Of a DNA stretch of 64,000 nt, positions 1-64,000 are shown one piece after another. The notes under the pieces are model-generated. The model was not told the DNA's origin. It made no database searches and saw only the letters and a list, made by a program, of their open reading frames with translations. This stretch comes from Mycetocola sp. (lineage in GTDB: Bacteria > Actinomycetota > Actinomycetes > Actinomycetales > Microbacteriaceae). The stretch is from NCBI RefSeq assembly GCF_025464835.1, contig NZ_JAODMP010000016.1:1-64000 (forward strand), read 5' to 3'. Every line of letters begins with the position of its first letter. The first letter of the stretch is position 1. The position numbers and the translations under genes were made by a program.

Positions 1-2
1 TG

Positions 3-1991
3 CGCCCGTCCTTCGTCACCGGCCTGCGCAACGAAGTCCAGATCGTCATCACCGTTCTGAGCATCGCTCCGGACGAGTTCTACGACGCGCTGGCCATCAA
101 CGCGGCATCCATGTCGACTCAGATCTCGGGACTTCCGTTCTCCGGTCCGATCGCCGGCATCCGCCTCGCGCTCATCAACGGCCAGTGGGTGGCCTTCCCG
201 AAGGCTTCGCAGCTGGCTGACGCTGTCTTCGACCTCACGGTCGCCGGCCGCCTCGTCACCGACGAGAACGGCAACGAAGACATCGCCATCATGATGGTCG
301 AAGCAGAAGCAACCGAAGGCGCCTGGAACCTGATCCAGGGCGGCGCCATCAAGCCGAACGAGGACGTCGTCGCCGAAGGCCTCGACGCTGCGAAGCCGTT
401 CCTGCTCCAGCTGGTCAAGGCTCAGTCCGAGCTCGCCGCCCAGTCGGCCAAGGAAGTTCGCGAATACCCGGTCTTCCTGCCATACAACGACGAGACCTTC
501 GCCGCTGTCTCGGCTCTTGCCCGCGAAGAGCTCGCCTCGATCTACCAGATCGCCGACAAGGTTGCGCGCCAGGACGCCGACGACGAGCTGAAGGACCGCG
601 TCAAGGCTGCGATCTCGGCCAAGGTCGAAGCAGGCGAGCTGTCAGCTGACTCCAACAACCAGGTGTCAGCTGCGTACAAGTCCGTCACCAAGGACGTCGT
701 CCGCACCCGCATCCTCACCGAGGGCGTCCGGATGGACGGCCGCGGCCTTGCAGACATCCGTCCGCTCGATGCCGAGGTTCAGGTCATTCCTCGCGTTCAC
801 GGTTCGGCGATCTTCCAGCGCGGAGAGACCCAGATCCTGGGTGTCACCACGCTGAACATGCTCAAGATGGAGCAGCAGATCGACTCGCTGAGCCCGATCA
901 CGAAGAAGCGCTACCTGCACCACTACAACTTCCCGCCGTACTCCACCGGTGAAACCGGCCGCGTCGGTTCGCCGAAGCGTCGCGAGATCGGACACGGCTT
1001 CCTCGCCGAGCGCGCTCTCGTTCCTGTGCTGCCGAGCCGCGAGGAGTTCCCGTACGCCATCCGCCAGGTGTCTGAGGCTCTCAGCTCCAACGGTTCGACG
1101 TCGATGGGTTCCGTCTGCGCTTCCACCCTGTCGCTGCTCAACGCCGGTGTGCCGCTGCGCGCCCCGGTTGCCGGTATCGCCATGGGACTCGTCTCGGACG
1201 AGGTCGACGGCCAGACCCGCTACGCGGCTCTCACCGACATCCTCGGTGCCGAAGACGCGCTCGGCGACATGGACTTCAAGGTCGCCGGAACGAGCGAGTT
1301 CGTCACGGCGATCCAGCTCGATACGAAGCTCGACGGCATCCCTGCCTCGGTGCTGAAGGCCGCGCTGACCCAGGCGAAGGATGCTCGTGCAACGATCCTC
1401 TCCGTCCTCAACGCCGCGATCGACGCTCCGGATGAAATGGCACCGACCGCGCCCCGCGTGATCAGCGTCAACATCCCCGTCGACAAGATCGGCGAGCTGA
1501 TCGGCCCCAAGGGCAAGACGATCAACGCCATTCAGGACGAGACCGGCGCGGACATCTCGATCGAGGAAGACGGCACCGTGTACATCGGCGCCGTCGACGG
1601 ACCGTCGGCTGAGGCCGCTCGCGCCCAGGTCAACGCCATCGCCAACCCGACCAACCCTGAGGTCGGCGAGCAGTTCCTCGGAACTGTCGTGAAGATCGCC
1701 ACGTTCGGCGCCTTCGTCTCGCTGCTCCCGGGCAAGGACGGCCTGCTGCACATCTCCGAGGTGCGCAAGCTCGCCGGTGGCAAGCGTGTCGAAAACGTCG
1801 AAGACGTGCTCGGCGTCGGCCAGAAGATCCTCGTTCAGATCACGAAGATCGACGACCGCGGCAAGCTCTCCCTCGAGCCGGTCGTCGCTGAGACCGCCGG
1901 TGCCGAGCGCGTGCACCCCGACGCTCCCGCCGAGGGTGGCGAGACTGTCCCTGAGATCCGCGTCCACGCCGACGCTCCGGCCGAAGGCTAA
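3..1991 (+). CDS. pnp: Polyribonucleotide nucleotidyltransferase (PNPase), 5' end outside window
   Basis: Degrades RNA 3'-to-5' by phosphorolysis in the cytoplasm. The reading frame is open from base 3, so about 662 residues are visible and roughly the first 90 are missing. What remains covers both RNase PH-like halves, then a KH domain with the GPKGK loop (about 1501-1515) and an S1 RNA-binding domain ending near 1880. The C-terminal tail holds a short duplication (HPDAPAEGG and HADAPAEG). It is followed directly by a strong hairpin terminator. Identification is certain. In many actinobacteria the M16 peptidase gene comes next; here 13 kb of catabolic genes lie between. Confidence 0.97.
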
Positions 1992-2013
1992 GCAGCAGCC
2001 TCTCTGCGAACAA

Positions 2014-2051
2014 CGGATGCCCCGTCTCGAGAAATCGAGGCGGGGCATCCG
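2014..2051 (+). terminator. Terminator hairpin after pnp
   Basis: A 17-bp stem (2014-2030 pairing with 2035-2051, one G-U pair) encloses a GAAA tetraloop. There is no long T-run, as is usual in high-GC actinobacteria. It begins 22 bases after the pnp stop codon. Confidence 0.85.
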
Positions 2052-2132
2052 TCGTTAACGCGCCGTGCTGGTAGAGCTGCTGCAGGGGCTCTCGCAGTGG
2101 TGCGGCAGTCACTCTTTGCCGCTGTGTGACGT

Positions 2133-2178
2133 GAGTTGCCACCATTTGTCGCCGAGGGGCGACGAGGTGCGGCAACTC
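2133..2178. terminator. Imperfect hairpin between pnp and the lrp gene
   Basis: GAGTTGCC (2133-2140) pairs with GGCAACTC (2171-2178), and GTCGCC (2148-2153) with GGCGAC (2158-2163). It lies downstream of the leftward lrp gene and may end that transcript. A 20-bp direct repeat with two mismatches follows (2195-2214 and 2222-2241). No gene was found in 2052-2249. Confidence 0.4.
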
Positions 2179-2249
2179 GGCTGTGGCGCTGGATCAGCGC
2201 CCACGCGTACACGGAAGCATTCAGCGCCCACCCGCACACGGTGAAGCGC

Positions 2250-2720
2250 TCAGGCGTCCTGGCTGCGCTCAAGCAGGGGGCGAGCCCGGAACGGGATCAG
2301 CTCTCCCATCGCGAGCGACGTCTCTGCACGTTCGACGCCATCGCATTCGAGGATCAGGCCTGTGATCCGGAAAAGATCGTCGGCGTCTGTGCAGACGACC
2401 CGGACCAGAAGATCACTCGTTCCGCTGAGCCCATGAGCCTGGACGATCTCCGGAATCCTGCTCAATTCGTTGACGATCGCACCGAGCTTGTGCTGCTCAA
2501 GGTGAACCGAGATGAATGCGGTCAACGGGTAGCCGAGGGCGACCGGGTTGATCCGGCGATCGAACGGATGCAGCACGCTTGAGGTGTCGAGAGCGCTCAT
2601 CCGGGCCTGCACGGTGTTGCGGGACAGCCCCAGTTTCTCGGCGAGCGCGACGATGGTCGACCGCGGGTCTTCGGTCAGCGCGATGAGGAGGCGCGTGTCG
2701 GTACGATCCAGCTTGTGCAT
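2250..2720 (-). CDS. Lrp/AsnC family transcriptional regulator, BkdR-like
   Basis: A 156-residue DNA-binding regulator. The N-terminal winged helix-turn-helix opens with LDRTDTRLLIALTEDPR and includes a recognition helix around LSRNTVQARM. The C-terminal half is the RAM ligand-binding domain typical of the leucine-responsive family. It is divergent from the branched-chain 2-oxoacid dehydrogenase operon, the arrangement of known bkdR-bkd pairs, so control of that operon by branched-chain amino acids is likely. The ATG follows a TAAGGT -10 hexamer by 8 bases and no Shine-Dalgarno is seen, suggesting a leaderless or near-leaderless mRNA. Confidence 0.88.
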   Translation of the reverse strand: MHKLDRTDTRLLIALTEDPRSTIVALAEKLGLSRNTVQARMSALDTSSVLHPFDRRINPVALGYPLTAFISVHLEQHKLGAIVNELSRIPEIVQAHGLSGTSDLLVRVVCTDADDLFRITGLILECDGVERAETSLAMGELIPFRARPLLERSQDA

Positions 2721-2728
2721 ACTGCCCG

Positions 2729-2734
2729 ACCTTA
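2729..2734 (-). promoter_or_regulatory. -10 element of the lrp gene
   Basis: TAAGGT on the minus strand, 8 bases before the ATG at 2720. It fits the leaderless pattern seen at many genes of this window. Confidence 0.5.
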
Positions 2735-2747
2735 GCAGGAGCTATTC

Positions 2748-2781
2748 CCGCCGGATAGAGCAGAATGTGCACTTCCGGTGG
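2748..2781. promoter_or_regulatory. Possible operator between lrp and the bkd operon
   Basis: CCGCCGGA (2748-2755) and TCCGGTGG (2774-2781) form an inverted repeat with one mismatch around an 18-base centre that also contains TGTGCAC. The site lies in the divergent spacer of the Lrp regulator and the dehydrogenase operon. That Lrp binds here is inference. Confidence 0.35.
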
Positions 2782-2897
2782 GGATGGTTGTGCGCAATGG
2801 GTATCGGGCGTACCGTCTGTATGACTTCTGGCAACGGCGCCGGATGCTGTGAGCGGCTGCGATCCAGGCGCGAGCAGAGCACGAGAGAGAGTTGCGT

Positions 2898-4058
2898 GTG
2901 ATTGTGTCCACAACCCATGAAGACACCCGGACCGAGACGCCGGCCGATGGCTCCGACCAGGATCTGAACCCGGGCCAGCTCGAAGACATCGTCCAGCTGA
3001 TCCGCCCCGACGGCAGCAGAGCTGAAAGCCCCGGTTTCGATCCGTGGGTCGCCGATGTCACAGACGACGAGCTCATCGAGCTCTACCAGGACATGGTCGT
3101 CATCCGTCGCATCGACGCGGAAGCAACCGCCCTTCAACGCCAGGGAGAACTCGCGCTGTGGGTGCCGCTCCTCGGGCAGGAAGCCGCACAGATCGGGTCA
3201 GGCCGCGCTCTCCGCTCCGACGACTTCGTGTTTTCCAGCTACCGCGAGAACGGCGTCGCCTACACGCGCGGCGTCGGCCTCGGCGACATGCTCACGGTCT
3301 GGCGCGGCATCGCCTCCTCCGGCTGGGACCCGTACGCCTTCGGTATGGCGACTCCCGCCGTCATCATCGGCGCCCAGACCCTCCACGCCACCGGTTACGC
3401 GCTCGGCTGCGCCTACGACGGCGTCGACTCGGTCGCCATCGCCTACTTCGGTGACGGAGCGACCAGTCAGGGTGACGTCAACGAAGCGATGGTGTTCGCA
3501 TCGAGTTTCCAGGCGCCGGTGATCTTCTTCTGCCAGAACAATCAGTGGGCCATCTCCGAGCCGGTTCGGCTCCAGGCCCAACGCCACATCTCGGATCGTG
3601 CGCCCGGGTTCGGCATCCCGAGCATCCGCGTCGACGGCAACGATGTCCTCGCCGTCACGGCCGCTACCCGGATCGCCCTCGACCGGGCGCGCAGCGGCGG
3701 AGGCCCCACCTTCATCGAAGCTGTCACCTACCGGATGGGACCGCACACGACCTCGGACGACCCGAAGCGGTACCGCCCAGCGGGCGACCTCGAGGAGTGG
3801 AGCCGCAAGGACCCGATCTCCCGGGTCAGCCGACTGCTTGAAAGCCGGGGCGTTCCGATGGACGAGGTGGCGAAGCGGGTGGAAGACAAGGCGGACGCCG
3901 TCGCTCGGGACATGCGCGCAGCGTGCATCGCGCTCGACAAGGAACTCGACCCGATGACGGTGTTCGACGACGTGTACGAGCACCCGCATCCGGGGCTCGA
4001 GCGTCAGAGAAGCCAGTACGCCGCGTACCTCGCATCCTTCGAAGGGGACGCATCATGA
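2898..4058 (+). CDS. bkdA: Branched-chain 2-oxoacid dehydrogenase E1 component, alpha subunit
   Basis: Thiamine-diphosphate-dependent decarboxylase subunit that starts oxidative decarboxylation of 2-oxoacids. The ThDP motif is visible: GDGATSQGD near residue 185 and the paired asparagines QNNQWA near 214. Length (386 aa) is normal. I chose GTG 2898 because a GAGAGAG stretch sits 7 bases upstream; TTG 2892 and GTG 2904 are alternatives. The stop overlaps the beta subunit start (ATGA). Pairing with an Lrp regulator and a leucine-degradation operon favours branched-chain oxoacids over pyruvate as substrate. No E3 gene is in the window. Confidence 0.9.
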   Translation: MIVSTTHEDTRTETPADGSDQDLNPGQLEDIVQLIRPDGSRAESPGFDPWVADVTDDELIELYQDMVVIRRIDAEATALQRQGELALWVPLLGQEAAQIGSGRALRSDDFVFSSYRENGVAYTRGVGLGDMLTVWRGIASSGWDPYAFGMATPAVIIGAQTLHATGYALGCAYDGVDSVAIAYFGDGATSQGDVNEAMVFASSFQAPVIFFCQNNQWAISEPVRLQAQRHISDRAPGFGIPSIRVDGNDVLAVTAATRIALDRARSGGGPTFIEAVTYRMGPHTTSDDPKRYRPAGDLEEWSRKDPISRVSRLLESRGVPMDEVAKRVEDKADAVARDMRAACIALDKELDPMTVFDDVYEHPHPGLERQRSQYAAYLASFEGDAS

Positions 4059-5068
4059 CCCAGCTGACTCTTGGCGGCGCCATCAACTCCGGACTCCGGC
4101 GTGCGCTGGCCGAGGACGACAAAGTCGTTCTCCTCGGTGAAGACATCGGAAAGCTCGGCGGCGTGTTCCGTGTCACCGACACGCTGCAGCAAGAGTTCGG
4201 CCCGCGCCGGGTCATGGACGCGCCACTGGCCGAGGCCGGCATCATCGGCACGGCCGTCGGCCTCGCGTTCCGGGGTTATCGCCCGGTCTGCGAGATCCAG
4301 TTCGATGGATTCATCTACCCGGGCTTCGACCAGATCGTCGCGCAAGTGGCGAAACTCCACTACCGGACGCGCGGCAAGGTGAAGGTGCCGATCACCATCC
4401 GGGTGCCGTTCGGCGGCGGGATCGGAGCGGTCGAACACCACTCGGAGTCGCCTGAGGCATACTTCGCCCACACCGCCGGGCTGCGGGTGATCTCCTGCTC
4501 GAACCCGCAGGACGCCCACACCATGATCCGGCAGGCGATCGCGTGCGATGATCCCGTGCTGTTCTTCGAACCCAAACGCCGCTACTGGCTCAAAGGCGAG
4601 GTGTCTGAAGACCTCGGCGCCGAGACGCTGCCGATGGGAAGCGCGCGCGTCGCTCGCGAGGGCACCGACGTGACGCTCGCTGCCTACGGTCCGCTGGTTG
4701 CCACCGCGATGGATGCCGCGGTTGCGGCAGCAGACGACGGCATCTCCATCGAGGTCATCGACCTCCGCTCGCTCTCGCCGATCGATTTCAGCACCGTGGA
4801 GAAGTCCGTCCGCAAGACCGGGCGTCTCGTGGTCACCCATGAAGCCGCCCAGTCCGGTGGTATCGGTGCCGAAGTCGCCGCGGCCGTCACCGAACGGTGC
4901 TTCGACTGGCTGGAGGCGGCACCGGCCCGCGTGACCGGGTTCGACACCCCGTACCCGCCGGCCGCGCTCGAGGAAGCATTCCTGCCAGACCTCGATCGGC
5001 TGCTCGACGCTGTGGACCGTGTGATGGGCCGCCGCAACTCCCTCACGGGCTGGAAGGCCACAGCATGA
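4055..5068 (+). CDS. bkdB: Branched-chain 2-oxoacid dehydrogenase E1 component, beta subunit
   Basis: A 337-residue partner of the alpha subunit that completes the ThDP active site. It opens with MTQLTLGGAINSGLRRAL and contains the family core GEDIGKLGGVFRVTDTL and the conserved PFGGGIGAVEHHSES segment. The C-terminal half is the transketolase C-terminal domain (IEVIDLRSLSPIDF). The ATG overlaps the alpha-subunit stop and its own stop overlaps the E2 start, so the three genes are translationally coupled in one operon. Confidence 0.92.
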   Translation: MTQLTLGGAINSGLRRALAEDDKVVLLGEDIGKLGGVFRVTDTLQQEFGPRRVMDAPLAEAGIIGTAVGLAFRGYRPVCEIQFDGFIYPGFDQIVAQVAKLHYRTRGKVKVPITIRVPFGGGIGAVEHHSESPEAYFAHTAGLRVISCSNPQDAHTMIRQAIACDDPVLFFEPKRRYWLKGEVSEDLGAETLPMGSARVAREGTDVTLAAYGPLVATAMDAAVAAADDGISIEVIDLRSLSPIDFSTVEKSVRKTGRLVVTHEAAQSGGIGAEVAAAVTERCFDWLEAAPARVTGFDTPYPPAALEEAFLPDLDRLLDAVDRVMGRRNSLTGWKATA

Positions 5069-6507
5069 GCGCCAGGCAGTTCTCTCTGCCCGACCTCGGC
5101 GAGGGTTTGACCGAGTCCGAGATCGTGGCCTGGAAGGTGTCCGTCGGTGACACGGTGAAGCTCAACCAGATCATCGCCGAGGTCGAAACGGCCAAGGCGC
5201 TCGTCGAGTTGCCGTCGCCGTTCGCCGGCGTGGTGTCCCAGTTGTTCGCCGATGAAGGCGCGACCGTGCGGGTCGGGGATCCGATCGTCGAGTTCGACGT
5301 GGACGGCGGAGACGTCGAGAACCCGCGGAGCACGCAGGAGTCTGAGGCCGCAGCCACCGCGGCGTCAGACGGCATGCCAGCGGAACTCGACGCTGAGCTT
5401 TCGCCGGCCACTCCTCCGCCCGCTGAACGGCAGGGGGTGCTCGTCGGCTCCGGCCCGAAGGTCGAGAGCGGCGGCCGCCCGTCCCGTAGGGCGCGGGCAT
5501 GGACGGCGGATGCGCATGGACAGCGCCCGCCGGACGTCGAGACACCGGATCCTCCCGCTCCGCGGCGGGACGAAGCCCGGTCGTCGAGCAGCCAGACGTC
5601 CGAGGAGAGGCCACGATCGACGCCTCCGGTTCGCAAGCTGGCTCGCGACCGAGGAATCGATCTGACCCACGTGCGAGGCACCGGCGAGGGTGGACTGATC
5701 ACCCGCGATGACGTCCAGCGCGTCGCCGGATCGACAGCATCGCTCAGAAGTGCAGGCAACGGAACACACGCGGAGCCACAGGCCGACGCGGATGCTCGCG
5801 GAAGCCGGGAGGACATCCGCACGCCGATCCACGGAGTCCGGAAGGCAACAGCACAGGCCATGGTGAATTCCGCGTTCACCGCACCCCACGTGACCGAGTT
5901 CCTGACCGTCGACGTCACGGCCGGCATGAACCTCGTGCGGTCGCTCGCGTCCTCCTCCGCCTTCGCTGGCAAACGGATCACCATCCTCACCCTCGCGGCA
6001 AAAGCCGTGATCCTCGCCGCGAAGCGCACCCCGTCGGTGAACTCGTCGTGGGACGAAGCAGCCCAGGAGATCGTCCAGTACGGCCACATCAACCTCGGTA
6101 TCGCCGCAGCCACCGGTCGCGGACTGATCGTGCCGAACATCAAGGATGCCGACACTCTGAGCCTCGATGAACTCGCCGACGCCCTTGTCGACCTCGTCGA
6201 GGCCGCCCGCGCGGGCGCCACCAGCCCCATAGACCTCAGCGGCGGAACGATCACCATCACCAACGTCGGCGTCTTCGGCGTCGACGCCGGCACTCCGATC
6301 CTGAACCCGGGAGAGGCGGCGATCCTCGCGATGGGAGCAGTGCGGCGGACGCCATGGGAGCACAACGGCGACATCGCCCTGCGTGAGGTGATGACGTTGA
6401 GCCTGTCGTTCGACCACCGGTTGATCGACGGTGAGCAGGGATCCCGATTCCTGGTCGACATCGGAACGATCCTCAGCGATCCGGGGATGGTCCTCACGAT
6501 CCTGTGA
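5065..6507 (+). CDS. bkdC: Dihydrolipoamide acyltransferase (E2) of branched-chain 2-oxoacid dehydrogenase
   Basis: The E2 core transfers the acyl group from E1 to CoA. A single N-terminal lipoyl domain (residues 1-80) carries the lipoylated lysine in VETAKA, near residue 44. A long Pro/Ala/Ser/Arg-rich linker follows, then the E1/E3-binding domain (VRKLARDRGIDL, about 195-230). The catalytic acyltransferase domain ends with SFDHRLIDGEQG, whose His (about 451) and Asp are the active-site pair. Length is 480 aa. It is the last gene of the operon, and a convergent hsp20 remnant follows after about 30 bases. Confidence 0.93.
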   Translation: MSARQFSLPDLGEGLTESEIVAWKVSVGDTVKLNQIIAEVETAKALVELPSPFAGVVSQLFADEGATVRVGDPIVEFDVDGGDVENPRSTQESEAAATAASDGMPAELDAELSPATPPPAERQGVLVGSGPKVESGGRPSRRARAWTADAHGQRPPDVETPDPPAPRRDEARSSSSQTSEERPRSTPPVRKLARDRGIDLTHVRGTGEGGLITRDDVQRVAGSTASLRSAGNGTHAEPQADADARGSREDIRTPIHGVRKATAQAMVNSAFTAPHVTEFLTVDVTAGMNLVRSLASSSAFAGKRITILTLAAKAVILAAKRTPSVNSSWDEAAQEIVQYGHINLGIAAATGRGLIVPNIKDADTLSLDELADALVDLVEAARAGATSPIDLSGGTITITNVGVFGVDAGTPILNPGEAAILAMGAVRRTPWEHNGDIALREVMTLSLSFDHRLIDGEQGSRFLVDIGTILSDPGMVLTIL

Positions 6508-6538
6508 CGTTCCCGGCACCCATAGCGCAGACGGAGGT

Positions 6539-6969
6539 CTAGGGCTGCTCTCCGCCCTTCGCGCCTTGTCCCGGTGGCTGGCGTTGGCTTTCGGGCGGTT
6601 CGCTCGACGCGCTCGCCTGCGTCGTCGACCGGCCGCTGTTGATCGCGATCTTCTCCGGTGACGGCAGTTCCCTGAACGGAATGACGACCTTCAGCACGCC
6701 GTCCTCGAACCGTGCGTCGATGTGTGACCCGTCTGCCCGCTCTGGGAGAAAGATGCGCCGGTAGAAGCTCGTGCTGCTTCCGCGGACCATGTGCTTCCTT
6801 CTCGCGCTTTTCCGCCTGGATGACGAGCGCTCCCTCACCGATGTTCACGTCGATGTCGGCTTCGCATGAGGAAGTCCTCCCCGAAGACCTGTCGCTGGAG
6901 CGCGTCCCGTTCTGCGCGGGGTTGGAACGTGCGAAGCTCCTCGCCATCGGGGTTTCTCTTGCCACTCAT
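6539..6969 (-). pseudogene. Decayed hsp20 (alpha-crystallin small heat shock protein) gene
   Basis: Hsp20 fragments occur in order but in three frames on the minus strand. From ATG 6969 the N-terminal arm runs to QRQVFGEDFLM. Next, shifted, comes the middle of the alpha-crystallin domain (EADIDVNIGEGALVIQAEKR). A second shift then gives FYRRIFLPERADGSHIDARF and DGVLKVVIPF, followed by a disordered tail. The first strands of the domain are missing, so there is an internal deletion as well as two frame changes. The gene is probably non-functional, unless sequencing errors explain the shifts, and they would not restore the missing strands. Confidence 0.75.
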
Positions 6970-7106
6970 CGCCCGGGAGCTGCCGGTTCCAAGAGAGTGT
7001 ATGCACCGCACCGGAATCCCGACCAGTCGGTGCCCATGGGGCGGGATCCGTGCGTGAAGCACCGAGCGGTGGCAAGCCGTAGCCGGCCAGCGGAGCAGCC
7101 CCGGAC

Positions 7107-7733
7107 TTACCTCAGCGCTGCGAACGCCATCCGCTCGAGCACATCCCGAAGTTCGCCGTGGGGGAGCTCCTGCCCGCTGTACGGTGTCGAGTTCATCAGG
7201 CCGAAGGTCGCGTGGGCGCGGATCCGAAGCACGGCGACGTTCGTGGTCGGCTGCATGCGCTGCAGGATACCGACCCACAGTTCGACGTAGCGACGCTGCA
7301 ACGCCCGGACGGTGTGGCGGTCATCGTCTGACAGGCTGTCCAGGTCGCGATCCTGCACCCGGATCACGTCCGGGTTGTTGAGCGCAAAGCGCACGTGGAA
7401 CTCGACGAGCGCTCGGAGTGCAAGTTCCCCGTCCGGCGCTCGTTCGACGACCTCGGTGCCGCCGTGGAGCAGCTCGCGGCTGACATCGATGAGGATGGCG
7501 GCGAGCAGTGCCTGCTTGCTCTCGAAGTGGCGGTAGACGGCTGGGCCGCTCATGCCGACTGCTGTGCCGAGGTCCTCGATCGAGACGCCGTTGAAGCCGC
7601 GCTCTGCGAAGTGGCGAGCGGCGGCGCCCAGGAGTGCTTCACGGCGTTGCGCTTTCGCCTCGGTGCGTCCGACTCGCAGCGACGGAGCATCCCTGTCACC
7701 GGGGCGGACCCCGAGCCGGGTGTTCTCGGCCAT
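7107..7733 (-). CDS. TetR family transcriptional regulator of the mcc operon
   Basis: A 208-residue one-component repressor. The N-terminal helix-turn-helix is clear (RREALLGAAARHFAERGFNG, then VGMSGPAVYRHFESKQALL, residues 30-75). The C-terminal ligand domain resembles actinobacterial TetR proteins that control acyl-CoA carboxylase and fatty-acid genes. ATG 7733 has a good GGAGGG Shine-Dalgarno. It is divergent from the methylcrotonyl-CoA carboxylase operon, and the 249-base spacer contains three matching palindromes. The likely ligand is an acyl-CoA of leucine breakdown; that is inference. Confidence 0.9.
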   Translation of the reverse strand: MAENTRLGVRPGDRDAPSLRVGRTEAKAQRREALLGAAARHFAERGFNGVSIEDLGTAVGMSGPAVYRHFESKQALLAAILIDVSRELLHGGTEVVERAPDGELALRALVEFHVRFALNNPDVIRVQDRDLDSLSDDDRHTVRALQRRYVELWVGILQRMQPTTNVAVLRIRAHATFGLMNSTPYSGQELPHGELRDVLERMAFAALR

Positions 7734-7766
7734 GCACCCTCCATTGGAAGCGAAGCGGGGAGTTGA

Positions 7767-7782
7767 GTTAATCCATACTAAC
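7767..7782. promoter_or_regulatory. Palindromic operator 1 (GTTA-N8-TAAC)
   Basis: GTTAATCCATACTAAC, 34 bases upstream of the TetR start. It shares the GTTA-N8-TAAC layout with two copies near the mcc start. It is placed to give autoregulation of the TetR gene. Confidence 0.65.
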
Positions 7783-7900
7783 GCCTCGCGGACGCCTTCG
7801 CTCGGGAAGGTGCAGCACCGGACCCGTGGGCACCCCCACGCAGTTCGCGCCCGTGAGCCACCGCTCCCGCGCGACGATCCCGACCACTCTGGACATGTCA

Positions 7901-7916
7901 GTTAATTGCTACTAAC
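7901..7916. promoter_or_regulatory. Palindromic operator 2 (GTTA-N8-TAAC)
   Basis: GTTAATTGCTACTAAC differs from operator 1 only in the three central bases. It lies 67 bases upstream of the mcc beta start, in the promoter zone of the operon. Confidence 0.7.
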
Positions 7917-7926
7917 CTCGACATCA

Positions 7927-7942
7927 GTTAGTGCCGCCTAAC
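7927..7942. promoter_or_regulatory. Palindromic operator 3 (GTTA-N8-TAAC)
   Basis: GTTAGTGCCGCCTAAC, 26 bases downstream of operator 2, about two and a half helical turns. Arms match the other two copies; the centre does not. Together with operator 2 it could hold two TetR dimers over the mcc promoter. Confidence 0.65.
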
Positions 7943-7982
7943 CGAGTGGTCCTGGCGGTGTCCAGGGTACAAAGGACTGTCA

Positions 7983-9590
7983 ATGCAGACACTGATCTCG
8001 TCGGTTTCCGCCTCGAGCGAAACCTTTGCGCTCAACGCCGACGGGCAACGCGCCCTGGTAGCCGACCTGCGGGAGCGACTGGCCGTAGCCGCCAGTGGCG
8101 GCTCGGCAGCGTCCCGCGAGCGGCACGCTGCCCGCGGCAAGCTGCTCCCGAGAGAGCGGATCGACGAATTGCTCGACGAGGGCAGCCCGTTCCTCGAGAT
8201 CGCGCCGCTCGCGGCAACGGGGCTCTACGGCGATGCCAGCCCCGGCGCCGGCGTGATCGCCGGGATCGGGCTGGTACACGGACGCCACGTCCTCGTCATC
8301 TCCAACGACGCGACCGTCAAGGGTGGAACGTACTTCCCGCTCACCGTGAAAAAGCATCTCAGAGCGCAGGAGATCGCCCTCGAGAACCGGCTCCCGTGCA
8401 TCTACCTCGTCGACTCGGGCGGGGCTTTCCTACCGATGCAGGACGAGGTCTTCCCCGACCGTGATCATTTCGGCCGCATCTTCTACAACCAGGCACAGTT
8501 GTCTGCGCGCAGGATCCCGCAGATCTCGGCGGTGATGGGGTCGTGCACCGCCGGCGGTGCCTATGTGCCCGCCATGAGCGACGAGACGGTCATCGTGCGC
8601 AACCAGGGCACCATCTTCCTCGGCGGCCCCCCTCTGGTCAAAGCCGCGATCGGCGAGATCGTGACCGCAGAGGAACTCGGCGGAGGGGAACTGCACGCGA
8701 GCGTGTCCGGAGTCGTCGACCACCTCGCCGTGGACGATGCCCACGCGCTCTCCATCGTGCGGGACATCGTCGCGACGCTGCCGCCGGCATCCGCTGCGGA
8801 TTGGTCGATCGTTCCGAGCCGGGAGCCGGTCGCTCCGATCGACGAATTGTATGGGGTGGTGCCGGTCGACGTGCAGGCGCCGTACGACGTCCGGGAGGTG
8901 ATCGCCCGGCTCGTGGACGCGAGTGAGTTCCACGAGTTCAAAAAGGAGTACGGAATCACCCTGGTCACCGGTTTCGCCAGGCTTCATGGCCACTCCATCG
9001 GCATCGTCGCCAACAACGGTGTCCTCTTCTCCGAATCGGCGCTGAAAGGTGCCCATTTCATCGAACTGTGCGACCAGCGCGGCATCCCGCTGATCTTCCT
9101 CCAGAACATCTCAGGCTTCATGGTCGGCCGGGACTACGAGGCAGGGGGCATCGCGAAGCACGGCGCAAAGATGGTCACCGCCGTCGCCACCACCCGGGTC
9201 CCGAAACTGACCGTCGTGATCGGCGGTTCATTCGGAGCAGGCAACTACTCGATGTGCGGCCGTGCCTACTCGCCCCGTTTTCTCTGGATGTGGCCGGCGA
9301 GCCGCATCTCGGTGATGGGAGGCGCGCAGGCAGCCGGTGTGCTCGCCACCGTCAAACGCGAGCAGTACGAGCGCGCGGGGACCGAATGGGCCGGCGAGGA
9401 CGAAGCGGCATTCACAGCGCCGATCCGCGACCAGTTCGAATCCCAGGGCAGCCCGTACTATTCCACCGCGCGGCTGTGGGACGACGGGGTCATCGACCCG
9501 GCCGACACCCGAACCCTGCTCGGCCTCGCCCTCGACGTGTGTGCGAACGCCCCGCTCCCTGAGCCGGCCTTCGGCCTGTTCAGGATGTGA
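7983..9590 (+). CDS. mccB: Methylcrotonyl-CoA carboxylase, carboxyltransferase (beta) subunit
   Basis: Transfers carboxyl from carboxybiotin to an acyl-CoA, most likely 3-methylcrotonyl-CoA from leucine. The 535-aa length and wording match MCC beta better than propionyl-CoA carboxylase: [39 protein letters not shown] and [11 protein letters not shown]. The biotin/CoA crotonase-fold halves span residues 30-280 and 290-530. ATG 7983 has an AAAGGA ribosome site. First gene of a five-gene operon; the orthologous position in M. tuberculosis is accD1. Confidence 0.92.
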
Positions 9591-9594
9591 CCAG

Positions 9595-11646
9595 ATGACC
9601 GACACCTCCCGGCCGCCGTTCGGCACCGTCCTCGTCGCGAACCGCGGCGAGATCGCCTGCCGTATTCTCCGCACCCTCCGCGCTCTCGGAATCCGCTCCG
9701 TCGCCGTCTACAGCGACGCCGACCAGAACGCGAAGCACGTGACGGATGCCGACGACGCCGTGCGCATCGGGCCTGCGCCCGCCGCGCAGAGTTACCTCGA
9801 CATCCCCGCCGTGATCGGCGCTGCCATGGCGAGTGGTGCAGACGCGATCCACCCCGGCTACGGCTTCCTCTCCGAGAACGCCGCGTTCGCGAGGGCGTGT
9901 GCCGACGCCGGCATCGTCTTCATCGGTCCAGGCGTCGACGCCCTCGAGGTGATGGGCGACAAGATCCGCTCGAAGAACCATGTCGCGGCAAGCGGAGTTC
10001 CGGTCATCCCAGGCGACTCCCGCCCTGGCCTCAGCAACACCGAACTCGCCGAAGCGGCAGCGAGGGTCGGCTACCCGCTCCTGATCAAACCGTCCGCCGG
10101 CGGGGGTGGCAAGGGAATGCACGCCGTCTCGCACCCGGCAGATCTCGAGGCAGCGCTGATCACCGCCCGCCGGGTCGCCGCAGCAGCGTTCGGCGACGAC
10201 ACCCTCTTCCTGGAGCGGCTCGTGTCGCAACCGCGCCACATCGAAGTGCAGTTGCTCGCCGACAGCCACGGGTCGGTGATCCACCTGGGGGAACGCGAGT
10301 GCTCGCTGCAGCGCCGCCACCAGAAGGTGATCGAGGAAGCACCGTCACCGCTCCTCGACGCGGGCACCCGTGCCCGGATCGGTGAGGCGGCGTGCCGTGT
10401 GGCAGAGAGCGTCGGCTACGTCGGTGCGGGCACCGTCGAATTCCTGGTGTCAGCGGAACGACCGGATGAATTCTTCTTCATGGAGATGAACACCCGGCTG
10501 CAGGTGGAGCATCCGGTGACCGAAGAGGTGACCGGTTTCGACCTCGTCGCCGAACAGATCCGCATCGCCGCTCGCGAACCGCTTCGGGTGACTCAGGCCG
10601 ACATCACCCTCACCGGGCACGCTGTCGAAGCGCGACTCTACGCCGAGGACCCCGAGCGAGGGTTCCTCCCTGCCACCGGTACCGTCCTCGAACTGCGCGA
10701 AGCAACCGGCGACGGCATCCGGGTCGACAGTTCCCTTCGGCAGGGACTTGTCATCGGCAGCGACTACGACCCCATGCTGGCGAAGGTCATCGCGTACGGG
10801 CCAGACCGGAGCTCAGCCCTTGCGCAGCTGGATCGTGCGCTCGCCGACACCACCATCCTCGGCGTGCGAACCAACGTCGAGTACCTGCGACTGCTCCTGG
10901 CCGACGCCGACGTCCGGGCAGGGAACCTCGACACCTCCCTGATCGACCGGCGCCTGCCCGAACTCCGGTTCCACCGCGCGACGGACGATCACCTCGCCGC
11001 CGCAGCGCTCCTGCTCCACAGCGAACGGGAGGCGGCGTCGACCGGATCACCGTGGTCCCGGCCGAGCGGCTGGCGCCTCGGCGAACCCCGACCGACGTCA
11101 TACGCCTTCAGCCTGGGCGATGAGACGAGGACGGTGTCCGTCCTCAGCGGCGAGCGAGCAGCATCCGTGCGTATCGACGACGGCGAAGAGACCCAGGCTC
11201 TCCTCCGTCCGATCGACGGGATCGACCACGCTTTGACCTGGGCTGGACGCACCAGGATGCTCCGCCTCACCCGCAACGCACGCTCGGTCTGGGTCGCCGA
11301 CGACGGTTTCAGCGTCGAACTACCCATCCTGTCCAGGGAGCAACGGCTGGCCGCCCGCCTCGCGCTCATCTCCCGGAACGGCTCCCCGAGCAGCCCGGAG
11401 GTGCGCTCCCCGATGCCGGGGACGGTGATCAGCGTCGAGGCGGTCACCGGGGACAGGGTCGAAGCCGGCGACACCCTCGTCGTCGTCGAGGCCATGAAGA
11501 TGGAACACAAACTCGTCGCATCCGTCCCAGGCGAGGTCACCGTGCACGTTGCCCCGGGCGACCTCGTCAAACTCGACCAGCTCGTCGCCACCCTCGTCCC
11601 ATCAGCCCAGCCAGACCCCTCGACTGTTGAAGGAGACACCGAATGA
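9595..11646 (+). CDS. mccA: Methylcrotonyl-CoA carboxylase, biotin carboxylase/biotin carrier (alpha) subunit
   Basis: Carboxylates its own biotin using ATP and bicarbonate. The biotin carboxylase domain (residues 8-455) begins VLVANRGEIACRILRTLR and contains the ATP-grasp glycine loop KPSAGGGGKGM and EMNTRLQVEHPVTE. A linker region follows, and a C-terminal carrier domain with the biotinylated lysine in EAMKMEH (Lys 635). Length is 683 aa. I chose ATG 9595, four bases after the beta-subunit stop; an open frame extends upstream but overlaps mccB. The stop overlaps the next start. Orthologue of accA1. Confidence 0.93.
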   Translation: MTDTSRPPFGTVLVANRGEIACRILRTLRALGIRSVAVYSDADQNAKHVTDADDAVRIGPAPAAQSYLDIPAVIGAAMASGADAIHPGYGFLSENAAFARACADAGIVFIGPGVDALEVMGDKIRSKNHVAASGVPVIPGDSRPGLSNTELAEAAARVGYPLLIKPSAGGGGKGMHAVSHPADLEAALITARRVAAAAFGDDTLFLERLVSQPRHIEVQLLADSHGSVIHLGERECSLQRRHQKVIEEAPSPLLDAGTRARIGEAACRVAESVGYVGAGTVEFLVSAERPDEFFFMEMNTRLQVEHPVTEEVTGFDLVAEQIRIAAREPLRVTQADITLTGHAVEARLYAEDPERGFLPATGTVLELREATGDGIRVDSSLRQGLVIGSDYDPMLAKVIAYGPDRSSALAQLDRALADTTILGVRTNVEYLRLLLADADVRAGNLDTSLIDRRLPELRFHRATDDHLAAAALLLHSEREAASTGSPWSRPSGWRLGEPRPTSYAFSLGDETRTVSVLSGERAASVRIDDGEETQALLRPIDGIDHALTWAGRTRMLRLTRNARSVWVADDGFSVELPILSREQRLAARLALISRNGSPSSPEVRSPMPGTVISVEAVTGDRVEAGDTLVVVEAMKMEHKLVASVPGEVTVHVAPGDLVKLDQLVATLVPSAQPDPSTVEGDTE

Positions 11647-12809
11647 ACACCGAACTGAGCGAAGCGCACCAGAGGATCGTCGACGAGGTTCGCGACTTCG
11701 CCACCACCGTCGTCGCCCCGGCCGCATACTCCTACGACACCGAACGACGGCTGCCGATGGAGATCATCGCCCAGATGGGCGAAATGGGGCTGTTCGGGCT
11801 GCCTTTCCCCGTCGAGGACGGCGGGCAGGGGCAGGACTACTTCGCCCTCTGCCTCGCCGTCGAGGAACTGGGCCGGGTCGACCAGTCCATCGGCGTCACC
11901 CTCGAGGCCGGCGTCGGCCTCGGCGCCATGCCGGTGTACCGCTTCGGCACAGACGCCCAGCGCGCAGAGTTCCTGCCGATGCTGGCGAAGGGTGAGGCGC
12001 TCGCCGGATTCGGTCTGACCGAAGCGGAAGCGGGGTCAGACGCCTCAGCCACGAGAACCCGGGCACACCGCGAAAACGGCGAGTGGGTCATCAACGGCAC
12101 GAAGCAGTTCATCACCAACTCCGGCACCCCGATCACCCGCCTCGTCACGATCACCGCGGTGACCGGCGAAAGCGACCGTCCTGACGGCACCGTCAAGAAG
12201 GAACTGTCGACGATCCTGGTTCCAACGCCCATCGACGGGTTCACCGTCGAGCCGGCCTACGACAAGGTCGGCTGGCACACCTCGGACACCCACCCGCTCA
12301 CTCTCGAGAACGTCCGCGTCCCGGAGGCGAACCTGCTGGGGGAGCGGGGCAGGGGTTACGCCAACTTCCTCGAGGTCCTCGACGAGGGACGCATCGCCTT
12401 CGCCGCGCTCTGCACGGGAGCCGCACAGGGCTGCGTCGACGAGGCCGTCCGTTACGCGTCGACCCGTAACGTCTTCGGCAAGAACATCGGCTCCCACCAG
12501 TACGTGGCGTTCAAGATCGCGCGGATGCAGGCTCGGGCGACTGCCGCCAGGATGGCCTACTACCACGCGGCATCCCGGCTCCTTGCCGGCAAGCCGTTCA
12601 AGAAGGAGGCGTCGATCGCCAAGCTGGTGGGCAGCGAGGCCGCCATGGACAACGCCAGGGATGCGACCCAGATCTGGGGCGGCTATGGCTACCTCAATGA
12701 GAACACGGTCGCCCGTCACTACCGTGACTCCAAGATCCTCGAGATCGGCGAGGGGACCAGTGAGGTGCAGCTGATGATCATCGCCCGGGAGCTGGGCTTC
12801 GAGGCCTAG
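11643..12809 (+). CDS. Acyl-CoA dehydrogenase (isovaleryl-CoA dehydrogenase role)
   Basis: FAD enzyme that inserts the alpha-beta double bond into an acyl-CoA. All three domains of the family are present in 388 residues. Signatures include GFGLTEAEAGSDA and the C-terminal EIGEGTSEVQ, whose Glu near residue 370 is the usual catalytic base of the medium/short-chain type. In this operon, downstream of the carboxylase and coupled by ATGA overlap, it should make methylcrotonyl-CoA from isovaleryl-CoA. It corresponds to fadE19 of mycobacteria. Human-type IVD uses a different base position, so substrate range is not settled by sequence alone. Confidence 0.9.
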   Translation: MNTELSEAHQRIVDEVRDFATTVVAPAAYSYDTERRLPMEIIAQMGEMGLFGLPFPVEDGGQGQDYFALCLAVEELGRVDQSIGVTLEAGVGLGAMPVYRFGTDAQRAEFLPMLAKGEALAGFGLTEAEAGSDASATRTRAHRENGEWVINGTKQFITNSGTPITRLVTITAVTGESDRPDGTVKKELSTILVPTPIDGFTVEPAYDKVGWHTSDTHPLTLENVRVPEANLLGERGRGYANFLEVLDEGRIAFAALCTGAAQGCVDEAVRYASTRNVFGKNIGSHQYVAFKIARMQARATAARMAYYHAASRLLAGKPFKKEASIAKLVGSEAAMDNARDATQIWGGYGYLNENTVARHYRDSKILEIGEGTSEVQLMIIARELGFEA

Positions 12810-12833
12810 GCTGTGCCACAGAGAGGGGATGCG

Positions 12834-13319
12834 ATGGCTGAGGAACGACGGGAGATCGTGCAGCGCGGGCTGTACTTCGAGGAATTCGATCCGACGGTTC
12901 GATACCTGCACCGTCCTGGCCGCACGGTCACCGAAGCCGACAACGTGCTCTTCACCACGATGACGATGAACACGCAGTCCCTCCACCTCGACGCCGCGTG
13001 GAGCGCCGAGCAGCCGTTCGGGCAGCGCCTGATGAACTCGATGTTCACGCTGTCCACCGTGGTGGGTGCTTCCGTCGCACAGCTGACCCAGGGCACCATC
13101 GTCGCGAACCTCGGTTTCGAGTCGGTGCGGTTCCCCGCACCGCTGTTCCACGGGGACACCCTGTACTCAGAGACCGTGGTTCTGGCCAGCCGCCTGTCGG
13201 CCTCCCGGCCCGGCCAGGGCATCGTCACCCTCGAGCACACGGGGCGGAACCAGCACGGGCGCGCGGTCGTGACCGCTGTTCGGAACACGCTCGTCTGGTG
13301 CGAGGGCTCCGCGCCGTGA
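12834..13319 (+). CDS. MaoC-family enoyl-CoA hydratase (probable methylglutaconyl-CoA hydratase)
   Basis: A 161-residue hot-dog-fold protein. It contains the MaoC-like segment YLHRPGRTVTEADNVLFTTMT, with substrate-pocket residues, and FPAPLFHGDTLYSETVV. I chose ATG 12834 because GAGAGGGG sits 5 bases upstream; an upstream GTG at 12813 lacks this. Its place between an acyl-CoA dehydrogenase and a CitE lyase equals Rv2499c of M. tuberculosis, which hydrates methylglutaconyl-CoA to the (R)-3-hydroxy-3-methylglutaryl-CoA form. The end overlaps the next gene (GTGA). Confidence 0.85.
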   Translation: MAEERREIVQRGLYFEEFDPTVRYLHRPGRTVTEADNVLFTTMTMNTQSLHLDAAWSAEQPFGQRLMNSMFTLSTVVGASVAQLTQGTIVANLGFESVRFPAPLFHGDTLYSETVVLASRLSASRPGQGIVTLEHTGRNQHGRAVVTAVRNTLVWCEGSAP

Positions 13320-14137
13320 CGGAGTTCGACCTGGGCCCTGCGCTGCTCTTCTGCCCCGCCGATCGTCCTGACCGATTCGACAAGGCGGCCGCGCGAGCGG
13401 ATGCCGTGATCCTCGACCTCGAGGACGCCGTCTTGCCTGCGGACAAGGCGGCCGCCCGGCGTGCCCTCGCGGAGCATCCGCTCGACCCGGTAACGACGAT
13501 CGTGCGCGTCAACCCCGCGGGGACCGGCGACTTCGCCGCCGACCTCGCGGCCCTCGCGTCGACCGGCTATCGAACGGTGATGCTCGCCAAAGCGGAGTCC
13601 GCCGCCCAGGTCGACCAGCTCGGCGACCATTTCCGGGTGGTCGGGCTCTGTGAGACGGCCAGGGGCGTGCTCGCAGCGTCGGAGATCGCCGCGCATCCGG
13701 CGGTCGTCGCCCTGATGTGGGGAGCGGAGGACCTCGTCGCTTCGCTCGGCGGCACGTCGAGCCGTGATGAGGACGGCCGGTACCGTCCGCTCGCCGTGCA
13801 CGCACGGTCGAGTGTGCTTCTCGCTGCTGGGGCACACGGCCGGGCCGCGATCGATTCGGTGTATCTCGACATCGCCGATCTCAGCGGACTCGCATCGGAG
13901 GTACGCGACGCTCAAGCATCAGGGTTCGCAGCGACAGCGTGTATCCATCCAGGTCAGGTGGAGACGATCCGGTCAGGATACGCCCCGAACGAGCACGATA
14001 TCGCGGCCGCTGAGGCGGTCCTCGCGGCCGCCGAAACCGCGCAAGGGGTGTTCCGTTTCGCGGGCAGAATGGTCGATGAACCGGTGCTCGAACATGCCCG
14101 ATCCGTGCTGCGCAGAAGCCGCTTCATCCGGCCGTGA
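13316..14137 (+). CDS. citE: CitE-like beta-hydroxyacyl-CoA lyase (HpcH/HpaI family)
   Basis: A 273-residue TIM-barrel lyase. The metal-binding motifs are visible: ILDLEDAVLP near the start, VVGLCETARG in the middle and LMWGAEDL. The GTG start overlaps the MaoC stop. No classical HMG-CoA lyase is present, so this enzyme probably cleaves 3-hydroxy-3-methylglutaryl-CoA to acetyl-CoA and acetoacetate. Its mycobacterial counterpart Rv2498c does this and also cleaves citramalyl-CoA in itaconate breakdown. Family assignment is firm, the exact substrate is inferred from the gene set. Confidence 0.87.
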   Translation: MTEFDLGPALLFCPADRPDRFDKAAARADAVILDLEDAVLPADKAAARRALAEHPLDPVTTIVRVNPAGTGDFAADLAALASTGYRTVMLAKAESAAQVDQLGDHFRVVGLCETARGVLAASEIAAHPAVVALMWGAEDLVASLGGTSSRDEDGRYRPLAVHARSSVLLAAGAHGRAAIDSVYLDIADLSGLASEVRDAQASGFAATACIHPGQVETIRSGYAPNEHDIAAAEAVLAAAETAQGVFRFAGRMVDEPVLEHARSVLRRSRFIRP

Positions 14138-14213
14138 AACGCTGATACCAAATCGTTACGAAGTATTTCCCGTGCTGACGCCGATGCGGGTCAACGGTGT
14201 CGGTGGACTGGCA

Positions 14214-14219
14214 TATTCT
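14214..14219 (+). promoter_or_regulatory. Possible -10 element of the aldo/keto reductase gene
   Basis: TATTCT in an A+T-rich patch after citE. Transcription from here would begin near 14226 and would exclude the GTG at 14197 as a start codon. Confidence 0.3.
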
Positions 14220-14286
14220 GGCCACAGGTGCGGGGGCGCTACGACCCCCACATCCCGCGAGATTACGGGCGAAGTGGGTGAATCGG

Positions 14287-15348
14287 ATGACCAGGATGGT
14301 TCCTCGCCTGTTCCCATCCGAGCAGTCGGAATCCGGGTCGTCCCACCCCCGCGAGGCACAGCCTGATTCGTCGCTGCACCCCTCGTCTCCGATCCCGGTG
14401 ATGGGCGATGGAGCAGGTCTCGGAGCGGCCATTCGACGCCCGCTCGGGGAGACCGGGCTGAGTGTGTTCCCGCTCGCGCTTGGCACAAGTGTTTTCGGCT
14501 GGACCGCTCAGGTCGACGCCAGCGCCGCGATCCTCAACCGCTACTTCGACTTCGGCGGCAACTTCGTCGACACCGCCGACAGTTACTCCGCTGGGAGAAG
14601 CGAGCACATCATCGGCCAGTGGATGGCCCGCCGGCACAATCGCGACGACATGGTGGTTGCCACGAAGGTCGGCAACCACCCGGACAACCCCGGCCTTGGT
14701 CCTGTCGCGATGGTTCGCGCTGTCGAGGCCAGCCTCGAACGCCTGCAGACCGACCACATCGACCTGCTCTACTTCCACCTCGACGACCGGACTGTTCCTC
14801 TCGAGGACAGCCTGGGTACGGCGCAGTGGTTGATCGAGTCAGGCAAGGTGCGTTACCTCGGTGCCTCGAATTTCTCCGCGGAACGACTCGTCGAAGCGCG
14901 CATTCTCAGCGCAGCGGGCTACCCCAGGATCGAAGCCCTCGAAACGCACTACAGCCTGCTGCACCGCCAGCCGTTCGAGGGTGACCTCGGGCTGGTCAGC
15001 CGTGGTCAGAGGCTCGGTGTGATGCCGTATTTCGCTCTCGAGAGCGGTTTCCTGACCGGCAAGTACCGGTCCAGATCAGACCTGGACGGTTCCGCCCGCG
15101 GCTCCCGAGTCGCGCGTCATTTCAATCGCAACGGCCTGCGTGTTCTTCACGCCCTCGACACCGTGGCCGCCGAACATAACGCCCCGGTGGCGTCCATCGC
15201 GCTCGCCTGGCTGCTCGCGAAGCCTGGGGTGGTCGCTCCCGTTGCCAGCGCATCCAGGGCTGAGCAGGTCGACGCCCTCGTGCAGTCGACCGCTATCCGC
15301 CTCACCCGCGGGCAGTTGCTCGAACTTGAACGCGCCGCTCGGGTCTGA
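14287..15348 (+). CDS. Aldo/keto reductase
   Basis: NADPH-dependent oxidoreductase of the (beta/alpha)8 aldo/keto reductase family. The catalytic tetrad is visible: Asp and Tyr in FVDTADSYSAGRSEH, Lys in VVATKVGNHP, His in LLYFHLDD. The C-terminal cofactor pocket (VVAPVASASRAEQVD) is also present. The start is uncertain: ATG 14287 has a poor ribosome site and gives a 38-residue disordered leader; ATG 14401 would begin closer to the fold (315 aa). The substrate is unknown. It lies at the edge of the catabolic block but has its own promoter region. Confidence 0.85.
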   Translation: MTRMVPRLFPSEQSESGSSHPREAQPDSSLHPSSPIPVMGDGAGLGAAIRRPLGETGLSVFPLALGTSVFGWTAQVDASAAILNRYFDFGGNFVDTADSYSAGRSEHIIGQWMARRHNRDDMVVATKVGNHPDNPGLGPVAMVRAVEASLERLQTDHIDLLYFHLDDRTVPLEDSLGTAQWLIESGKVRYLGASNFSAERLVEARILSAAGYPRIEALETHYSLLHRQPFEGDLGLVSRGQRLGVMPYFALESGFLTGKYRSRSDLDGSARGSRVARHFNRNGLRVLHALDTVAAEHNAPVASIALAWLLAKPGVVAPVASASRAEQVDALVQSTAIRLTRGQLLELERAARV

Positions 15349-15397
15349 ACCGGCGCAGGTCCTCGGAGGGGCGTGCGACATCACGCGTCTGCTGCCG

Positions 15398-15403
15398 TAG
15401 GGT
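15398..15403 (+). promoter_or_regulatory. -10 element of the M16 peptidase gene
   Basis: TAGGGT, 7 bases before ATG 15411. GGAAG in the spacer could act as a weak ribosome site if a short leader exists. Confidence 0.5.
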
Positions 15404-15410
15404 GGAAGTG

Positions 15411-16799
15411 ATGAACGGCGCCGTTGACCTCCCGCTCGATGTTGCCGAGCTTTCCTTTGTCGCATCCGGAGACGCCCTCGTCCGCCGCAGCGTGCTGCCG
15501 AGCGGCGTTCGGATCCTCAGCGAGCACGTGCCTGGCAGCCGCAGTGCCACTCTCGGCTACTGGGTCGCCGTGGGGTCACGAGACGAACTCGGCGCAGCGA
15601 CCGCCACACCGACACGCCCGGCGCGTGAATCCGGCTACGGCTCCACCCACTTCCTTGAGCATCTGTTGTTCAAGGGCACACCCTCCCGCTCGGCCCTCGA
15701 CATCGCGATCGCTTTCGACTCCGTCGGCGGCGAACACAACGCGCTCACCGCGAAGGAGCACACCTGCTACTACGCCAGGGTGCGCGACCATGACCTGGCG
15801 ATGGCCGTCGATGTCATCGCCGACATGCTCACCAGCAGCCTGCTCGACCCGGTCGAGTTCGAGAATGAACGCGGCGTGATCCTCGAAGAGCTCGCGATGG
15901 CTGAAGACGACCCGGCCGACGTGGCGAGCCAGAAACTGTTCGAAGCGGTCCTCGGAGATCACGTCCTCGGCCGGCCGATCGGCGGAACGCCTGATGCCAT
16001 CCGCCAGGTGTCGCGGGACGCCGTGCACGCCCACTACCGCAAGAACTACCGCCCGCAGGACCTCGTGATCACCGCGGCCGGGGCGGTCGACCACGACGCC
16101 CTCGTCGCCGATGTGACGACCGCCCTGACCGCTGCGGGCTGGGACCTCTCCGCGACAGCCCGGCCGGTGGAGCGCCGTGGCCAGGCCGAGGCGCCGGTGA
16201 CGCGAGGGTCAGCGCTTCTCGTCGAAACCCGCCCGATCGAGCAGGTTCACGTTCTTGTCGGGTTCCCGGGGCTCGCCGCATCCGACGAGCGCAGGCTGAC
16301 CATGGGTGTTCTCAACTCCATCCTCGGCGGCGGGATGTCCTCACGGCTCTTCCAGGAGATCCGCGAAAAGCGCGGTCTCGCCTACTCGGTCTACTCGTTC
16401 GCTGCGTCGTATTCGGACGCCGGAGTGTTCGGGCTGTACGGCGCCTGCTCCCCGGCGAAAGCACGCGGGGTCGCCGACCTCATGCTCGACGAACTGCGCC
16501 GCCTTGCGACAGACGGTGTCACTCCGGAAGAACTGACCCGGGCGAACGGCCAGCTCTCTGGCGCATCGGCACTCGCACTCGAGGACTCGGACACACGGAT
16601 GTCCAGACTCGGCCGCGCCGAAATCACCCTCGGTGAATTCCTCGACCTTGACGAGAGCCTGCGAAGGCTCGCCCTCGTCACCGCCGACGAGGTGCAGGCG
16701 CTTGCCGTCGACCTCGTCTCCCGACCCCTTTCCCTCGCCGTAGTCGGAGCCGTCAATGAAGACGTATTCGCCGGGTTCGGGACGGATAACCAGGAGTAG
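15411..16799 (+). CDS. M16 family zinc metallopeptidase (PepR-like processing peptidase)
   Basis: A 462-residue single-chain insulinase-type protease. The inverted zinc motif HFLEH (His 80, Glu 83, His 84) is intact, with the third zinc ligand expected in NERGVILEELAM about 76 residues later. The C-terminal half is the inactive M16 homologous domain, with the R-Y substrate loop (GGGMSSRLFQEIREKRGLAYSV). In mycobacteria this gene directly follows pnp; here it is 13 kb away. ATG 15411 is chosen over GTG 15402 because of the -10 spacing. Confidence 0.93.
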   Translation: MNGAVDLPLDVAELSFVASGDALVRRSVLPSGVRILSEHVPGSRSATLGYWVAVGSRDELGAATATPTRPARESGYGSTHFLEHLLFKGTPSRSALDIAIAFDSVGGEHNALTAKEHTCYYARVRDHDLAMAVDVIADMLTSSLLDPVEFENERGVILEELAMAEDDPADVASQKLFEAVLGDHVLGRPIGGTPDAIRQVSRDAVHAHYRKNYRPQDLVITAAGAVDHDALVADVTTALTAAGWDLSATARPVERRGQAEAPVTRGSALLVETRPIEQVHVLVGFPGLAASDERRLTMGVLNSILGGGMSSRLFQEIREKRGLAYSVYSFAASYSDAGVFGLYGACSPAKARGVADLMLDELRRLATDGVTPEELTRANGQLSGASALALEDSDTRMSRLGRAEITLGEFLDLDESLRRLALVTADEVQALAVDLVSRPLSLAVVGAVNEDVFAGFGTDNQE

Positions 16800-16804
16800 C
16801 ACTC

Positions 16805-17407
16805 GTGTCCCAGTACATTTATCTCGTTCGTCATGGTGAACAGCAGGACGCCCAGCACGGGCTCGGCGACGGCCCGCTGTCTGCTCGAGGTCGCAGGCAG
16901 GCGCACCTGCTCGCCGAACGCATCGGTGGTCTGCCGTTGACGGCGGCTCACCACTCACCGCTGCAACGGGCGTCAGAGACGGCGCGTATCGTCGGTGAAC
17001 GGATGCCGTCGATCGCCTCCGACCCGAGCGCGCTCTTGATGGACTGTATCCCGACGGGCCCGATGGCCGAGATGCCGTCCGCCTACCTGCCCTTCTTCGG
17101 GTCGGTCACCGAGGCAGAGATCGAGGCAGGGACCGCGCAGATGGCGGATGCCGTCGCCGAGTTCCTGGCACCGCGCAAGGGCGATCGGCACGACCTGCTC
17201 ATCACGCACAACTTCGTCATCGCGTGGTTCATCCGTGAAGTGCTCGGTGCGCCGGATTGGCGCTGGATGACGCTGGACCAGGCCCATTGCGGACTCAGCG
17301 TGATCCAGCGCAAGCCAGGCAGGCCATGGACGCTGCTCACCCACAACGACCTGGCGCATCTCCCGATGGAGTTGCGCACCGGGTTGCCGGACGCGCCCCT
17401 GGTCTGA
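16805..17407 (+). CDS. Histidine phosphatase family protein
   Basis: A 200-residue phosphoglycerate-mutase-like phosphohydrolase. The catalytic histidine is in LVRHGEQ near the N terminus, the arginine and glycine partners follow (GDGPLSARGRRQA), and the second histidine is in LLITHNFVI. The GTG start lies 5 bases after the protease stop with AGGAG upstream, so the two are co-transcribed. The substrate cannot be told from sequence. Confidence 0.87.
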   Translation: MSQYIYLVRHGEQQDAQHGLGDGPLSARGRRQAHLLAERIGGLPLTAAHHSPLQRASETARIVGERMPSIASDPSALLMDCIPTGPMAEMPSAYLPFFGSVTEAEIEAGTAQMADAVAEFLAPRKGDRHDLLITHNFVIAWFIREVLGAPDWRWMTLDQAHCGLSVIQRKPGRPWTLLTHNDLAHLPMELRTGLPDAPLV

Positions 17408-17437
17408 GCCTGCTGGATCCGTTTCCCGCTGGCGGTC

Positions 17438-17896
17438 TCAGCTCACGAGCGACTTGCGGTACCAGTTGGTGGCGTTCGGGTTGTCGTTGTACGGTTCGAT
17501 GCTTTCGTAGCCCATCGACTGGTAGAGCCCGCCTGCAGCGGTGAGGGTCGCGTTGGTGTCGAGCACCACCTCTGTGGCGCCGAAGTCGGCGGCGCGGCGT
17601 TCGAGGTCCGCCAGGAGCAGCTTCCCCCAGCCCCTGCCGCGGGTCTCCTCGCGCAGGAACAGGTGCTTCACCTCATACCGACTGGGCGCAAGGCGGCGGA
17701 TGCCACCGCAACCGACGGCACCGTCCCCATCGCGGACGACGACGAAGACGCCGGCGGGCGGTTCGAATTGCTCCGGCGCTGGGAAGGTCACCGCATAGGT
17801 CCCGCCGACGAAAGTCAGCTCCCGGCTGTGGAAATACTCCGACAGCAGGTTGTGGGCGGTGGCGTCTGTGACGGGCGTTGGCGTGAAGTCGGGCAC
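17438..17896 (-). CDS. GNAT family N-acetyltransferase
   Basis: A 152-residue acetyl-CoA-dependent transferase. The acetyl-CoA loop is clear in EETRGRGWGKLLLADLE, preceded by the VKHLFLRE strand, and the C-terminal part ends with AAGGLYQSMGYESI. It is convergent with the phosphatase gene, 30 bases apart. The GTG start at 17896 follows TAAGCT by 6 bases without a Shine-Dalgarno, so a leaderless mRNA is likely. Acceptor unknown. Confidence 0.85.
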   Translation of the reverse strand: MPDFTPTPVTDATAHNLLSEYFHSRELTFVGGTYAVTFPAPEQFEPPAGVFVVVRDGDGAVGCGGIRRLAPSRYEVKHLFLREETRGRGWGKLLLADLERRAADFGATEVVLDTNATLTAAGGLYQSMGYESIEPYNDNPNATNWYRKSLVS

Positions 17897-17902
17897 CCGA
17901 TC

Positions 17903-17908
17903 AGCTTA
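17903..17908 (-). promoter_or_regulatory. -10 element of the GNAT gene
   Basis: TAAGCT on the minus strand, exactly 6 bases before the GTG start. Confidence 0.6.
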
Positions 17909-17942
17909 ATCCGGCCGAGGCGAGCCAGCGGGCAACGGCCTG

Positions 17943-17948
17943 TAGATT
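17943..17948 (+). promoter_or_regulatory. -10 element of dapB
   Basis: TAGATT, 6 bases before the dapB ATG; no ribosome site fits, so the message is probably leaderless. Confidence 0.65.
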
Positions 17949-17954
17949 GGGAAC

Positions 17955-18695
17955 ATGGTTACGAGCGTGGCAGTGGTGGGTGCGAACGGCACGATGGGGC
18001 GATTGTTCACGCGGATCATCGAGGAGACACCCGGTTTCGACGTGTCGGCCCGGCTCGGTTCATCGAGTTCCCTCAGCGAGATGGACGGTGCCGAGATCGT
18101 CGTCGACGTCACAGCCCCCGCCGTGTCTCCGAAGGTCGTCGCGCATGCTCTCCGTGCGGGGGCGAACGTCCTCGTCGGCACATCCGGCTGGTCCCGTGAC
18201 CGGGTCGCCACGTTGCGCACGCAGATCGCCGACACCGACAGCGGCGTCGTCATCATCCCCAACTTCTCGCTCGGGTCGGTGCTCGGCACGACCCTCGCCA
18301 CGATCGCCGGCCGGTTCTTCGACTCGATCGAGATCGTGGAGGCGCACCGGGCATCGAAGATCGACTCGCCAAGCGGAACGGCGGTGCGGACCGCTGAGCT
18401 GATCGGTGAAGCGAGGGCAGGGCTCGGGCCGGTCGAGGCGCCCCACACAGACCAGCGCGCCCGCGGACAGCAGGTGTCGAGCATCCCGATCCACAGCCTG
18501 CGGCTCGCCGGCGTCGTCGCCCGCCAGGAAGTCACGTTCGGTGGCACGGGGGAGACCCTGTCGATCACGCACAACACTCTCGACGCTCGATCGTACGAGC
18601 AGGGAATCCTTCTCGCGCTCGAGGCCACGCGCACCGCCACCGGCCTCACCGTCGGGCTTGAGAACCTCATGGATCTGGGGATCGGCCGCGCATGA
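17955..18695 (+). CDS. dapB: 4-hydroxy-tetrahydrodipicolinate reductase
   Basis: Second step of the lysine/diaminopimelate branch: reduces hydroxy-tetrahydrodipicolinate with NAD(P)H. The Rossmann start VAVVGANGTMG and the active-site signature EAHRASKIDSPSGTA are present (the second His of the common HH pair is Arg here). Length 246 aa is normal. It is the first gene of a two-gene operon; the stop overlaps the next start by ATGA. The dapA and dapF genes are elsewhere in this window. Confidence 0.95.
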   Translation: MVTSVAVVGANGTMGRLFTRIIEETPGFDVSARLGSSSSLSEMDGAEIVVDVTAPAVSPKVVAHALRAGANVLVGTSGWSRDRVATLRTQIADTDSGVVIIPNFSLGSVLGTTLATIAGRFFDSIEIVEAHRASKIDSPSGTAVRTAELIGEARAGLGPVEAPHTDQRARGQQVSSIPIHSLRLAGVVARQEVTFGGTGETLSITHNTLDARSYEQGILLALEATRTATGLTVGLENLMDLGIGRA

Positions 18696-19132
18696 CCACT
18701 CGGATCGGTGTGGTCGTGATGGCCGCACTCCTCGTGCTGTACCTCGTGCTCGTCGGGGATCGGGCGTTCAAGTTCTTCGCCACAGGCGAGCCGATCGCCA
18801 TCGCGATCGGGGTCGCGCTGCTCATCCTCCCGATCATCGGGGCGTGGGCACTCGGCCGGGAGCTGCTGTTCGGGGTGCGGGCGGAACGACTCGGACGCCT
18901 CCTCGAAGCCGAGGACGCGCTTCCTGCCGATGCGCTGCCTGTACGACCAAGCGGTCGGCCGGAGAGGGATGCCGTCGACGCGATCTTCCCCGAATACCGC
19001 GCGGCCGTGGAGGCCGCGCCAGAGGACTGGCGGGCCTGGTATCGACTCGGCCTCGTCTATGACGGCGCGGGCGATCGTCGACGTGCGCGGCACGCCGTCC
19101 GCGAAGCTATCCGGTTCAGCGGCCGGTCCTGA
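18692..19132 (+). CDS. Small membrane protein with TPR-like tail
   Basis: A 146-residue protein of unknown function. Two hydrophobic segments (about residues 5-22 and 32-55) are followed by a soluble tail rich in Ala/Arg with a TPR-like helical pair (DWRAWYRLGLVYDGAGDRRRARHAVREAI). It is translationally coupled to dapB through an ATGA overlap. Similar small proteins follow dapB in related actinobacteria. No catalytic motif was seen. Confidence 0.75.
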   Translation: MTTRIGVVVMAALLVLYLVLVGDRAFKFFATGEPIAIAIGVALLILPIIGAWALGRELLFGVRAERLGRLLEAEDALPADALPVRPSGRPERDAVDAIFPEYRAAVEAAPEDWRAWYRLGLVYDGAGDRRRARHAVREAIRFSGRS

Positions 19133-19200
19133 CCGCCTCCGCACGCTGAGGGGTCCCGAAGCGCTGTTCAGTCACGACCGGAGGAGCATCTCAGGACCGG
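19123..19200. terminator. Candidate bidirectional terminator between convergent genes
   Basis: A perfect 10-bp inverted repeat (19123-19132 and 19191-19200), with a second inner pairing of CTCC and GGAG. The left arm contains the stop codon of the TPR-tail gene. The element sits between that gene and the convergent epimerase gene. Confidence 0.45.
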
Positions 19201-19218
19201 TGAACGGGCGCGGGCGCC

Positions 19219-20115
19219 TCAGCCTGCGCTACGCCTCAGCGCCGCATCCACGGCCTGTTCCACCGTTGTGTGCCGGAAGACGTAACCGTCGTCGAGAAGG
19301 CGCTTCGGTTGCGGATGCTGGTCAACGAGCAGCAGGTCACGCGCCGCGTCTCCAAGAACGGCCTTCACAGCGAAGCCGGGCACTGGCAGGAAGAACGGCC
19401 GGTGCATCCGCGCAGCCAGGTGGCGCATGAGGTCGTTCGCGGTCGCAGCGGTCGGGCCGGTCACGTTGACCGGCCCGGAGAGCGTCCCGTCGAGAATGTG
19501 CAGTAGCCCGCCGACCTCATCGGCGAGGCTCACCCACGGCCACGACTGGCGCCCGCCGGCGAGCGGGCCGGCGACTCCCGCCCTGGTCAGCAGCAGCAAC
19601 GGTTTCAGCACACCATCGGTGGCGACCACGATGCCGCTTCGAGCGATCGCCACCCGGGTCACAGCATCCGCACGCATCGCCGTTCGTTCCCATTCACCGG
19701 CCACGTCGCTGAGAAACCCGGCGCCACGCGGGCTCTCCTCCGTGAGACTTTCTCCCGGACGTGTCCCGTAGTAGCCCGCCGCGGAGGCACTGAGGAACAC
19801 CTCGGGGGTCTGCCTGGCGGCAGAAAGGGCGGTCACCAGGGTGCTTGTCGCGTCGATTCGCGAGGAGAGGATCTCCCGTTTGTACTTCCGCGTCCACGGC
19901 AGCCGGCCGATCGACGCGCCTGACAGGTTCACGACGGCAGACGCACCATCAAGGACACCGGCGTCGAGCCGCCGTGAAGCCGGCTGCCAGAGCACGTCGC
20001 CTGGGCGAGGGTCGCGACGCACAAGCCGGACGACCTCGTCGCCCCTCGCGCGCAGGGCGTCCGCCAGAGCCGTCCCGATCAGGCCGGACGCCCCGGCCAG
20101 GACGACGCGTTTCAC
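19219..20115 (-). CDS. NAD-dependent epimerase/dehydratase, TIGR01777 (SulA/YfcH-like) family
   Basis: A 298-residue protein of the atypical SDR group. It begins VKRVVLAGASGLIGTALADAL, with the GxxGxxG dinucleotide loop. The family landmark LSASAAGYYG is present, and the C-terminal DUF1731 domain reads LPVPGFAVKAVLGDAARDLLL. I chose GTG 20115 because AGGAA lies upstream and the fold starts there; the frame is open further upstream. Physiological substrate is unknown for the family. Confidence 0.88.
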   Translation of the reverse strand: MKRVVLAGASGLIGTALADALRARGDEVVRLVRRDPRPGDVLWQPASRRLDAGVLDGASAVVNLSGASIGRLPWTRKYKREILSSRIDATSTLVTALSAARQTPEVFLSASAAGYYGTRPGESLTEESPRGAGFLSDVAGEWERTAMRADAVTRVAIARSGIVVATDGVLKPLLLLTRAGVAGPLAGGRQSWPWVSLADEVGGLLHILDGTLSGPVNVTGPTAATANDLMRHLAARMHRPFFLPVPGFAVKAVLGDAARDLLLVDQHPQPKRLLDDGYVFRHTTVEQAVDAALRRSAG

Positions 20116-20143
20116 GCGTATCCGTTCCTGAGTCGCTGTCGGC

Positions 20144-20572
20144 CTAGCCCAGGCTCGCCTCGATCGTGATCTTCGTGCCGGTGAGAGCCTGCGAAACCGG
20201 GCAGGTCGCTTTGGCCTCGTTGGCGATGCGTTCGAAGTCCTCTTCGCTGATGCCTGGAACGCTTGCACTGACGAGGAGGTGGCTGCCGGTGATACCGGAG
20301 CCGGGCGCGAACGTGACGGCCGCCGTGGTCTGAATGCTCTCAGCCGGGCTTCCTGCCTGGGCGAGCATGTTCGCGAACTGCATGTTGAAGCAGGCGGCGT
20401 GGGCGGCGCCGAGCAGTTCCTCCGGGGTGGTCACGCTCTCGGAACCTTCGGCACGTGCCTGCCAGTTCACCGGGAGCTTCGTCGCCGCCGTCGACGAGTC
20501 GAGCGACACGGTGCCAGACCCCTCGAAAAGTGTTCCGTTCCACACGCTTGTTGCTTCGCTGGTCGCAGCCAT
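20144..20572 (-). CDS. osmC: OsmC family peroxiredoxin (organic hydroperoxide resistance)
   Basis: A 142-residue thiol peroxidase that reduces organic hydroperoxides. The two redox cysteines are in HAACFNM and KATCPVSQAL, as in the OsmC/Ohr family, and the N-terminal strand SVWNGTLFEGSGTV fits OsmC rather than Ohr. ATG 20572 has a perfect GGAGG ribosome site, so the slightly longer frame is not used. It is 28 bases upstream of the epimerase gene on the same strand and may be co-transcribed with it. Confidence 0.9.
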   Translation of the reverse strand: MAATSEATSVWNGTLFEGSGTVSLDSSTAATKLPVNWQARAEGSESVTTPEELLGAAHAACFNMQFANMLAQAGSPAESIQTTAAVTFAPGSGITGSHLLVSASVPGISEEDFERIANEAKATCPVSQALTGTKITIEASLG

Positions 20573-20740
20573 GTCATCCTCCAAGGAATTCTGGGCGGCA
20601 GGGTCGCCGCAGTCCCGAGCCTAACGAAAAGCCCCCGCGAGATCACCAGCTAGCGGCGTATCCCCAGCGGATGCCGCGTCGCGAACGGATGCCGCGGCAT
20701 CCGCCCGCAGAATGTCGGGTCGCACGATCATCCTTCCCGG

Positions 20741-20746
20741 TACCCT
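20741..20746 (+). promoter_or_regulatory. -10 element of thyA
   Basis: TACCCT, 7 bases before the thyA ATG; leaderless pattern. Confidence 0.5.
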
Positions 20747-20753
20747 TGGAGCC

Positions 20754-21563
20754 ATGGCTCTGACGACTCCCACCCCGTACGAGGACCTCCTGCGCGACAC
20801 GCTCGAGAACGGCACGCGCAAAACCGACCGAACGGGCACCGGTACGACGAGCGTGTTCGGCAGGCAGCTGCGGTTCGACCTGTCTGAGGGATTCCCGCTC
20901 ATCACCACGAAGCGGGTGCACTTCAAGTCCATCGCGTACGAACTGCTCTGGTTCCTCCGCGGCGACAGCAACGTGGGCTGGTTGCGGGAGCACGGGGTCA
21001 GCATCTGGGATGAATGGGCGGACGCAGACGGAGAGCTCGGTCCCGTCTACGGGGTCCAGTGGCGCTCATGGCCAACGCCGGGCGGCGACACCATCGACCA
21101 GATCGCCGAGGTGATCGACGCCATCCGTGCAACCCCCGACTCGCGCCGCCTGATCGTGTCCGCTTGGAATCCGGCTGACATCCCCGACATGGCACTCGCT
21201 CCCTGCCACGCACTGTTCCAGTTCTATGTGGCAGACGGCAAACTGTCCTGCCAGCTCTACCAGCGCAGCGCAGACCTGTTCCTCGGCGTTCCGTTCAACA
21301 TCGCCAGTTACGCACTGCTCACCCACCTCGTCGCCGAGCAGACCGGACTCGAGGTCGGCGACTTCGTGTGGACGGGCGGCGACTGCCACATCTACGACAA
21401 TCACATCGACCAGGTCACGGAGCAGCTGACGCGGGAGCCGTTCCCGGCGCCGAAGCTGCGAATCTCCGCCCGCCCGGGAAGCATCTTCGACTACACGTTC
21501 GAGGACCTCGCCGTCGAGGGATACGAACACCACCCGGCCATCAAAGCGCCGGTGGCGGTATGA
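20754..21563 (+). CDS. thyA: Thymidylate synthase
   Basis: Methylates dUMP to dTMP using methylene-tetrahydrofolate and yields dihydrofolate. The catalytic cysteine is in [13 protein letters not shown] (Cys 151); the DRTGTGT loop and [18 protein letters not shown] are also intact. Length 269 aa is normal. ATG 20754 is chosen because of the -10 spacing and the family start. The stop overlaps folA (ATGA), so the reductase that recycles its product is made from the same message. Confidence 0.97.
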
Positions 21564-22078
21564 CGCTCCCACGCGTCGGTCTGGTCTGGGCCGAGGCCGC
21601 CAACGGAACCATCGGCGACCATGGTGTCCTGCCCTGGCACCTGCCCGAAGACCTCGCGCACTTCAAAGCTGTGACGCTCGGCAGCCCCGTGGTGATGGGA
21701 CGCAAGACCTGGGAATCCCTCCCGGAGCGTTTCCGTCCGCTTCCCGGGCGCCGCAACATCGTCGCCACCCGCCAGCCGGACTGGCAGGCACCGGGCGCCG
21801 AGGTCCGGAACTCCCTCGCGGCTGCGCTCCAGCTCGCGGCGGAAGACGTCGGGCCTGACGAGTTCGTCTGGGTGATCGGGGGAGCTGAGGTGTTCTCCGC
21901 TGTCATCGACGTCGCACACCGGCTCGAAGTCACCACCATCCGTGCCGACATCGAGGGGGATGCCGTCGCGCCCGCCATCACGGAACGCTGGCGACTCGTC
22001 GCCTCAGACCCCGAAAAGGGCTGGCGCGTCTCGGCCACCGGGATCGAGTACCGCTTTCTGCGTTACGAATCGGTCTGA
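21560..22078 (+). CDS. folA: Dihydrofolate reductase
   Basis: Reduces dihydrofolate to tetrahydrofolate with NADPH. A 172-residue protein with [15 protein letters not shown] (substrate-binding acid), [12 protein letters not shown] (cofactor loop) and VIGGAEVF (glycine pair). Translationally coupled to thyA. This is the trimethoprim target enzyme; nothing in the sequence suggests an unusual form. Confidence 0.96.
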
Positions 22079-22127
22079 ACCGCCGTCGGCGGTCCCCTGG
22101 GTGGGACGGGACACGCCTGGCAACCGG

Positions 22128-22133
22128 TACCCT
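22128..22133 (+). promoter_or_regulatory. -10 element of dapA
   Basis: TACCCT, 7 bases before the GTG start of dapA. Confidence 0.5.
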
Positions 22134-22140
22134 GATACCT

Positions 22141-23118
22141 GTGTCTAACGTCGCAAATCCTTTCGGTCAGGTCCTCGTAGCTCTCGTCACCCCTTTCACG
22201 TCAGACGGCGAAGTCGACTGGCCCGGCGTCGAGAAGCACATCGACGACGTCATCAATGCAGGTGCAGACGGCATCGTCGTCACCGGAACGACGGGGGAGA
22301 CCTCCACCCTCACCGACCCGGAGAAACTCCGCCTCGTTGAAATCGGTAAGTCCGTCTCCGCTGGCAGGGCCAAGATCATCACCGGCGGCGGATCGAACGA
22401 GACCGCCCATGCGATCGACCTCTACCGTCAGAGCGAGAAGGCCGGCGCCGACGGAGTCATGATCGTCACGCCGTATTACAACAAGCCGACCCAGGCTGGC
22501 ATCCTGACGCACTTCCGCATGATCGCGGATGCCACGGACCTCCCGGTCATCCTCTACGACATCCCCGGCCGCACCGGCGTTGAGATCACGTACGAAACCA
22601 TCCTGCGCGCCGCCAAGCACCCGAACATCCTCGCGGTGAAGGACGCCAAGGGTGACTTCTCCGAGGTGAGCCGGGTCCTCAACCAGACCGACCTGCTCTA
22701 CTTCTCCGGTGACGACGCCAACGCACTGCCGCACCTCGCCATCGGCGCGGCCGGCCTGATCGGTGTCACCGCGAACATCGCCGCTACCCCGTACCGGCAG
22801 ATCGTCGACGCCGTCAACGCCGGCGACCTGGCCGCAGCGACCGCCGCGCACAAGCAGCTCGAGCCGCTCGTCCGCGCCGTGATGACCCACGTGCCAGGCA
22901 CCGTTGCGGCGAAATACATCCTGCACGGGCTCGGCCGTATCGGCAGCCCGCGCGTCCGCCTCCCTCTCGTCGGACCTGAGGAATGGGAAGCAGCACAGAT
23001 CGAAGACGAGATCGACCTCGTCAGGAACATCCCGGGAGTGGACTTCTCCAACTTCCGTCCAGACCGCAACGCGGCGGCCGGCGGTGCACTGCCCAAGGTG
23101 CACGGCACCACTCGCTGA
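22141..23118 (+). CDS. dapA: 4-hydroxy-tetrahydrodipicolinate synthase
   Basis: First committed step of diaminopimelate/lysine synthesis: condenses aspartate semialdehyde with pyruvate. The Schiff-base lysine is in ILAVKDAKGDF and the catalytic tyrosine in MIVTPYYNKPTQ; the pyruvate-binding GTTGE loop is present. The 325-aa length includes a C-terminal tail (RNAAAGGALPKVHG) beyond the usual end. GTG start, apparently leaderless. It is 22 bases from rnj, an actinobacterial pairing. Confidence 0.95.
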   Translation: MSNVANPFGQVLVALVTPFTSDGEVDWPGVEKHIDDVINAGADGIVVTGTTGETSTLTDPEKLRLVEIGKSVSAGRAKIITGGGSNETAHAIDLYRQSEKAGADGVMIVTPYYNKPTQAGILTHFRMIADATDLPVILYDIPGRTGVEITYETILRAAKHPNILAVKDAKGDFSEVSRVLNQTDLLYFSGDDANALPHLAIGAAGLIGVTANIAATPYRQIVDAVNAGDLAAATAAHKQLEPLVRAVMTHVPGTVAAKYILHGLGRIGSPRVRLPLVGPEEWEAAQIEDEIDLVRNIPGVDFSNFRPDRNAAAGGALPKVHGTTR

Positions 23119-23140
23119 CGCACACATCCAAGGAGGGCAT

Positions 23141-24817
23141 ATGCCCACATCCGTTTACAACCCGCCTGCCCTGAAGAACGGGACGCTCCGCGTCATTCCG
23201 ATCGGCGGTCTCGGCGAAGTCGGCCGGAACATGACCAGTTTCGAGATCGACGGCAAGATTCTCATCGTCGACTGTGGCGTGCTCTTCCCTGAGGAGCACC
23301 AGCCGGGCGTCGACCTCATCCTGCCCGACTTCAGCCCGATCAAGGACCGTCTGGATGACGTCGTCGGCGTCGTCCTCACCCACGGCCACGAAGACCACAT
23401 CGGCGCGGTCCCGTATCTCCTGCGGCTCCGCAACGACATCCCGCTGATCGGGTCAGGGCTCACGCTCGCGCTCGTCGAGGCGAAGCTCAAAGAGCACAGG
23501 ATCAAGCCCTACAGCCTCACGGTCACCGAGGGCCAGAAGGAGCAGCTCGGCCCGTTCGCGCTCGAGTTCGTCGCGGTGAACCACTCGATTCCTGACGCTC
23601 TCGCCGTTGCGATCAAGACCACAGCGGGCACCGTCCTCGCCACCGGTGACTTCAAGATGGACCAGCTGCCGCTCGACGGCCGCCTCACCGACCTCCGCGA
23701 GTTCGCGCGCCTCGGCAAGGAAGGCGTCGACCTCTTCCTCGTCGACTCCACCAACGCCGACGTTCCCGGCTTCACGCCGCTTGAGCGCTCCATCGGTCCT
23801 GTGCTCGAGCAGGTCATCGCCAAAGCGCCGCGCCGCGTGATCGTCGCAAGCTTTTCCAGCCACGTCCACCGCGTCCAGCAGGTCCTCGACGCAGCCCACG
23901 CGAACGGCCGGCGGGTCGCGCTTCTGGGCCGGTCGATGGTGCGCAACATGACCATCGCGGCGGATCTCGGCTACCTGAAGGTGCCCGAGAACGTTCTCAT
24001 CGACTACAAGAAGGCGAAGGACGTGCCGGACGACAAGATCGTCTACATGTCCACCGGGTCACAGGGCGAGCCGATGGCCGTGCTCAGCCGGATGGCGAAC
24101 ATGGACCATGCCATCGAGGTCGGTGAGGGTGACACCGTCATCCTCGCTTCCAGCCAGATCCCCGGCAACGAGAACGCCATCTACCGCGTCATCGACGGCC
24201 TCACCAAGCTCGGCGCCAACGTCGTGCACAAGGGTAACGCCAAGGTGCACGTCTCCGGACACGCTGCAGCAGGCGAACTGTTGTACTGCTACAACATCAT
24301 CAAGCCGAAGAACGTTCTGCCCGTGCACGGCGAATACCGTCACCTCGTCGCGAACGCCAAACTCGCCATCGACACTGGCGTGCCAGAGGAGAACACCATC
24401 CTCGCCGAGGACGGCACCGTCATCGACCTCAAGGACGGCGTCGCCCGTGTCGTCGGCCAGCTCGACATCGGCTTCGTCTACGTCGACGGCTCAAGCGTCG
24501 GAGAGATCACCGACGCAGACCTCAAGGACCGTCGCATCCTGGGCGAAGAGGGCTTCATCTCGATCATCGTCGTGGTCGAAGCGCAGACCGGCAAGGTGAT
24601 CGTCGGCCCTGAGATCCACGCCAAGGGATTCGCCGAGGACGACCGGGTGTTCGACGGCGTCAAGCCGAAGATCGAGCAGGCGCTTGCGGAGGCAGCACGC
24701 AACGGCGTTCGCGACCCGCACGCGCTCTCACAGATCGTGCGCCGCACCGTCGGCCGCTGGGTGAACACCTCGTACCGCCGCCGGCCGATGATCGTGCCGC
24801 TCGTCATCGAGGCGTAA
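23141..24817 (+). CDS. rnj: Ribonuclease J
   Basis: Metallo-beta-lactamase endo/5'-exoribonuclease for mRNA decay and rRNA maturation. The zinc motif HGHEDHIG is intact, and the beta-CASP part includes VIVASFSSHVHRVQQV and GHAAAGELLYCYNIIKPKNVLPVHGEYRH is represented in pieces at 24258-24333. Length 558 aa is normal. An AGGAGG ribosome site precedes ATG 23141. Same operon as dapA; a terminator follows. Confidence 0.95.
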   Translation: MPTSVYNPPALKNGTLRVIPIGGLGEVGRNMTSFEIDGKILIVDCGVLFPEEHQPGVDLILPDFSPIKDRLDDVVGVVLTHGHEDHIGAVPYLLRLRNDIPLIGSGLTLALVEAKLKEHRIKPYSLTVTEGQKEQLGPFALEFVAVNHSIPDALAVAIKTTAGTVLATGDFKMDQLPLDGRLTDLREFARLGKEGVDLFLVDSTNADVPGFTPLERSIGPVLEQVIAKAPRRVIVASFSSHVHRVQQVLDAAHANGRRVALLGRSMVRNMTIAADLGYLKVPENVLIDYKKAKDVPDDKIVYMSTGSQGEPMAVLSRMANMDHAIEVGEGDTVILASSQIPGNENAIYRVIDGLTKLGANVVHKGNAKVHVSGHAAAGELLYCYNIIKPKNVLPVHGEYRHLVANAKLAIDTGVPEENTILAEDGTVIDLKDGVARVVGQLDIGFVYVDGSSVGEITDADLKDRRILGEEGFISIIVVVEAQTGKVIVGPEIHAKGFAEDDRVFDGVKPKIEQALAEAARNGVRDPHALSQIVRRTVGRWVNTSYRRRPMIVPLVIEA

Positions 24818-24833
24818 GCACGCAGTGCTGGAT

Positions 24834-24891
24834 ATGCCCGGTTGGGTGGGTCCTGGTTCGCCAGGTCACACCGAACCGGGCATCGCGTTTT
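24834..24891 (+). terminator. Terminator after the dapA-rnj operon
   Basis: Outer arms 24834-24843 and 24874-24883 (ATGCCCGGTT with AACCGGGCAT). An inner CCTGG-TTCG-CCAGG hairpin lies at 24852-24865. A short T-run follows at 24888-24891. Confidence 0.75.
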
Positions 24892-24955
24892 AACCCCGCA
24901 TCTCATCTTCACGGCTGACGCGGACACGCGCTCGGGGTGTGCTCTGTGATGAAGG

Positions 24956-25222
24956 GTGCGTCGGTTGAGCCTCGTCGAGCTCACCGCCGTCAGCCGAACC
25001 GTGCAGATCGCCGATGCCGCTTCGCTCACGATCCTGTATCGTGGCGTGATCGGCGGGCTCATCAGCGACATGCCCCCGTTCCCCGGCTCGGCGGCGATCT
25101 TCGGACTTGTCGTCGCGACCGTCGTCGCGACCGTCGTCGCGACTGTCGTCGGGGCCCTCGCCGGGCTGATCCCGGCCGTGATCGCCGCCCGGGTGAAGGC
25201 CATCGACGCCATCAGGTACTGA
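24956..25222 (+). pseudogene. Remnant of a MacB/FtsX-type ABC transporter permease (C-terminal end only)
   Basis: About 88 residues match only the last transmembrane region and end of a MacB-type permease. The terminal GALAGLIPAVIAARVKAIDAIRY is the family's usual end (G-x-x-P-A-x-x-A-A-x-x-x-x-I-x-A-L). The ATP-binding protein, the periplasmic domain and the first membrane segments are absent. The hydrophobic stretch is stretched by a 12-bp tandem repeat coding VVAT. The gene is therefore truncated, with no recognisable start signal. Confidence 0.65.
25109..25156 (+). repeat. 12-bp tandem repeat, four units
   Basis: GTCGTCGCGACC occurs twice exactly, once with one change, and once degenerate. 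It encodes VVAT-VVAT-VVAT-VVGA inside the permease remnant, consistent with slippage in DNA no longer under selection. Confidence 0.85.
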
Positions 25223-25276
25223 ACGCCTGGAGAGGACTGGCCCGCGTCAATGCGGGCCAAAGCATCCCCTGCGAAG

Positions 25277-25282
25277 TACCGT
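25277..25282 (+). promoter_or_regulatory. -10 element of ftsK
   Basis: TACCGT, 6 bases before ATG 25289. Confidence 0.45.
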
Positions 25283-25288
25283 GGAACC

Positions 25289-28135
25289 ATGGCTACGACC
25301 AGCAAATCGTCCAGCCGCGGTCGGGGCACGCCGGCGAGCGGAGGAAAACCGAGCGTCCGCAAGGCACCGGCAAAGGCAGCGCCGGTGAAAAACGCCACGG
25401 CCAAGACAACCAAACTCCCGACAGCAAAAACCGTCGCCTACCCAGCCGAGACGACCGAGAACGTGTTCGTCAAGATGTGGATGGGACTCGCCCATCTCGC
25501 CGGTGGCACAGCCCGCGCCTTCGGCCCTGAACGATTTGCCAAGGAAGAACGCCGCGACGGAATCCCGTTCCTCATCCTCCTGCTTGCCATCGTTGGCATG
25601 GTCGTCCAATGGTTCGGCGTGAACAACGAGGTCGCCCAGAACCTCAACGCCTTCACCTTCGGCGGTATCTTCGGGCGTCTCGCATTCGCGCTTCCCGTCG
25701 TCATGTTGCTGCTGGCCATCTGGCTCTTCCGGCATCCGAGCTCCGTCAACGACAACGGCAGGATCGGCATCGGCCTGATCCTGGCGCTCGTCGCCGTCGC
25801 CGGACTGTGCCACGCCCTCGGCGGCCAGCCAAGCCCGAGCGAGGGCATGCCTGCGCTCGCGGTCGCCGGCGGGCTCGTCGGCTGGATCGTGGGAGCACCG
25901 CTGGTCGCACTGATCACACAGGTCGGCGCCGCCATCGTCCTCTCCCTTCTGCTTCTGCTGAGCCTGTTCATCATCACGAAGACACCACCGAACAAGGTCG
26001 GCAGCCGACTCCATGAGCTCTACGCGTGGACCTTCGGCACCGAACTCCCTTCCCCGGAGGAACGCGAAGCGGCGAAGCTCGAACGGACGAAGCAGGTCGA
26101 ACTGTCCGGGCTCGACGGCCTCGAGTCCGACGACGAAGAGACCGACGATTCCCTGCCATGGTGGCGACGCAACAAGAGCCAGCGCGAGATCGATCCCGCG
26201 TTCGATTCCGCACTCGAGACCGACGACGTGAGCGAACTGCTCGGCGGCCCGCGCGGCGGCAACGGAGAATTCGATTCGGCGCTCGAGGGCCAGGACCTCG
26301 ATGTCTTCGGCAACCCGATCGACGATGTCGACGATGAGGGGATGACCGAGATCATCGGCGACCTCTCCGCCGCCGAGGCCGCTCTTGATACGTTCAACGC
26401 GACGGGCGAACCCACCTCAGGGCTGCACGACGACGGCCCCGGCGGGCAGACCGAGGCGCTTCCTGGCATGGAAGGCCTCGGGCTGATGGACGACACCAGC
26501 CCGCAGCGGATGACCCGCCCGACAGCCCCGACGGCTCCCTACCGCCTTCCGTCCGCCTCGACCCTCGGCGCAGGCGATCCGGCGAAGACCCGCTCGGCGG
26601 CCAACGACGAAGTCGTCGCCGCCGTCACCAGCGTGCTCACCCAGTTCAAGGTCGACGCCAAGGTCACCGGGTTCTCCCGCGGGCCGACCGTCACCCAGTA
26701 CGAGATCGAGGTCGGCCCGGGCGTGAAGGTCGAGCGCATCACGGCGCTGACCAACAACATCGCCTATGCCGTGGCCTCCAACGAGGTCCGTATCCTCGCT
26801 CCGATCCCCGGCAAGAGCGCCATCGGCGTCGAAATCCCCAACACGGACCGTGAGATCGTGACCCTCGGCGACGTCCTCCGATCGGGGAACGCCACCAAGA
26901 GCGTCCACCCGATGACCATCGGAGTCGGCAAGGACGTCGGCGGCGGGTTCGTCGTCGCGAACCTCGCCAAGATGCCCCACCTCCTCGTGGCCGGCTCCAC
27001 CGGTTCGGGTAAGTCGAGCTTCATCAACTCGATGATCACAAGCCTGCTCATGCGCGCCAAACCGAGCGACGTGCGCATGGTGCTGATCGACCCGAAGCGC
27101 GTCGAACTGTCCTCGTATGCCGGCGTTCCGCACCTCATCACACCCATCATCACCAACCCGAAGAAGGCGGCGGAAGCGCTGCAGTGGGTGGTGAAGGAGA
27201 TGGACATGCGGTACGACGACCTCGCCAGCTTCGGATTCCGGCACATCGACGACTTCAACAAGGCTGTCGTGAACGACGAGATCGTGCTTCCCGCAGGCAG
27301 CGAACGGGTGCTCAAACCATACCCGTACCTGCTTGTCGTCGTCGATGAGCTCGCAGACCTGATGATGGTCGCGCCCCGTGACGTCGAGGACTCGATCGTC
27401 CGCATCACCCAGCTCGCGCGAGCATCCGGCATCCACCTCGTCCTCGCCACCCAGCGACCGTCTGTCGACGTCGTCACAGGGCTGATCAAGGCGAACGTTC
27501 CGTCGCGGCTCGCTTTCGCCGTGACGAGCGTCACCGACTCCCGCGTCATCCTCGACCAGCCGGGTGCCGACAAGCTGATCGGGCAGGGCGACGGGCTGTT
27601 CCTCCCGATGGGAACGAACAAAGCGATCCGTGTGCAGGGCGCCTGGGTGTCCGAGGCGGAGATCGAGAAGGTCGTCAAGCACGTCACCCAGCAGGCGCGA
27701 CCCGAATACCGCAAGGATGTGGCGGCGATCACCGAGCGGAAGGAGGTCGACGCCGACATCGGGGACGACCTCGATCTGCTCCTCGCCGCAACCGAGCTCG
27801 TCGTCGGCACCCAGTTCGGGTCGACGTCGATGCTGCAGCGGAAGCTTCGAGTCGGGTTCGCGAAGGCCGGCCGCCTGATGGACCTGATGGAGTCGCGGGA
27901 GATCGTCGGCCCATCGGAGGGGTCGAAGGCGCGGGACGTTCTCGTCACCGCCGAGCAGCTGCCAGGGCTTCTGGCGAAGCTCAAGGGCGAGGACGGTCCG
28001 TCCTTCGCCCCAGCGTCGGCGTCGGAGCCGGACGATCGTTATGACGGCGACAAGGTCGAAGACCAGTTCGCCGGTTACGATGTAGTGGAGGGCGAATCCG
28101 ACGAGGACGCCTGGCACCTCACCGGCAAGGATTAG
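25289..28135 (+). CDS. ftsK: FtsK/SpoIIIE DNA translocase
   Basis: Membrane-anchored ATPase that pumps chromosome ends through the division septum. An Arg/Lys/Ala-rich N terminus precedes four to five membrane helices (about residues 85-235), then an acidic linker and the motor. Walker A is [12 protein letters not shown], Walker [12 protein letters not shown]. The C-terminal gamma domain that reads KOPS-like sequences is present ([20 protein letters not shown]). Length 948 aa. ATG 25289 chosen; a longer frame starts at 25250 but ignores the -10. First gene of ftsK-pgsA-cinA. Confidence 0.96.
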
Positions 28136-28138
28136 ACC

Positions 28139-28726
28139 ATGGCTCTTCCCAGCGCCGCGCGTCCCCGCTCAGCCAACCTGAACGTGCCGAACGCCATCAC
28201 GGTGGTCCGGATCCTTCTCGCCCCGGTCTTCATCTGGATGCTCCTGGCCGACGACGGGGCTGACGGCACCCTCCGCTGGGCGGCGGCGGGGCTGTTCATC
28301 CTTGCCATCGCGACCGACGGCATCGACGGCGCGATCGCGCGCAAGCACGGCCTCGTGACCGAGCTGGGCAAGCTTCTGGACCCGATCGCCGACAAGATCC
28401 TCACCGGCGGCGCACTGGTTGCGCTGTCGCTTCTCGGCGAGCTGCCCTGGTGGGTGACGGTCGTCGTCCTCGTCCGCGAAATCGGGATCACCGTGCACCG
28501 GATGATCGTGGCGACCGACCATGTCGTGGCCGCGGCATGGATGGGCAAGCTCAAGACCCTCGCCCAGGCGATCGCGATCGCCATGGCGCTCACCCCGCTG
28601 TACCTTGTGCTCGGGGACTGGGTCTTCTGGGTCAACGGCGTTCTCATGACCATCGCCGTGCTCCTCACCATCGCGAGCGGGCTCGACTACGTGCTCACCG
28701 CGGTGAAAGCGTCTCGACGACCATGA
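28139..28726 (+). CDS. pgsA: CDP-diacylglycerol--glycerol-3-phosphate 3-phosphatidyltransferase
   Basis: Makes phosphatidylglycerol phosphate in the membrane. The CDP-alcohol phosphotransferase signature is complete: DGIDGAIARKHG, eight residues, then GKLLDPIADK. It has four to five hydrophobic segments in 195 residues and starts with the family's NVPNAITVVRILLAP. It begins 3 bases after ftsK and overlaps cinA by ATGA. Confidence 0.94.
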   Translation: MALPSAARPRSANLNVPNAITVVRILLAPVFIWMLLADDGADGTLRWAAAGLFILAIATDGIDGAIARKHGLVTELGKLLDPIADKILTGGALVALSLLGELPWWVTVVVLVREIGITVHRMIVATDHVVAAAWMGKLKTLAQAIAIAMALTPLYLVLGDWVFWVNGVLMTIAVLLTIASGLDYVLTAVKASRRP

Positions 28727-29244
28727 GCGTGGTCGGCGGGCGCGAGGTGGATCGAACAGCCGCGTTGATCCGTCATCTCGCGGCGCGCGGACTGACCGTC
28801 GCTGTGGCCGAGTCGCTGACCGGCGGGCTGCTCGCCGCCGAGCTGATCCGACCTGCTGGCGCATCCGCTGTCGTCAGCGGGGGAGTGATCGCCTATGCGA
28901 CCGCTGTGAAGGGGTCCTTGCTCGGTGTCGACACACGACTCCTCGCCGAGCATGGCGCCGTTTACCCGCTCGTGGCCGAACAGATGGCCGCCGGGGTGCG
29001 CCGCGTCCTCAGCGTCGACGGGCGTGAACCCGACATCGGCATCGCGACGACCGGAGTGGCCGGACCTGACTCTCAGGACGGCAAGCAACCGGGCACGGTG
29101 TTCCTCGGTCTGTCGATGGCTGGCGGCACCCGCTCCATCGGCCTCACCTTGAGCGGCGACAGGGACACCGTCCGACGTGACACCGTCACTGCGGCGGTCG
29201 ACTATCTGATTGGGATCACCGGCGCGGTTACCGGCGGTTCTTGA
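28723..29244 (+). CDS. cinA: CinA C-terminal-type nicotinamide-nucleotide amidase
   Basis: A stand-alone PncC domain (173 aa) that deamidates nicotinamide mononucleotide in NAD recycling. Family blocks TVAVAESLTGGLLAAEL, SGGVIAYATAVKGSLLGV and IATTGVAGPDSQDGKQPGTV are all present. It lacks the N-terminal molybdopterin-like domain of full-length CinA, as is usual in actinobacteria. ATG overlaps the pgsA stop. Confidence 0.92.
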   Translation: MSVVGGREVDRTAALIRHLAARGLTVAVAESLTGGLLAAELIRPAGASAVVSGGVIAYATAVKGSLLGVDTRLLAEHGAVYPLVAEQMAAGVRRVLSVDGREPDIGIATTGVAGPDSQDGKQPGTVFLGLSMAGGTRSIGLTLSGDRDTVRRDTVTAAVDYLIGITGAVTGGS

Positions 29245-29262
29245 GCGCAGAAACTGTTCAGG

Positions 29263-29294
29263 AACGACGGAATACCAGGAATCATCCCGTCGTT
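29263..29294 (+). terminator. Weak hairpin after cinA
   Basis: AACGACGG (29263-29270) pairs with CCGTCGTT (29287-29294) around a 16-base loop. It may partly end the ftsK operon before clgR. Confidence 0.35.
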
Positions 29295-29421
29295 GCATCG
29301 AACAGACTCACAAGAAAAGATCAGTCAGCGACACTAGGGTTTGTGCATGGAACGGTGTAGTAAAGTAGCCATCCACAGACTTACCGGCGGTGAGACTGAC
29401 CGGCAGAGAAGGAGGGGTCAA

Positions 29422-29730
29422 ATGATACTTGTTCGTCAAGAAATCGGCGACGTGCTTCGTGACTTCCGGCTGCAAAAAGGGCGGACTCTTCGCCAGGTTG
29501 CAAGCAAGGCGAGTGTGGCCCTTGGCTACCTCAGCGAAGTCGAGCGCGGGCAGAAAGAGGCATCGAGTGAAATCCTCGCCTCTGTTGCCGAAGCGCTGGA
29601 AACACCGATCTCCGTCATCATGCGCGAAGTCGGTGACCGCCTCGCGGTTCTCGAAAACATCGAACCGATACCCGATACCGTTCCCGATTCGTTCGTCGCG
29701 GAACTGGACGCCAACCTCGTCAGCCGCTGA
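29422..29730 (+). CDS. clgR: ClgR-type helix-turn-helix regulator
   Basis: A 102-residue XRE-family activator of proteolysis and envelope-stress genes (clp genes in Corynebacterium, Streptomyces and Mycobacterium). The sequence is very close to known ClgR: MILVRQEIGDVLRDFRLQKG, then the helix-turn-helix LRQVASKASVALGYLSEVERG. ATG 29422 has a strong AAGGAGGGG ribosome site, so longer frames are rejected. The C terminus ends NLVSR without the AA tail seen on some Clp-degraded ClgR proteins. A strong terminator follows. I saw no clear ClgR box upstream. Confidence 0.94.
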   Translation: MILVRQEIGDVLRDFRLQKGRTLRQVASKASVALGYLSEVERGQKEASSEILASVAEALETPISVIMREVGDRLAVLENIEPIPDTVPDSFVAELDANLVSR

Positions 29731-29746
29731 CGCCGGCCGCTCCTTC

Positions 29747-29784
29747 CGAAATACCCCGAAGCGCATCCGTTTCGGGGTATTTCG
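29747..29784 (+). terminator. Terminator after clgR
   Basis: A perfect 14-bp stem (29747-29760 with 29771-29784) and a 10-base loop, 16 bases after the clgR stop. Confidence 0.85.
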
Positions 29785-29798
29785 CTGTCTGCGGCCAT

Positions 29799-29804
29799 TA
29801 CGCT
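29799..29804 (+). promoter_or_regulatory. -10 element of the DUF3046 gene
   Basis: TACGCT, 7 bases before the GTG start. Confidence 0.5.
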
Positions 29805-29811
29805 TGATTCC

Positions 29812-30036
29812 GTGAAGCTCAGCGAGTTCAGGACGGCGATGACCACCGAGTTCGGTGGCGCGTACAGCCGTGTGCTCGCCAACGACCTCGTCCTTCGTGA
29901 ACTCGGCGGCCGGACCGCCAACGACGCTCTGGCAGCGGGCGAGTCGCCGCGGACCGTCTGGCTGGCCATCTGCCGCGAGACGGATGTCCCTGAGGCGCGC
30001 CGCCACGGAGCCGGCGTACCGCCTCCCCGCACGTAG
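29812..30036 (+). CDS. DUF3046 family protein
   Basis: A 74-residue conserved protein of unknown function found upstream of recA across actinobacteria (Rv2738c type). The core MKLSEFRTAMTTEFGGAYSR and ELGGRTANDALAAGESPRTVWL is typical. The family usually ends near residue 62-66; here the last dozen residues (GAGVPPPRT end) are encoded by the first degenerate unit of the adjacent 34-bp repeat array, which also supplies the stop codon. Confidence 0.82.
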   Translation: MKLSEFRTAMTTEFGGAYSRVLANDLVLRELGGRTANDALAAGESPRTVWLAICRETDVPEARRHGAGVPPPRT

Positions 30037-30281
30037 GATCCCGTACCGCTTCCCCGCAGGTAGGAGCCTCGCTTCCGTTCTGCCTGCCCGCAGGTAGAGG
30101 GCTCGCTTCCGTTCTGCCTGCCGGCTGGTAGGAGGCTCGCTTCCGTACCGCCTGCTCGCAGGTAGGAGGCTCGCTTCCGTACCGCCTGCTCGCAGGTAGG
30201 AGGCTCGCTTCCGTACCGCCTGCCCGCAGGTAGGAGGCTCGCTTCCGTACCGCCTGCCCGCAGGTAGGAGGCTCGCTCCCG
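30011..30281. repeat. 34-bp tandem repeat array
   Basis: Six full 34-bp units start at 30059, 30093, 30127, 30161, 30195 and 30229. Partial units flank them at 30011-30058 and 30263-30281. The last four full units differ by at most one base; the outer ones are more diverged. Each unit contains the short palindrome CCTGCCCGCAGG (or a variant) and GGTAGGAGG. Repeats abut with no spacers, so this is not CRISPR. It occupies the DUF3046-recA spacer. Confidence 0.9.
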
Positions 30282-30330
30282 CCCTTGAGTACGTCGTGCC
30301 GATAGCGCGAGCATCCGTTCTGTTCCGACT

Positions 30331-30400
30331 CCAAATTCAGCAACCTCACCCAGATTCAGCAACCTCACCGAAATTCAGCAACCTCACCCAAATTCAGCAG
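30331..30400. repeat. 19-bp direct repeats (iteron-like)
   Basis: AATTCAGCAACCTCACCCA recurs with a 19-base period; the ATTCAGC core is at 30335, 30354, 30373 and 30392. A fifth copy lies in reverse orientation at 30458-30475, making an inverted repeat with the last direct copy. Confidence 0.8.
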
Positions 30401-30468
30401 ATTCGGCCCGACACGCCGTCCAGGAGCTCCGCCAGCCGGCGTGTCGCACAAGAACTCCTGAATTTGGG
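30387..30468. repeat. Nested inverted repeat upstream of recA
   Basis: Outer arms CCCAAATTCAG (30387-30397) and CTGAATTTGGG (30458-30468); inner arms CGACACGCCG (30409-30418) and CGGCGTGTCG (30437-30446), with GGAGCTCC at the tip. It could be a terminator, a mobile-element relic or a protein-binding site. Function unknown. Confidence 0.75.
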
Positions 30469-30533
30469 GGAGTGAGATGGCGGGCGGATGCCACCCTAAA
30501 CGAAATTGACTTCGACACGCCGCCGAGCGGCTC

Positions 30534-30549
30534 TCGAACATCTGTTCGG
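30534..30549. promoter_or_regulatory. LexA box (SOS box) of recA
   Basis: TCGAACATCTGTTCGG contains the actinobacterial SOS consensus CGAAC-N4-GTTCG exactly. It lies 196 bases before the recA start, so a leader of appreciable length or a further promoter is likely. Confidence 0.8.
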
Positions 30550-30744
30550 TTTGGGTTAGGCTCCTTCACAAGAGCCTTTCCGGGTCGTCCTGCCCACTGA
30601 TTTCCTCCCCCAGACACCAATGTCAGGGGTGCACAATACAGTCGACAACGTTCCTGAAACCGCTCTCAGCCTTGTCACAGCACCGGACTTCCCGGGCGCG
30701 ACAGCCTACAGGCGCACCGATATCGACAGAGAAAGAGGCATGAC

Positions 30745-31872
30745 ATGCCATCACCAGCAGACCGCGAGAAGTCCCTCGAGACCGCCCTCGCACAGATCGA
30801 CCGCCAGTTCGGCAAAGGTTCAGTCATGCGTCTCGGCAGCGATGAGCGTGCCCCTGTCGCCGTCATCCCCACCGGTTCGATCGCGCTCGACGTCGCGCTC
30901 GGTGTCGGAGGGCTCCCTCGCGGCCGGATCGTTGAAATCTACGGCCCTGAGTCATCCGGTAAGACGACTCTCACCCTCCACGCCATCGCCAACGCCCAGA
31001 AGGCCGGGGGCATCGCTGCCTTCATCGACGCTGAGCACGCCCTTGACCCCGAGTACGCGAAGAAGCTCGGTGTCGACATTGACGCGCTGCTGGTCTCCCA
31101 GCCAGACACCGGTGAGCAGGCACTCGAAATCGCCGACATGCTCGTGCGCTCCGGGTCCATCGACCTCATCGTGATCGACTCGGTGGCTGCACTCGTGCCC
31201 CGTGCCGAGATCGAGGGCGAGATGGGTGACTCCCACGTCGGACTCCAGGCCCGGCTCATGTCGCAGGCGCTGCGCAAGCTCACCGGCGGGCTCAGCCAGA
31301 CGAACACCACCATGATCTTCATCAACCAGCTGCGAGAGAAGATCGGTGTGTTCTTCGGAAGCCCAGAGACCACGGCCGGTGGAAAAGCGCTGAAGTTCTA
31401 CGCGTCGGTGCGACTCGACATCCGCCGGATCGAGACGCTGAAAGACGGCACGGACGCCGTCGGGAACCGCACGCGCGTCAAGGTCGTCAAGAACAAGATG
31501 GCCCCGCCGTTCAAGCAGGCCGAGTTCGACATTCTCTACGGCACCGGTATCTCCCGTGAAGGTAGCCTCATCGACTTCGGTGTCGAGCACCTCATCGTGA
31601 AGAAGTCCGGCTCCTGGTACACCTACGACGGTGAACAGCTCGGGCAGGGCAAGGAGAACTCCCGGAACTTCCTGCTGACGAACCCGGACGTGGCCAACGA
31701 GATCGAGCACAAGATCAAGGTCAAGCTTGGTATCGGTGGAGCGGTCGCTGCGCCGGATGCCTCGGCCGAATCGACGGCACCGGCCGCAGCCGCCAAGACC
31801 ACCGCACCCGCCAAGACCACCGCGGCCGCCAAGGCCGCCGCAGACCAGCTCGCCGCCCGGCGCGGCGCCTAG
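30745..31872 (+). CDS. recA: Recombinase RecA
   Basis: Central recombinase and LexA/UmuD co-protease. The P-loop GPESSGKTT (residues 67-75), the FIDAEHALD segment, the L2 DNA loop ([20 protein letters not shown]) and [14 protein letters not shown] are intact. 375 aa, no intein. The C terminus is extended by an Ala/Lys/Thr-rich tract (repeated [12 protein letters not shown]), which is typical of high-GC relatives. A GAAAGAGG ribosome site precedes ATG. recX follows 14 bases later. Confidence 0.98.
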
Positions 31873-31886
31873 GGCCGGTCTCGCTT

Positions 31887-32525
31887 ATGGTCCGATTCAT
31901 CGACCCACACGAGAACGACTCGCCCGCCGGCGAGCCGGGCGACAGCCCGGCCGGTGGCGACAAGCTCGCGACGGTGACCTACCTGCCTGGGGCGACGGCG
32001 CAGCACGAGTTTCCCGAGCCGACGCCGGACGCCGACCCGGAGTCGGTCGAGGCGGCGCTCGTCAAGAAGCTCGCGCGGCGTGCGCTCAGCGAAGCCGAGG
32101 TGCTGTCGTACGGCATGGACGAAGGTCTCACCGCCCACCAGGCGAACTTGGTGCTCGACCACCTGCGTGATCTGGGTTACGTGGACGACCGGGTGCTCGC
32201 CGAGCAACTGAAACACGCGTTGTATGAGCGCAAAGGGCAGAGCAAAGCGGTCGTTGCCCGGGCGATGTCCGGCCGCTCGATCGACCGCGAGGTCATCGAT
32301 GAGGTGCTCGACGACATCGACTCGGGCGACGAACTGAGCGCGGCCACCGAGCTCGCCGCGAAGCGGGCGTCACAGCTCACCGGTCTCGACAAGCAAACCC
32401 TCGAACGGCGCCTCGTCGGGTTCCTCGCCCGGCGGGGATACCCGGGCAACATCGTCCGCGAAGCGATAGCGCCCCTTCTCACCGGTCGATCGAGTACGGC
32501 CTCGTCCACCGTGCGGTTCCGCTGA
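31887..32525 (+). CDS. recX: Regulatory protein RecX
   Basis: A 212-residue RecA modulator that caps or inhibits RecA filaments. Three-helix repeats typical of RecX are visible from residue 50 on: LARRALSEAEV, VLDHLRDLGYVDDRVLAEQL and FLARRGYPGNIVREAI. The first 45 residues are a poorly conserved acidic/Pro region. Co-transcribed with recA. The ATG has no obvious ribosome site, so translation may depend on read-through from recA. Its 3' end runs into a 13-bp repeat array. Confidence 0.9.
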   Translation: MVRFIDPHENDSPAGEPGDSPAGGDKLATVTYLPGATAQHEFPEPTPDADPESVEAALVKKLARRALSEAEVLSYGMDEGLTAHQANLVLDHLRDLGYVDDRVLAEQLKHALYERKGQSKAVVARAMSGRSIDREVIDEVLDDIDSGDELSAATELAAKRASQLTGLDKQTLERRLVGFLARRGYPGNIVREAIAPLLTGRSSTASSTVRFR

Positions 32526-32596
32526 GGATGTTCCGCTTAGCTCTTCCGCTGAGCTTTTCCCGCTGAGCTTTCCCGCTGAGCTTTCCCGCTGAGCTT
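32516..32596. repeat. 13/14-bp tandem repeats at the recX end
   Basis: CCGCTGAGCTT recurs at 32546, 32560, 32573 and 32586, with decayed copies at about 32517 and 32532. The first overlaps the recX stop codon (CCGCTGA). Confidence 0.8.
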
Positions 32597-32614
32597 CGGC
32601 GCGAACGCAGTTCC

Positions 32615-32662
32615 GAACCGGCTTGTGTCGGCCACCCAAGCGTGGCCGACACAAGCCGGTTC
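32615..32662 (+). terminator. Long perfect hairpin after recX
   Basis: A perfect 21-bp inverted repeat (32615-32635 with 32642-32662) with a 6-base loop. Very stable; probably ends the recA-recX transcript. Confidence 0.8.
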
Positions 32663-32726
32663 TGTTCCTGACCCCTCCCGCGCGTCTGTTCATGTGTTCC
32701 TGACCCCTCCCGCGCGTCTGTTCATG
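32663..32726. repeat. 32-bp exact direct duplication
   Basis: Two identical adjacent 32-base units (32663-32694, 32695-32726) directly after the hairpin. The unit starts TGTTCCTG, and the inverse CAGGAACA follows at 32736-32743. No coding function seen. Confidence 0.85.
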
Positions 32727-32807
32727 TGTTGCGGACAGGAACATCCGGTGCGCTGCGTGCCCTCGTCCGGAACGGGTGATCTCGTCGCGGGTACCGCCGC
32801 GCGAACG

Positions 32808-32813
32808 TAGACT
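32808..32813 (+). promoter_or_regulatory. -10 element of miaB
   Basis: TAGACT, 9 bases before ATG 32823. The same hexamer stands before dapF, pheS and the SpoU gene. Confidence 0.55.
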
Positions 32814-32822
32814 GGGACGATC

Positions 32823-34421
32823 ATGAGCACGCTGCAGGAAACGCCCACCGTCATCACGCCGTCAGCCGCGGCTCTCGACGGGTCGGGGCGGGCGCGAACC
32901 TACGAAGTCCGCACCTACGGATGCCAGATGAACGTGCACGACTCCGAGCGGCTCGGTGGCTCACTCGACGCCGCCGGGTACGTCAAGGCGGTCGGGGTCG
33001 AACCGGACGTCGTCGTCATCAACACGTGTGCGGTCCGTGAGAACGCGGACAACAAACTGTACGGAAACCTCGGCTACCTGGCATCCGTCAAGAAACGCCA
33101 TCAGGGAATGCAGATCGCCGTCGGCGGGTGTTTGGCTCAGAAGGACAAGAACGTCATCCTCGAGAAGGCGCCGTGGGTCGACGTGGTGTTCGGCACGCAC
33201 AACATGGGGTCGCTGCCGAGCCTGCTCGAACGCGCCAGACACAACGACGAAGCCCAGATCGAGATCCTCGACTCGCTCGAAACGTTCCCATCAACGCTGC
33301 CCACCAAGCGCGAATCGACCTACAGCGGCTGGGTGTCGATCTCGGTCGGCTGCAACAACACATGCACCTTCTGCATCGTTCCCGCCCTCCGCGGCAAAGA
33401 GAAGGACCGCCGCCCAGGCGAGATCCTCGCCGAGATCCAGGCCCTCGTCGACGACGGCGCGATCGAGGTCACGCTTCTCGGCCAGAACGTGAACTCGTAC
33501 GGTGTCGAGTTCGGCGACCGGCAGGCCTTCAGCAAACTCCTCCGTGCCGCCGGTGAGATTCGGGGGCTGGAACGCATCCGCTTCACCAGCCCGCACCCGG
33601 CGGCGTTCACCGACGACGTCATCCACGCCATGGCCGAGACGGCCAACGTGATGCCCCAGTTGCACATGCCGTTGCAGTCCGGCTCGGACCGGATCCTCAA
33701 AGCCATGCGCCGGTCGTACCGCAGCGAGAAGTTCCTCGGCATCCTCGACCGGGTCCGGGCACAGATGCCCCACGCGGCGATCTCCACAGACATCATCGTC
33801 GGCTTCCCCGGTGAGACCGAGGAGGACTTCCAGGAGACCCTCCGCGTTGTCGAAGCGGCCCGCTTCGCGACAGCCTTCACCTTCCAGTACTCCATCCGGC
33901 CAGGAACGCCCGCGGCCACGATGCCGGACCAGGTCCCCAAGGCGGTCGTACAGGAACGCTACGAGCGGCTCACCGCCCTGCAGGACCGGATCAGCCTCGA
34001 AGAGAACCGGGCCGTCATCGGCCGAGAGGTGCGACTGCTCGTCGCCGTCGGCGAAGGGAAGAAAGACGCAGCCACCCACCGGATGTCAGGCCGCGCGGAG
34101 GACTCCCGGCTGGTGCACTTCGACGTCCCGGAAGGGTCTGAGCTTCCGCGACCCGGCGATGTGGTCACCGTTCGCGTCAGCCAGGCTGCGCCGTTCTACC
34201 TGATCGCCGACACCGCGGACGGTCAGCCACTCCGGGTGCGCCGCACCTCGGCGGGGGATGCCTGGGATCGGGCTCAGGCCGAGTCCTGTGGTGTTCCTTC
34301 GCCCGCGTCGGCGACTCCCGGCCGGGTATCGCTCGGCCTGCCGTCCCTCAGGGTCGGCCCGCCGGCATCCGTCTCCGGCGCCACAACGCCGATCTACGAT
34401 CAGCTGGACGGTCAGCGCTGA
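32823..34421 (+). CDS. miaB: tRNA-2-methylthio-N6-dimethylallyladenosine synthase
   Basis: Radical-SAM methylthiotransferase acting on adenosine 37 of tRNAs reading UNN codons. Three cysteines of the N-terminal cluster ([23 protein letters not shown]) and the radical-SAM triad CNNTCTFC are intact, and a TRAM domain lies near residue 390-450. Length 532 aa; about 50 C-terminal residues after TRAM are a low-conservation Ser/Pro/Ala tail. It acts after MiaA, encoded by the next gene. Confidence 0.95.
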
Positions 34422-34438
34422 ATCCCGCACCGGCCGAG

Positions 34439-35347
34439 GTGATCTGCGTCATCGGCCCGACCGGCACCGGCAAATCAGAACTGTCGCTCAACCTCGCCGA
34501 GCGTCTCGCGGCTGATGGCCGGCGGGCGGAGATCGTGAATGCCGACGCCATGCAGCTGTACCGCGGCATGGACATCGGCACAGCCAAACTTGCGCCCGCC
34601 GACCGCCGCGGCATCCGGCACCATCTTCTCGACGTGCTCGATGTCACCACCGAATCCACCGTCGCCCAATACCAGGCGGATGCTCGCGCGGCCGTCGCGG
34701 ACATCGCCGGACGCGGGGCCACTCCGATTCTCGTCGGAGGGTCAGGTCTCTACGTCGCAAGCGTTCTCTACGATTTCCAGTTCCCGGCGTCGGACAAGAC
34801 GGTCCGCGCCCGGCTGGAATCAGAGCTTGAGACCGAAGGCGCCGGTGCGCTGTACCGTCGCCTCGCCGCCCTGGATCCGGCCATCGCTTCGCGGATCGGC
34901 TCGCAGAACACGCGCCGTCTCGTCCGGGCGCTCGAGGTGGCGGAACTCACCGGGTCCCCGGTCGCCGGCATGCTGCCCGATGCGCCGGTGTACTGGAGGC
35001 CGACTCGGATCGTCGGGCTCCGTGCGCCCCGTGATGAACTGGTTGCGCGGCTCGACGAGCGTGTTCTCGGAATGTGGCGGAGTGGACTCCTCGACGAGGT
35101 TCGCGAACTCGTGCCGCTGGGTCTCGAGCGCGGGATCACCGCATCCCGTGCCATCGGCTACGCCCAGGCTTTGCAGCAGCTCGCCGGCACGGCGACTGAG
35201 GCAGAGGCGATCGAACAGACACAACAGCTCACCCGACGCTATGCGCGCAGGCAGGTGAGCTGGTTCCGCCGCTACGCCGACATCGTCTGGCTGGACTACG
35301 ACGATCCTCACCTCGTGGACGCTGCTGAGGCATCCGTCATCGTCTGA
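34439..35347 (+). CDS. miaA: tRNA dimethylallyltransferase
   Basis: Adds the dimethylallyl group to A37 of tRNA, the substrate for MiaB. P-loop [12 protein letters not shown], the [17 protein letters not shown] block, and RFYR-type tail ([17 protein letters not shown]) are present. 302 aa from GTG 34439. This start has no ribosome site, and homology could extend seven codons upstream to a CTG (34418) that overlaps the miaB stop as CTGA. Either translational coupling or a non-standard start is possible. Confidence 0.93.
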
Positions 35348-35507
35348 TCCGTTGGTCCAGTCGTCGGCCCTGCTCAGCATGCACAGTGGGTAGTCCCAGG
35401 TTGTCGCGTCGCTCCCGCGTGGTCGTTCGGATGCCTCCTCAACAGCCGGACGGGACCCCTCACGGGCACGAGGCGCTCCGCTGCCTCAGCGGCCGTAGCA
35501 CGAACCG

Positions 35508-35513
35508 TAGACT
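35508..35513 (+). promoter_or_regulatory. -10 element of dapF
   Basis: TAGACT, 6 bases before ATG 35520; leaderless pattern. The rest of the 172-base miaA-dapF spacer shows nothing else. Confidence 0.65.
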
Positions 35514-35519
35514 TGGAGC

Positions 35520-36401
35520 ATGGCATTCACGCTCCCATTCACCAAGGGTCACGGCACAGGCAACGACTTCGTCCTCTACGCGGACCCGGACGGGACCCGG
35601 CCGTTGACGGCGGAACAGATCACCGCGATCTGCGACAGGCACTTCGGGGTGGGAGCAGACGGCGTGATTCGCGCGGTGCGCTCGGCGAATCTCGACGCCG
35701 GGGCGGCGGCCCTCGCTGAAGACGAGAACGCCGAATGGTTCATGGACTATCACAACGCCGACGGTTCGATCGCGGAGATGTGCGGCAACGGCATCCGCGT
35801 CTTCGTCCGGTACCTGCTCGACCAGGGCCTTGCAACGCTCGAATCCGGCGACACCCTCGCGATCGGAACGCGAGCCGGGGTGCGAGACGTGCAGAAGTCC
35901 GCGAACGGGTTCCAGGTCGATCTCGGCCGGTGGATGCTTGACGGTGGGGAGCCGCTGGTGCGGGCAAAGGAACTCAAGGTGGCTCGCCCGGGGCTCGGGA
36001 TCAACGTGGGGAACCCGCACGTGGTCGTCGCCCTCGCCGACGAGAGCGAACTCGCGTCTGCCGACCTGAGCTATGTGCCGCGGATCGAGCCGGAGCCCAT
36101 CGACGGCGCCAACGTCGAATTCGTCGTTCCGCACGACCCGCTGATCATCGACGGTGTCGGCCGCATCACCATGCGGGTGCACGAACGCGGAAGCGGCGAA
36201 ACGCTCTCCTGCGGCACCGGTGTCGCCGCGGCGGCGCTGGCGACCCGGCACTGGGCTGGGTCGGCGGCACCGAACCAGTGGCGAGTCGATGTGCCAGGGG
36301 GAACGCTGGGGGTGCGGATGTTCGCCACTCAGGACGGCGAGCACGTCGGGCTCAGCGGCGCCGCGGAACTCGTTTACACGGGAACCCTCGAACTGGGCTG
36401 A
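35520..36401 (+). CDS. dapF: Diaminopimelate epimerase
   Basis: Converts LL- to meso-diaminopimelate for lysine and peptidoglycan. Both catalytic cysteines are intact, in [12 protein letters not shown] and [13 protein letters not shown]. 293 aa, normal. It begins [14 protein letters not shown] as in other DapF proteins. The stop TGA and the opposing stop of the methyltransferase gene form the palindrome TGACTCA, with a single base between the two genes. Confidence 0.96.
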
Positions 36402-36402
36402 C

Positions 36403-37017
36403 TCAGCCGTCGTGCCTGGCGGCGCGCAAAACGCGGTAGCCCTTGCTGATCGCCTCACGCGTCACGTCGAAGTCATCGCTCAGCCGTTCCTGCAACCAGC
36501 GGTGAAGACTGTCGGCGCCCAGATTCTTCTGGACCACAAGCCACGCGTCCGACCCGGGGGCGAGCCGGGGCAGCCACAACTCGAGCATGTCGTGCAACGC
36601 CTGTTTGCCGATCCGGATCGGCGGGTTCGACCAGATCGAGTCGAAAGCGAGATCCGCGGGAACCTGATCGGGAAGGACAGCGCGCACGTTGCTGAGGCCG
36701 AGCTTCTCGGCGTTGAGCCGGACCAGTTCGAGCGAGCGTTCGTTGACGTCGACAGCCCACACCGTTGCATCGGGTGATGCGAAGGCGATGGTGAAGGCGA
36801 TCGGTCCCCACCCGCAACCCAGGTCCAGGATGTTGCCGGTCGCAGGGGGGCGCGGCGTCTCACTGAGCAGAACCTGGGTGCCCTGGTCGATGCGGCCAGG
36901 ACTGAAAATGCCGTTGGCCGTGGTCAGTTCCCTCTCGGCGCCCGCGAGGTGCACCGTCACCGTCCGCAGCTTGAGTTCGGTGCCGGGCACCCCGGTGAAA
37001 TAATGATCGCTGGCCAT
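36403..37017 (-). CDS. RsmC-like class I SAM-dependent methyltransferase
   Basis: A 204-residue rRNA/protein N-methyltransferase-type enzyme. The SAM loop is NILDLGCGWGPIAFTIA, the acidic ribose binder is in VDVNERSLEL, and the catalytic NPP motif occurs in IWSNPPIRIGK. It resembles the C-terminal (catalytic) half of RsmC, which methylates guanine in 16S rRNA. Target in this organism not proven. ATG 37017 follows TAACGT by 6 bases. Divergent from hflX. Confidence 0.87.
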   Translation of the reverse strand: MASDHYFTGVPGTELKLRTVTVHLAGAERELTTANGIFSPGRIDQGTQVLLSETPRPPATGNILDLGCGWGPIAFTIAFASPDATVWAVDVNERSLELVRLNAEKLGLSNVRAVLPDQVPADLAFDSIWSNPPIRIGKQALHDMLELWLPRLAPGSDAWLVVQKNLGADSLHRWLQERLSDDFDVTREAISKGYRVLRAARHDG

Positions 37018-37023
37018 ACCCGA

Positions 37024-37029
37024 ACGTTA
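37024..37029 (-). promoter_or_regulatory. -10 element of the RsmC-like gene
   Basis: TAACGT on the minus strand, 6 bases before the ATG. The hflX -10 (37045) points the other way only 15 bases further on. Confidence 0.5.
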
Positions 37030-37044
37030 CTCGACCGCACGGGT

Positions 37045-37050
37045 TAGGGT
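37045..37050 (+). promoter_or_regulatory. -10 element of hflX
   Basis: TAGGGT, 8 bases before ATG 37059. Confidence 0.5.
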
Positions 37051-37058
37051 TAACTCTG

Positions 37059-38597
37059 ATGACTACATCCGATGACACTTCAGAAGTCCCAGACGGCGAC
37101 GACGCCGTCACTCGCGTGCTCAAGAACGCGGAAACTCGCGCGTCCGGGTATTCCCTCTTCGGCTCAGGCAAGGCCGCAGCGCTCGACACCGAAACCGAGT
37201 TCGACTCGGCAGCAGGCAACGGCCACGACGGCGAGCAGCTCGACCGAGAGGACCGCCAGGCTCTGCGACGGGTAGCTGGCCTGTCCACCGAACTCGAAGA
37301 CGTCACCGAGGTCGAATACCGGCAGCTGCGCATCGAGAACGTGGTGCTCATCGGCATCTATTCGCAGGGATCGCTGCAGGACGCCGAGAACTCGATCCGT
37401 GAGCTCGCCGCCCTGGCCGAGACGGCAGGCGCCGTTGTGCTCGACGGTATGCTCCAGCGACGCCCGAACCCCGACCCCAGCACGTACCTCGGCAAAGGCA
37501 AGGCGGAGGAACTGCGCGGGATCGTCGCCTCCCTCGGCGCAGACACCGTCATCGCCGACACGGAGCTGGCACCCAGCCAACGCCGCGCCCTCGAGGATGT
37601 GGTGAAAGTCAAGGTCATCGACCGCACCGCCGTGATCCTGGACATCTTCAGCCAGCACGCCAAGAGCCGTGAGGGTAAGGCGCAGGTCGAACTCGCGCAG
37701 CTCGAATACCTGTTGCCCCGGCTCCGCGGCTGGGGCGATTCGATGTCCCGCCAGGCCGGTGGCCAGGTCGGTGGAACCGGCGCCGGAATGGGCTCACGCG
37801 GGCCCGGTGAGACGAAGATCGAACTCGACCGTCGGCGCATCCACACCCGGATGGCGAAACTCCGCAAGCAGATCAAGGGTTTCGGTCCCGCACGCGAAGC
37901 AAAGCGCGCCAACCGGCACCGCTTCGAGGTCCCGTCCGTTGCGATCGCCGGGTACACCAACGCCGGCAAGTCCAGCCTCCTCAACCGCATCACGAAGGCC
38001 GGAGTGCTCGTCGAGAACTCTCTCTTCGCCACCTTGGATGCGACGGTCCGTCGCACCCAGACGCAGGACGGGCGCCTGTACACCATCTCCGACACTGTCG
38101 GTTTCGTGCGGAACCTGCCGCACCAACTCGTCGAAGCGTTCCGGTCGACCCTCGAGGAAGTGGGTGAAGCGGATGTCATCGTGCACGTCGTCGACGGATC
38201 CCACCCCGACCCCGCTGCCCAGCTGATGACCGTCCGCGACGTCATCGGGGATGTCGGTGCCCGTGACATCCCCGAACTCGTCGTCTTCAACAAAAGCGAT
38301 CTCGTCGACGAAGACGACCGCCTGCTGTTGCGCGGGCTTGAGCCGAAGGCGATTTTCGCGTCAGCGCGCACGGGCGAGGGCATCGACGAAATCCTGGCCG
38401 CGCTCAGCGAGCTTCTGCCGAGTCCATCGGTCGAACTCGATCTCCTTGTGCCGTACGACCGTGGTGACGTGATCTCGATGCTGCACCGGCGGGGACGCGT
38501 CGACCACCTCGACTACCTCGAGGAAGGGACTCACGTGCGCGCGATGGCGTCCGAAGAACTCGCCGCACAGGTGGCGGAGTTCGCTCGGAGGCCGTGA
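37059..38597 (+). CDS. hflX: GTPase HflX
   Basis: Ribosome-splitting GTPase used in stress recovery. The N-terminal HflX domain (DPSTYLGKGKAEEL), the glycine-rich linker GGQVGGTGAGMGSRGPGETK, and the G-domain motifs G1 GYTNAGKSSL, G3 DTVGF, G4 NKSD are visible. 512 aa; the first 75 residues are an acidic, poorly conserved extension. Single gene, apparently leaderless. Confidence 0.95.
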   Translation: MTTSDDTSEVPDGDDAVTRVLKNAETRASGYSLFGSGKAAALDTETEFDSAAGNGHDGEQLDREDRQALRRVAGLSTELEDVTEVEYRQLRIENVVLIGIYSQGSLQDAENSIRELAALAETAGAVVLDGMLQRRPNPDPSTYLGKGKAEELRGIVASLGADTVIADTELAPSQRRALEDVVKVKVIDRTAVILDIFSQHAKSREGKAQVELAQLEYLLPRLRGWGDSMSRQAGGQVGGTGAGMGSRGPGETKIELDRRRIHTRMAKLRKQIKGFGPAREAKRANRHRFEVPSVAIAGYTNAGKSSLLNRITKAGVLVENSLFATLDATVRRTQTQDGRLYTISDTVGFVRNLPHQLVEAFRSTLEEVGEADVIVHVVDGSHPDPAAQLMTVRDVIGDVGARDIPELVVFNKSDLVDEDDRLLLRGLEPKAIFASARTGEGIDEILAALSELLPSPSVELDLLVPYDRGDVISMLHRRGRVDHLDYLEEGTHVRAMASEELAAQVAEFARRP

Positions 38598-38620
38598 TCC
38601 GCCCCAGCGGGTCCTGAGCG

Positions 38621-38720
38621 GGCGAGCCCATGCGCAGAAGGTTTCCGCTCGGATCGAGAACGGCGGACTCAGTCATGTCCCATTCCTCCGGCGGTGCTTC
38701 GCGGTTCTCGACGTCACGGG
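38621..38720 (-). pseudogene. Remnant of a VOC (glyoxalase/bleomycin-resistance) family gene
   Basis: On the minus strand the stretch EEWDMTESAVLDPSGNLLRMG matches the usual C-terminal strand of VOC proteins (E/D-W-G-M-x-E-F-A-V-x-D-P-x-G-N-L-L-R), here given as separate landmarks EEWDMTE, AVLDPSGNLLR. Nothing upstream in frame resembles the rest of the family and there is no stop near the end. Only a fragment survives in the hflX-lexA spacer. Confidence 0.4.
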
Positions 38721-38815
38721 CGTCGCGGTTCTCGAAGCCGTGGGCGTTTCGCGCAGGTTGCGGCTCAGCAGGATCGGAACAGCGCGCTCTGGCGCGGCAG
38801 AACGACAGCCGCGTC

Positions 38816-39553
38816 TCAGACCGCCCGCAGCACCGCCACGATCTTGCCGAGGACGTCGGCCTCGTCGCCGAGGATCGGTTCAAAGCTCGAGTTGCGCGGC
38901 AGCAACCAGGTGTGCCCGTCACGTTGACGGAACACCTTGACCGTCGCTTCACCGTCGAGCATTGCTGCGACGATGTCGCCATTTTCCGCGGTTTGCTGCT
39001 GGCGCACGACCACCCAGTCACCGTCACAGATCGCGGCGTCGATCATCGACTCGCCTGACACCTTCAGCATGAAGAGGTCGCCCTTGCCGACGAGCTGCCG
39101 GGGGAGGGGGAAGACCTCCTCGACCTGCTGGTCGGCCGTGATCGGCACACCGGCAGCGATCCGGCCGACCAGCGGCACCATGGCGGCGTCGCCGACCGGT
39201 GTCGTGTTCTCGAAATCGACCTCCGAGGAGGGCGAGGGAAGGTCGATGAGGATCTCGAGCGCGCGTGGGCGGTTCGGGTCCCGCCGCAGGTAACCGCTCA
39301 GCTCGAGCTGGTTCAGCTGGTGCGTGACACTCGAAAGCGATGCCAGGCCGACCGCGTCGCCGATCTCACGCATGCTCGGCGGGTACCCGCGTGAACTCAC
39401 CGAACGCTGAATCACGTCGAGAATCGACAGCTGCTTCTCGCTCAGGCTCTTGCGTCGCCGCGTGGTCGGCTTGTCTGCCAGCACGCGCTTCGCTTTCGCG
39501 GCGGTGCCGACGGGCCCAGCCGTTCCAGCGGCATCCCTCTTACTGAGCGTCAT
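38816..39553 (-). CDS. lexA: LexA repressor
   Basis: SOS master repressor that self-cleaves on RecA filaments. The N-terminal winged helix includes [15 protein letters not shown] and [11 protein letters not shown]. The cleavage site is Ala134-Gly135 (RIAAGVPI), and the catalytic dyad is Ser169 (SGESM) and Lys206 (ATVKVF). 245 aa from ATG 39553, which has a GGGAG ribosome site; the frame is open further upstream but that is the promoter region. Divergent from a LysM gene with LexA-like boxes between. Confidence 0.97.
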
Positions 39554-39649
39554 GTCACTCCCGTCTGGCGGGCAGCGCCGGCCAATGTCAGTGGTCGCTG
39601 ATTGGGTATCAACCAGTAGCAGAACTCTAGTCTCGGCACCGCGCAGCGG

Positions 39650-39663
39650 CAAACATTTGTTCG
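39650..39663. promoter_or_regulatory. LexA box of lexA
   Basis: CAAACATTTGTTCG matches CGAAC-N4-GTTCG with one mismatch. It lies 97 bases upstream of the lexA ATG, right for autoregulation. Confidence 0.65.
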
Positions 39664-39721
39664 AGTGTGTCGGGAAAGAATTCTGCGAAAGTACGAACAC
39701 ATACTTGAATGTTCGGACTAT

Positions 39722-39735
39722 CGAATATATATTCG
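39722..39735. promoter_or_regulatory. Second LexA-like palindrome in the lexA-LysM spacer
   Basis: CGAATATATATTCG is a perfect 14-bp palindrome, one symmetrical change per arm from the SOS consensus. It lies 95 bases before the LysM gene and probably serves that gene. A weaker half-matching site (CGAACACATACTTG) is at 39694-39707. Confidence 0.5.
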
Positions 39736-39746
39736 GAACATAGCTT

Positions 39747-39780
39747 CGTATCCGGCACCCCCGGCCGGGAGTCGGATACG
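39747..39780 (+). promoter_or_regulatory. Hairpin in the leader of the LysM gene
   Basis: CGTATCCG (39747-39754) and CGGATACG (39773-39780) form an 8-bp stem 50 bases before the LysM start codon. It could lie in the 5' untranslated region. Confidence 0.4.
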
Positions 39781-39829
39781 AACACTCCGAAGCACAGCAC
39801 GAGCACATTCAGCACGCAGGAGACACACC

Positions 39830-40255
39830 ATGAGCACAGCAGTCATCACACCGATTCGCCCGGCACTTCCGCCCAGGCAGGCGGCGATGCGTCCGTCGCC
39901 CGTCACCGCAATCAGCCCGGCAGTCCCGTCCAGGCAGTCCAGTGGTCGCATCCGCCTCACCCGCCGTGGCCGCGCCGTCTTCACCTCGCTCGCTGCCGGT
40001 CCGCTGGTCGCCGTGGCCGCATGGATCGGTGTCAACGCGCTCCCGGCAGTCGCCACGTCCAGCCCGAGCTCTGTCGTCTTCGAGTACGCAACCATCGAGT
40101 CAGATCAGTCGTTGTGGCAGCTCGCGACGACCGTCGCCCCTGACGTTGATCCCCGTGACGTCATCGCCGACATCATGAGGCTCAACCAGCTCGACAGTTC
40201 GACGGTTTCACCCGGGCAGCGCATTGCCATTCCGGAGCAATACTCGGGTAACTGA
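39830..40255 (+). CDS. LysM-domain membrane protein, putative SOS cell-division suppressor
   Basis: A 141-residue protein: proline/arginine-rich cytoplasmic start, one membrane helix (FTSLAAGPLVAVAAWIGVNAL, residues about 57-76), and an extracytoplasmic LysM domain at the C terminus (IMRLNQLDSSTVSPGQRIAIPE). This layout and the position opposite lexA match YneA (Bacillus), DivS (Corynebacterium) and Rv2719c (Mycobacterium), small SOS-induced division inhibitors. ATG 39830 has CAGGAGA upstream. Function is inferred from context, no enzyme motif is present. Confidence 0.8.
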   Translation: MSTAVITPIRPALPPRQAAMRPSPVTAISPAVPSRQSSGRIRLTRRGRAVFTSLAAGPLVAVAAWIGVNALPAVATSSPSSVVFEYATIESDQSLWQLATTVAPDVDPRDVIADIMRLNQLDSSTVSPGQRIAIPEQYSGN

Positions 40256-40308
40256 AGCGGGGTCCGCTCCGGCTCGCCGCCGCGACCAGAGGCAGTGGCC
40301 ACCACCGG

Positions 40309-40314
40309 TAAACT
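40309..40314 (+). promoter_or_regulatory. -10 element of the his operon
   Basis: TAAACT, 6 bases before the GTG start of hisC. With no leader, a histidine leader-peptide attenuator is ruled out at this promoter. Confidence 0.6.
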
Positions 40315-40320
40315 TGCCGA

Positions 40321-41403
40321 GTGAGTTCTCTCGAGTCCCTGCCCATCCGCGATGACCTTCGCGGCAAGACGCCCTACGGGGCTCCCCAGAAGACCGTCCC
40401 CGTGGCGCTCAACGTCAATGAGAACACGCATCCCATCCCCGAGGGTGTCGCCAGGGACATCGTGACCGCACTGGCTTCGGCCGTTCTGGGCGCCAACCGT
40501 TACCCCGACCGCGAGTTCAGTGCGCTACGCGACAGTCTCGCCGGTTATCTCGGGCACGGTCTCAGCCGCGACAACATCTGGGCGGCCAACGGATCCAACG
40601 AGGTGCTCCAGCAGGTGCTGCAGGCTTTCGGAGGCCCCGGTCGCACGCTTCTGGGGTTCACGCCCACCTACTCCATGTACTCACTCCTCGCATCCGGAAC
40701 CGGAACGACCTGGATCTCCGCGGGCCGTGACGCCGAATACGAGCTGTCACCGGCCACGGCGGCCAGGGCGGTGGCCGAAGCGAAGCCCGACATTGTGTTC
40801 CTCTGCTCGCCGAACAACCCGACCGGCACGCCGCTCGCGCTCGACACGATCAAAGCGGTCTATGAGGCGACAGACGGCATCGTCGTCGTCGACGAGGCGT
40901 ACGTCGAATTCGCGCCGCACGACATCCCCAGCGCGCTGACTCTGCTCCCAGGGCGGGAGCGACTGCTCGTGTCCCGCACCATGAGCAAGGCCTTCGCCTT
41001 CGCCGGCATCCGGGTCGGATATCTTGCAGCGGATCCCGCGGTCACGGATGCCCTCCGTCTGGTCCGGTTGCCCTACCACCTCTCCGCCCTCACGCAGGCG
41101 GCAGCGACTGCTGCACTCGCGCACAGCGGCGCGATGCTCGCCATGGTGGACGACATCCGCGTCCAACGGGACCGGATTACAGCAGGGCTGACTGAACTCG
41201 GCTATCACACCTACCGCAGTCACAGCAATTTCGTGTTGTTCGGGGGAGTGGAGAACCCGCACGGATTGTTCGAGGCGCTGCTGGAGCGTGGCATCCTGAT
41301 CCGTGACATCGGGCTTCCCGGCCAGCTTCGCGTGACCGCCGGCACCGAAGCGGAGACCACCGCGTTCCTCGAGGCGATGGCCGCGATAGGCTCGAAACCA
41401 TGA
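40321..41403 (+). CDS. hisC: Histidinol-phosphate aminotransferase
   Basis: PLP enzyme that transaminates imidazole-acetol phosphate. The family lines [45 protein letters not shown] and the PLP lysine in [16 protein letters not shown] are present. 360 aa, GTG start. First gene of hisC-hisB-hisH-priA; the stop overlaps hisB by ATGA. hisG, hisE, hisD, hisF and hisI are not in the window. Confidence 0.95.
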
Positions 41404-42008
41404 GCACCGTAGAGCGCACCGCCCGCATCCAGCGTGAGACGAGCGAATCCAGCATCGACCTGTCGGTCAATCTCGACGGCACAGGGGCGAGTGACATCGA
41501 CACGACGGTCCCGTTCTACGACCACCTGCTGACAGCCTTCGCGAAGCACTCGCTCACCGACCTCACCGTGCGCGCCAAGGGCGACACCGAGATCGACGTC
41601 CACCACACCGTTGAGGACATCGGGATCGCACTCGGTCAGGCGATCAAAGAGGCACTCGGTACAAAGTCCGGCATCTCGAGGTACGGTGACGCCCTCGTCC
41701 CGCTGGACGAAGCGCTTGTCCAGGCCGTCGTCGACATTTCCGGCCGGCCGTACCTGGTGCACTCAGGGGAGCCCGCCGGGTTCGAGTTCCACCTCATCGG
41801 TGGTCACTTCACCGGATCGATGATCCGTCACGTGTTCGAGGCCATCAGCTACAACGCGGCCCTGACGGTGCACGTCCGTGTTCTCGGCGGCCGCGACCCG
41901 CACCACATCGCTGAGGCAGAATTCAAAGCGTTCGCTCGCGCATTCCGCCAGGCGAAAGCGCTCGACCCCGAGGTGACAGGGATCCCGTCGACGAAGGGTT
42001 TGCTGTGA
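41400..42008 (+). CDS. hisB: Imidazoleglycerol-phosphate dehydratase
   Basis: Manganese enzyme of histidine synthesis. The paired histidine motifs [11 protein letters not shown] and [17 protein letters not shown] are intact. 202 aa, the monofunctional form without the phosphatase domain. Coupled to hisC (ATGA) and hisH (GTGA). Confidence 0.97.
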
Positions 42009-42655
42009 CCGGAAAGAATTCCCCGAACGTCGTGGTCCTCGACTACGGCAGCGGTAATGTGCACTCAGCGGTCAAGGCCCTCGAAGCGGCCGGCGCGACG
42101 GTCGAGCTGACCGGGAGCCGGGCTCGTGCGATGGAAGCGGACGGGCTGGTCGTGCCAGGCGTCGGCGCGTTCAGCGCGGTGATGGACCAGCTCAACAAGA
42201 ACCGGAGCGCCGAGATCATCGACCGACGCCTCGCCGGTGGCCGCAAGGTGCTCGGCATCTGCGTCGGAATGCAGGTCCTGTTCGAACACGGCGTCGAACG
42301 CGGGATCGAGACAGAAGGGCTCGGTGAGTGGCCAGGCGCCGTCACCGAACTGGACTCCCCGGTCCTCCCGCACATGGGATGGAACACCGTGGACGCTCCG
42401 AAGGAGTCGGTGCTTTTCGCCGGGCTCCGCGACGAACGGTTCTATTTCCTGCACTCATACGCTGCGCAGCAGTGGACGCTTGAAGCGACGCACCCCTTCC
42501 CCGAGCCCCGCGTGACCTGGTCAGAGCACGGCACCCGTTTCATCGCCGCCGTCGAGAACGGCCCCCTTTCCGCCACCCAGTTCCACCCCGAGAAATCAGG
42601 GGAGGCAGGCATCCGGCTGCTGCGGAACTGGATCGGCACCCTCCCCAACGACTGA
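42005..42655 (+). CDS. hisH: Imidazole glycerol phosphate synthase, glutaminase subunit
   Basis: Class I glutamine amidotransferase that feeds ammonia to HisF. The catalytic cysteine is in [13 protein letters not shown] and the His-Glu pair in [11 protein letters not shown]. 216 aa, GTG start overlapping the hisB stop. HisF must be encoded elsewhere. Confidence 0.95.
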
Positions 42656-42704
42656 CGAACATCCCTGCGGTACGCTGCTGCCGCGCCCGAAAACAAGGAC
42701 AATC

Positions 42705-43451
42705 ATGAGTGAGTTCAACACGACCCCGAAGCTTGTGCTGCTTCCAGCGGTCGATGTCGCCGACGGAAAGGCCGTCCGGCTGACCCAGGGCGAGGCCGGA
42801 ACCGAAACCAACTACGGCGACCCGGTCGACGCGGCCGCCGACTGGGCAGCGCAGGGAGCCGAGTGGATCCACCTCGTCGACCTCGACGCCGCTTTCGACC
42901 GCGGCAACAACGCCGGCGTCATCCGCAAGGTCATCAAGCAGGTCCGCGGCGTCAAGGTGGAACTGTCCGGAGGCATCCGTGACGACGCGTCGCTTGAGGC
43001 GGCACTCGCCACCGGCGCCAAACGCATCAACCTGGGCACCGCCGCGCTCGAAAACCCCGAGTGGGCGGCGAACGTCATCGGCCAGTACGGCGACGCCGTC
43101 GCGGTCGGGCTCGACGTCCGTGGAACGACACTCGCAGCGCGGGGCTGGACCCGTGAGGGTGGCGACCTGTGGACGGTCATCGACCGGCTCGAGCAGGCCG
43201 GTTGCGCACGATATGTGGTCACCGATGTGACGAAGGACGGCACCCTGCAGGGCCCGAACCTCGATCTTCTGCGCCAAGTCCTCGCGCGCACGAACCGCCC
43301 GGTCGTTGCTTCAGGCGGCGTGTCCAGCCTCGATGACCTCGTCGCGTTGCGCTCGCTCGTCCCGCTCGGTCTCGAAGGCGCAATCGTCGGCAAGGCGCTC
43401 TACGCGGGGGCCTTCACGCTCGCTGAGGCGCTGGATGTCGCATCCGACTAA
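42705..43451 (+). CDS. priA: Phosphoribosyl isomerase A (HisA, probably bifunctional PriA)
   Basis: TIM-barrel isomerase of histidine synthesis. 248 aa, beginning [25 protein letters not shown] in pieces [10 protein letters not shown] and AVRLTQGE. In actinobacteria this enzyme also performs the TrpF step; the active-site aspartates ([18 protein letters not shown]) agree with that group. An AAGGA ribosome site precedes ATG. The end overlaps the SseB-like gene by 17 bases. Confidence 0.93.
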
Positions 43452-44202
43452 CGCCGCTGACTCCGCTGGCCAGCCGTGGCAGGGCCGCTCGTTCGGTGAT
43501 GCCCAGGCCTCGACCGACGACGGGGGAGCGCCCGAACTTCTGATCGGCGCTCTTGCACGATTCCACGGCGGCGAATCCGGTGAAACGGATGTCGTCGACG
43601 CGTTCCGCACGTCCCGGCTGCTGATTCCTCTGATCGCGCACGCCGGCGATGTGGGGATCGGGCCGAACGGCCAGCGAGTCGACAAGACGCAGGAGCTGTC
43701 GATCGTCACGGTGCAGGGCCCAGATGGCCGCAATGTCCTTCCTGTGTTCTCATCGGTCGCTGCCATGTCGGCGTGGAACCCGAAGGCGCGCCCCGTGCCT
43801 GCGGACGGCGTCCGCGTCGCACTTGCGGCGGCGAGTGAGAACACCGACCTCGTCGTGCTCGACCCGACGAGTGCGACGGAGTTCGCCATCCGGCGGCCAG
43901 CGCTCTGGGCCATCGCCCAGTCGCAACCCTGGCAGCCCGGGTATTCGAACCCTGATGTGCTTGACGCCTTCCTCACGAGTGTTCGATCCGAGCTTGCGGT
44001 CCTGAACGTACGACTTGCGGCCGGCGACCCGTCCGCTCGCCTCGGCGGCCCTGAAGTGATCGTCCGGCTCGAACTCATCGACGGGCTTACCCGGGCAGAA
44101 CTCGACACCACGCTGAACCGGCTCGCCCAGCGCTGGGCGGCGAACGACATCATCGCCACCCGGGTCGATTCACTCCGAGTGAAACTCGAGGCGTCCGCCT
44201 GA
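43435..44202 (+). CDS. SseB family protein
   Basis: A 255-residue cytoplasmic protein with the SseB N-terminal domain ([11 protein letters not shown], then [13 protein letters not shown]). SseB-like proteins have been linked to suppression of rhodanese defects and secretion accessory roles in enterobacteria, but their function in actinobacteria is unknown. ATG 43435 lies inside the end of priA, so it is translationally linked to the his genes. The conserved his-SseB adjacency recurs in related genomes. Confidence 0.75.
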
Positions 44203-44266
44203 GACGGAGCGCCCGCCCGCGTTGTGACGTCCCCTTCACCGGGTGCCCCGACCGGGCCCGGTACGC

Positions 44267-44272
44267 CATACT
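44267..44272 (+). promoter_or_regulatory. Possible -10 element of the gene at 44279
   Basis: CATACT, 6 bases before the ATG; first position off consensus. Confidence 0.35.
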
Positions 44273-44278
44273 GACCAC

Positions 44279-44737
44279 ATGACACACGCTGCGGCCGGTG
44301 CCCGCCGAAATCTGGTCGTTCTTCTGTCGGTGATCGCGGTGCTCGTTATCGTCTCGTTTGTCGTGGTCTTCAGTCGTGGTGAGGCAGAGCTGCTCGATGA
44401 GTCCACGCCTGAAGGCGTCGTCCAGCGGTACGCGGCCGCCGTTCTCGACGGGAACGACGACACGGCAATCGAGTACCTCTCAGAGCGGACGCAGGAGCAG
44501 TGCGGAACCGTCCAGGACACACACGGGGATGATCTCCGCGTCACGCTCATCTCATCCGACCTGCGCGACGACACCGCAGACGTACGGGTGCAGCTGAGCA
44601 GGCATTCCGGCGGGCCATTCGGCTCGGACTACAGCTACGAGGAGGGATTCCGGCTCGCCAAGGAAAACAGCGGTTGGCGGATCGAATCTGTCCCGTGGGA
44701 TTTGACCGTGTGCACGATGGACGGTGAGATCCGGTGA
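44279..44737 (+). CDS. Single-pass membrane protein, unknown function
   Basis: A 152-residue protein: short cytoplasmic start, one membrane anchor (LVVLLSVIAVLVIVSFVVVF, residues 12-31), then an extracytoplasmic domain of about 110 residues. That domain reads TPEGVVQRYAAAVLDGNDDTAIEYL, in the style of NTF2-like/Cif lipoprotein-type folds. Two cysteines could form a disulfide. No catalytic motif is recognisable. Its stop overlaps the next gene by GTGA. Confidence 0.7.
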   Translation: MTHAAAGARRNLVVLLSVIAVLVIVSFVVVFSRGEAELLDESTPEGVVQRYAAAVLDGNDDTAIEYLSERTQEQCGTVQDTHGDDLRVTLISSDLRDDTADVRVQLSRHSGGPFGSDYSYEEGFRLAKENSGWRIESVPWDLTVCTMDGEIR

Positions 44738-46503
44738 GTTCCGTCCAGGCGCCGTACGCATCCCCGGTCTCGTCGGCCGGGCAGTCCGTACGCCGGCTCA
44801 TCGTCTACACGCTGCTTTTCGTGCTGGTGATCATCGCGGCCATCGGGGTGCAGACCCTGCTCGGCCTGGTCCTCGATCCGAACACGCCGCTCGTCGGCGA
44901 GAACACCGCGAGCATCGCCCAGGGCATGGCGTTCACCGTGATCGCCGGCCCGCTTGCGGCGCTTCTCTGGTGGATGGCATGGCGACGGCTCAGCGAGCCG
45001 GCTGAAAGGGGTGCAATCGGCTGGGGGCTCTACCTCTCCGGAGTCCTGATCGTGGCACTGATCTCATCCAGCACCGGGCTGCTCACAGCGATCGCCTCCC
45101 TGGTCGATGGCGACTGGGATGGGTCGGCCTTCGCTACCGGACTGGTCTGGGCCGGGGTATGGCTGTGGCACCGCTGGATGTGGCGCCACCAGATTAGGGG
45201 GCCGCTTGAACTGGTCTCGCTGCCCGTGTTGTTCGGTGCGACCTTCGGTCTCGTTCTCGGCGCTGCTAACGCCATCAACTTGTTGGGCAGCATTTTCAGC
45301 GCCGCTGTCATGGAGCTCTCGGGGTCGCCGGCGATCGGCGGCCCGTGGTGGACCGGTGCGCTGCACGCTCTGATCTGGACTCTCGGTGGGGGAGCGGTCT
45401 GGGTCTGGCATTGGTACCGTGAGGGTGCTCGCACCACGCTCAACGGGCTCGCCGACGTCGCGCTCATCCTGTTCGGTATTTTCCTGGCCAGCATCGCCTC
45501 CCTCGTCGGGATCGGCGTCGCGTTGTATGTCGTGCTCCGACTTCTCTTCGACAACACCGATCCGTTGCGCGAGTTGCTGTCTCCGGTCGGTCCCGCCCTC
45601 GCGGCGGCAGCCGTCGGTACCGTGGTCTGGACCTACCATCGCACTGTCGCAGCCGACAGGTCGCCTGCCACGCGTTTCGCGAACACCCTGGCCGCCAGCG
45701 GTGTCGCCCTCGTCGGTGCGGCATCCGGTCTGGGTGTCATCGTCAACTCCGCCCTCGGCATCCTTTCCACGCCGCTGGCGGGGGAGGGGCTTCGACCGCT
45801 CTTGCTCGGAGGACTCAGCGCACTTCTTGTCGGTGGCGTCGCGTGGACGATGGCGTGGAGACCGCTTCGCCCTGTGGGAGCGTCCGTGCCGGCCGCCGGG
45901 CGTCGGATCTACCTCATCGCCATCTTCGGCGTCAGCGCCGTCGTCGCGCTGATCACCCTTCTCGTCATCGGCTTCCAGGTATTCCAGGCTCTCCTGCAGG
46001 GCGGCTCAGGGCTCATCGACCAGATCCGGGCTCCGCTTGGACTGCTCACTGCCACCGCGCTGGTGGCCGGTTATCACTTCGGGGTCTGGCGAAACGACCG
46101 GTCGGATGCCGCGGCGTCAGCTCCGGCGCCGCGCCAGCGCACGATCGGTGAGGTGATCCTCGTCACTGGAGCCGACCCCGCGCCGCTTGTCGCTGCGATC
46201 GGGTCGGCGACGGGGGCATCCGTGACCGTTTGGCGTGCGGCATCTGCGCCCGGCGTTCTGCCTGGGGTCGAACAGGGGCTCCCGGGTGTGCGTGCGCAGA
46301 GCCCACTCCCGGTGCCTCCGCCGATCGAGGATCTGAGTGTCGCTCCTGCCCCGTATGCCCCGACAGTTGCGGTCGGGGTGGCGCCGGAGATAGCCCCGGC
46401 GCCGGAACGTGTGGCACAGCTGCTCGATGGAGTCACAGGAAACCGAGTGCTCGTTCTCGTGGGCCCTGGCTCTCGCCTCGAAGTGATTCCGCTCGCGGAC
46501 TGA
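44734..46503 (+). CDS. Polytopic membrane protein, DUF5671-like
   Basis: A 589-residue integral membrane protein with about twelve hydrophobic segments, from RLIVYTLLFVLVIIAAIGVQ to ATALVAGYHFGVW near residue 450. A Pro/Ala/Val-rich soluble tail follows, ending in EVIPLAD. The repeated W-x-W-H-x-Y/W-R pattern (VWLWHRWMWRH, VWVWHWYREG, VVWTYHR) is like DUF5671 domains. Function unknown. Coupled by GTGA overlap to the preceding membrane protein, suggesting the two act together. Confidence 0.7.
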   Translation: MSSVQAPYASPVSSAGQSVRRLIVYTLLFVLVIIAAIGVQTLLGLVLDPNTPLVGENTASIAQGMAFTVIAGPLAALLWWMAWRRLSEPAERGAIGWGLYLSGVLIVALISSSTGLLTAIASLVDGDWDGSAFATGLVWAGVWLWHRWMWRHQIRGPLELVSLPVLFGATFGLVLGAANAINLLGSIFSAAVMELSGSPAIGGPWWTGALHALIWTLGGGAVWVWHWYREGARTTLNGLADVALILFGIFLASIASLVGIGVALYVVLRLLFDNTDPLRELLSPVGPALAAAAVGTVVWTYHRTVAADRSPATRFANTLAASGVALVGAASGLGVIVNSALGILSTPLAGEGLRPLLLGGLSALLVGGVAWTMAWRPLRPVGASVPAAGRRIYLIAIFGVSAVVALITLLVIGFQVFQALLQGGSGLIDQIRAPLGLLTATALVAGYHFGVWRNDRSDAAASAPAPRQRTIGEVILVTGADPAPLVAAIGSATGASVTVWRAASAPGVLPGVEQGLPGVRAQSPLPVPPPIEDLSVAPAPYAPTVAVGVAPEIAPAPERVAQLLDGVTGNRVLVLVGPGSRLEVIPLAD

Positions 46504-46522
46504 CGCGTCCGCTGAACGGCTG

Positions 46523-46820
46523 CTTCCCGCGCGTGTGGGCGGGCGCCGGGCCTCCCGCCGCAGTTAGCCCGTGAGCGAGGCGGGCGACGGCATCGGCTGC
46601 CGAGGGTGTGGTCGGGCGCCAGCGCTCCCAGCCGTAGTGAACTGGGCGCGGAGGTGGAGCGACGACTTATTGTGCCGAGGGTGTGGTCGGGCGCCCAGAA
46701 CCCCTGCCGTTGTTAACTTTCGAGCAGGCGGGCGACGGCATCGAGTGCCGAGGGTGTGGTCGGGCGCCCATGGGCGCCGGTGCTCGATGCCGCCGCCCGC
46801 CGCCCCAGTGAAGCTAGTTA
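46523..46820. repeat. 74-bp tandem repeat array with terminal hairpin
   Basis: Four units of 73-75 bp. The shared TGCCGAGGGTGTGGTCGGGCGCC (23 bases; key part GGGTGTGGTCGGGCGCC) is at 46598-46620, 46673-46695 and 46746-46768, with a degenerate first copy near 46524-46546. The arms GGCGGGCGACGGCATCGAG (46729-46747) and the inverse at about 46782-46800 enclose GGCGCCCATGGGCGCC, giving a large hairpin. It lies between two convergent genes; no gene is seen in 46504-46813. Confidence 0.8.
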
Positions 46821-47179
46821 ACCGGCCCCGTCCACTTTTCTCCCGGCCCCTTACCGATCGGGTCCGGGATGACGGATGCCTCGCGGAACGCCAGCTGGAG
46901 CGACCTCAGCCCGTCGCGCAGACTGCGGGCGTGCATGTCGCTGATCTCTGGTGCCCCAGCGGTGATGAGGCCAGCAAGCGCGTTGATGAGCTTCCGGGCT
47001 TCGTCGAGGTCCTGTTGCGTCGACGGATCGTCGGCCAGACCGCACTTCACAGCCGCAGCGCTCATCAGGTGGACGGCCGTCGTGGTGATGACCTCGACGG
47101 CGCCGACGTCTGCGATGTCGCGTGTGGCATCCGCTGCCGCGTCTTCAATGTTGTCGTAGGGGGATTCGTTAGTGCTCAA
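46814..47179 (-). CDS. DUF1844 family protein
   Basis: A 121-residue helical protein with the DUF1844 pattern IITTTAVHLMSAAAVKCGLA-like (seen as VITTTAVHLMSAAAVKCGL) and QDLDEARKLINALAGL. It is conserved next to infC in actinobacteria; function unknown. The start is a TTG at 47179: AGAGG lies 6 bases upstream, whereas TTG 47185 touches that sequence. Its promoter shares DNA with the divergent infC promoter. Confidence 0.82.
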   Translation of the reverse strand: MSTNESPYDNIEDAAADATRDIADVGAVEVITTTAVHLMSAAAVKCGLADDPSTQQDLDEARKLINALAGLITAGAPEISDMHARSLRDGLRSLQLAFREASVIPDPIGKGPGEKWTGPVN

Positions 47180-47192
47180 TGCCAACCTCTGC

Positions 47193-47201
47193 TAGACTCT
47201 A
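47193..47201. promoter_or_regulatory. Overlapping divergent -10 elements of infC and DUF1844
   Basis: TAGACTCTA reads TAGACT on the plus strand (the hexamer used at pheS, dapF, miaB) and TAGAGT on the minus strand. Polymerase bound for one gene would block the other. If correct, the infC message starts near 47205 with a 240-base leader. Confidence 0.4.
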
Positions 47202-47204
47202 AGA

Positions 47205-47448
47205 CGGCTCCGGGACTATGTCCTGGTACGAAAGAGGAAATTTCCCACCCGCGCTTGACCGCTTCACTAAGGTTACCGGGTTGTTGTACTCCGCCAGACG
47301 CATGGTTCCCATGTCGAGGTAGTCAGGGTACGAGCCGCTGTGATGGTAGTTAACTGTCATGGTTGCGATGTGTGATTTCTCCTCTCTCGCCCGGTTCAGG
47401 CATCCGTCTGGATCAGTGGTCACGAGATTTGAGTTATAGGAGTTACGC
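47205..47448 (+). promoter_or_regulatory. Putative infC leader region
   Basis: About 240 bases without a plus-strand gene, visibly lower in G+C than its surroundings. Near the end CTCCT (about 47384) could pair with the ribosome site AGGAG (47438-47442), and ATCC-GTCT-GGAT makes a small hairpin at 47402-47413. Leaders that bind L20 control infC operons in other bacteria; no known consensus was recognised here. Confidence 0.35.
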
Positions 47449-48033
47449 ATTAGCGATCCCCGTACAAACGACCGTATCCGCGTCCCCGAGGTTCGCCTCG
47501 TGGGTCCCGCCGGAGAACAGGTCGGCGTCGTCAAAATCGAGGTGGCATTGCGCCTGGCGCAGGACGCCGACCTCGACCTCGTCGAGGTCGCCCCGAACTC
47601 CAAGCCACCGGTCGCAAAGATCATGGATTACGGCAAGTTCAAGTACGAGGCTGCGCAGAAGGCCAAGGAAGCCAGGCGCAACCAGGCGAACACGATCCTC
47701 AAAGAGGTCCGTTTCCGCCTCAAGATCGACAAGCACGACTACGAGACGAAAGTTAAGCGCGCTGAGGGCTTCCTCAAGGGTGGCGACAAGGTCAAAGCAA
47801 TGATCCTGTTCCGCGGCCGTGAGCAGTCCCGCCCCGACCAGGGTGTGCGCTTGCTCCAAAAATTTGCCGAAGATGTTGCGGAGTTGGGCACTGTTGAGTC
47901 CTCTCCGACCATCGACGGTCGAAACATGGTCATGGTTATCGGCCCTCTGAAGAACAAGTCAGAGGCCAAGGCCGAGGCCAACGCACATCGTGCTGCCGAT
48001 AAGGCAGCGAAGCAGGAGGAAAACAATGCCTAA
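47449..48033 (+). CDS. infC: Translation initiation factor IF-3
   Basis: Binds the 30S subunit and checks start codons. The protein reads [19 protein letters not shown] from a rare ATT start at 47449, with AGGAG six bases before it. No ATG or GTG would include the conserved N terminus (the first in-frame GTG, 47500, would remove it). ATT is the classic IF-3 start that lets the factor repress itself. 194 aa with a Lys/Ala/Glu-rich tail. First gene of infC-rpmI-rplT. Confidence 0.93.
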
Positions 48034-48220
48034 GCAGAAGACCCACTCCGGCGCCAAGAAGCGATTCAAGCTCACTGGTTCCGGCAAGATCAAGAAGCAG
48101 CAGTCGGGCATGCGTCACAACCTCGAGGTGAAGTCCGGCCAGCGCAAGCGTCGCCTGAACACCGACCAGCTTGTGTCGAAAGCCGACACCAAGAACATCA
48201 AGAAGCTTCTCGGTCGCTAG
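48026..48220 (+). CDS. rpmI: 50S ribosomal protein L35
   Basis: A 64-residue ribosomal protein with the usual [20 protein letters not shown] start. It overlaps the end of infC by 8 bases and has AGGAGGAAA as ribosome site inside infC. Confidence 0.97.
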
Positions 48221-48246
48221 ACCAGACCCGTTAGGAATATAGACAA

Positions 48247-48639
48247 ATGGCAAGAGTAAAAAGGGCGGTAAACGCTCACAAAAAGCGCCGGAAGATCCTC
48301 GAGCGGGCTGAGGGTTACCGCGGTCAGCGTTCGCGCCTGTACCGTAAGGCCAAGGAGCAGGTCACCCACTCCATGGTTTACGCGTACCGTGACCGCCGCC
48401 AGAAGAAGGGTGACTTCCGTCGCCTCTGGATCCAGCGGATCAACGCGGCATCGCGCGCTAACGGCCTGACGTACAACCGTCTCATCCAGGGTCTCGGTCT
48501 TGCCGGTATCGAGGTCGACCGTCGTATCCTCGCCGAACTGGCTGTTCACGAGCCCGCCACGTTCGCTGCTCTCGTCGAGAGCGCCAAGAAGGCCCTCCCG
48601 GCCGACACGTCGGCTCCGAAGGTCGACGCTGCGGCGTAG
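48247..48639 (+). CDS. rplT: 50S ribosomal protein L20
   Basis: Early-assembly 23S rRNA-binding protein, beginning [19 protein letters not shown]. 130 aa; the last dozen residues are an Ala/Asp/Pro extension. In other bacteria L20 also represses its own operon by binding the infC/rpmI leader. A terminator follows. Confidence 0.97.
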
Positions 48640-48655
48640 TCTTTCCTGCTTGTCC

Positions 48656-48689
48656 CAACGGGCATTCCGCTTTTGCGGGATGCCCGTTG
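48656..48689 (+). terminator. Terminator after rplT
   Basis: A 15-bp stem (48656-48670 with 48675-48689, one G-U pair) and a TTTT loop, 17 bases after the rplT stop. Confidence 0.85.
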
Positions 48690-48733
48690 TTGCGTTCGTG
48701 GCGAGCCTCTCGGAGCTCTCAGGCGCCGCTCCG

Positions 48734-48739
48734 TAGACT
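48734..48739 (+). promoter_or_regulatory. -10 element of the SpoU methyltransferase gene
   Basis: TAGACT, 6 bases before the GTG at 48746; leaderless pattern. Confidence 0.65.
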
Positions 48740-48745
48740 GGGGTC

Positions 48746-49564
48746 GTGCTTGATAACCCACGTTCCCCGCGCGTCCGATCGGTCGCCAAACTCGCCAAAC
48801 GACCAGGTCGCGCTGAGACAGGACTGTTCCTCCTCGAGGGCCCGCAGGCGGTCGCCGAGGCGCTGACCTTCCGGCCGCAACTGTTCGTCGAATTGTTCGC
48901 GACGCCAACGGCTCTCGAACGCTACCCGGACATCGCCGAGAAGGCTGCTGCCGCCGACGTCGAGATCGAGTACGTCTCCGAAGAGGTGCTCAATGTGATG
49001 AGCGACACCGTGACCCCGCAGGGATTCATCGCTGTCGCGCACCAGTTCCCGACGTCGATGAAGGACATCTTCGCGGCGGGCCCCAAACTTGTCGCCATCC
49101 TCGAAGAAGTGCGTGACCCGGGCAACTTGGGCACGATCATCCGTGCCGCTGACTCCGCCGGAGCCGACGCCGTCATCCTGACCGGCCGTACCGTCGACTT
49201 GTACAACCCGAAGGTCGTCCGTTCGACCACCGGCTCGCTGTTCCACCTGCCCATCGCGGTCGGTGCTGAACTGTCCAATGTGATCCAGCGCGCCCGTGCC
49301 GCAGGACTCACCGTCCTTGCCGCAGACGTCAAAGGCACTAGCCTGCTCGACGCCCGCGCGGACGGCACTCTGGCCGCCCCCACTGCCTGGCTCTTCGGCA
49401 ACGAAGCCCATGGGCTCACCGACGAGCAGCTGCCGCTGGCGGATGCCGCGATCACGGTACCCATCTACGGTCACGCAGAGTCCATGAACCTCGCCACCGC
49501 GGCATCCGTCTGCCTGTACGAATCGGCGTTCGCGCAGCGCTCTCCCGCGTCCTCAGCCCAGTAA
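48746..49564 (+). CDS. TrmH/SpoU family 2'-O-ribose methyltransferase
   Basis: A 272-residue RNA methyltransferase of the SPOUT class. The N-terminal substrate-binding part (LLEGPQAVAEAL) is followed by the knotted catalytic domain with its three motifs: VRDPGNLGTIIRAADSAGADAV, LFGNEAHGL and IPIYG-type (VPIYGHAESMNLATAASVCLYE in parts). It is probably a 23S rRNA or tRNA methylase; the exact nucleotide is unknown. This position between rplT and pheS is conserved in actinobacteria. Confidence 0.9.
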   Translation: MLDNPRSPRVRSVAKLAKRPGRAETGLFLLEGPQAVAEALTFRPQLFVELFATPTALERYPDIAEKAAAADVEIEYVSEEVLNVMSDTVTPQGFIAVAHQFPTSMKDIFAAGPKLVAILEEVRDPGNLGTIIRAADSAGADAVILTGRTVDLYNPKVVRSTTGSLFHLPIAVGAELSNVIQRARAAGLTVLAADVKGTSLLDARADGTLAAPTAWLFGNEAHGLTDEQLPLADAAITVPIYGHAESMNLATAASVCLYESAFAQRSPASSAQ

Positions 49565-49572
49565 AACATTAC

Positions 49573-49588
49573 GTTACAACTGAGTAAC
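49573..49588. promoter_or_regulatory. GlnR-like box before the glutamate transporter
   Basis: GTTAC-AACTGA-GTAAC matches the GTnAC-N6-GAAAC layout of the actinobacterial nitrogen regulator GlnR with one change, and is a 6-bp inverted repeat (CGTTAC/GTAACG). It lies 28 bases before the first gene of an amino-acid importer. Confidence 0.45.
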
Positions 49589-49616
49589 GGGGACTGCTCC
49601 GTCATACGCGCGAAAC

Positions 49617-50429
49617 ATGGAGTCCCCTACGTTGGATTCCATGGAACCAACCCTGATCCCGCACACCACGAGCGTGCCCGTTGCCAAACGCGGCGAGCCT
49701 CTTGTCGTCGTGGACGGAGTGAACAAACACTACGGTGAGCTGCACGTCCTGAAGGACATCAACACCTCCGTCGCGCGCGGCGAGGTGGTGGTCGTCATCG
49801 GCCCAAGCGGTTCAGGCAAATCGACCTTGTGCCGCGCCATCAACCGGCTGGAGACGATCGACAGTGGATCGATCACCATCGACGGCAAGAAGTTGCCTGA
49901 GGAGGGCGCCGCGCTAGCCAGTCTGCGCGCAGACGTGGGCATGGTGTTCCAGTCATTCAACCTCTTCGCCCACAAGACGGTGCTCGAGAACATCACCCTC
50001 GCGCCGCTCAAGGTGAAGAAGATGTCGAAGAAGGATGCGACGGAGCGCGCGATGACGCTGCTCGAGCGCGTCGGGGTCGCCAACCAGGCCAACAAGATGC
50101 CCGCCCAGCTCTCGGGCGGGCAGCAGCAGCGAGTGGCGATTGCGCGGTCGCTGGCGATGAGCCCCAAGCTCATCCTCATGGACGAGCCGACGAGCGCGCT
50201 GGACCCGGAGATGATCAACGAGGTTCTCGACGTCATGGTTGGTCTCGCCAAGGAGGGCATGACGATGATCGTCGTCACGCACGAGATGGGCTTCGCACGC
50301 AAGGCAGCCGACCGCGTGCTCTTCATGGCCGAAGGCGAGATCGTCGAAGAGGCGACTCCCGAGCAGTTCTTCACCAACCCGCGGTCGGAGCGGGCGAAGG
50401 ACTTCCTTTCGAAGATCCTCGAACACTGA
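49617..50429 (+). CDS. gluA: Glutamate/polar amino acid ABC transporter, ATP-binding protein
   Basis: Energises amino-acid uptake. All ABC motifs are present: Walker [11 protein letters not shown]-loop MVFQSFNLF, signature LSGGQQQR, Walker [16 protein letters not shown]-loop VTHEMGF. 270 aa from ATG 49617; ATG 49641 would give 262 and neither has a clear ribosome site. First gene of a four-gene gluABCD-type operon. Confidence 0.93.
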
Positions 50430-50520
50430 ACCACCGAAGCTGGGGCGAAGTCCCGGCCCGTCTACCCTTGACCGTCCACGGCGGTCGAGACACAGCACCA
50501 CACAAAGGAATGAGAAGCTG

Positions 50521-51387
50521 ATGAAGCGTAAGAAGCTATCCCTAATCGCTCTCGGAGGAGCAGCGCTGCTCGCTCTCTCCGCCTGCGCGGGCGGCGATGC
50601 CGGCGGCGGCGCGGCACCCGAGCCGGAAGAAAAACCGACGTTCGAGGCGGGCACCACCATGGCGGAGCTCGCTGAGGCAGGCAGCATCAGCATCGGAACC
50701 AAGTTCGACCAGCCCCTGTTCGGCCTCGTCGGCCCCAGCGGCGAGCCGGAAGGGTTCGACGTCGAAATCGGCAAGATCATCGCCGCGAAGCTCGGCATCG
50801 CTGAGGACAAGATCGAGTGGAAGGAGACCGTCTCGGCGAACCGCGAGCCGTTCATCCAGCAGGGTGAGGTTGACATCGTCATCGCCACCTACACGATCAA
50901 CGACAAGCGCAAGGAAGTCATCTCCTTCGCCGGACCGTACTACATGGCCGGCCAGTCGATCCTGACACTGGCAGACAACAAGGACATCAAGAGTGAGAAG
51001 GACCTGGTCGGGCAGCCTGTCTGTTCCGTCACCGGTTCGACCCCTGCGGCCAAGCTTGCCGAGATCGGGGCAACTCCGGTTCTCACCGACACGTACTCGA
51101 ACTGCCTGGAGCCGCTGCGCACCGGACAGGTCGTCGCCGTGTCGACCGACAACGTGATCCTCGCCGGCCTCGCCGCGCAGAACGAGGGCGAGTTCAAGGT
51201 CGTCGGTAAGCCCTTCACCGAAGAGCCATACGGTATCGGCCTCGCCAAGGACGACACTGACTTCCGTAACTGGATCAATGACGTCCTCGAAGAGTCCTAC
51301 GAAGACGGCTCATACGAAAAAGCCTGGAACAACACGGCCGGTACCGTGCTCGAGTACGTCGAGCCGCCCGCTGTAGACCGCTACTAG
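50521..51387 (+). CDS. gluB: Glutamate-type ABC transporter substrate-binding lipoprotein
   Basis: Membrane-anchored receptor of the importer. The signal peptide ends in a lipobox, LALSAC, with the lipid-modified Cys at position 22, followed by a Gly/Ala linker. The SBP_bac_3 domain shows GTKFDQPLFGLVGPSGEPEGFDVEIG and two cysteines in the second lobe (QPVCSVTG, YSNCLEPL). 288 aa; ribosome site AAAGGAATGAG. A perfect terminator follows, which should make this the most abundant product of the operon. Confidence 0.93.
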   Translation: MKRKKLSLIALGGAALLALSACAGGDAGGGAAPEPEEKPTFEAGTTMAELAEAGSISIGTKFDQPLFGLVGPSGEPEGFDVEIGKIIAAKLGIAEDKIEWKETVSANREPFIQQGEVDIVIATYTINDKRKEVISFAGPYYMAGQSILTLADNKDIKSEKDLVGQPVCSVTGSTPAAKLAEIGATPVLTDTYSNCLEPLRTGQVVAVSTDNVILAGLAAQNEGEFKVVGKPFTEEPYGIGLAKDDTDFRNWINDVLEESYEDGSYEKAWNNTAGTVLEYVEPPAVDRY

Positions 51388-51397
51388 ACAACCCAGA

Positions 51398-51433
51398 CAC
51401 AAACGGGGCGGGAGTTCTCCCGCCCCGTTTGTG
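51398..51433 (+). terminator. Intra-operon hairpin between gluB and gluC
   Basis: A perfect 17-base inverted repeat (51398-51414 and 51417-51433) with only two bases between the arms, ending CCCCGTTTGTG. It stands between the binding-protein gene and the permease genes and should cut or stabilise the message there. Confidence 0.85.
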
Positions 51434-51465
51434 AGCATTGCACTCATAGAAACGGATGAGGCCAC

Positions 51466-52113
51466 ATGGACGTCATCATTGACAACCTGCCTCGATACCT
51501 CTCAGGCTTCGGGATGACCTTGCAATTGCTGGTGATCGCAGCGATTGGCGCCCTGATCATCGGCACGTTCATCGCAGCCATGAGGATCTCCCCGGTGGCT
51601 TCCCTTCGCGGTTTCGCGACGGTGTACACCGAATTGGTTCGAAACACCCCACTCACGCTCGTCCTGTTCTTCTGCGCCGTCGTCGTGCCGTACCTCGGCG
51701 TCCGTACCGATTTCGCCACACTCGCGACGATCGGCCTCACCGTTTATACGTCACCGTTCATCGCAGAGGCCCTTCGGTCGGGGATCAACGGCGTTCCCAT
51801 CGGCCAGGCGGAGGCCGCGCGGAGCCTCGGACTCGGATTTGGTCAGACCATCGGTACCGTCGTGCTCCCGCAAGCCTTCAGGATGGTCATCCCGCCGCTG
51901 ATCAACGTCATCATCGCGCTGACCAAGAACACGTCTGTGGCAGGCGGCTTCTTCGTCGCCGAGCTCTTCACCATCGGTAAGGAACTCGCCAACGCCAACG
52001 GAAACGCCGTCGTTGCTGTGCTGCTCGGCGTTGCGACGTTCTACCTGATCATCACCATCCCGCTCGGAATCCTTGCGGCAAGACTCGAAAAGAAATGGGT
52101 GGTGACCCGATGA
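51466..52113 (+). CDS. gluC: Glutamate-type ABC transporter permease 1
   Basis: A 215-residue inner-membrane permease of the His/Glu/Gln family. Five hydrophobic segments are visible, and the cytoplasmic coupling loop is EALRSGINGVPIGQAEAARSLG. It ends RLEKKWVVTR, and the stop overlaps the second permease (ATGA). Confidence 0.92.
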   Translation: MDVIIDNLPRYLSGFGMTLQLLVIAAIGALIIGTFIAAMRISPVASLRGFATVYTELVRNTPLTLVLFFCAVVVPYLGVRTDFATLATIGLTVYTSPFIAEALRSGINGVPIGQAEAARSLGLGFGQTIGTVVLPQAFRMVIPPLINVIIALTKNTSVAGGFFVAELFTIGKELANANGNAVVAVLLGVATFYLIITIPLGILAARLEKKWVVTR

Positions 52114-53030
52114 GCGGTTCCGTTCTCTTCGACGCACCCGGGCCGAAGGCTCGCCGTCTCTCAATCATCCTGTCCGTCGTCGTCGGGCTGCTCCTGCTCG
52201 TCGGGCTGTATTTTCTCTACAGCATCCTCGCTGCGCCCCGCACAGCGGCGGGTGGCCTGAAGCTGCCGGGGATGTTCGACCCCAGCCGGTGGAACATCTT
52301 CAGTGACCCTGAGGTGTGGACCTTCATCGGCAGTGGAGTGGTCGGGACTTTGCGAGCGGCAGGGGCCGCCGCGGTCCTCGCCCTTGTCATCGGCGTCATC
52401 TTCTCGCTGCTGCGGACGGCGAAGACCGCCTGGATCCGAATCCCGACGACTGTCGTCCTCGAATTCATCCGGGGCATGCCCGTCCTTCTGATGATGCTTT
52501 TCATCCTCCTGGCGTTCTCGAGCGGCTCCTACCTCGCGGTCGTCCTCGCCCTGGGGCTCTACAACGGCGCGATCATCGGTGAAGCGCTCAGAGCCGGGCT
52601 GGCGTCTCTGCCCCGAGGCCAGCGCGAAGCCGGACTCAGTCTCGGCATGCGCGAGCTGCAGTCCAAGATGCTCATCGAGTTCCCCCAGGCGTTCCGGCAG
52701 ATGTTGCCGATCATCGTCGCGCAGCTCGTCGTGCTTCTCAAAGACACGTCGCTGGGGTTCATCGTCGGATACTTCGAACTCCTCCGGTCAACGATGAACA
52801 ACCTGGCGAGCTTCTACGGGAGCCGGTACCTTTTCTCACTTTTCGCCGTCACCCTCATCATCTACCTCGCGATGAACCTGTCTCTCTCCTGGGTCGCCCG
52901 CTGGCTGTCGAAGCGCACCGACTCTGCGCGGCGTGGTGAAGCAGCAGGCAAGGACGTCCCCGTGGATCCGGGGCTCGCCATTGCCCAAGCGTCGATCACG
53001 GCCAGGCAGCAAGGCGAAGGCGGGGTCTAG
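52110..53030 (+). CDS. gluD: Glutamate-type ABC transporter permease 2
   Basis: The 306-residue partner permease. Coupling loop EALRAGLASLPRGQREAGLSLG, five to six membrane segments, and a C-terminal cytoplasmic tail of about 45 residues with no known role. ATG 52110 overlaps the gluC stop. Two non-identical permeases, one ATPase and one lipoprotein equal the gluABCD arrangement of Corynebacterium. Confidence 0.92.
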   Translation: MSGSVLFDAPGPKARRLSIILSVVVGLLLLVGLYFLYSILAAPRTAAGGLKLPGMFDPSRWNIFSDPEVWTFIGSGVVGTLRAAGAAAVLALVIGVIFSLLRTAKTAWIRIPTTVVLEFIRGMPVLLMMLFILLAFSSGSYLAVVLALGLYNGAIIGEALRAGLASLPRGQREAGLSLGMRELQSKMLIEFPQAFRQMLPIIVAQLVVLLKDTSLGFIVGYFELLRSTMNNLASFYGSRYLFSLFAVTLIIYLAMNLSLSWVARWLSKRTDSARRGEAAGKDVPVDPGLAIAQASITARQQGEGGV

Positions 53031-53043
53031 CTTCGCCACTCGG

Positions 53044-53049
53044 TAGACT
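53044..53049 (+). promoter_or_regulatory. -10 element of pheST
   Basis: TAGACT, 8 bases before the GTG start of pheS. No T-box or phenylalanine leader peptide can fit. Confidence 0.6.
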
Positions 53050-53057
53050 TGTGACCC

Positions 53058-54098
53058 GTGTCCGACTCTCCCGAAATTTCCGAAACCACAGTGAACGCTG
53101 CGGTGGAGGCCGCGCTCGAGGCCATCGCCGCTGCCGCCGACTCCTCCGCCCTCAAGCAGGTGCGCACAGAGCACACCGGTGAGTCCTCGCCGCTGGCGAA
53201 GCTCAACGGCATGCTGCGCTCCGTCGCCCCCGACCAGAAGGCGCCGCTCGGCAAACTGGTCGGCCAGGCCCGCGGCCGGGTCAACGCAGCATTCGCCGCC
53301 CGTGAGCAGGAGATCGTCGAGGCGGAGAACGCCGCGCAACTCGCCGCAGAAACCGTCGACGTGACCGCGCTTGCCAGCCGCTACCGGGCGGGCGCGCGGC
53401 ATCCGCTCACCCTGCTGCAGGACCGGGTGAGCGAGATCTTCACCGGCATGGGATGGGAAATCGCCGAAGGCCCCGAGGTCGAGAGCGAGTGGTTCAACTT
53501 CGACGCTCTCAACTTCGACGCCGACCACCCGGCGCGCGCCATGCAGGACACCTTCTTCATCGACCCGCCCGAGTCCCACCTGGTGCTCCGCACGCACACG
53601 TCACCGGTGCAGGTCCGGTCGCTGCTCGACCGGGAACTCCCGGTGTACGTGCTCGCCCCCGGCCGCGTGTATCGCACCGACGAGTTCGACGCCACGCACC
53701 TGCCGGTGTTCATGCAGTTCGAGGGCCTCGCCGTCGACAAGGGCCTGACCATGGCGCACCTCAAAGGCACACTCGACCACTTCGTGAAGTCGATCTTCGG
53801 CGACGAGGCGAAAATCCGCCTGCGCCCGAGCTACTTCCCGTTCACGGAGCCAAGCGCCGAGCTCGACTTCTGGCATCCGACGTTCAAGCACGGTCCGAGG
53901 TGGATCGAGTGGGGCGGCTGCGGCATGATCAACCCGAACGTGCTCCGTGCCGCGGGGATCGATCCGGACGAGTATTCAGGTTTCGCCTTCGGCATGGGAA
54001 TCGAGCGTGGCCTGATGCTGCGCAATGACGTCCAGGACATGCGGGAGATGGTTGAGGGCGACGTGCGCTTCTCACAGCAGTTTGGAATGGTGGTTTAG
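53058..54098 (+). CDS. pheS: Phenylalanine--tRNA ligase, alpha subunit
   Basis: Catalytic subunit of the class II synthetase. An N-terminal coiled coil (residues 1-95) is followed by the aminoacylation core: motif 1 region HPLTLLQDRVSEIF, motif 2 LRTHTSPVQVRSL and VYRTDEFDATHLPVFMQFEG in parts, motif 3 GFAFGMGIERGLML. 346 aa, GTG start. pheT begins two bases after the stop. Confidence 0.97.
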   Translation: MSDSPEISETTVNAAVEAALEAIAAAADSSALKQVRTEHTGESSPLAKLNGMLRSVAPDQKAPLGKLVGQARGRVNAAFAAREQEIVEAENAAQLAAETVDVTALASRYRAGARHPLTLLQDRVSEIFTGMGWEIAEGPEVESEWFNFDALNFDADHPARAMQDTFFIDPPESHLVLRTHTSPVQVRSLLDRELPVYVLAPGRVYRTDEFDATHLPVFMQFEGLAVDKGLTMAHLKGTLDHFVKSIFGDEAKIRLRPSYFPFTEPSAELDFWHPTFKHGPRWIEWGGCGMINPNVLRAAGIDPDEYSGFAFGMGIERGLMLRNDVQDMREMVEGDVRFSQQFGMVV

Positions 54099-54099
54099 C

Positions 54100-56625
54100 A
54101 TGCGGGTGCCTCTGAGTTGGCTCGCCGAATACGTCGATCTCGCACCGGGATCGACGACAGAAGACGTCCACGCCGCACTGGTGAAGGTCGGCCTTGAAGA
54201 GGAAGACGTTCACGCCTTCGACGTCACAGGACCGGTCGTCGTCGGGGAGGTTCTCGAGTTCGTCGAGGAACCCCAGAAGAACGGCAAGACCATTCGCTGG
54301 TGCCAGGTGCGGGTCGCGCCGGACGGCGAACTCGCCGCTGACGGCGGCCCCGCCATCCACGGCGTCGTCTGCGGAGCCGACAACTTCTTCGTCGGCGACA
54401 AGGTTGTCGTGACCCTGCCCGGTTCGGTGCTGCCCGGCCCGTTCCCGATCGCCGCCCGCAAGACCTACGGCCATGTCTCCGACGGAATGATCGCTTCCAC
54501 GCGTGAACTCGGCCTCGGTGACGAGCACGACGGCATCCTCCGCCTGTCAACGCTCGGCGTCGACGCCGAGGTCGGTACGGATGCCATCACGCTGCTCGGT
54601 CTGGATGACGCAGCGGTCGAGATCAACGTCACCCCGGATCGCGGCTATGCGTTCTCCATCCGCGGTGTCGCCAGGGAGTACTCCCACGCTACCGGGGTCG
54701 CCTTCAGTGACCCTGCCGCCCGGCAGGAGCTTGAGACACCGATCGGCGACGGTTACCCCGTCGCGATCGACGACATCGCCCCGATCCGCGGACGTCAGGG
54801 TGCAAGCGTCTTCGCGACCCGTGTTGTGCGGGGCGTCGATGCAACACGACCGACACCGCCGTGGATGGTGTCGCGACTGAAGCTCGCCGGCATCCGATCG
54901 ATCTCGCTGCTCGTCGACATCACCAACTATGTGATGCTCGAACTCGGCCAGCCGATCCACGGTTATGACCTCGATTCGCTCACCGGCGGCATCGTCGTGC
55001 GCAGGGCCATCGCGGCCGAGACGCTTGAGACGCTCGACGGGCAGAAGCGCGTTCTCGACCGTGAGGACCTGCTCATCACCGACGGTTCAGGCGCGATCGG
55101 CCTCGCCGGAGTGATGGGCGGCGCGCACACCGAAATGAGCGCAACGACAACGAACGTGCTCATCGAGGCGGCGAACTTCGACCCTGTGTCGATCGCCCGC
55201 ACCGCTCGCAGGCACAAGCTACCGAGCGAGGCTTCCCGGCGGTTCGAACGCGGGGTCGATCCTCGCATCGCCGTCGCCTCAGCGGCACGGGTGGCTGAGC
55301 TCATGGTCACCCTCGCCGGCGGCACAGCGGATGCCGTCGCCGGCCTCGTCGGTGAACCCGAAGAGCCCTCTGCGATTCGGTTCCCGAGCGGGTACGTCTC
55401 CGCTTTGATCGGCGTCGACTACACCGACGACGAGATTCGCGGTTCCCTCGAAGAGATCGGTGCAACGATCGCCGACTCCGATGGTGCGCTGCTCGTCACC
55501 CCGCCGAGCTGGCGCCCCGACCTGCTCGACAAGTCCGACCTGGCGGAGGAGGTCGCCCGCATCGTGGGCTATGACCGGATCCCGTCCGTGCTCCCGGTGG
55601 CTCCCGCCGGGCGCGGGCTGACCCGCTCGCAGCGCATCCGCCGCACGGTGGCCGACTCGCTCGCAGCGGCCGGATCGACCGAGATCCTCGCATTCCCGTT
55701 CCTCGGTGCCACTGACAACGACCTGTACGGCTCGCCCGTCGACGGGGAAGTCCCGGCGATCAAGGTCGCCAACGCCCTCGACGCAAGCGCGCCGTACCTG
55801 CGGACCACCCTGATCCCCGGGCTGATCGAAGCGGCGAAGCGCAACCTCGCCCGCGGCCTGACCGACCTGTCGCTGTTCGAGGTCGGACTGATCTTTACCC
55901 CGGAAGCCGGGAAAAGCTACGGCCAGGCTGAGCTGCCCTCCGGTGTCACCCTGCCGACCGACGAACAGCTCGCCGAGCTCAACACGGGCATCCCGCCGCA
56001 GCCGCGCCACGTCGGGGTCCTGATCCTCGGCAACGCCGTACCGAAGCAGCCAGGGCAGCCAGCGGTCCCGTCCGGCATCGCGGATGCTCTCGCCGCTGTC
56101 ACCCAGATCGGGCTCGCGACCGGTGCGACGATCGAGGTCGTGCAGGGCAGCCACAAGGCTCTGCACCCGGGGCGGACCGCCGAATTGCGGATCGGCGACC
56201 GGTCGATCGGCTTTGCCGGTGAACTGCTGCCGCGGCTCGCGCTCGACTCAGACCTGCCGCGCGTCGTCGCCGTCGTCGAACTCGACCTCGATGCGCTGCT
56301 CGAGTCGACGGACGTGCCCTTCACCGCCGGGGTGATCGGCACGCTCCCAGCCGCTACGCAGGACCTCTCGCTCGTGGTCTCGGTGGACGCGCCTGCCGCT
56401 GCCGTCGGTGCCGCGGTACGTGAGGGTGCAGGTTCGCTGCTTGAAGACATCCGACTGGTCGATGACTACCGCGGCCCCGGCCTCGCCGACGGCACCAAGA
56501 GCCTCACCTTCGCGCTGCGGTTCCGGGCGCCGGATCGCACGCTCACGGCGGCGGAGGCCTCCGAGGCAAAGCTCGCCGGTTCCGCCCTCGCGGCTGAGCG
56601 CTTCGGGGCGCACATCCGCGACTAA
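54100..56625 (+). CDS. pheT: Phenylalanine--tRNA ligase, beta subunit
   Basis: The 841-residue partner subunit. Domains in order: EMAP/tRNA-binding (residues 40-150), B3/B4 editing region (ITNYVMLELGQPIHGYDLD and MGGAHTEMS), B5, a catalytic-like core, and a C-terminal anticodon-binding FDX-ACB domain (PAATQDLSLVVS to the end). ATG 54100 is one base after the pheS stop. The first copy of a palindromic repeat family starts 3 bases after its stop. Confidence 0.96.
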   Translation: MRVPLSWLAEYVDLAPGSTTEDVHAALVKVGLEEEDVHAFDVTGPVVVGEVLEFVEEPQKNGKTIRWCQVRVAPDGELAADGGPAIHGVVCGADNFFVGDKVVVTLPGSVLPGPFPIAARKTYGHVSDGMIASTRELGLGDEHDGILRLSTLGVDAEVGTDAITLLGLDDAAVEINVTPDRGYAFSIRGVAREYSHATGVAFSDPAARQELETPIGDGYPVAIDDIAPIRGRQGASVFATRVVRGVDATRPTPPWMVSRLKLAGIRSISLLVDITNYVMLELGQPIHGYDLDSLTGGIVVRRAIAAETLETLDGQKRVLDREDLLITDGSGAIGLAGVMGGAHTEMSATTTNVLIEAANFDPVSIARTARRHKLPSEASRRFERGVDPRIAVASAARVAELMVTLAGGTADAVAGLVGEPEEPSAIRFPSGYVSALIGVDYTDDEIRGSLEEIGATIADSDGALLVTPPSWRPDLLDKSDLAEEVARIVGYDRIPSVLPVAPAGRGLTRSQRIRRTVADSLAAAGSTEILAFPFLGATDNDLYGSPVDGEVPAIKVANALDASAPYLRTTLIPGLIEAAKRNLARGLTDLSLFEVGLIFTPEAGKSYGQAELPSGVTLPTDEQLAELNTGIPPQPRHVGVLILGNAVPKQPGQPAVPSGIADALAAVTQIGLATGATIEVVQGSHKALHPGRTAELRIGDRSIGFAGELLPRLALDSDLPRVVAVVELDLDALLESTDVPFTAGVIGTLPAATQDLSLVVSVDAPAAAVGAAVREGAGSLLEDIRLVDDYRGPGLADGTKSLTFALRFRAPDRTLTAAEASEAKLAGSALAAERFGAHIRD

Positions 56626-56628
56626 GCC

Positions 56629-57102
56629 GCGCGTAGCTCCGCCAATCTGACGGCCCGGGCCCCTGTGGGTTCCGGGCCGGTGGCGTTCAGGGGGAGCTGC
56701 GCCTCCGATAGCACGGGCGGGGAGCGCATAACTCCGCCAAACTGACGGCCGGCGTCGCTGCGGAAGGTTTCCGGGCCGTTTCGGTGGCGTTCAGGCGGAG
56801 TTGTGCGCGGCAGCAGGGCGGAGAGGCGCGGGTGCCCACTCGCAACGGCGGGGAGCGCATAACTCCGCCAATCTGACGGCCGGCGTCGTTGTACGGGAGT
56901 TCCGGGCCGTTTCGGTGGCGTTCAGGCGGAGTTGTGCGCAGCAGCAGGGCGGAGAGGCGCGGGGTGCCCACTCGCACGGGCGGGGAGCTGCGCCTCCGAT
57001 AGCACGGGCGAGGGAGCGCATAACTCCGCCAAACTGACGGCCAGCGTCGCTGTGGAAGAGTTCCGGGCCGTTTCGGTGGCGTTCAGGCGGAGTTGTGTGC
57101 GC
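56629..57102. repeat. Cluster of four 74-87 bp palindromic repeats
   Basis: Copies: A 56629-56702, B 56724-56808, C 56855-56939, D 57016-57102. Each begins GCGCATAACTCCGCC (A: GCGCGTAGCTCCGCC) and ends with the complement GGCGGAGTTGTGCGC or a variant, giving a 15-bp terminal stem with one G-U pair. Inner GACGGCC and GGCCGTT also pair. Spacers are themselves repeated: B-C and C-D share AGCAGGGCGGAGAGGCGCGGG, and A-B and C-D share CTCCGATAGCACGGGCG. The cluster fills the space between convergent pheT and the SDR gene. Confidence 0.9.
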
Positions 57103-57129
57103 AGCAAGACCCGTGCACGACGCCGAGCG

Positions 57130-58644
57130 CTACCAGGCGCCGGGCTGGTAGTCCTTGAGGAAGCAGCCGTACAGGTCCTCGCCGGCCTCGCCGCGAACGA
57201 TCGGGTCGTACACGCGGGCCGCGCCGTCGACGAGATCGAGCGGGGCGTGGAAGCCCTCCTCGGCGAGGCGCACCTTCGTCGGGTGCGGGCGTTCGTCGGT
57301 GATCCAGCCGGTGTCGACGGCGGTCATCAGAATGCCGTCCTTCTCGAGCATCTCGCCGGCACTCGTGCGGGTGAGCATGTTGAGGGCGGCCTTCGCCATG
57401 TTCGTGTGCGGATGCCCAGGCCCCTTGTAACGGCGCGAGAACTGGCCCTCCATCGCAGACACGTTCACCACGTATTTGCGACGAGCCGGCGACGCAGCCA
57501 TCGACGGCCGCAGCCGGCTGATCAGCAGGAACGGCGCCGTCGTGTTGCAGAGCTGCACTTCGAGCATCTCCAGCGGGTCGACGTGCTCGACGTTCTGCAC
57601 CCAACTGTTCGTCGTCTGCAGGTCGGGCACGAGCCCGCCCGCGTCGATGGCGGTGCCGTCGGCGTGCTTCGCGAGCGACGACGAGCCGGGCGACATGGCC
57701 AGGTTCGACAGGTCCGCCGCGGTGAGGGCAGGGGAGCCGGACTGGGCGACCGTCCCGGCGAGCGAGGCGACAGAGAGCAGCGGATGCGCCGCCACGGATG
57801 CCGCAAGCGCCTCCGGGTGCTGGTCGGCGGTGTGCCCGAAAGTCTCCATCTCGGGGAGCGGACCGTCAGGCAGCGGCTGCCGTTCGGCATCCGCCAGCAG
57901 CGAGTACGAACCGGGGGAGCGGCGTACCGTCTGGGCAGCGTTGTTGATGAGAATGTCGAGGGGGCCCTGCGCGGCGACCGAGTCGGCGAGGCCGATCACC
58001 TGGGCGGGGTCACGGAGGTCGATACCGACGACGCGAAGTCGGTGCAGCCAGTCGGCAGAGTCGGGCAGTGAGGCGAAACGGCGGACGGCATCCCGAGGGA
58101 ACCGCGTCGTGATCGTCGTATGGGCGCCGTCGCGCAGCAGCCGGAGGGCGATGTACATGCCGATCTTCGCGCGACCGCCGGTGAGCAGCGCGCGCTTGCC
58201 GGTGAGGTCGGTGCGGGCGTCGCGCTTGCCGTGGCTGAACCGGGCGCAGTCCTGGCACAACTGGTGGTAGAACGCGTCGACGAGCGTGTACGGCTGCTTG
58301 CAGATGTAACAGTTGCGCGGCTTCAGCAGCTCACCTGCAATCGGCGCCTCGACCGTCGTCGCGAGCGGGATGCCCCGGGTCTCGTCGTCGATCCGGTCGG
58401 ATGCCCCGGTGGCGGTGGCAGCGATGACGGCCTTGTCGGCGTTGGCGATCTCGTCGCGCAGCTCGCGTCGCCGGGTGCGCTTCACGGCCTTGAACATGGC
58501 GGCGGTCGCACGGCGGACGGTGACGTAGTCGGGGTGTTCCTCATCGAGGGTGTTCATCGAGGCGAGGACGCGGAGGGTGGTCTCGAGTTCGGTGGGGTCG
58601 ATCCCGTCGCCGAGGAAAGCGGGGTCGGGTGTGGCGGCGGTCAT
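57130..58644 (-). CDS. Zinc-ribbon short-chain dehydrogenase/reductase-like protein
   Basis: A 504-residue protein in three parts. Residues 1-105 are helical. A CxxC...CxxC zinc-ribbon-like module (Cys 112, 115, 130, 133) comes next. Then an SDR Rossmann domain with TGGRAKIG (155-162) and NNAAQ (234-238), split by a 100-residue insertion. Ser396 and Lys418 of the SDR triad are present, but the Tyr four residues before the Lys is Thr414, and the third glycine of the cofactor loop is Lys. It may be a catalytically altered or regulatory SDR. ATG 58644 follows TAGAAT by 7 bases. Role unknown. Confidence 0.82.
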   Translation of the reverse strand: MTAATPDPAFLGDGIDPTELETTLRVLASMNTLDEEHPDYVTVRRATAAMFKAVKRTRRRELRDEIANADKAVIAATATGASDRIDDETRGIPLATTVEAPIAGELLKPRNCYICKQPYTLVDAFYHQLCQDCARFSHGKRDARTDLTGKRALLTGGRAKIGMYIALRLLRDGAHTTITTRFPRDAVRRFASLPDSADWLHRLRVVGIDLRDPAQVIGLADSVAAQGPLDILINNAAQTVRRSPGSYSLLADAERQPLPDGPLPEMETFGHTADQHPEALAASVAAHPLLSVASLAGTVAQSGSPALTAADLSNLAMSPGSSSLAKHADGTAIDAGGLVPDLQTTNSWVQNVEHVDPLEMLEVQLCNTTAPFLLISRLRPSMAASPARRKYVVNVSAMEGQFSRRYKGPGHPHTNMAKAALNMLTRTSAGEMLEKDGILMTAVDTGWITDERPHPTKVRLAEEGFHAPLDLVDGAARVYDPIVRGEAGEDLYGCFLKDYQPGAW

Positions 58645-58651
58645 TTGGGCG

Positions 58652-58657
58652 ATTCTA
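58652..58657 (-). promoter_or_regulatory. -10 element of the SDR gene
   Basis: TAGAAT on the minus strand, 7 bases before ATG 58644; leaderless pattern and the reason this start is preferred over 58668. Confidence 0.6.
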
Positions 58658-58720
58658 CCGGAGGTCATCGGTACGCCCGGTCAGTAACCGCGCCGGTCAC
58701 CGCAGGGAAACGATGGCCGC

Positions 58721-58963
58721 ATGAACCCGATCGAGGGGTTGTTCGACGCGCGACTGGTGATCACAGACCCCACCATCCTCTGGCGGGAGGTGATCGGTAC
58801 CGTGTTCGGCATGGCAAGCGCCGTCGGCGGGATGCACCGGAAGGTGTGGGCGTGGCCGGTGGGCATCGTCGGCAACGTGCTGTTGTTCACAGTGTTCCTC
58901 GGTGCGGTCTTCGGCGCCCCGAACCCGGTGAACCTGCTCGGCCAGGCCGGACGCCAGGTCTAG
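58721..58963 (+). pseudogene. pnuC: Truncated pnuC (nicotinamide riboside/mononucleotide transporter)
   Basis: The 80 codons match only the first third of PnuC: WREVIGTVFGMASAVGGM, RKVWAWPVGIVGNVLLFTVF and NPVNLLGQAGRQV. A TAG then stops the frame just where the family continues with its next membrane helices. PnuC proteins have seven helices and over 200 residues. Nothing after 58963 resembles the missing part. A 77-base spacer separates it from the divergent SDR gene. Confidence 0.75.
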
Positions 58964-59146
58964 CGGGTGTTCCTCGGGCTCGGGCTCGGCGGCGCTGACC
59001 CGGAGTGCCTCGCGAGAAGCCAAAAGTGGTTTGCTAACCGACCCGCGGCATCCGATACCCGACCGTTATTGGTATCTCGGGGCGCTGATGGATGTCCAGG
59101 CCAGCGGGGTCTGTGCAGTGACGCACCGTGGCATGATCAAAGGACC

Positions 59147-61672
59147 ATGACAGCCCAGCCGAAGCTCGACCCGCACGCCCTCCGCGAGAGAATCGGCGAC
59201 ACCGTGGAACCGGATGCCGTCTACGACGCGTTCTCCGACTGGGTGACGGCCACAGGCATCCGGATGTATCCGGCTCAGGATGAAGCGATCATCGAGATCG
59301 TGTCAGGGCAGAACCTGATCCTCAGCACCCCCACCGGAACAGGCAAGTCCCTCGTCGCCGTCGGCGCGCACTATGCCGCCCTCGTCGCCGGCAAGCGCAG
59401 CTTCTACACCGCACCGATCAAGGCCCTCGTCAGCGAGAAGTTCTTCGCCCTCGTCGAGGTGTTCGGGCCGGAGAACGTCGGCATGATGACCGGAGACTCC
59501 TCCGTCAACGCCGACGCGCCGATCATCTGCTGCACGGCGGAAATCCTCGCCAACCTTGCCCTCCGCAACGGGGAGGACACCGAGGTCGACCAGGTGGTGA
59601 TGGACGAGTTCCACTTCTACGCCGATCCCGAGCGTGGCTGGGCCTGGCAGGTTCCGCTGCTGTGCCTGCCCCGGGTGCAGTTCATCCTGCTCTCGGCGAC
59701 CCTCGGAGACGTGACGGCGCTCGCCGAAGACCTCACCAGGCGTACCGGTCGGGAAACGGCGCTCGTCACCGGGGTCGAACGACCCGTTCCCCTGCACTTC
59801 TATTACGAGACGACACCGATCCACGAGAGTGTCGACGAGCTGCTGACCACGGGGCAGGCGCCCGTCTACGTCGTTCACTTCTCGCAGGCCGCCGCCATGG
59901 AGCGAGCCCAGTCGATGTCGAGCATGAAGGTGGCGACGCGGGAACAACGGGATGCCATCGCCGAGTTGATCGGCGAATTCCGCTTCACCACGAGTTTCGG
60001 CAAGACGCTGTCGCGGCTGATCCGTGCCGGGATCGGCGTGCACCACGCCGGCATGCTGCCGAAGTACCGCAGACTCGTCGAGCAACTCGCGCAGCGGGGG
60101 ATGCTCCGGGTGATCTGCGGCACCGACACGCTCGGGGTCGGCATCAACGTGCCCATCCGCACCGTGCTGTTCACCGCGCTCACCAAGTACGACGGCACGA
60201 AGATGCGCCAGCTCAAAGCCCGTGAGTTCCACCAGATCGCCGGTCGCGCCGGCCGCGCAGGTTTCGACACAGCAGGGACCGTCGTCGTGCAGGCGCCGGA
60301 GCACGAGACCGAGAACCTCAACGCCATCAAGAAGGCGGGCGACGACCCCAAGAAGAAGCGCAAGATCATCCGCAAGAAGGCCCCGGACGGGTTCGTGTCG
60401 TGGGGTGAACCGTCGTTCCAGCGGATCGTCGCCGCCGAGCCGGAGACGCTGACCTCCAGCATGCAGATCACCTCCGCGATGCTGATCAACGTGATCGGGC
60501 GTGGGGGAGACGTGTACAGGCATGTGCACGACCTCGTCTTCGACAACCACGAGCCGTTCAAACGCCAGCTCGAGCTGGCTCGCCGTGCGCTCGGCATCTA
60601 CCGCACCCTGCGCGAATCGGGAATCGTCGAGCAGTCCGCGGACGGCACCATCCGGCTCACCGTCGACCTGCAGCCGAACTTCGCTCTCAACCAGCCGCTG
60701 TCCCCGTTCGCGCTCGCCGCGTTCGAGCTCCTCGATCCTGAAGACCCCGGTTACGCCCTCGACATGATCTCGATCGTCGAAGCGACCCTCGACAACCCGC
60801 GGGCCGTTCTCAGCCAGCAGCAATTCCTGGCGCGCGGCGAAGCGGTCGCCGCGATGAAGGCTGAAGGCATCGAATACGACCAGCGGATGGAGCTGCTCGA
60901 GCAGATCACCCACCCGAAACCGCTCGAGGAACTGCTCACCGTCACCTTCGAGACGTACAGTGCGGCCCAGCCGTGGATCCGCGACTTCGAACTGAACCCC
61001 AAGTCGATCGTGCGGGACATGTATGAACGGGCCATGTCGTTCGGTGAGTTCATCGCCTTCTACAAGCTCGCCCGCTCCGAGGGCGTCGTGCTGCGCTACC
61101 TGTCCGATGCCTACCGGGCTGCCCGGCAGACCATTCCGGACGACGTCAAGACCGAGGACCTCCTCGACCTGATCGAGTGGCTCGGTGAGCTCGTACGGCA
61201 GGTCGACTCGAGCCTGCTCGACGAGTGGGAGGAACTCAGCCACCCGGACCCCGAGAAGCACGCCGAGCACGCCCACGACATCGTCCCGCCCGCCCCGAAG
61301 CGGCTCACCGGCAACACCAGAGCCTTCCGCATCCTCGTCCGCAACGAACTGTTCCGCCGGGTGCAGCTCGCCGCCCTCGAAGACTACGACGCTCTCGGCG
61401 AACTCGACGCGGCATCCGGATTCGACGGCGACCGCTGGGCGGACTCGCTCGACGCGTACTTCGAGGAATACGACCAGATCCTCACCGGCCCAGACGCCCG
61501 CAGTTCGGCGCTCCTGATCCTCGACGAGAGCGGACCGGTATGGACCGCTCGCCAGATCCTCGACGATCCCGCGGGCGACCACGACTGGGGCGTCAGCGCG
61601 ACCATCGACCTCGCCGAATCCGACGAGCAGGGCTTCGCCGTCGTCACCGTCACCGGCGTCAACCGGTTGTAG
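59147..61672 (+). CDS. DEAD/DEAH-box superfamily II helicase, DUF3516 type
   Basis: An 841-residue Ski2-like RNA/DNA helicase of a kind common in actinobacteria. Motif I is STPTGTGKSLV, motif II DEFH (in VMDEFHFYADP), motif III LSATLGD, motif VI QIAGRAGRAGFDT. The C-terminal 400 residues, with the basic patch DPKKKRKIIRKKAPDG, form the DUF3516 domain of unknown role. ATG 59147 has AAAGGA six bases upstream; the longer open frame runs back through the pnuC remnant. Single gene; substrate unknown. The 58964-59146 stretch shows nothing else. Confidence 0.9.
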   Translation: MTAQPKLDPHALRERIGDTVEPDAVYDAFSDWVTATGIRMYPAQDEAIIEIVSGQNLILSTPTGTGKSLVAVGAHYAALVAGKRSFYTAPIKALVSEKFFALVEVFGPENVGMMTGDSSVNADAPIICCTAEILANLALRNGEDTEVDQVVMDEFHFYADPERGWAWQVPLLCLPRVQFILLSATLGDVTALAEDLTRRTGRETALVTGVERPVPLHFYYETTPIHESVDELLTTGQAPVYVVHFSQAAAMERAQSMSSMKVATREQRDAIAELIGEFRFTTSFGKTLSRLIRAGIGVHHAGMLPKYRRLVEQLAQRGMLRVICGTDTLGVGINVPIRTVLFTALTKYDGTKMRQLKAREFHQIAGRAGRAGFDTAGTVVVQAPEHETENLNAIKKAGDDPKKKRKIIRKKAPDGFVSWGEPSFQRIVAAEPETLTSSMQITSAMLINVIGRGGDVYRHVHDLVFDNHEPFKRQLELARRALGIYRTLRESGIVEQSADGTIRLTVDLQPNFALNQPLSPFALAAFELLDPEDPGYALDMISIVEATLDNPRAVLSQQQFLARGEAVAAMKAEGIEYDQRMELLEQITHPKPLEELLTVTFETYSAAQPWIRDFELNPKSIVRDMYERAMSFGEFIAFYKLARSEGVVLRYLSDAYRAARQTIPDDVKTEDLLDLIEWLGELVRQVDSSLLDEWEELSHPDPEKHAEHAHDIVPPAPKRLTGNTRAFRILVRNELFRRVQLAALEDYDALGELDAASGFDGDRWADSLDAYFEEYDQILTGPDARSSALLILDESGPVWTARQILDDPAGDHDWGVSATIDLAESDEQGFAVVTVTGVNRL

Positions 61673-61709
61673 CATCGGCCTCGATTAGCGGATGCCACGG
61701 GCGAGCCAC

Positions 61710-61715
61710 TACAGT
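61710..61715 (+). promoter_or_regulatory. -10 element of the argCJ operon
   Basis: TACAGT, 176 bases before argC but exactly 6 bases before the ATG of a 27-codon leader frame. Same spacing as the leaderless genes of the window. Confidence 0.5.
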
Positions 61716-61721
61716 CGATGC

Positions 61722-61805
61722 ATGGCCATCTCCGACAGCAGCGTTCGTGCACAGGGTTTCTCCCCGTGCGCCCTGCGTCGACGCCGTACCTCCGAGCGAC
61801 GATAG
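61722..61805 (+). CDS. Putative arginine-rich leader peptide of the arg operon
   Basis: A 27-codon frame beginning 6 bases after TACAGT and ending 85 bases before argC. The peptide starts MAISDSSVRAQGF and ends CALRRRRTSERR before TAG: seven Arg in 27, with four consecutive and two at the very end, three of the seven being CGA. This is how leader peptides sense a charged tRNA. CCTGCGTCG (61772-61780), which covers Arg codons 19-20, can pair with CGACGCCAGG (61807-61816, one bulge), so a ribosome stalled there would open the stem. No homologue is known to me; Arg-rich frames are frequent by chance in this GC range. Confidence 0.5.
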   Translation: MAISDSSVRAQGFSPCALRRRRTSERR

Positions 61806-61835
61806 GCGACGCCAGGCGACCCGTGCACTGCACGA
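61772..61835 (+). promoter_or_regulatory. Possible attenuator structures before argC
   Basis: Stem 1: 61772-61780 with 61807-61816. Stem 2: CGTGC-ACT-GCACG at 61822-61834. A competing pairing is TCGTGCA (61745-61751, at the first Arg codon) with TGCACGA (61829-61835). No T-run follows, so any control would be translational or Rho-linked rather than intrinsic termination. Confidence 0.35.
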
Positions 61836-61890
61836 TTCCGACAGGCGCCGCCGAACCTCCCACCGATCGTTTCCTCAATAAGGTAGAGCC

Positions 61891-62940
61891 ATGTCCTTTT
61901 CTGTAGCGGTAGCCGGCGCATCCGGTTACGCAGGGGGCGAGCTGCTGCGATTGCTCGCGGCGCACCCCGACTTCGACATCCAGACCGTCACCGCACACTC
62001 CAACGCCGGCCAGCAGCTGGCATCCGTGCAGCCGCATCTGCGTTCCCTCGCCCACCTCACTCTCGCCGAGACAACGCCAGAGAACCTCGCCGGCCACGAC
62101 GTCGTCTTTCTCGCGCTGCCGCACGGCAAGTCCGGTGAGGTGACCGCTCAGCTCGACGAGGCAAGCCTCGTCGTCGACTGCGGTGCTGACCACCGGCTGA
62201 CGAGCGAAAGAGACTGGGCGTCGTTCTACGGCGGCGAGTTCTTCGGAGCGTGGGAGTATGGCGTGCCGGAGCTGATCGTCGGAGCTGGCGGCGCCAAGCA
62301 GCGGGAGAAGCTCGCCGGTGTACGGCGGATCGCCGCCCCCGGTTGCAACGCGAGCACCGTCGCACTCTCGCTCGCCCCCGGCGTTGCCGCCGGCGTGATC
62401 GAGACCACAGACGTCGTCACCGTCCTTGCCGTCGGTCCGTCCGGTGCAGGCAAGGCGCTCAAGACCAACCTCCTCGCCTCCGAGATCCTCGGGTCGGCGA
62501 ACCCGTACGCCGTCGGCGGGACGCACCGGCACATTCCCGAGATCGCCCAGGCGCTCCGTGGTGCAGGGGCCGCCGATGTGAGCATCTCGTTCACCCCCGT
62601 TCTCGTGCCGATGTCGCGAGGCATCCTGGCCACCTCGACTGCCCGCATCGTGCCTGGGACCAGTGCGGATGCCGTCCGCGGGGCTTGGCAGGACGCCTAC
62701 GGCAGCGAGACCTTCGTGCAGTTGCTGCCAGCGGGGGAGTTCCCGCGCACCGCAGATGTCCTCGGTTCGAATTCGATGCTCATGGGGATCGCCGTCGATG
62801 AGGCCGCAGGCCGCGTCGTCGTGGTCACCGCCGTCGACAACCTTGCCAAAGGCACTGCAGGTGCCGCCATCCAATCTGCCAACATCGCTCTTGGCCTGAA
62901 CGAATCGACCGGCCTTCCGGTGAACGGAGTCGCACCATGA
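61891..62940 (+). CDS. argC: N-acetyl-gamma-glutamyl-phosphate reductase
   Basis: Third step of arginine synthesis: reduces N-acetylglutamyl phosphate with NADPH. The Rossmann start [18 protein letters not shown] and the catalytic cysteine in [17 protein letters not shown] are intact. 349 aa. AAGG lies 8 bases before ATG. Its stop overlaps argJ by ATGA. Control may come from the leader peptide at 61722; no ARG box for ArgR was recognised. Confidence 0.96.
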
Positions 62941-64000
62941 CCGTCACATCAGCTCAGGGTTTCGAAGCCGCCGGCATCGCCGTCGGCCTGAAGGCATCAG
63001 GGGGCAAGGACCTCGCCCTCGTCGTCAACCGCGGCCCTCGGTACTCTTCGGCGGCGGTGTTCACCAGCAACCGCGCCCAGGCGAACCCCATCCTCTGGTC
63101 GAAGCAGGTCATCGCCGACGGCACGGTCAGCGCCATCGTGCTCAACTCGGGCGGAGCCAACTGTTTCACCGGCCCGCAAGGTTTCCAGGCGACGCACGCC
63201 ACAGCTGAAGCGGTCGCAGCGGAGCTCGGCGTCTCAGCCGGGGACGTCCTGGTCTGCTCCACCGGCCTGATCGGCGAACAGCTCGACACAGACAAGCTGC
63301 TCCCTGGCGTCGCCGCGGCCGCCGCCGCGCTCGGCGCGGACGGGGGAGCGGATGCCGCAGAAGCGATCCTGACCACAGACAGTCACCCCAAGACGGCAGT
63401 GATCGAGCGCGACGGCTGGACCATCGGTGGCATGGCCAAGGGCGCAGGCATGCTCGCCCCAGGACTCGCGACCATGCTCGTCGTCCTCACCACCGACGCG
63501 AGCCTCGCCTCCGACCAGCTCGACCGTGCCCTCCGTTCGGCAACCCGGGTGAGCTTCGACCGGCTCGACTCGGACGGCTGCATGTCGACCAATGACCAGG
63601 TGTCGCTTCTCGCCTCCGGCGCCTCAGGAGTGGAACCCAACGCTGAGGTCTTCGCCGAGGCGCTGCGTGAGATCTGCCTCGACCTCGCTCGCCAGTTGCA
63701 GGGGGACGCGGAGGGCGCCGCCCACGACATCACCATCGAGGTCGTCGGCGCGGTCAGCGAGGACGATGCGGTCGAGGTCGGCCGGTCCGTCGCCCGCAAC
63801 AACCTGTTCAAAGCGGCGGTGTTCGGAAACGACCCCAACTGGGGCCGTGTCCTCGCCGCGATCGGAACCACCGAGGCGCCGTTCGACCCGTACGCCGTCG
63901 ACGTGACCATGAACGGCATCCGGGTCTGCCACGCAGGCGCACCCGACCAATCCCGCGACCTCGTCGACCTCACCGGGCGTGAGGTGCACGTGCTGATCGA
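62937..64000 (+). CDS. argJ: Glutamate N-acetyltransferase / amino-acid acetyltransferase, 3' end outside window
   Basis: Recycles the acetyl group between acetylornithine and glutamate, and in bifunctional forms also uses acetyl-CoA. About 354 residues are visible of the usual 385-400. The self-cleavage motif is in [18 protein letters not shown], where the Thr of ATML becomes the nucleophile of the beta chain. [15 protein letters not shown] near the end is also typical. Coupled to argC by ATGA. Confidence 0.95.

Follow-up and report, generated by a model that had tools for sequence, protein, structure and literature searches.

A putative arginine-sensing leader in front of argC in Microbacteriaceae, a family in which ArgR was not detected

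What does a short, arginine-rich reading frame do directly in front of argC, in a family whose genomes appear to lack the arginine repressor? The question is raised by a Mycetocola genome, of which one stretch of 64,000 nucleotides was analysed (the window). According to the original prediction, TACAGT stands exactly 6 bases before the ATG of a 27-codon frame that holds seven Arg codons, four in a row (19-22) and two at the end (26-27), and the arrangement follows the logic of amino-acid attenuation. The coordinates check out on the sequence, and the Arg codons match the translated frame at 61722-61805 (MAISDSSVRAQGFSPCALRRRRTSERR), where they are at positions 9, 19-22, 26 and 27. The attenuation logic was borne out for the leader itself (an Arg-rich, leaderless-type ORF before argC, with conserved start spacing, frame and Arg cluster) and not for the pairings that had been drawn. 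We predict with good confidence that the leader serves arginine-sensing attenuation of argC. It probably does so as an arginine-responsive, ribosome-mediated attenuator that took over from ArgR and switches between two RNA helices, B:C and C:D.

Leader and gene neighbourhood in the Mycetocola window

The leader is a short ORF directly 5' of the arginine operon, with codons for the end product clustered in the predicted translated frame (Table 1). Sites of this type are scarce. The motif TANNNT occurs 6-7 nt before ATG or GTG at 22 sites on both strands of the 64-kb window (128 kb), and one of the 22, that of the argC leader, opens a frame of 18-40 codons. The predicted -35 region is weak; several relatives have TTGGCG or TTGCGG at the same place, and a -35-like hexamer with four of six matches to TTGACA (best of four spacings) was identified in 14 of 41 leader representatives, which were chosen for having four or more Arg codons and the largest share of Arg.

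Table 1. Coordinates of the features of the leader-argC region, as positions in the window
Feature	Position	Strand	Remarks
Helicase gene with DUF3516 domain	58967-61672		Upstream neighbour of the leader-argC region
-35-like hexamer TTAGCG	61685-61690	+	Weak, putative; 19 nt 5' of the -10 element; 3 of 6 matches to TTGACA
-10 element TACAGT (TANNNT)	61710-61715	+	6 nt between the element and the leader ATG
Leader-peptide ORF, leaderless-type	61722-61805	+	27 codons, MAISDSSVRAQGFSPCALRRRRTSERR; stop TAG at 61803-61805
Segment A1, Arg run	61776-61787	+	Codons 19-22 (CGT CGA CGC CGT)
Segment A2, Arg codons 26-27	61797-61802	+	Contains CGA (61797-61799), the invariant in-frame codon
Segment B, GGCGACGCC	61805-61813	+	First base is the last base of the stop codon
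Segment C, GGCGCCGCC	61844-61852	+	8 of 9 pairs with B; A-C mismatch 61809/61848
Segment D region	61862-61878	+	Partner of the 5' half of C in many relatives; in Mycetocola the pairing is weak, -5.3 kcal/mol
TAAGGT	61879-61884	+	Contains the argC Shine-Dalgarno sequence AAGG (61880-61883); also a possible TANNNT -10, 6 nt 5' of argC
argC, N-acetyl-gamma-glutamyl-phosphate reductase	61891-62940	+	Pfam semialdehyde dehydrogenase domains; named from domains and operon
Next operon gene	62937-63998	+	Runs off the window edge; presumably argJ (glutamate N-acetyltransferase), from the known arg operon layout

By eye, no U run follows segments C or D in the window or in the leaders of relatives. Thus, an intrinsic terminator appears to be lacking, as had been noted originally for this message. 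Rfam gave no match in the whole window at the gathering score, nor in the interval 61600-61960 at E up to 1.

The C-terminal domain of pheT was identified at 56344-56619 of the window, some 5.3 kb from argC on its upstream side. Many relatives have pheT immediately before argC. Thus, we infer that genes were inserted or moved between the two in Mycetocola.

Distribution of the leader and of ArgR

A strict criterion (TANNNT, a 6-7 nt spacer, ATG or GTG, 18-40 codons, at least 20% Arg, an RR pair and a stop at least 40 nt before argC) selected 67 of 120 Microbacteriaceae argC loci. It selected none of 40 argC loci in other families of the order and none of 40 in other orders of the class. The 120 loci run from L001 to L124, with four left out: L008, whose contig was too short, the distant L014 and L015, and L043, whose position was uncertain. 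They include duplicates (e.g., L002/L016 and L009/L034) and several loci per genus, and L046, for which the argC start was wrongly assigned, is scored as a miss. Because the 86 group labels of this set mix genus codes and names, the genus tally was taken from a covariance-model scan.

The covariance model was trained on 52 aligned leaders. At E up to 0.01 it matched 78 of 149 Microbacteriaceae genomes and 44 of 78 genera, counts that include the training genomes (many training rows came from the genomes then scanned). With E up to 2.4e-4 there are 77 matches, of which 65 have a listed argC position. In 63 of these 65 the match stops on the final base of the argC start codon. The remaining two (G039 and G113) end just before a listed argC match that starts at residue 2, and hence likewise at the start codon; the element is continuous down to that codon. 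In an order-level draw of 119 genomes, the model matched 8 of 9 family members and 1 of 110 others (not at argC), and no match in the upstream regions of 80 control argC loci was better than E 0.015. Five weak extra matches occur in family genomes (E 0.001-0.007). A match in another family, away from argC, was identified on the minus strand of contig C1 of G440 (68044-68173, E 3.8e-5). The only other match in the window below E 0.3 (position 26550, E 0.008) is inside a long CDS, which we take to be FtsK-like from reading its sequence, and was regarded as chance.

Close relatives thus do have an Arg-rich frame, and across the argC upstream regions of the family the start spacing, frame and Arg cluster are kept and the rest of the peptide drifts. 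In the leader frame of the 41 representatives (chosen with at least 4 Arg), 311 of 1113 codons (27.9%) encode Arg, compared with 14.4% and 15.9% when the same DNA is read in its two other frames. In 200 nucleotide shuffles the number of Arg codons averaged 163 and never exceeded 199. The leaders start with ATG (25) or GTG (16), stop with TAG (25) or TGA (16), and have a spacer of 6 nt (37 of 41) or 7 nt (4 of 41) after TANNNT, where the selection allowed 6-8 nt. The choice of ORFs favoured Arg, so the frame and spacing counts hold partly by construction, a bias that is limited by the rarity of such TANNNT starts in the window. The N-terminal part drifts (MAISDSSVRAQGFSPCALRRRRTSERR compared with MPSATQGLPTLLPSAAPARRRRLGERRL or MLSARRTPLALAIPAVPALRRRRADRRI). 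Among four Mycetocola rows with leaders of equal length, 28 of 40 pairwise codon differences are nonsynonymous, which argues against strong purifying selection on the peptide as a whole. Thus, conservation falls on the Arg cluster and not on the peptide.

Every one of the 311 leader Arg codons is CGN, and 292 of them are CGC, CGA or CGT; for comparison, these three make up 54 of the 94 Arg codons in three window genes. CGC, CGA and CGT are decoded by one tRNA (anticodon ICG). An additional Arg pair, CGG CGC at codons 5-6, is common to the leaders of g43, g63, g28, g55, g69, g57 and g8 (loci L021, L025, L048, L052, L095, L088 and L056), and CGG is otherwise rare.

Genes for ArgR were not identified in the family. 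Arg_repressor (PF01316) was found in 0 of 92 Microbacteriaceae genomes (77 genera), with controls positive in 9 of 14 genomes, and the ArgR C-terminal domain (PF02863) likewise in 0 of 92, with controls positive in 8 of 14; the controls that matched include Corynebacterium glutamicum and E. coli. In the order-level draw, PF01316 is present in 0 of 9 family genomes and in 108 of 110 genomes of other families. The pattern TGTAT(A/G)NNNATNC, drawn up after the sequences had been seen, is presumably ARG-box-like, by its resemblance to ArgR sites. It occurs within 40 nt of the argC start at 22 of 40 loci in other families of the order, and TGTAT(A/G) occurs within 60 nt of argC at 31 of the 40, mostly on a leaderless-type -10 element. 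The corresponding counts for other orders of the class are 3 of 40 and 10 of 40 loci. Near argC in Microbacteriaceae, neither was found at any of the 120 loci. The last 20 nt before argC in the other families (L125-L164) often have a leaderless look, with ARG-box-like TGTATAGTTATGCAC on the -10 element.

The start of argC itself differs between the groups. An SD-like sequence precedes argC in 41 of 41 leader representatives, compared with 5 of 28 hand-picked family loci without a leader and 2 of 40 from the order's other families. TANNNT without a Shine-Dalgarno sequence is found at argC in 23 of the same 28 leader-less family loci and in 32 of the 40 loci of other families. About half of the genera of the family have no leader, though they too have no ArgR. 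In such genera (L055, L057, L058, L074, L080, L081, L085, L087, L091, L092 and others) argC has a leaderless look, of the TAGATTTGACGC-ATG type, with no ArgR, ARG-box-like site or leader.

The earlier arrangement was apparently a leaderless argC controlled by ArgR, followed by the loss of ArgR and of the operator-like site in the family; in the leader lineages, argC looks to have been placed behind a Shine-Dalgarno sequence and an upstream leaderless ORF. With ArgR gone from the family, the leader has a job, and since an Arg-rich frame is present in roughly half the genera of a family without ArgR, the ribosome itself probably senses arginine. When mapped onto an ArgC tree (49 rows), the presence of the leader requires 7 changes, compared with 16.5 in shuffles, and both of the main ingroup clusters contain leaders (support 86/88 and 87/92). 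The tree suggests that the leader arose early in the family and was lost several times; it may also have spread horizontally, and the deep branches are weakly supported.

Helices, ribosome states and the proposed switch

The helices were studied in an alignment of 52 rows (three of them pheT ends), hand-picked from 75 candidate leaders; the other 23 candidates are close copies, L010, and rows without a clear B or C. Segment B (GGCGAC...) begins at the stop codon in leaders of the TAG class and is read through in those of the TGA class. Segment C (...GTCGCC or GCCGCC) is about 40 nt 5' of argC, before the argC ribosome-binding site. The GGCG core of B and the CGCC core of C are invariant in 52 of 52 rows. 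A CGA codon adjoins B in frame in all 52 (49 leaders and 3 pheT ends), and an automatic rule applied to all 75 candidates found in-frame CGA by B in 66, the misses being three with a misplaced automatic B (g63), one with CGT (L082) and five without B. CGA is a slow codon. The first Arg codon within the 12-48 nt 5' of B is 23-47 nt from B in 41 of 41 representatives.

In the B:C columns 88.5% of cells pair, a share that 1 of 500 shuffles reaches. Fourteen cells are changed on both sides, but 100 of 500 shuffles hold as many pairs changed in this way, and covariation is no lower when the partner is slid by 2 or 3 columns (21 cells; score 0.121 vs 0.120). Thus, only the share of paired cells stands out for these columns. 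From the 52 rows RNAalifold retains just the four B:C pairs that never vary and reports no covariation term. For C:D, 53% of cells pair in one fixed register. The register seems to shift between clades, and a register-free partner-swap test was therefore used, in which each leader's own duplex is compared with duplexes whose partners were exchanged among 43 representatives (two of them pheT ends; B was set by hand or from the stop codon in L025, L050, L052, L073 and L107).

The swap test favours the native duplex for B:C (-16.3 vs -15.3 when swapped, with 3 of 1000 permutations as good) and for the 5' half of C with D (-10.6 vs -9.4, with 1 of 1000 as good); kinship among the genomes makes swap and covariation tests look stronger than they are. 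The test thereby supports B:C and C:D, which share C, and gives no such support to a helix of the Arg codons with B. For the same 43 representatives, permutations as good number 209 of 1000 for the Arg run with B (a pairing that is possible in each), 154 of 1000 for the last Arg codons with B, and 663 of 1000 for the Arg run with C. Two pairings had been drawn originally. The one between 61772-61780 (CCTGCGTCG) and 61807-61816 (CGACGCCAGG) can indeed form, with one bulge, and has no covariation signal (the 209 of 1000 given above). The other, between 61745-61751 (TCGTGCA) and 61829-61835, is an exact reverse complement that is not conserved in the genus, leader codon 9 (CGT, within this pairing) being TCA or TTC in the five other Mycetocola rows compared. 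The conserved helix instead joins 61805-61813 with 61844-61852.

The 41 representatives were folded in four states, with the RNA left free downstream of the ribosome. By default the free leader folds into B:C (mean 6.0 pairs). A ribosome stalled on the upstream Arg codons leaves this almost unchanged (5.9 pairs), whereas one at the stop codon all but removes it (0.14), and C:D pairs then rise from 2.4 to 4.8 (Wilcoxon p 0.0002; 21 up and 6 down of 41). B:C and C:D, which would be mutually exclusive as both use C, exchange in the folds as the ribosome moves, but the slid-partner counts are not clean. The fold of the window has no C:D, and that of L003 has neither helix; in Mycetocola C:D is weak and B:C has its one A-C mismatch. 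Predicted exposure of the Shine-Dalgarno sequence is equal between states (0.53 free, 0.56 stalled and 0.58 at the stop codon in the 41 representatives), which speaks against its direct burial. Pairing of the D region is equal as well (0.53, 0.50 and 0.51), D having other partners when C is taken. Shuffle z-scores for the fold from C to the ATG range from -3.4 to +2.2, with 40 of 53 within 1 of zero, and so fold stability carries no weight in the argument.

We propose that transcription starts at the leader ATG, so that a 70S ribosome would begin translation at the extreme 5' end. When Arg-tRNA is scarce, the ribosome would stall on Arg codons 23-47 nt upstream of B and leave B exposed. B would then pair with C through the GGCG:CGCC core, C would be kept from D upstream of the Shine-Dalgarno sequence, and argC would be expressed. 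When arginine is ample, the ribosome would reach the conserved CGA and the stop codon, at or near B; covering B, it would allow C to pair with D, and argC output would go down. The equal exposure of the Shine-Dalgarno sequence, the equal pairing of the D region and the opening costs given below agree poorly with this scheme, and we see an even balance for this direction of the switch (stalling, B:C and argC on; run-off, C:D and argC off). We likewise see an equal chance for and against the full account of a ribosome swapped in for a repressor, in which, after the loss of ArgR and its operator, the leaderless Arg ORF with its B:C/C:D switch would control argC and would read mainly the charging of one tRNA (CGU, CGC and CGA), with the invariant CGA at the hairpin.

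The same sensor may drive the opposite switch, a reading that we hold to be possible and rather unlikely. B:C would then be an OFF hairpin that a ribosome on the last Arg codons (the CGA by B) keeps open, with argC on, and with ample arginine the ribosome would leave and B:C would close. This agrees with the in-frame CGA by B in all 52 aligned rows, with B:C as the default fold of the free leader, and with the cost of opening the argC start region, which reaches its minimum when the ribosome sits on the last CGA, for two of three regions (compared with the free leader, -1.3 kcal/mol and p 0.003 for -20..+13; -1.5 kcal/mol and p 0.0004 for -35..+13). However, the opening effect is small, stems from a comparison of three regions by three states and partly from shortening of the RNA, and is absent from the core region -13..+3 (-0.1 kcal/mol, p 0.64). 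A ribosome at the stop codon would cover B too, so that the two arginine states differ little, and in the window B:C stops 38 nt short of argC, leaving the Shine-Dalgarno sequence unburied. A ribosome-opened OFF hairpin of this type has been proposed for the polycysteine ORFs of mycobacteria.

It is improbable that the leader is an independent leaderless small gene and that argC, uncontrolled by it, is expressed from its own leaderless promoter. A second promoter could lie at TAAGGT, 6 nt before the argC ATG, and 30 of the 41 leader representatives (the window included) also fit TANNNT at argC, as do, without a Shine-Dalgarno sequence, most of the leader-less family loci (23 of 28, hand-picked) and the loci of other families (32 of 40). 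Yet the SD-like sequence is present in all 41 representatives, is kept in the 11 that lost TANNNT and is rare (5 of 28) in family loci without the leader, and the element is unbroken up to the argC start codon. Slightly less probable still is that B and C are the halves of a site for a regulatory protein (a DNA operator, or a target of an RNA-binding protein), with the Arg codons as a by-product of a GC-rich motif. The invariance of GGCG and CGCC in 52 of 52 rows is indeed more than pairing needs, but the distance between B and C varies by tens of bases, the Arg-rich frame is the predicted translated frame, set by the -10 element and the start codon, and the Arg codons reach well outside B and C. 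The objection, raised with the original prediction, that GC-rich DNA often gives Arg-rich frames by chance is correct in that Arg codons are frequent at this base composition (14-16% in the other two frames as well). For the leader it is refuted by conservation and can be given almost no credence, as the site is the sole one of its kind in the window, recurs in 44 of 78 genera and is absent from the 80 control loci.

Related systems and leader variants

Ribosome-mediated attenuation, the kind of control that we propose for argC, is known, and arginine appears to be the new part. The earlier doubt whether such a system had been described stands for arginine and falls for the design, since a leaderless attenuator without a terminator is exemplified by the polycysteine ORFs of mycobacteria. 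These leaderless short ORFs, reportedly the subject of Canestrari et al. 2020 (Mol Microbiol 114:93), resemble the argC leader in that they are actinobacterial, short, leaderless, endowed with a run of codons for the end product, and located before a biosynthesis operon. They differ in that cysteine takes the place of arginine, and the argC leader is from another family and linked to the loss of a DNA-binding repressor. The polycysteine ORFs are said to act via RNA structure before the downstream RBS, whereas burial of the RBS was not found in the argC leader folds; they are also said to occur at several loci per genome, whereas the argC leader is one strong site per genome, at argC.

The ilvB1 leader of Mycobacterium tuberculosis has a ribosome at the uORF stop that masks one arm of a helix, and an upstream stall that frees the arm; the cysteine genes of M. 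smegmatis are described as under translation attenuation (PMC13236596). As is proposed for the argC leader, ilvB1 combines a uORF with regulatory codons and a masking geometry, the one that we adopted here. Unlike it, ilvB1 responds to branched-chain amino acids and has an intrinsic terminator with a U tract, which is not seen at the argC leader. Actinobacterial leader peptides have been identified for trp, cys, ilv and leuS (Seliverstov et al., 2005; PMC1262725). These also precede amino-acid genes, and their cys leaders, too, are without obvious terminators. Attenuation is known for many amino acids, and the same 2005 survey reports none for arginine in actinobacteria and no conserved RNA regulatory structure upstream of actinobacterial arginine operons (PMC1262725). 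In Streptomyces, ArgR and ARG boxes are found at argC (PMC3293853). The same first gene of the pathway is controlled there by a DNA-binding regulator, whereas the protein and the ARG-box-like motif are absent in Microbacteriaceae.

Among the matches listed in the open-licence literature, no bacterial arginine-codon attenuator was found, which is not proof of absence. The fungal arginine attenuator peptide is a eukaryotic arrest peptide with a conserved sequence that senses free arginine. It is similar in being an upstream ORF that responds to arginine, as we propose for the argC leader, and differs in that the argC leader peptide drifts and its Arg codons are kept. If the proposal is correct, the leader would be a bacterial arginine-codon attenuator and a traceable replacement of DNA-level by ribosome-level control. 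The putative switch accompanies the loss of ArgR throughout the family, with sister families keeping ArgR and often an operator-like site on argC. It would provide a comparative system for the replacement of a repressor by ribosome sensing, and a handle for leaderless translation and CGA decoding.

The leaders of g76 (L032) and g84 (L076) end like PheT (GERLRATLRD and GERLGASFPG, respectively), and as some leader ends resemble the PheT C terminus we considered the leader as a severed pheT end. An intact-looking pheT end is present 190-222 nt before argC, upstream of the leader, in L032, L049, L056, L064, L065 and L070. Thus, the leader is not simply a severed pheT end. In L062, L078, L103 and L066 (genera g4, g31 and g35) there is no separate leader and translation of pheT itself may take its part. 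In these loci the last pheT codons supply segment B (with ERFGATLRD in three of the four), and C and the Shine-Dalgarno sequence come after.
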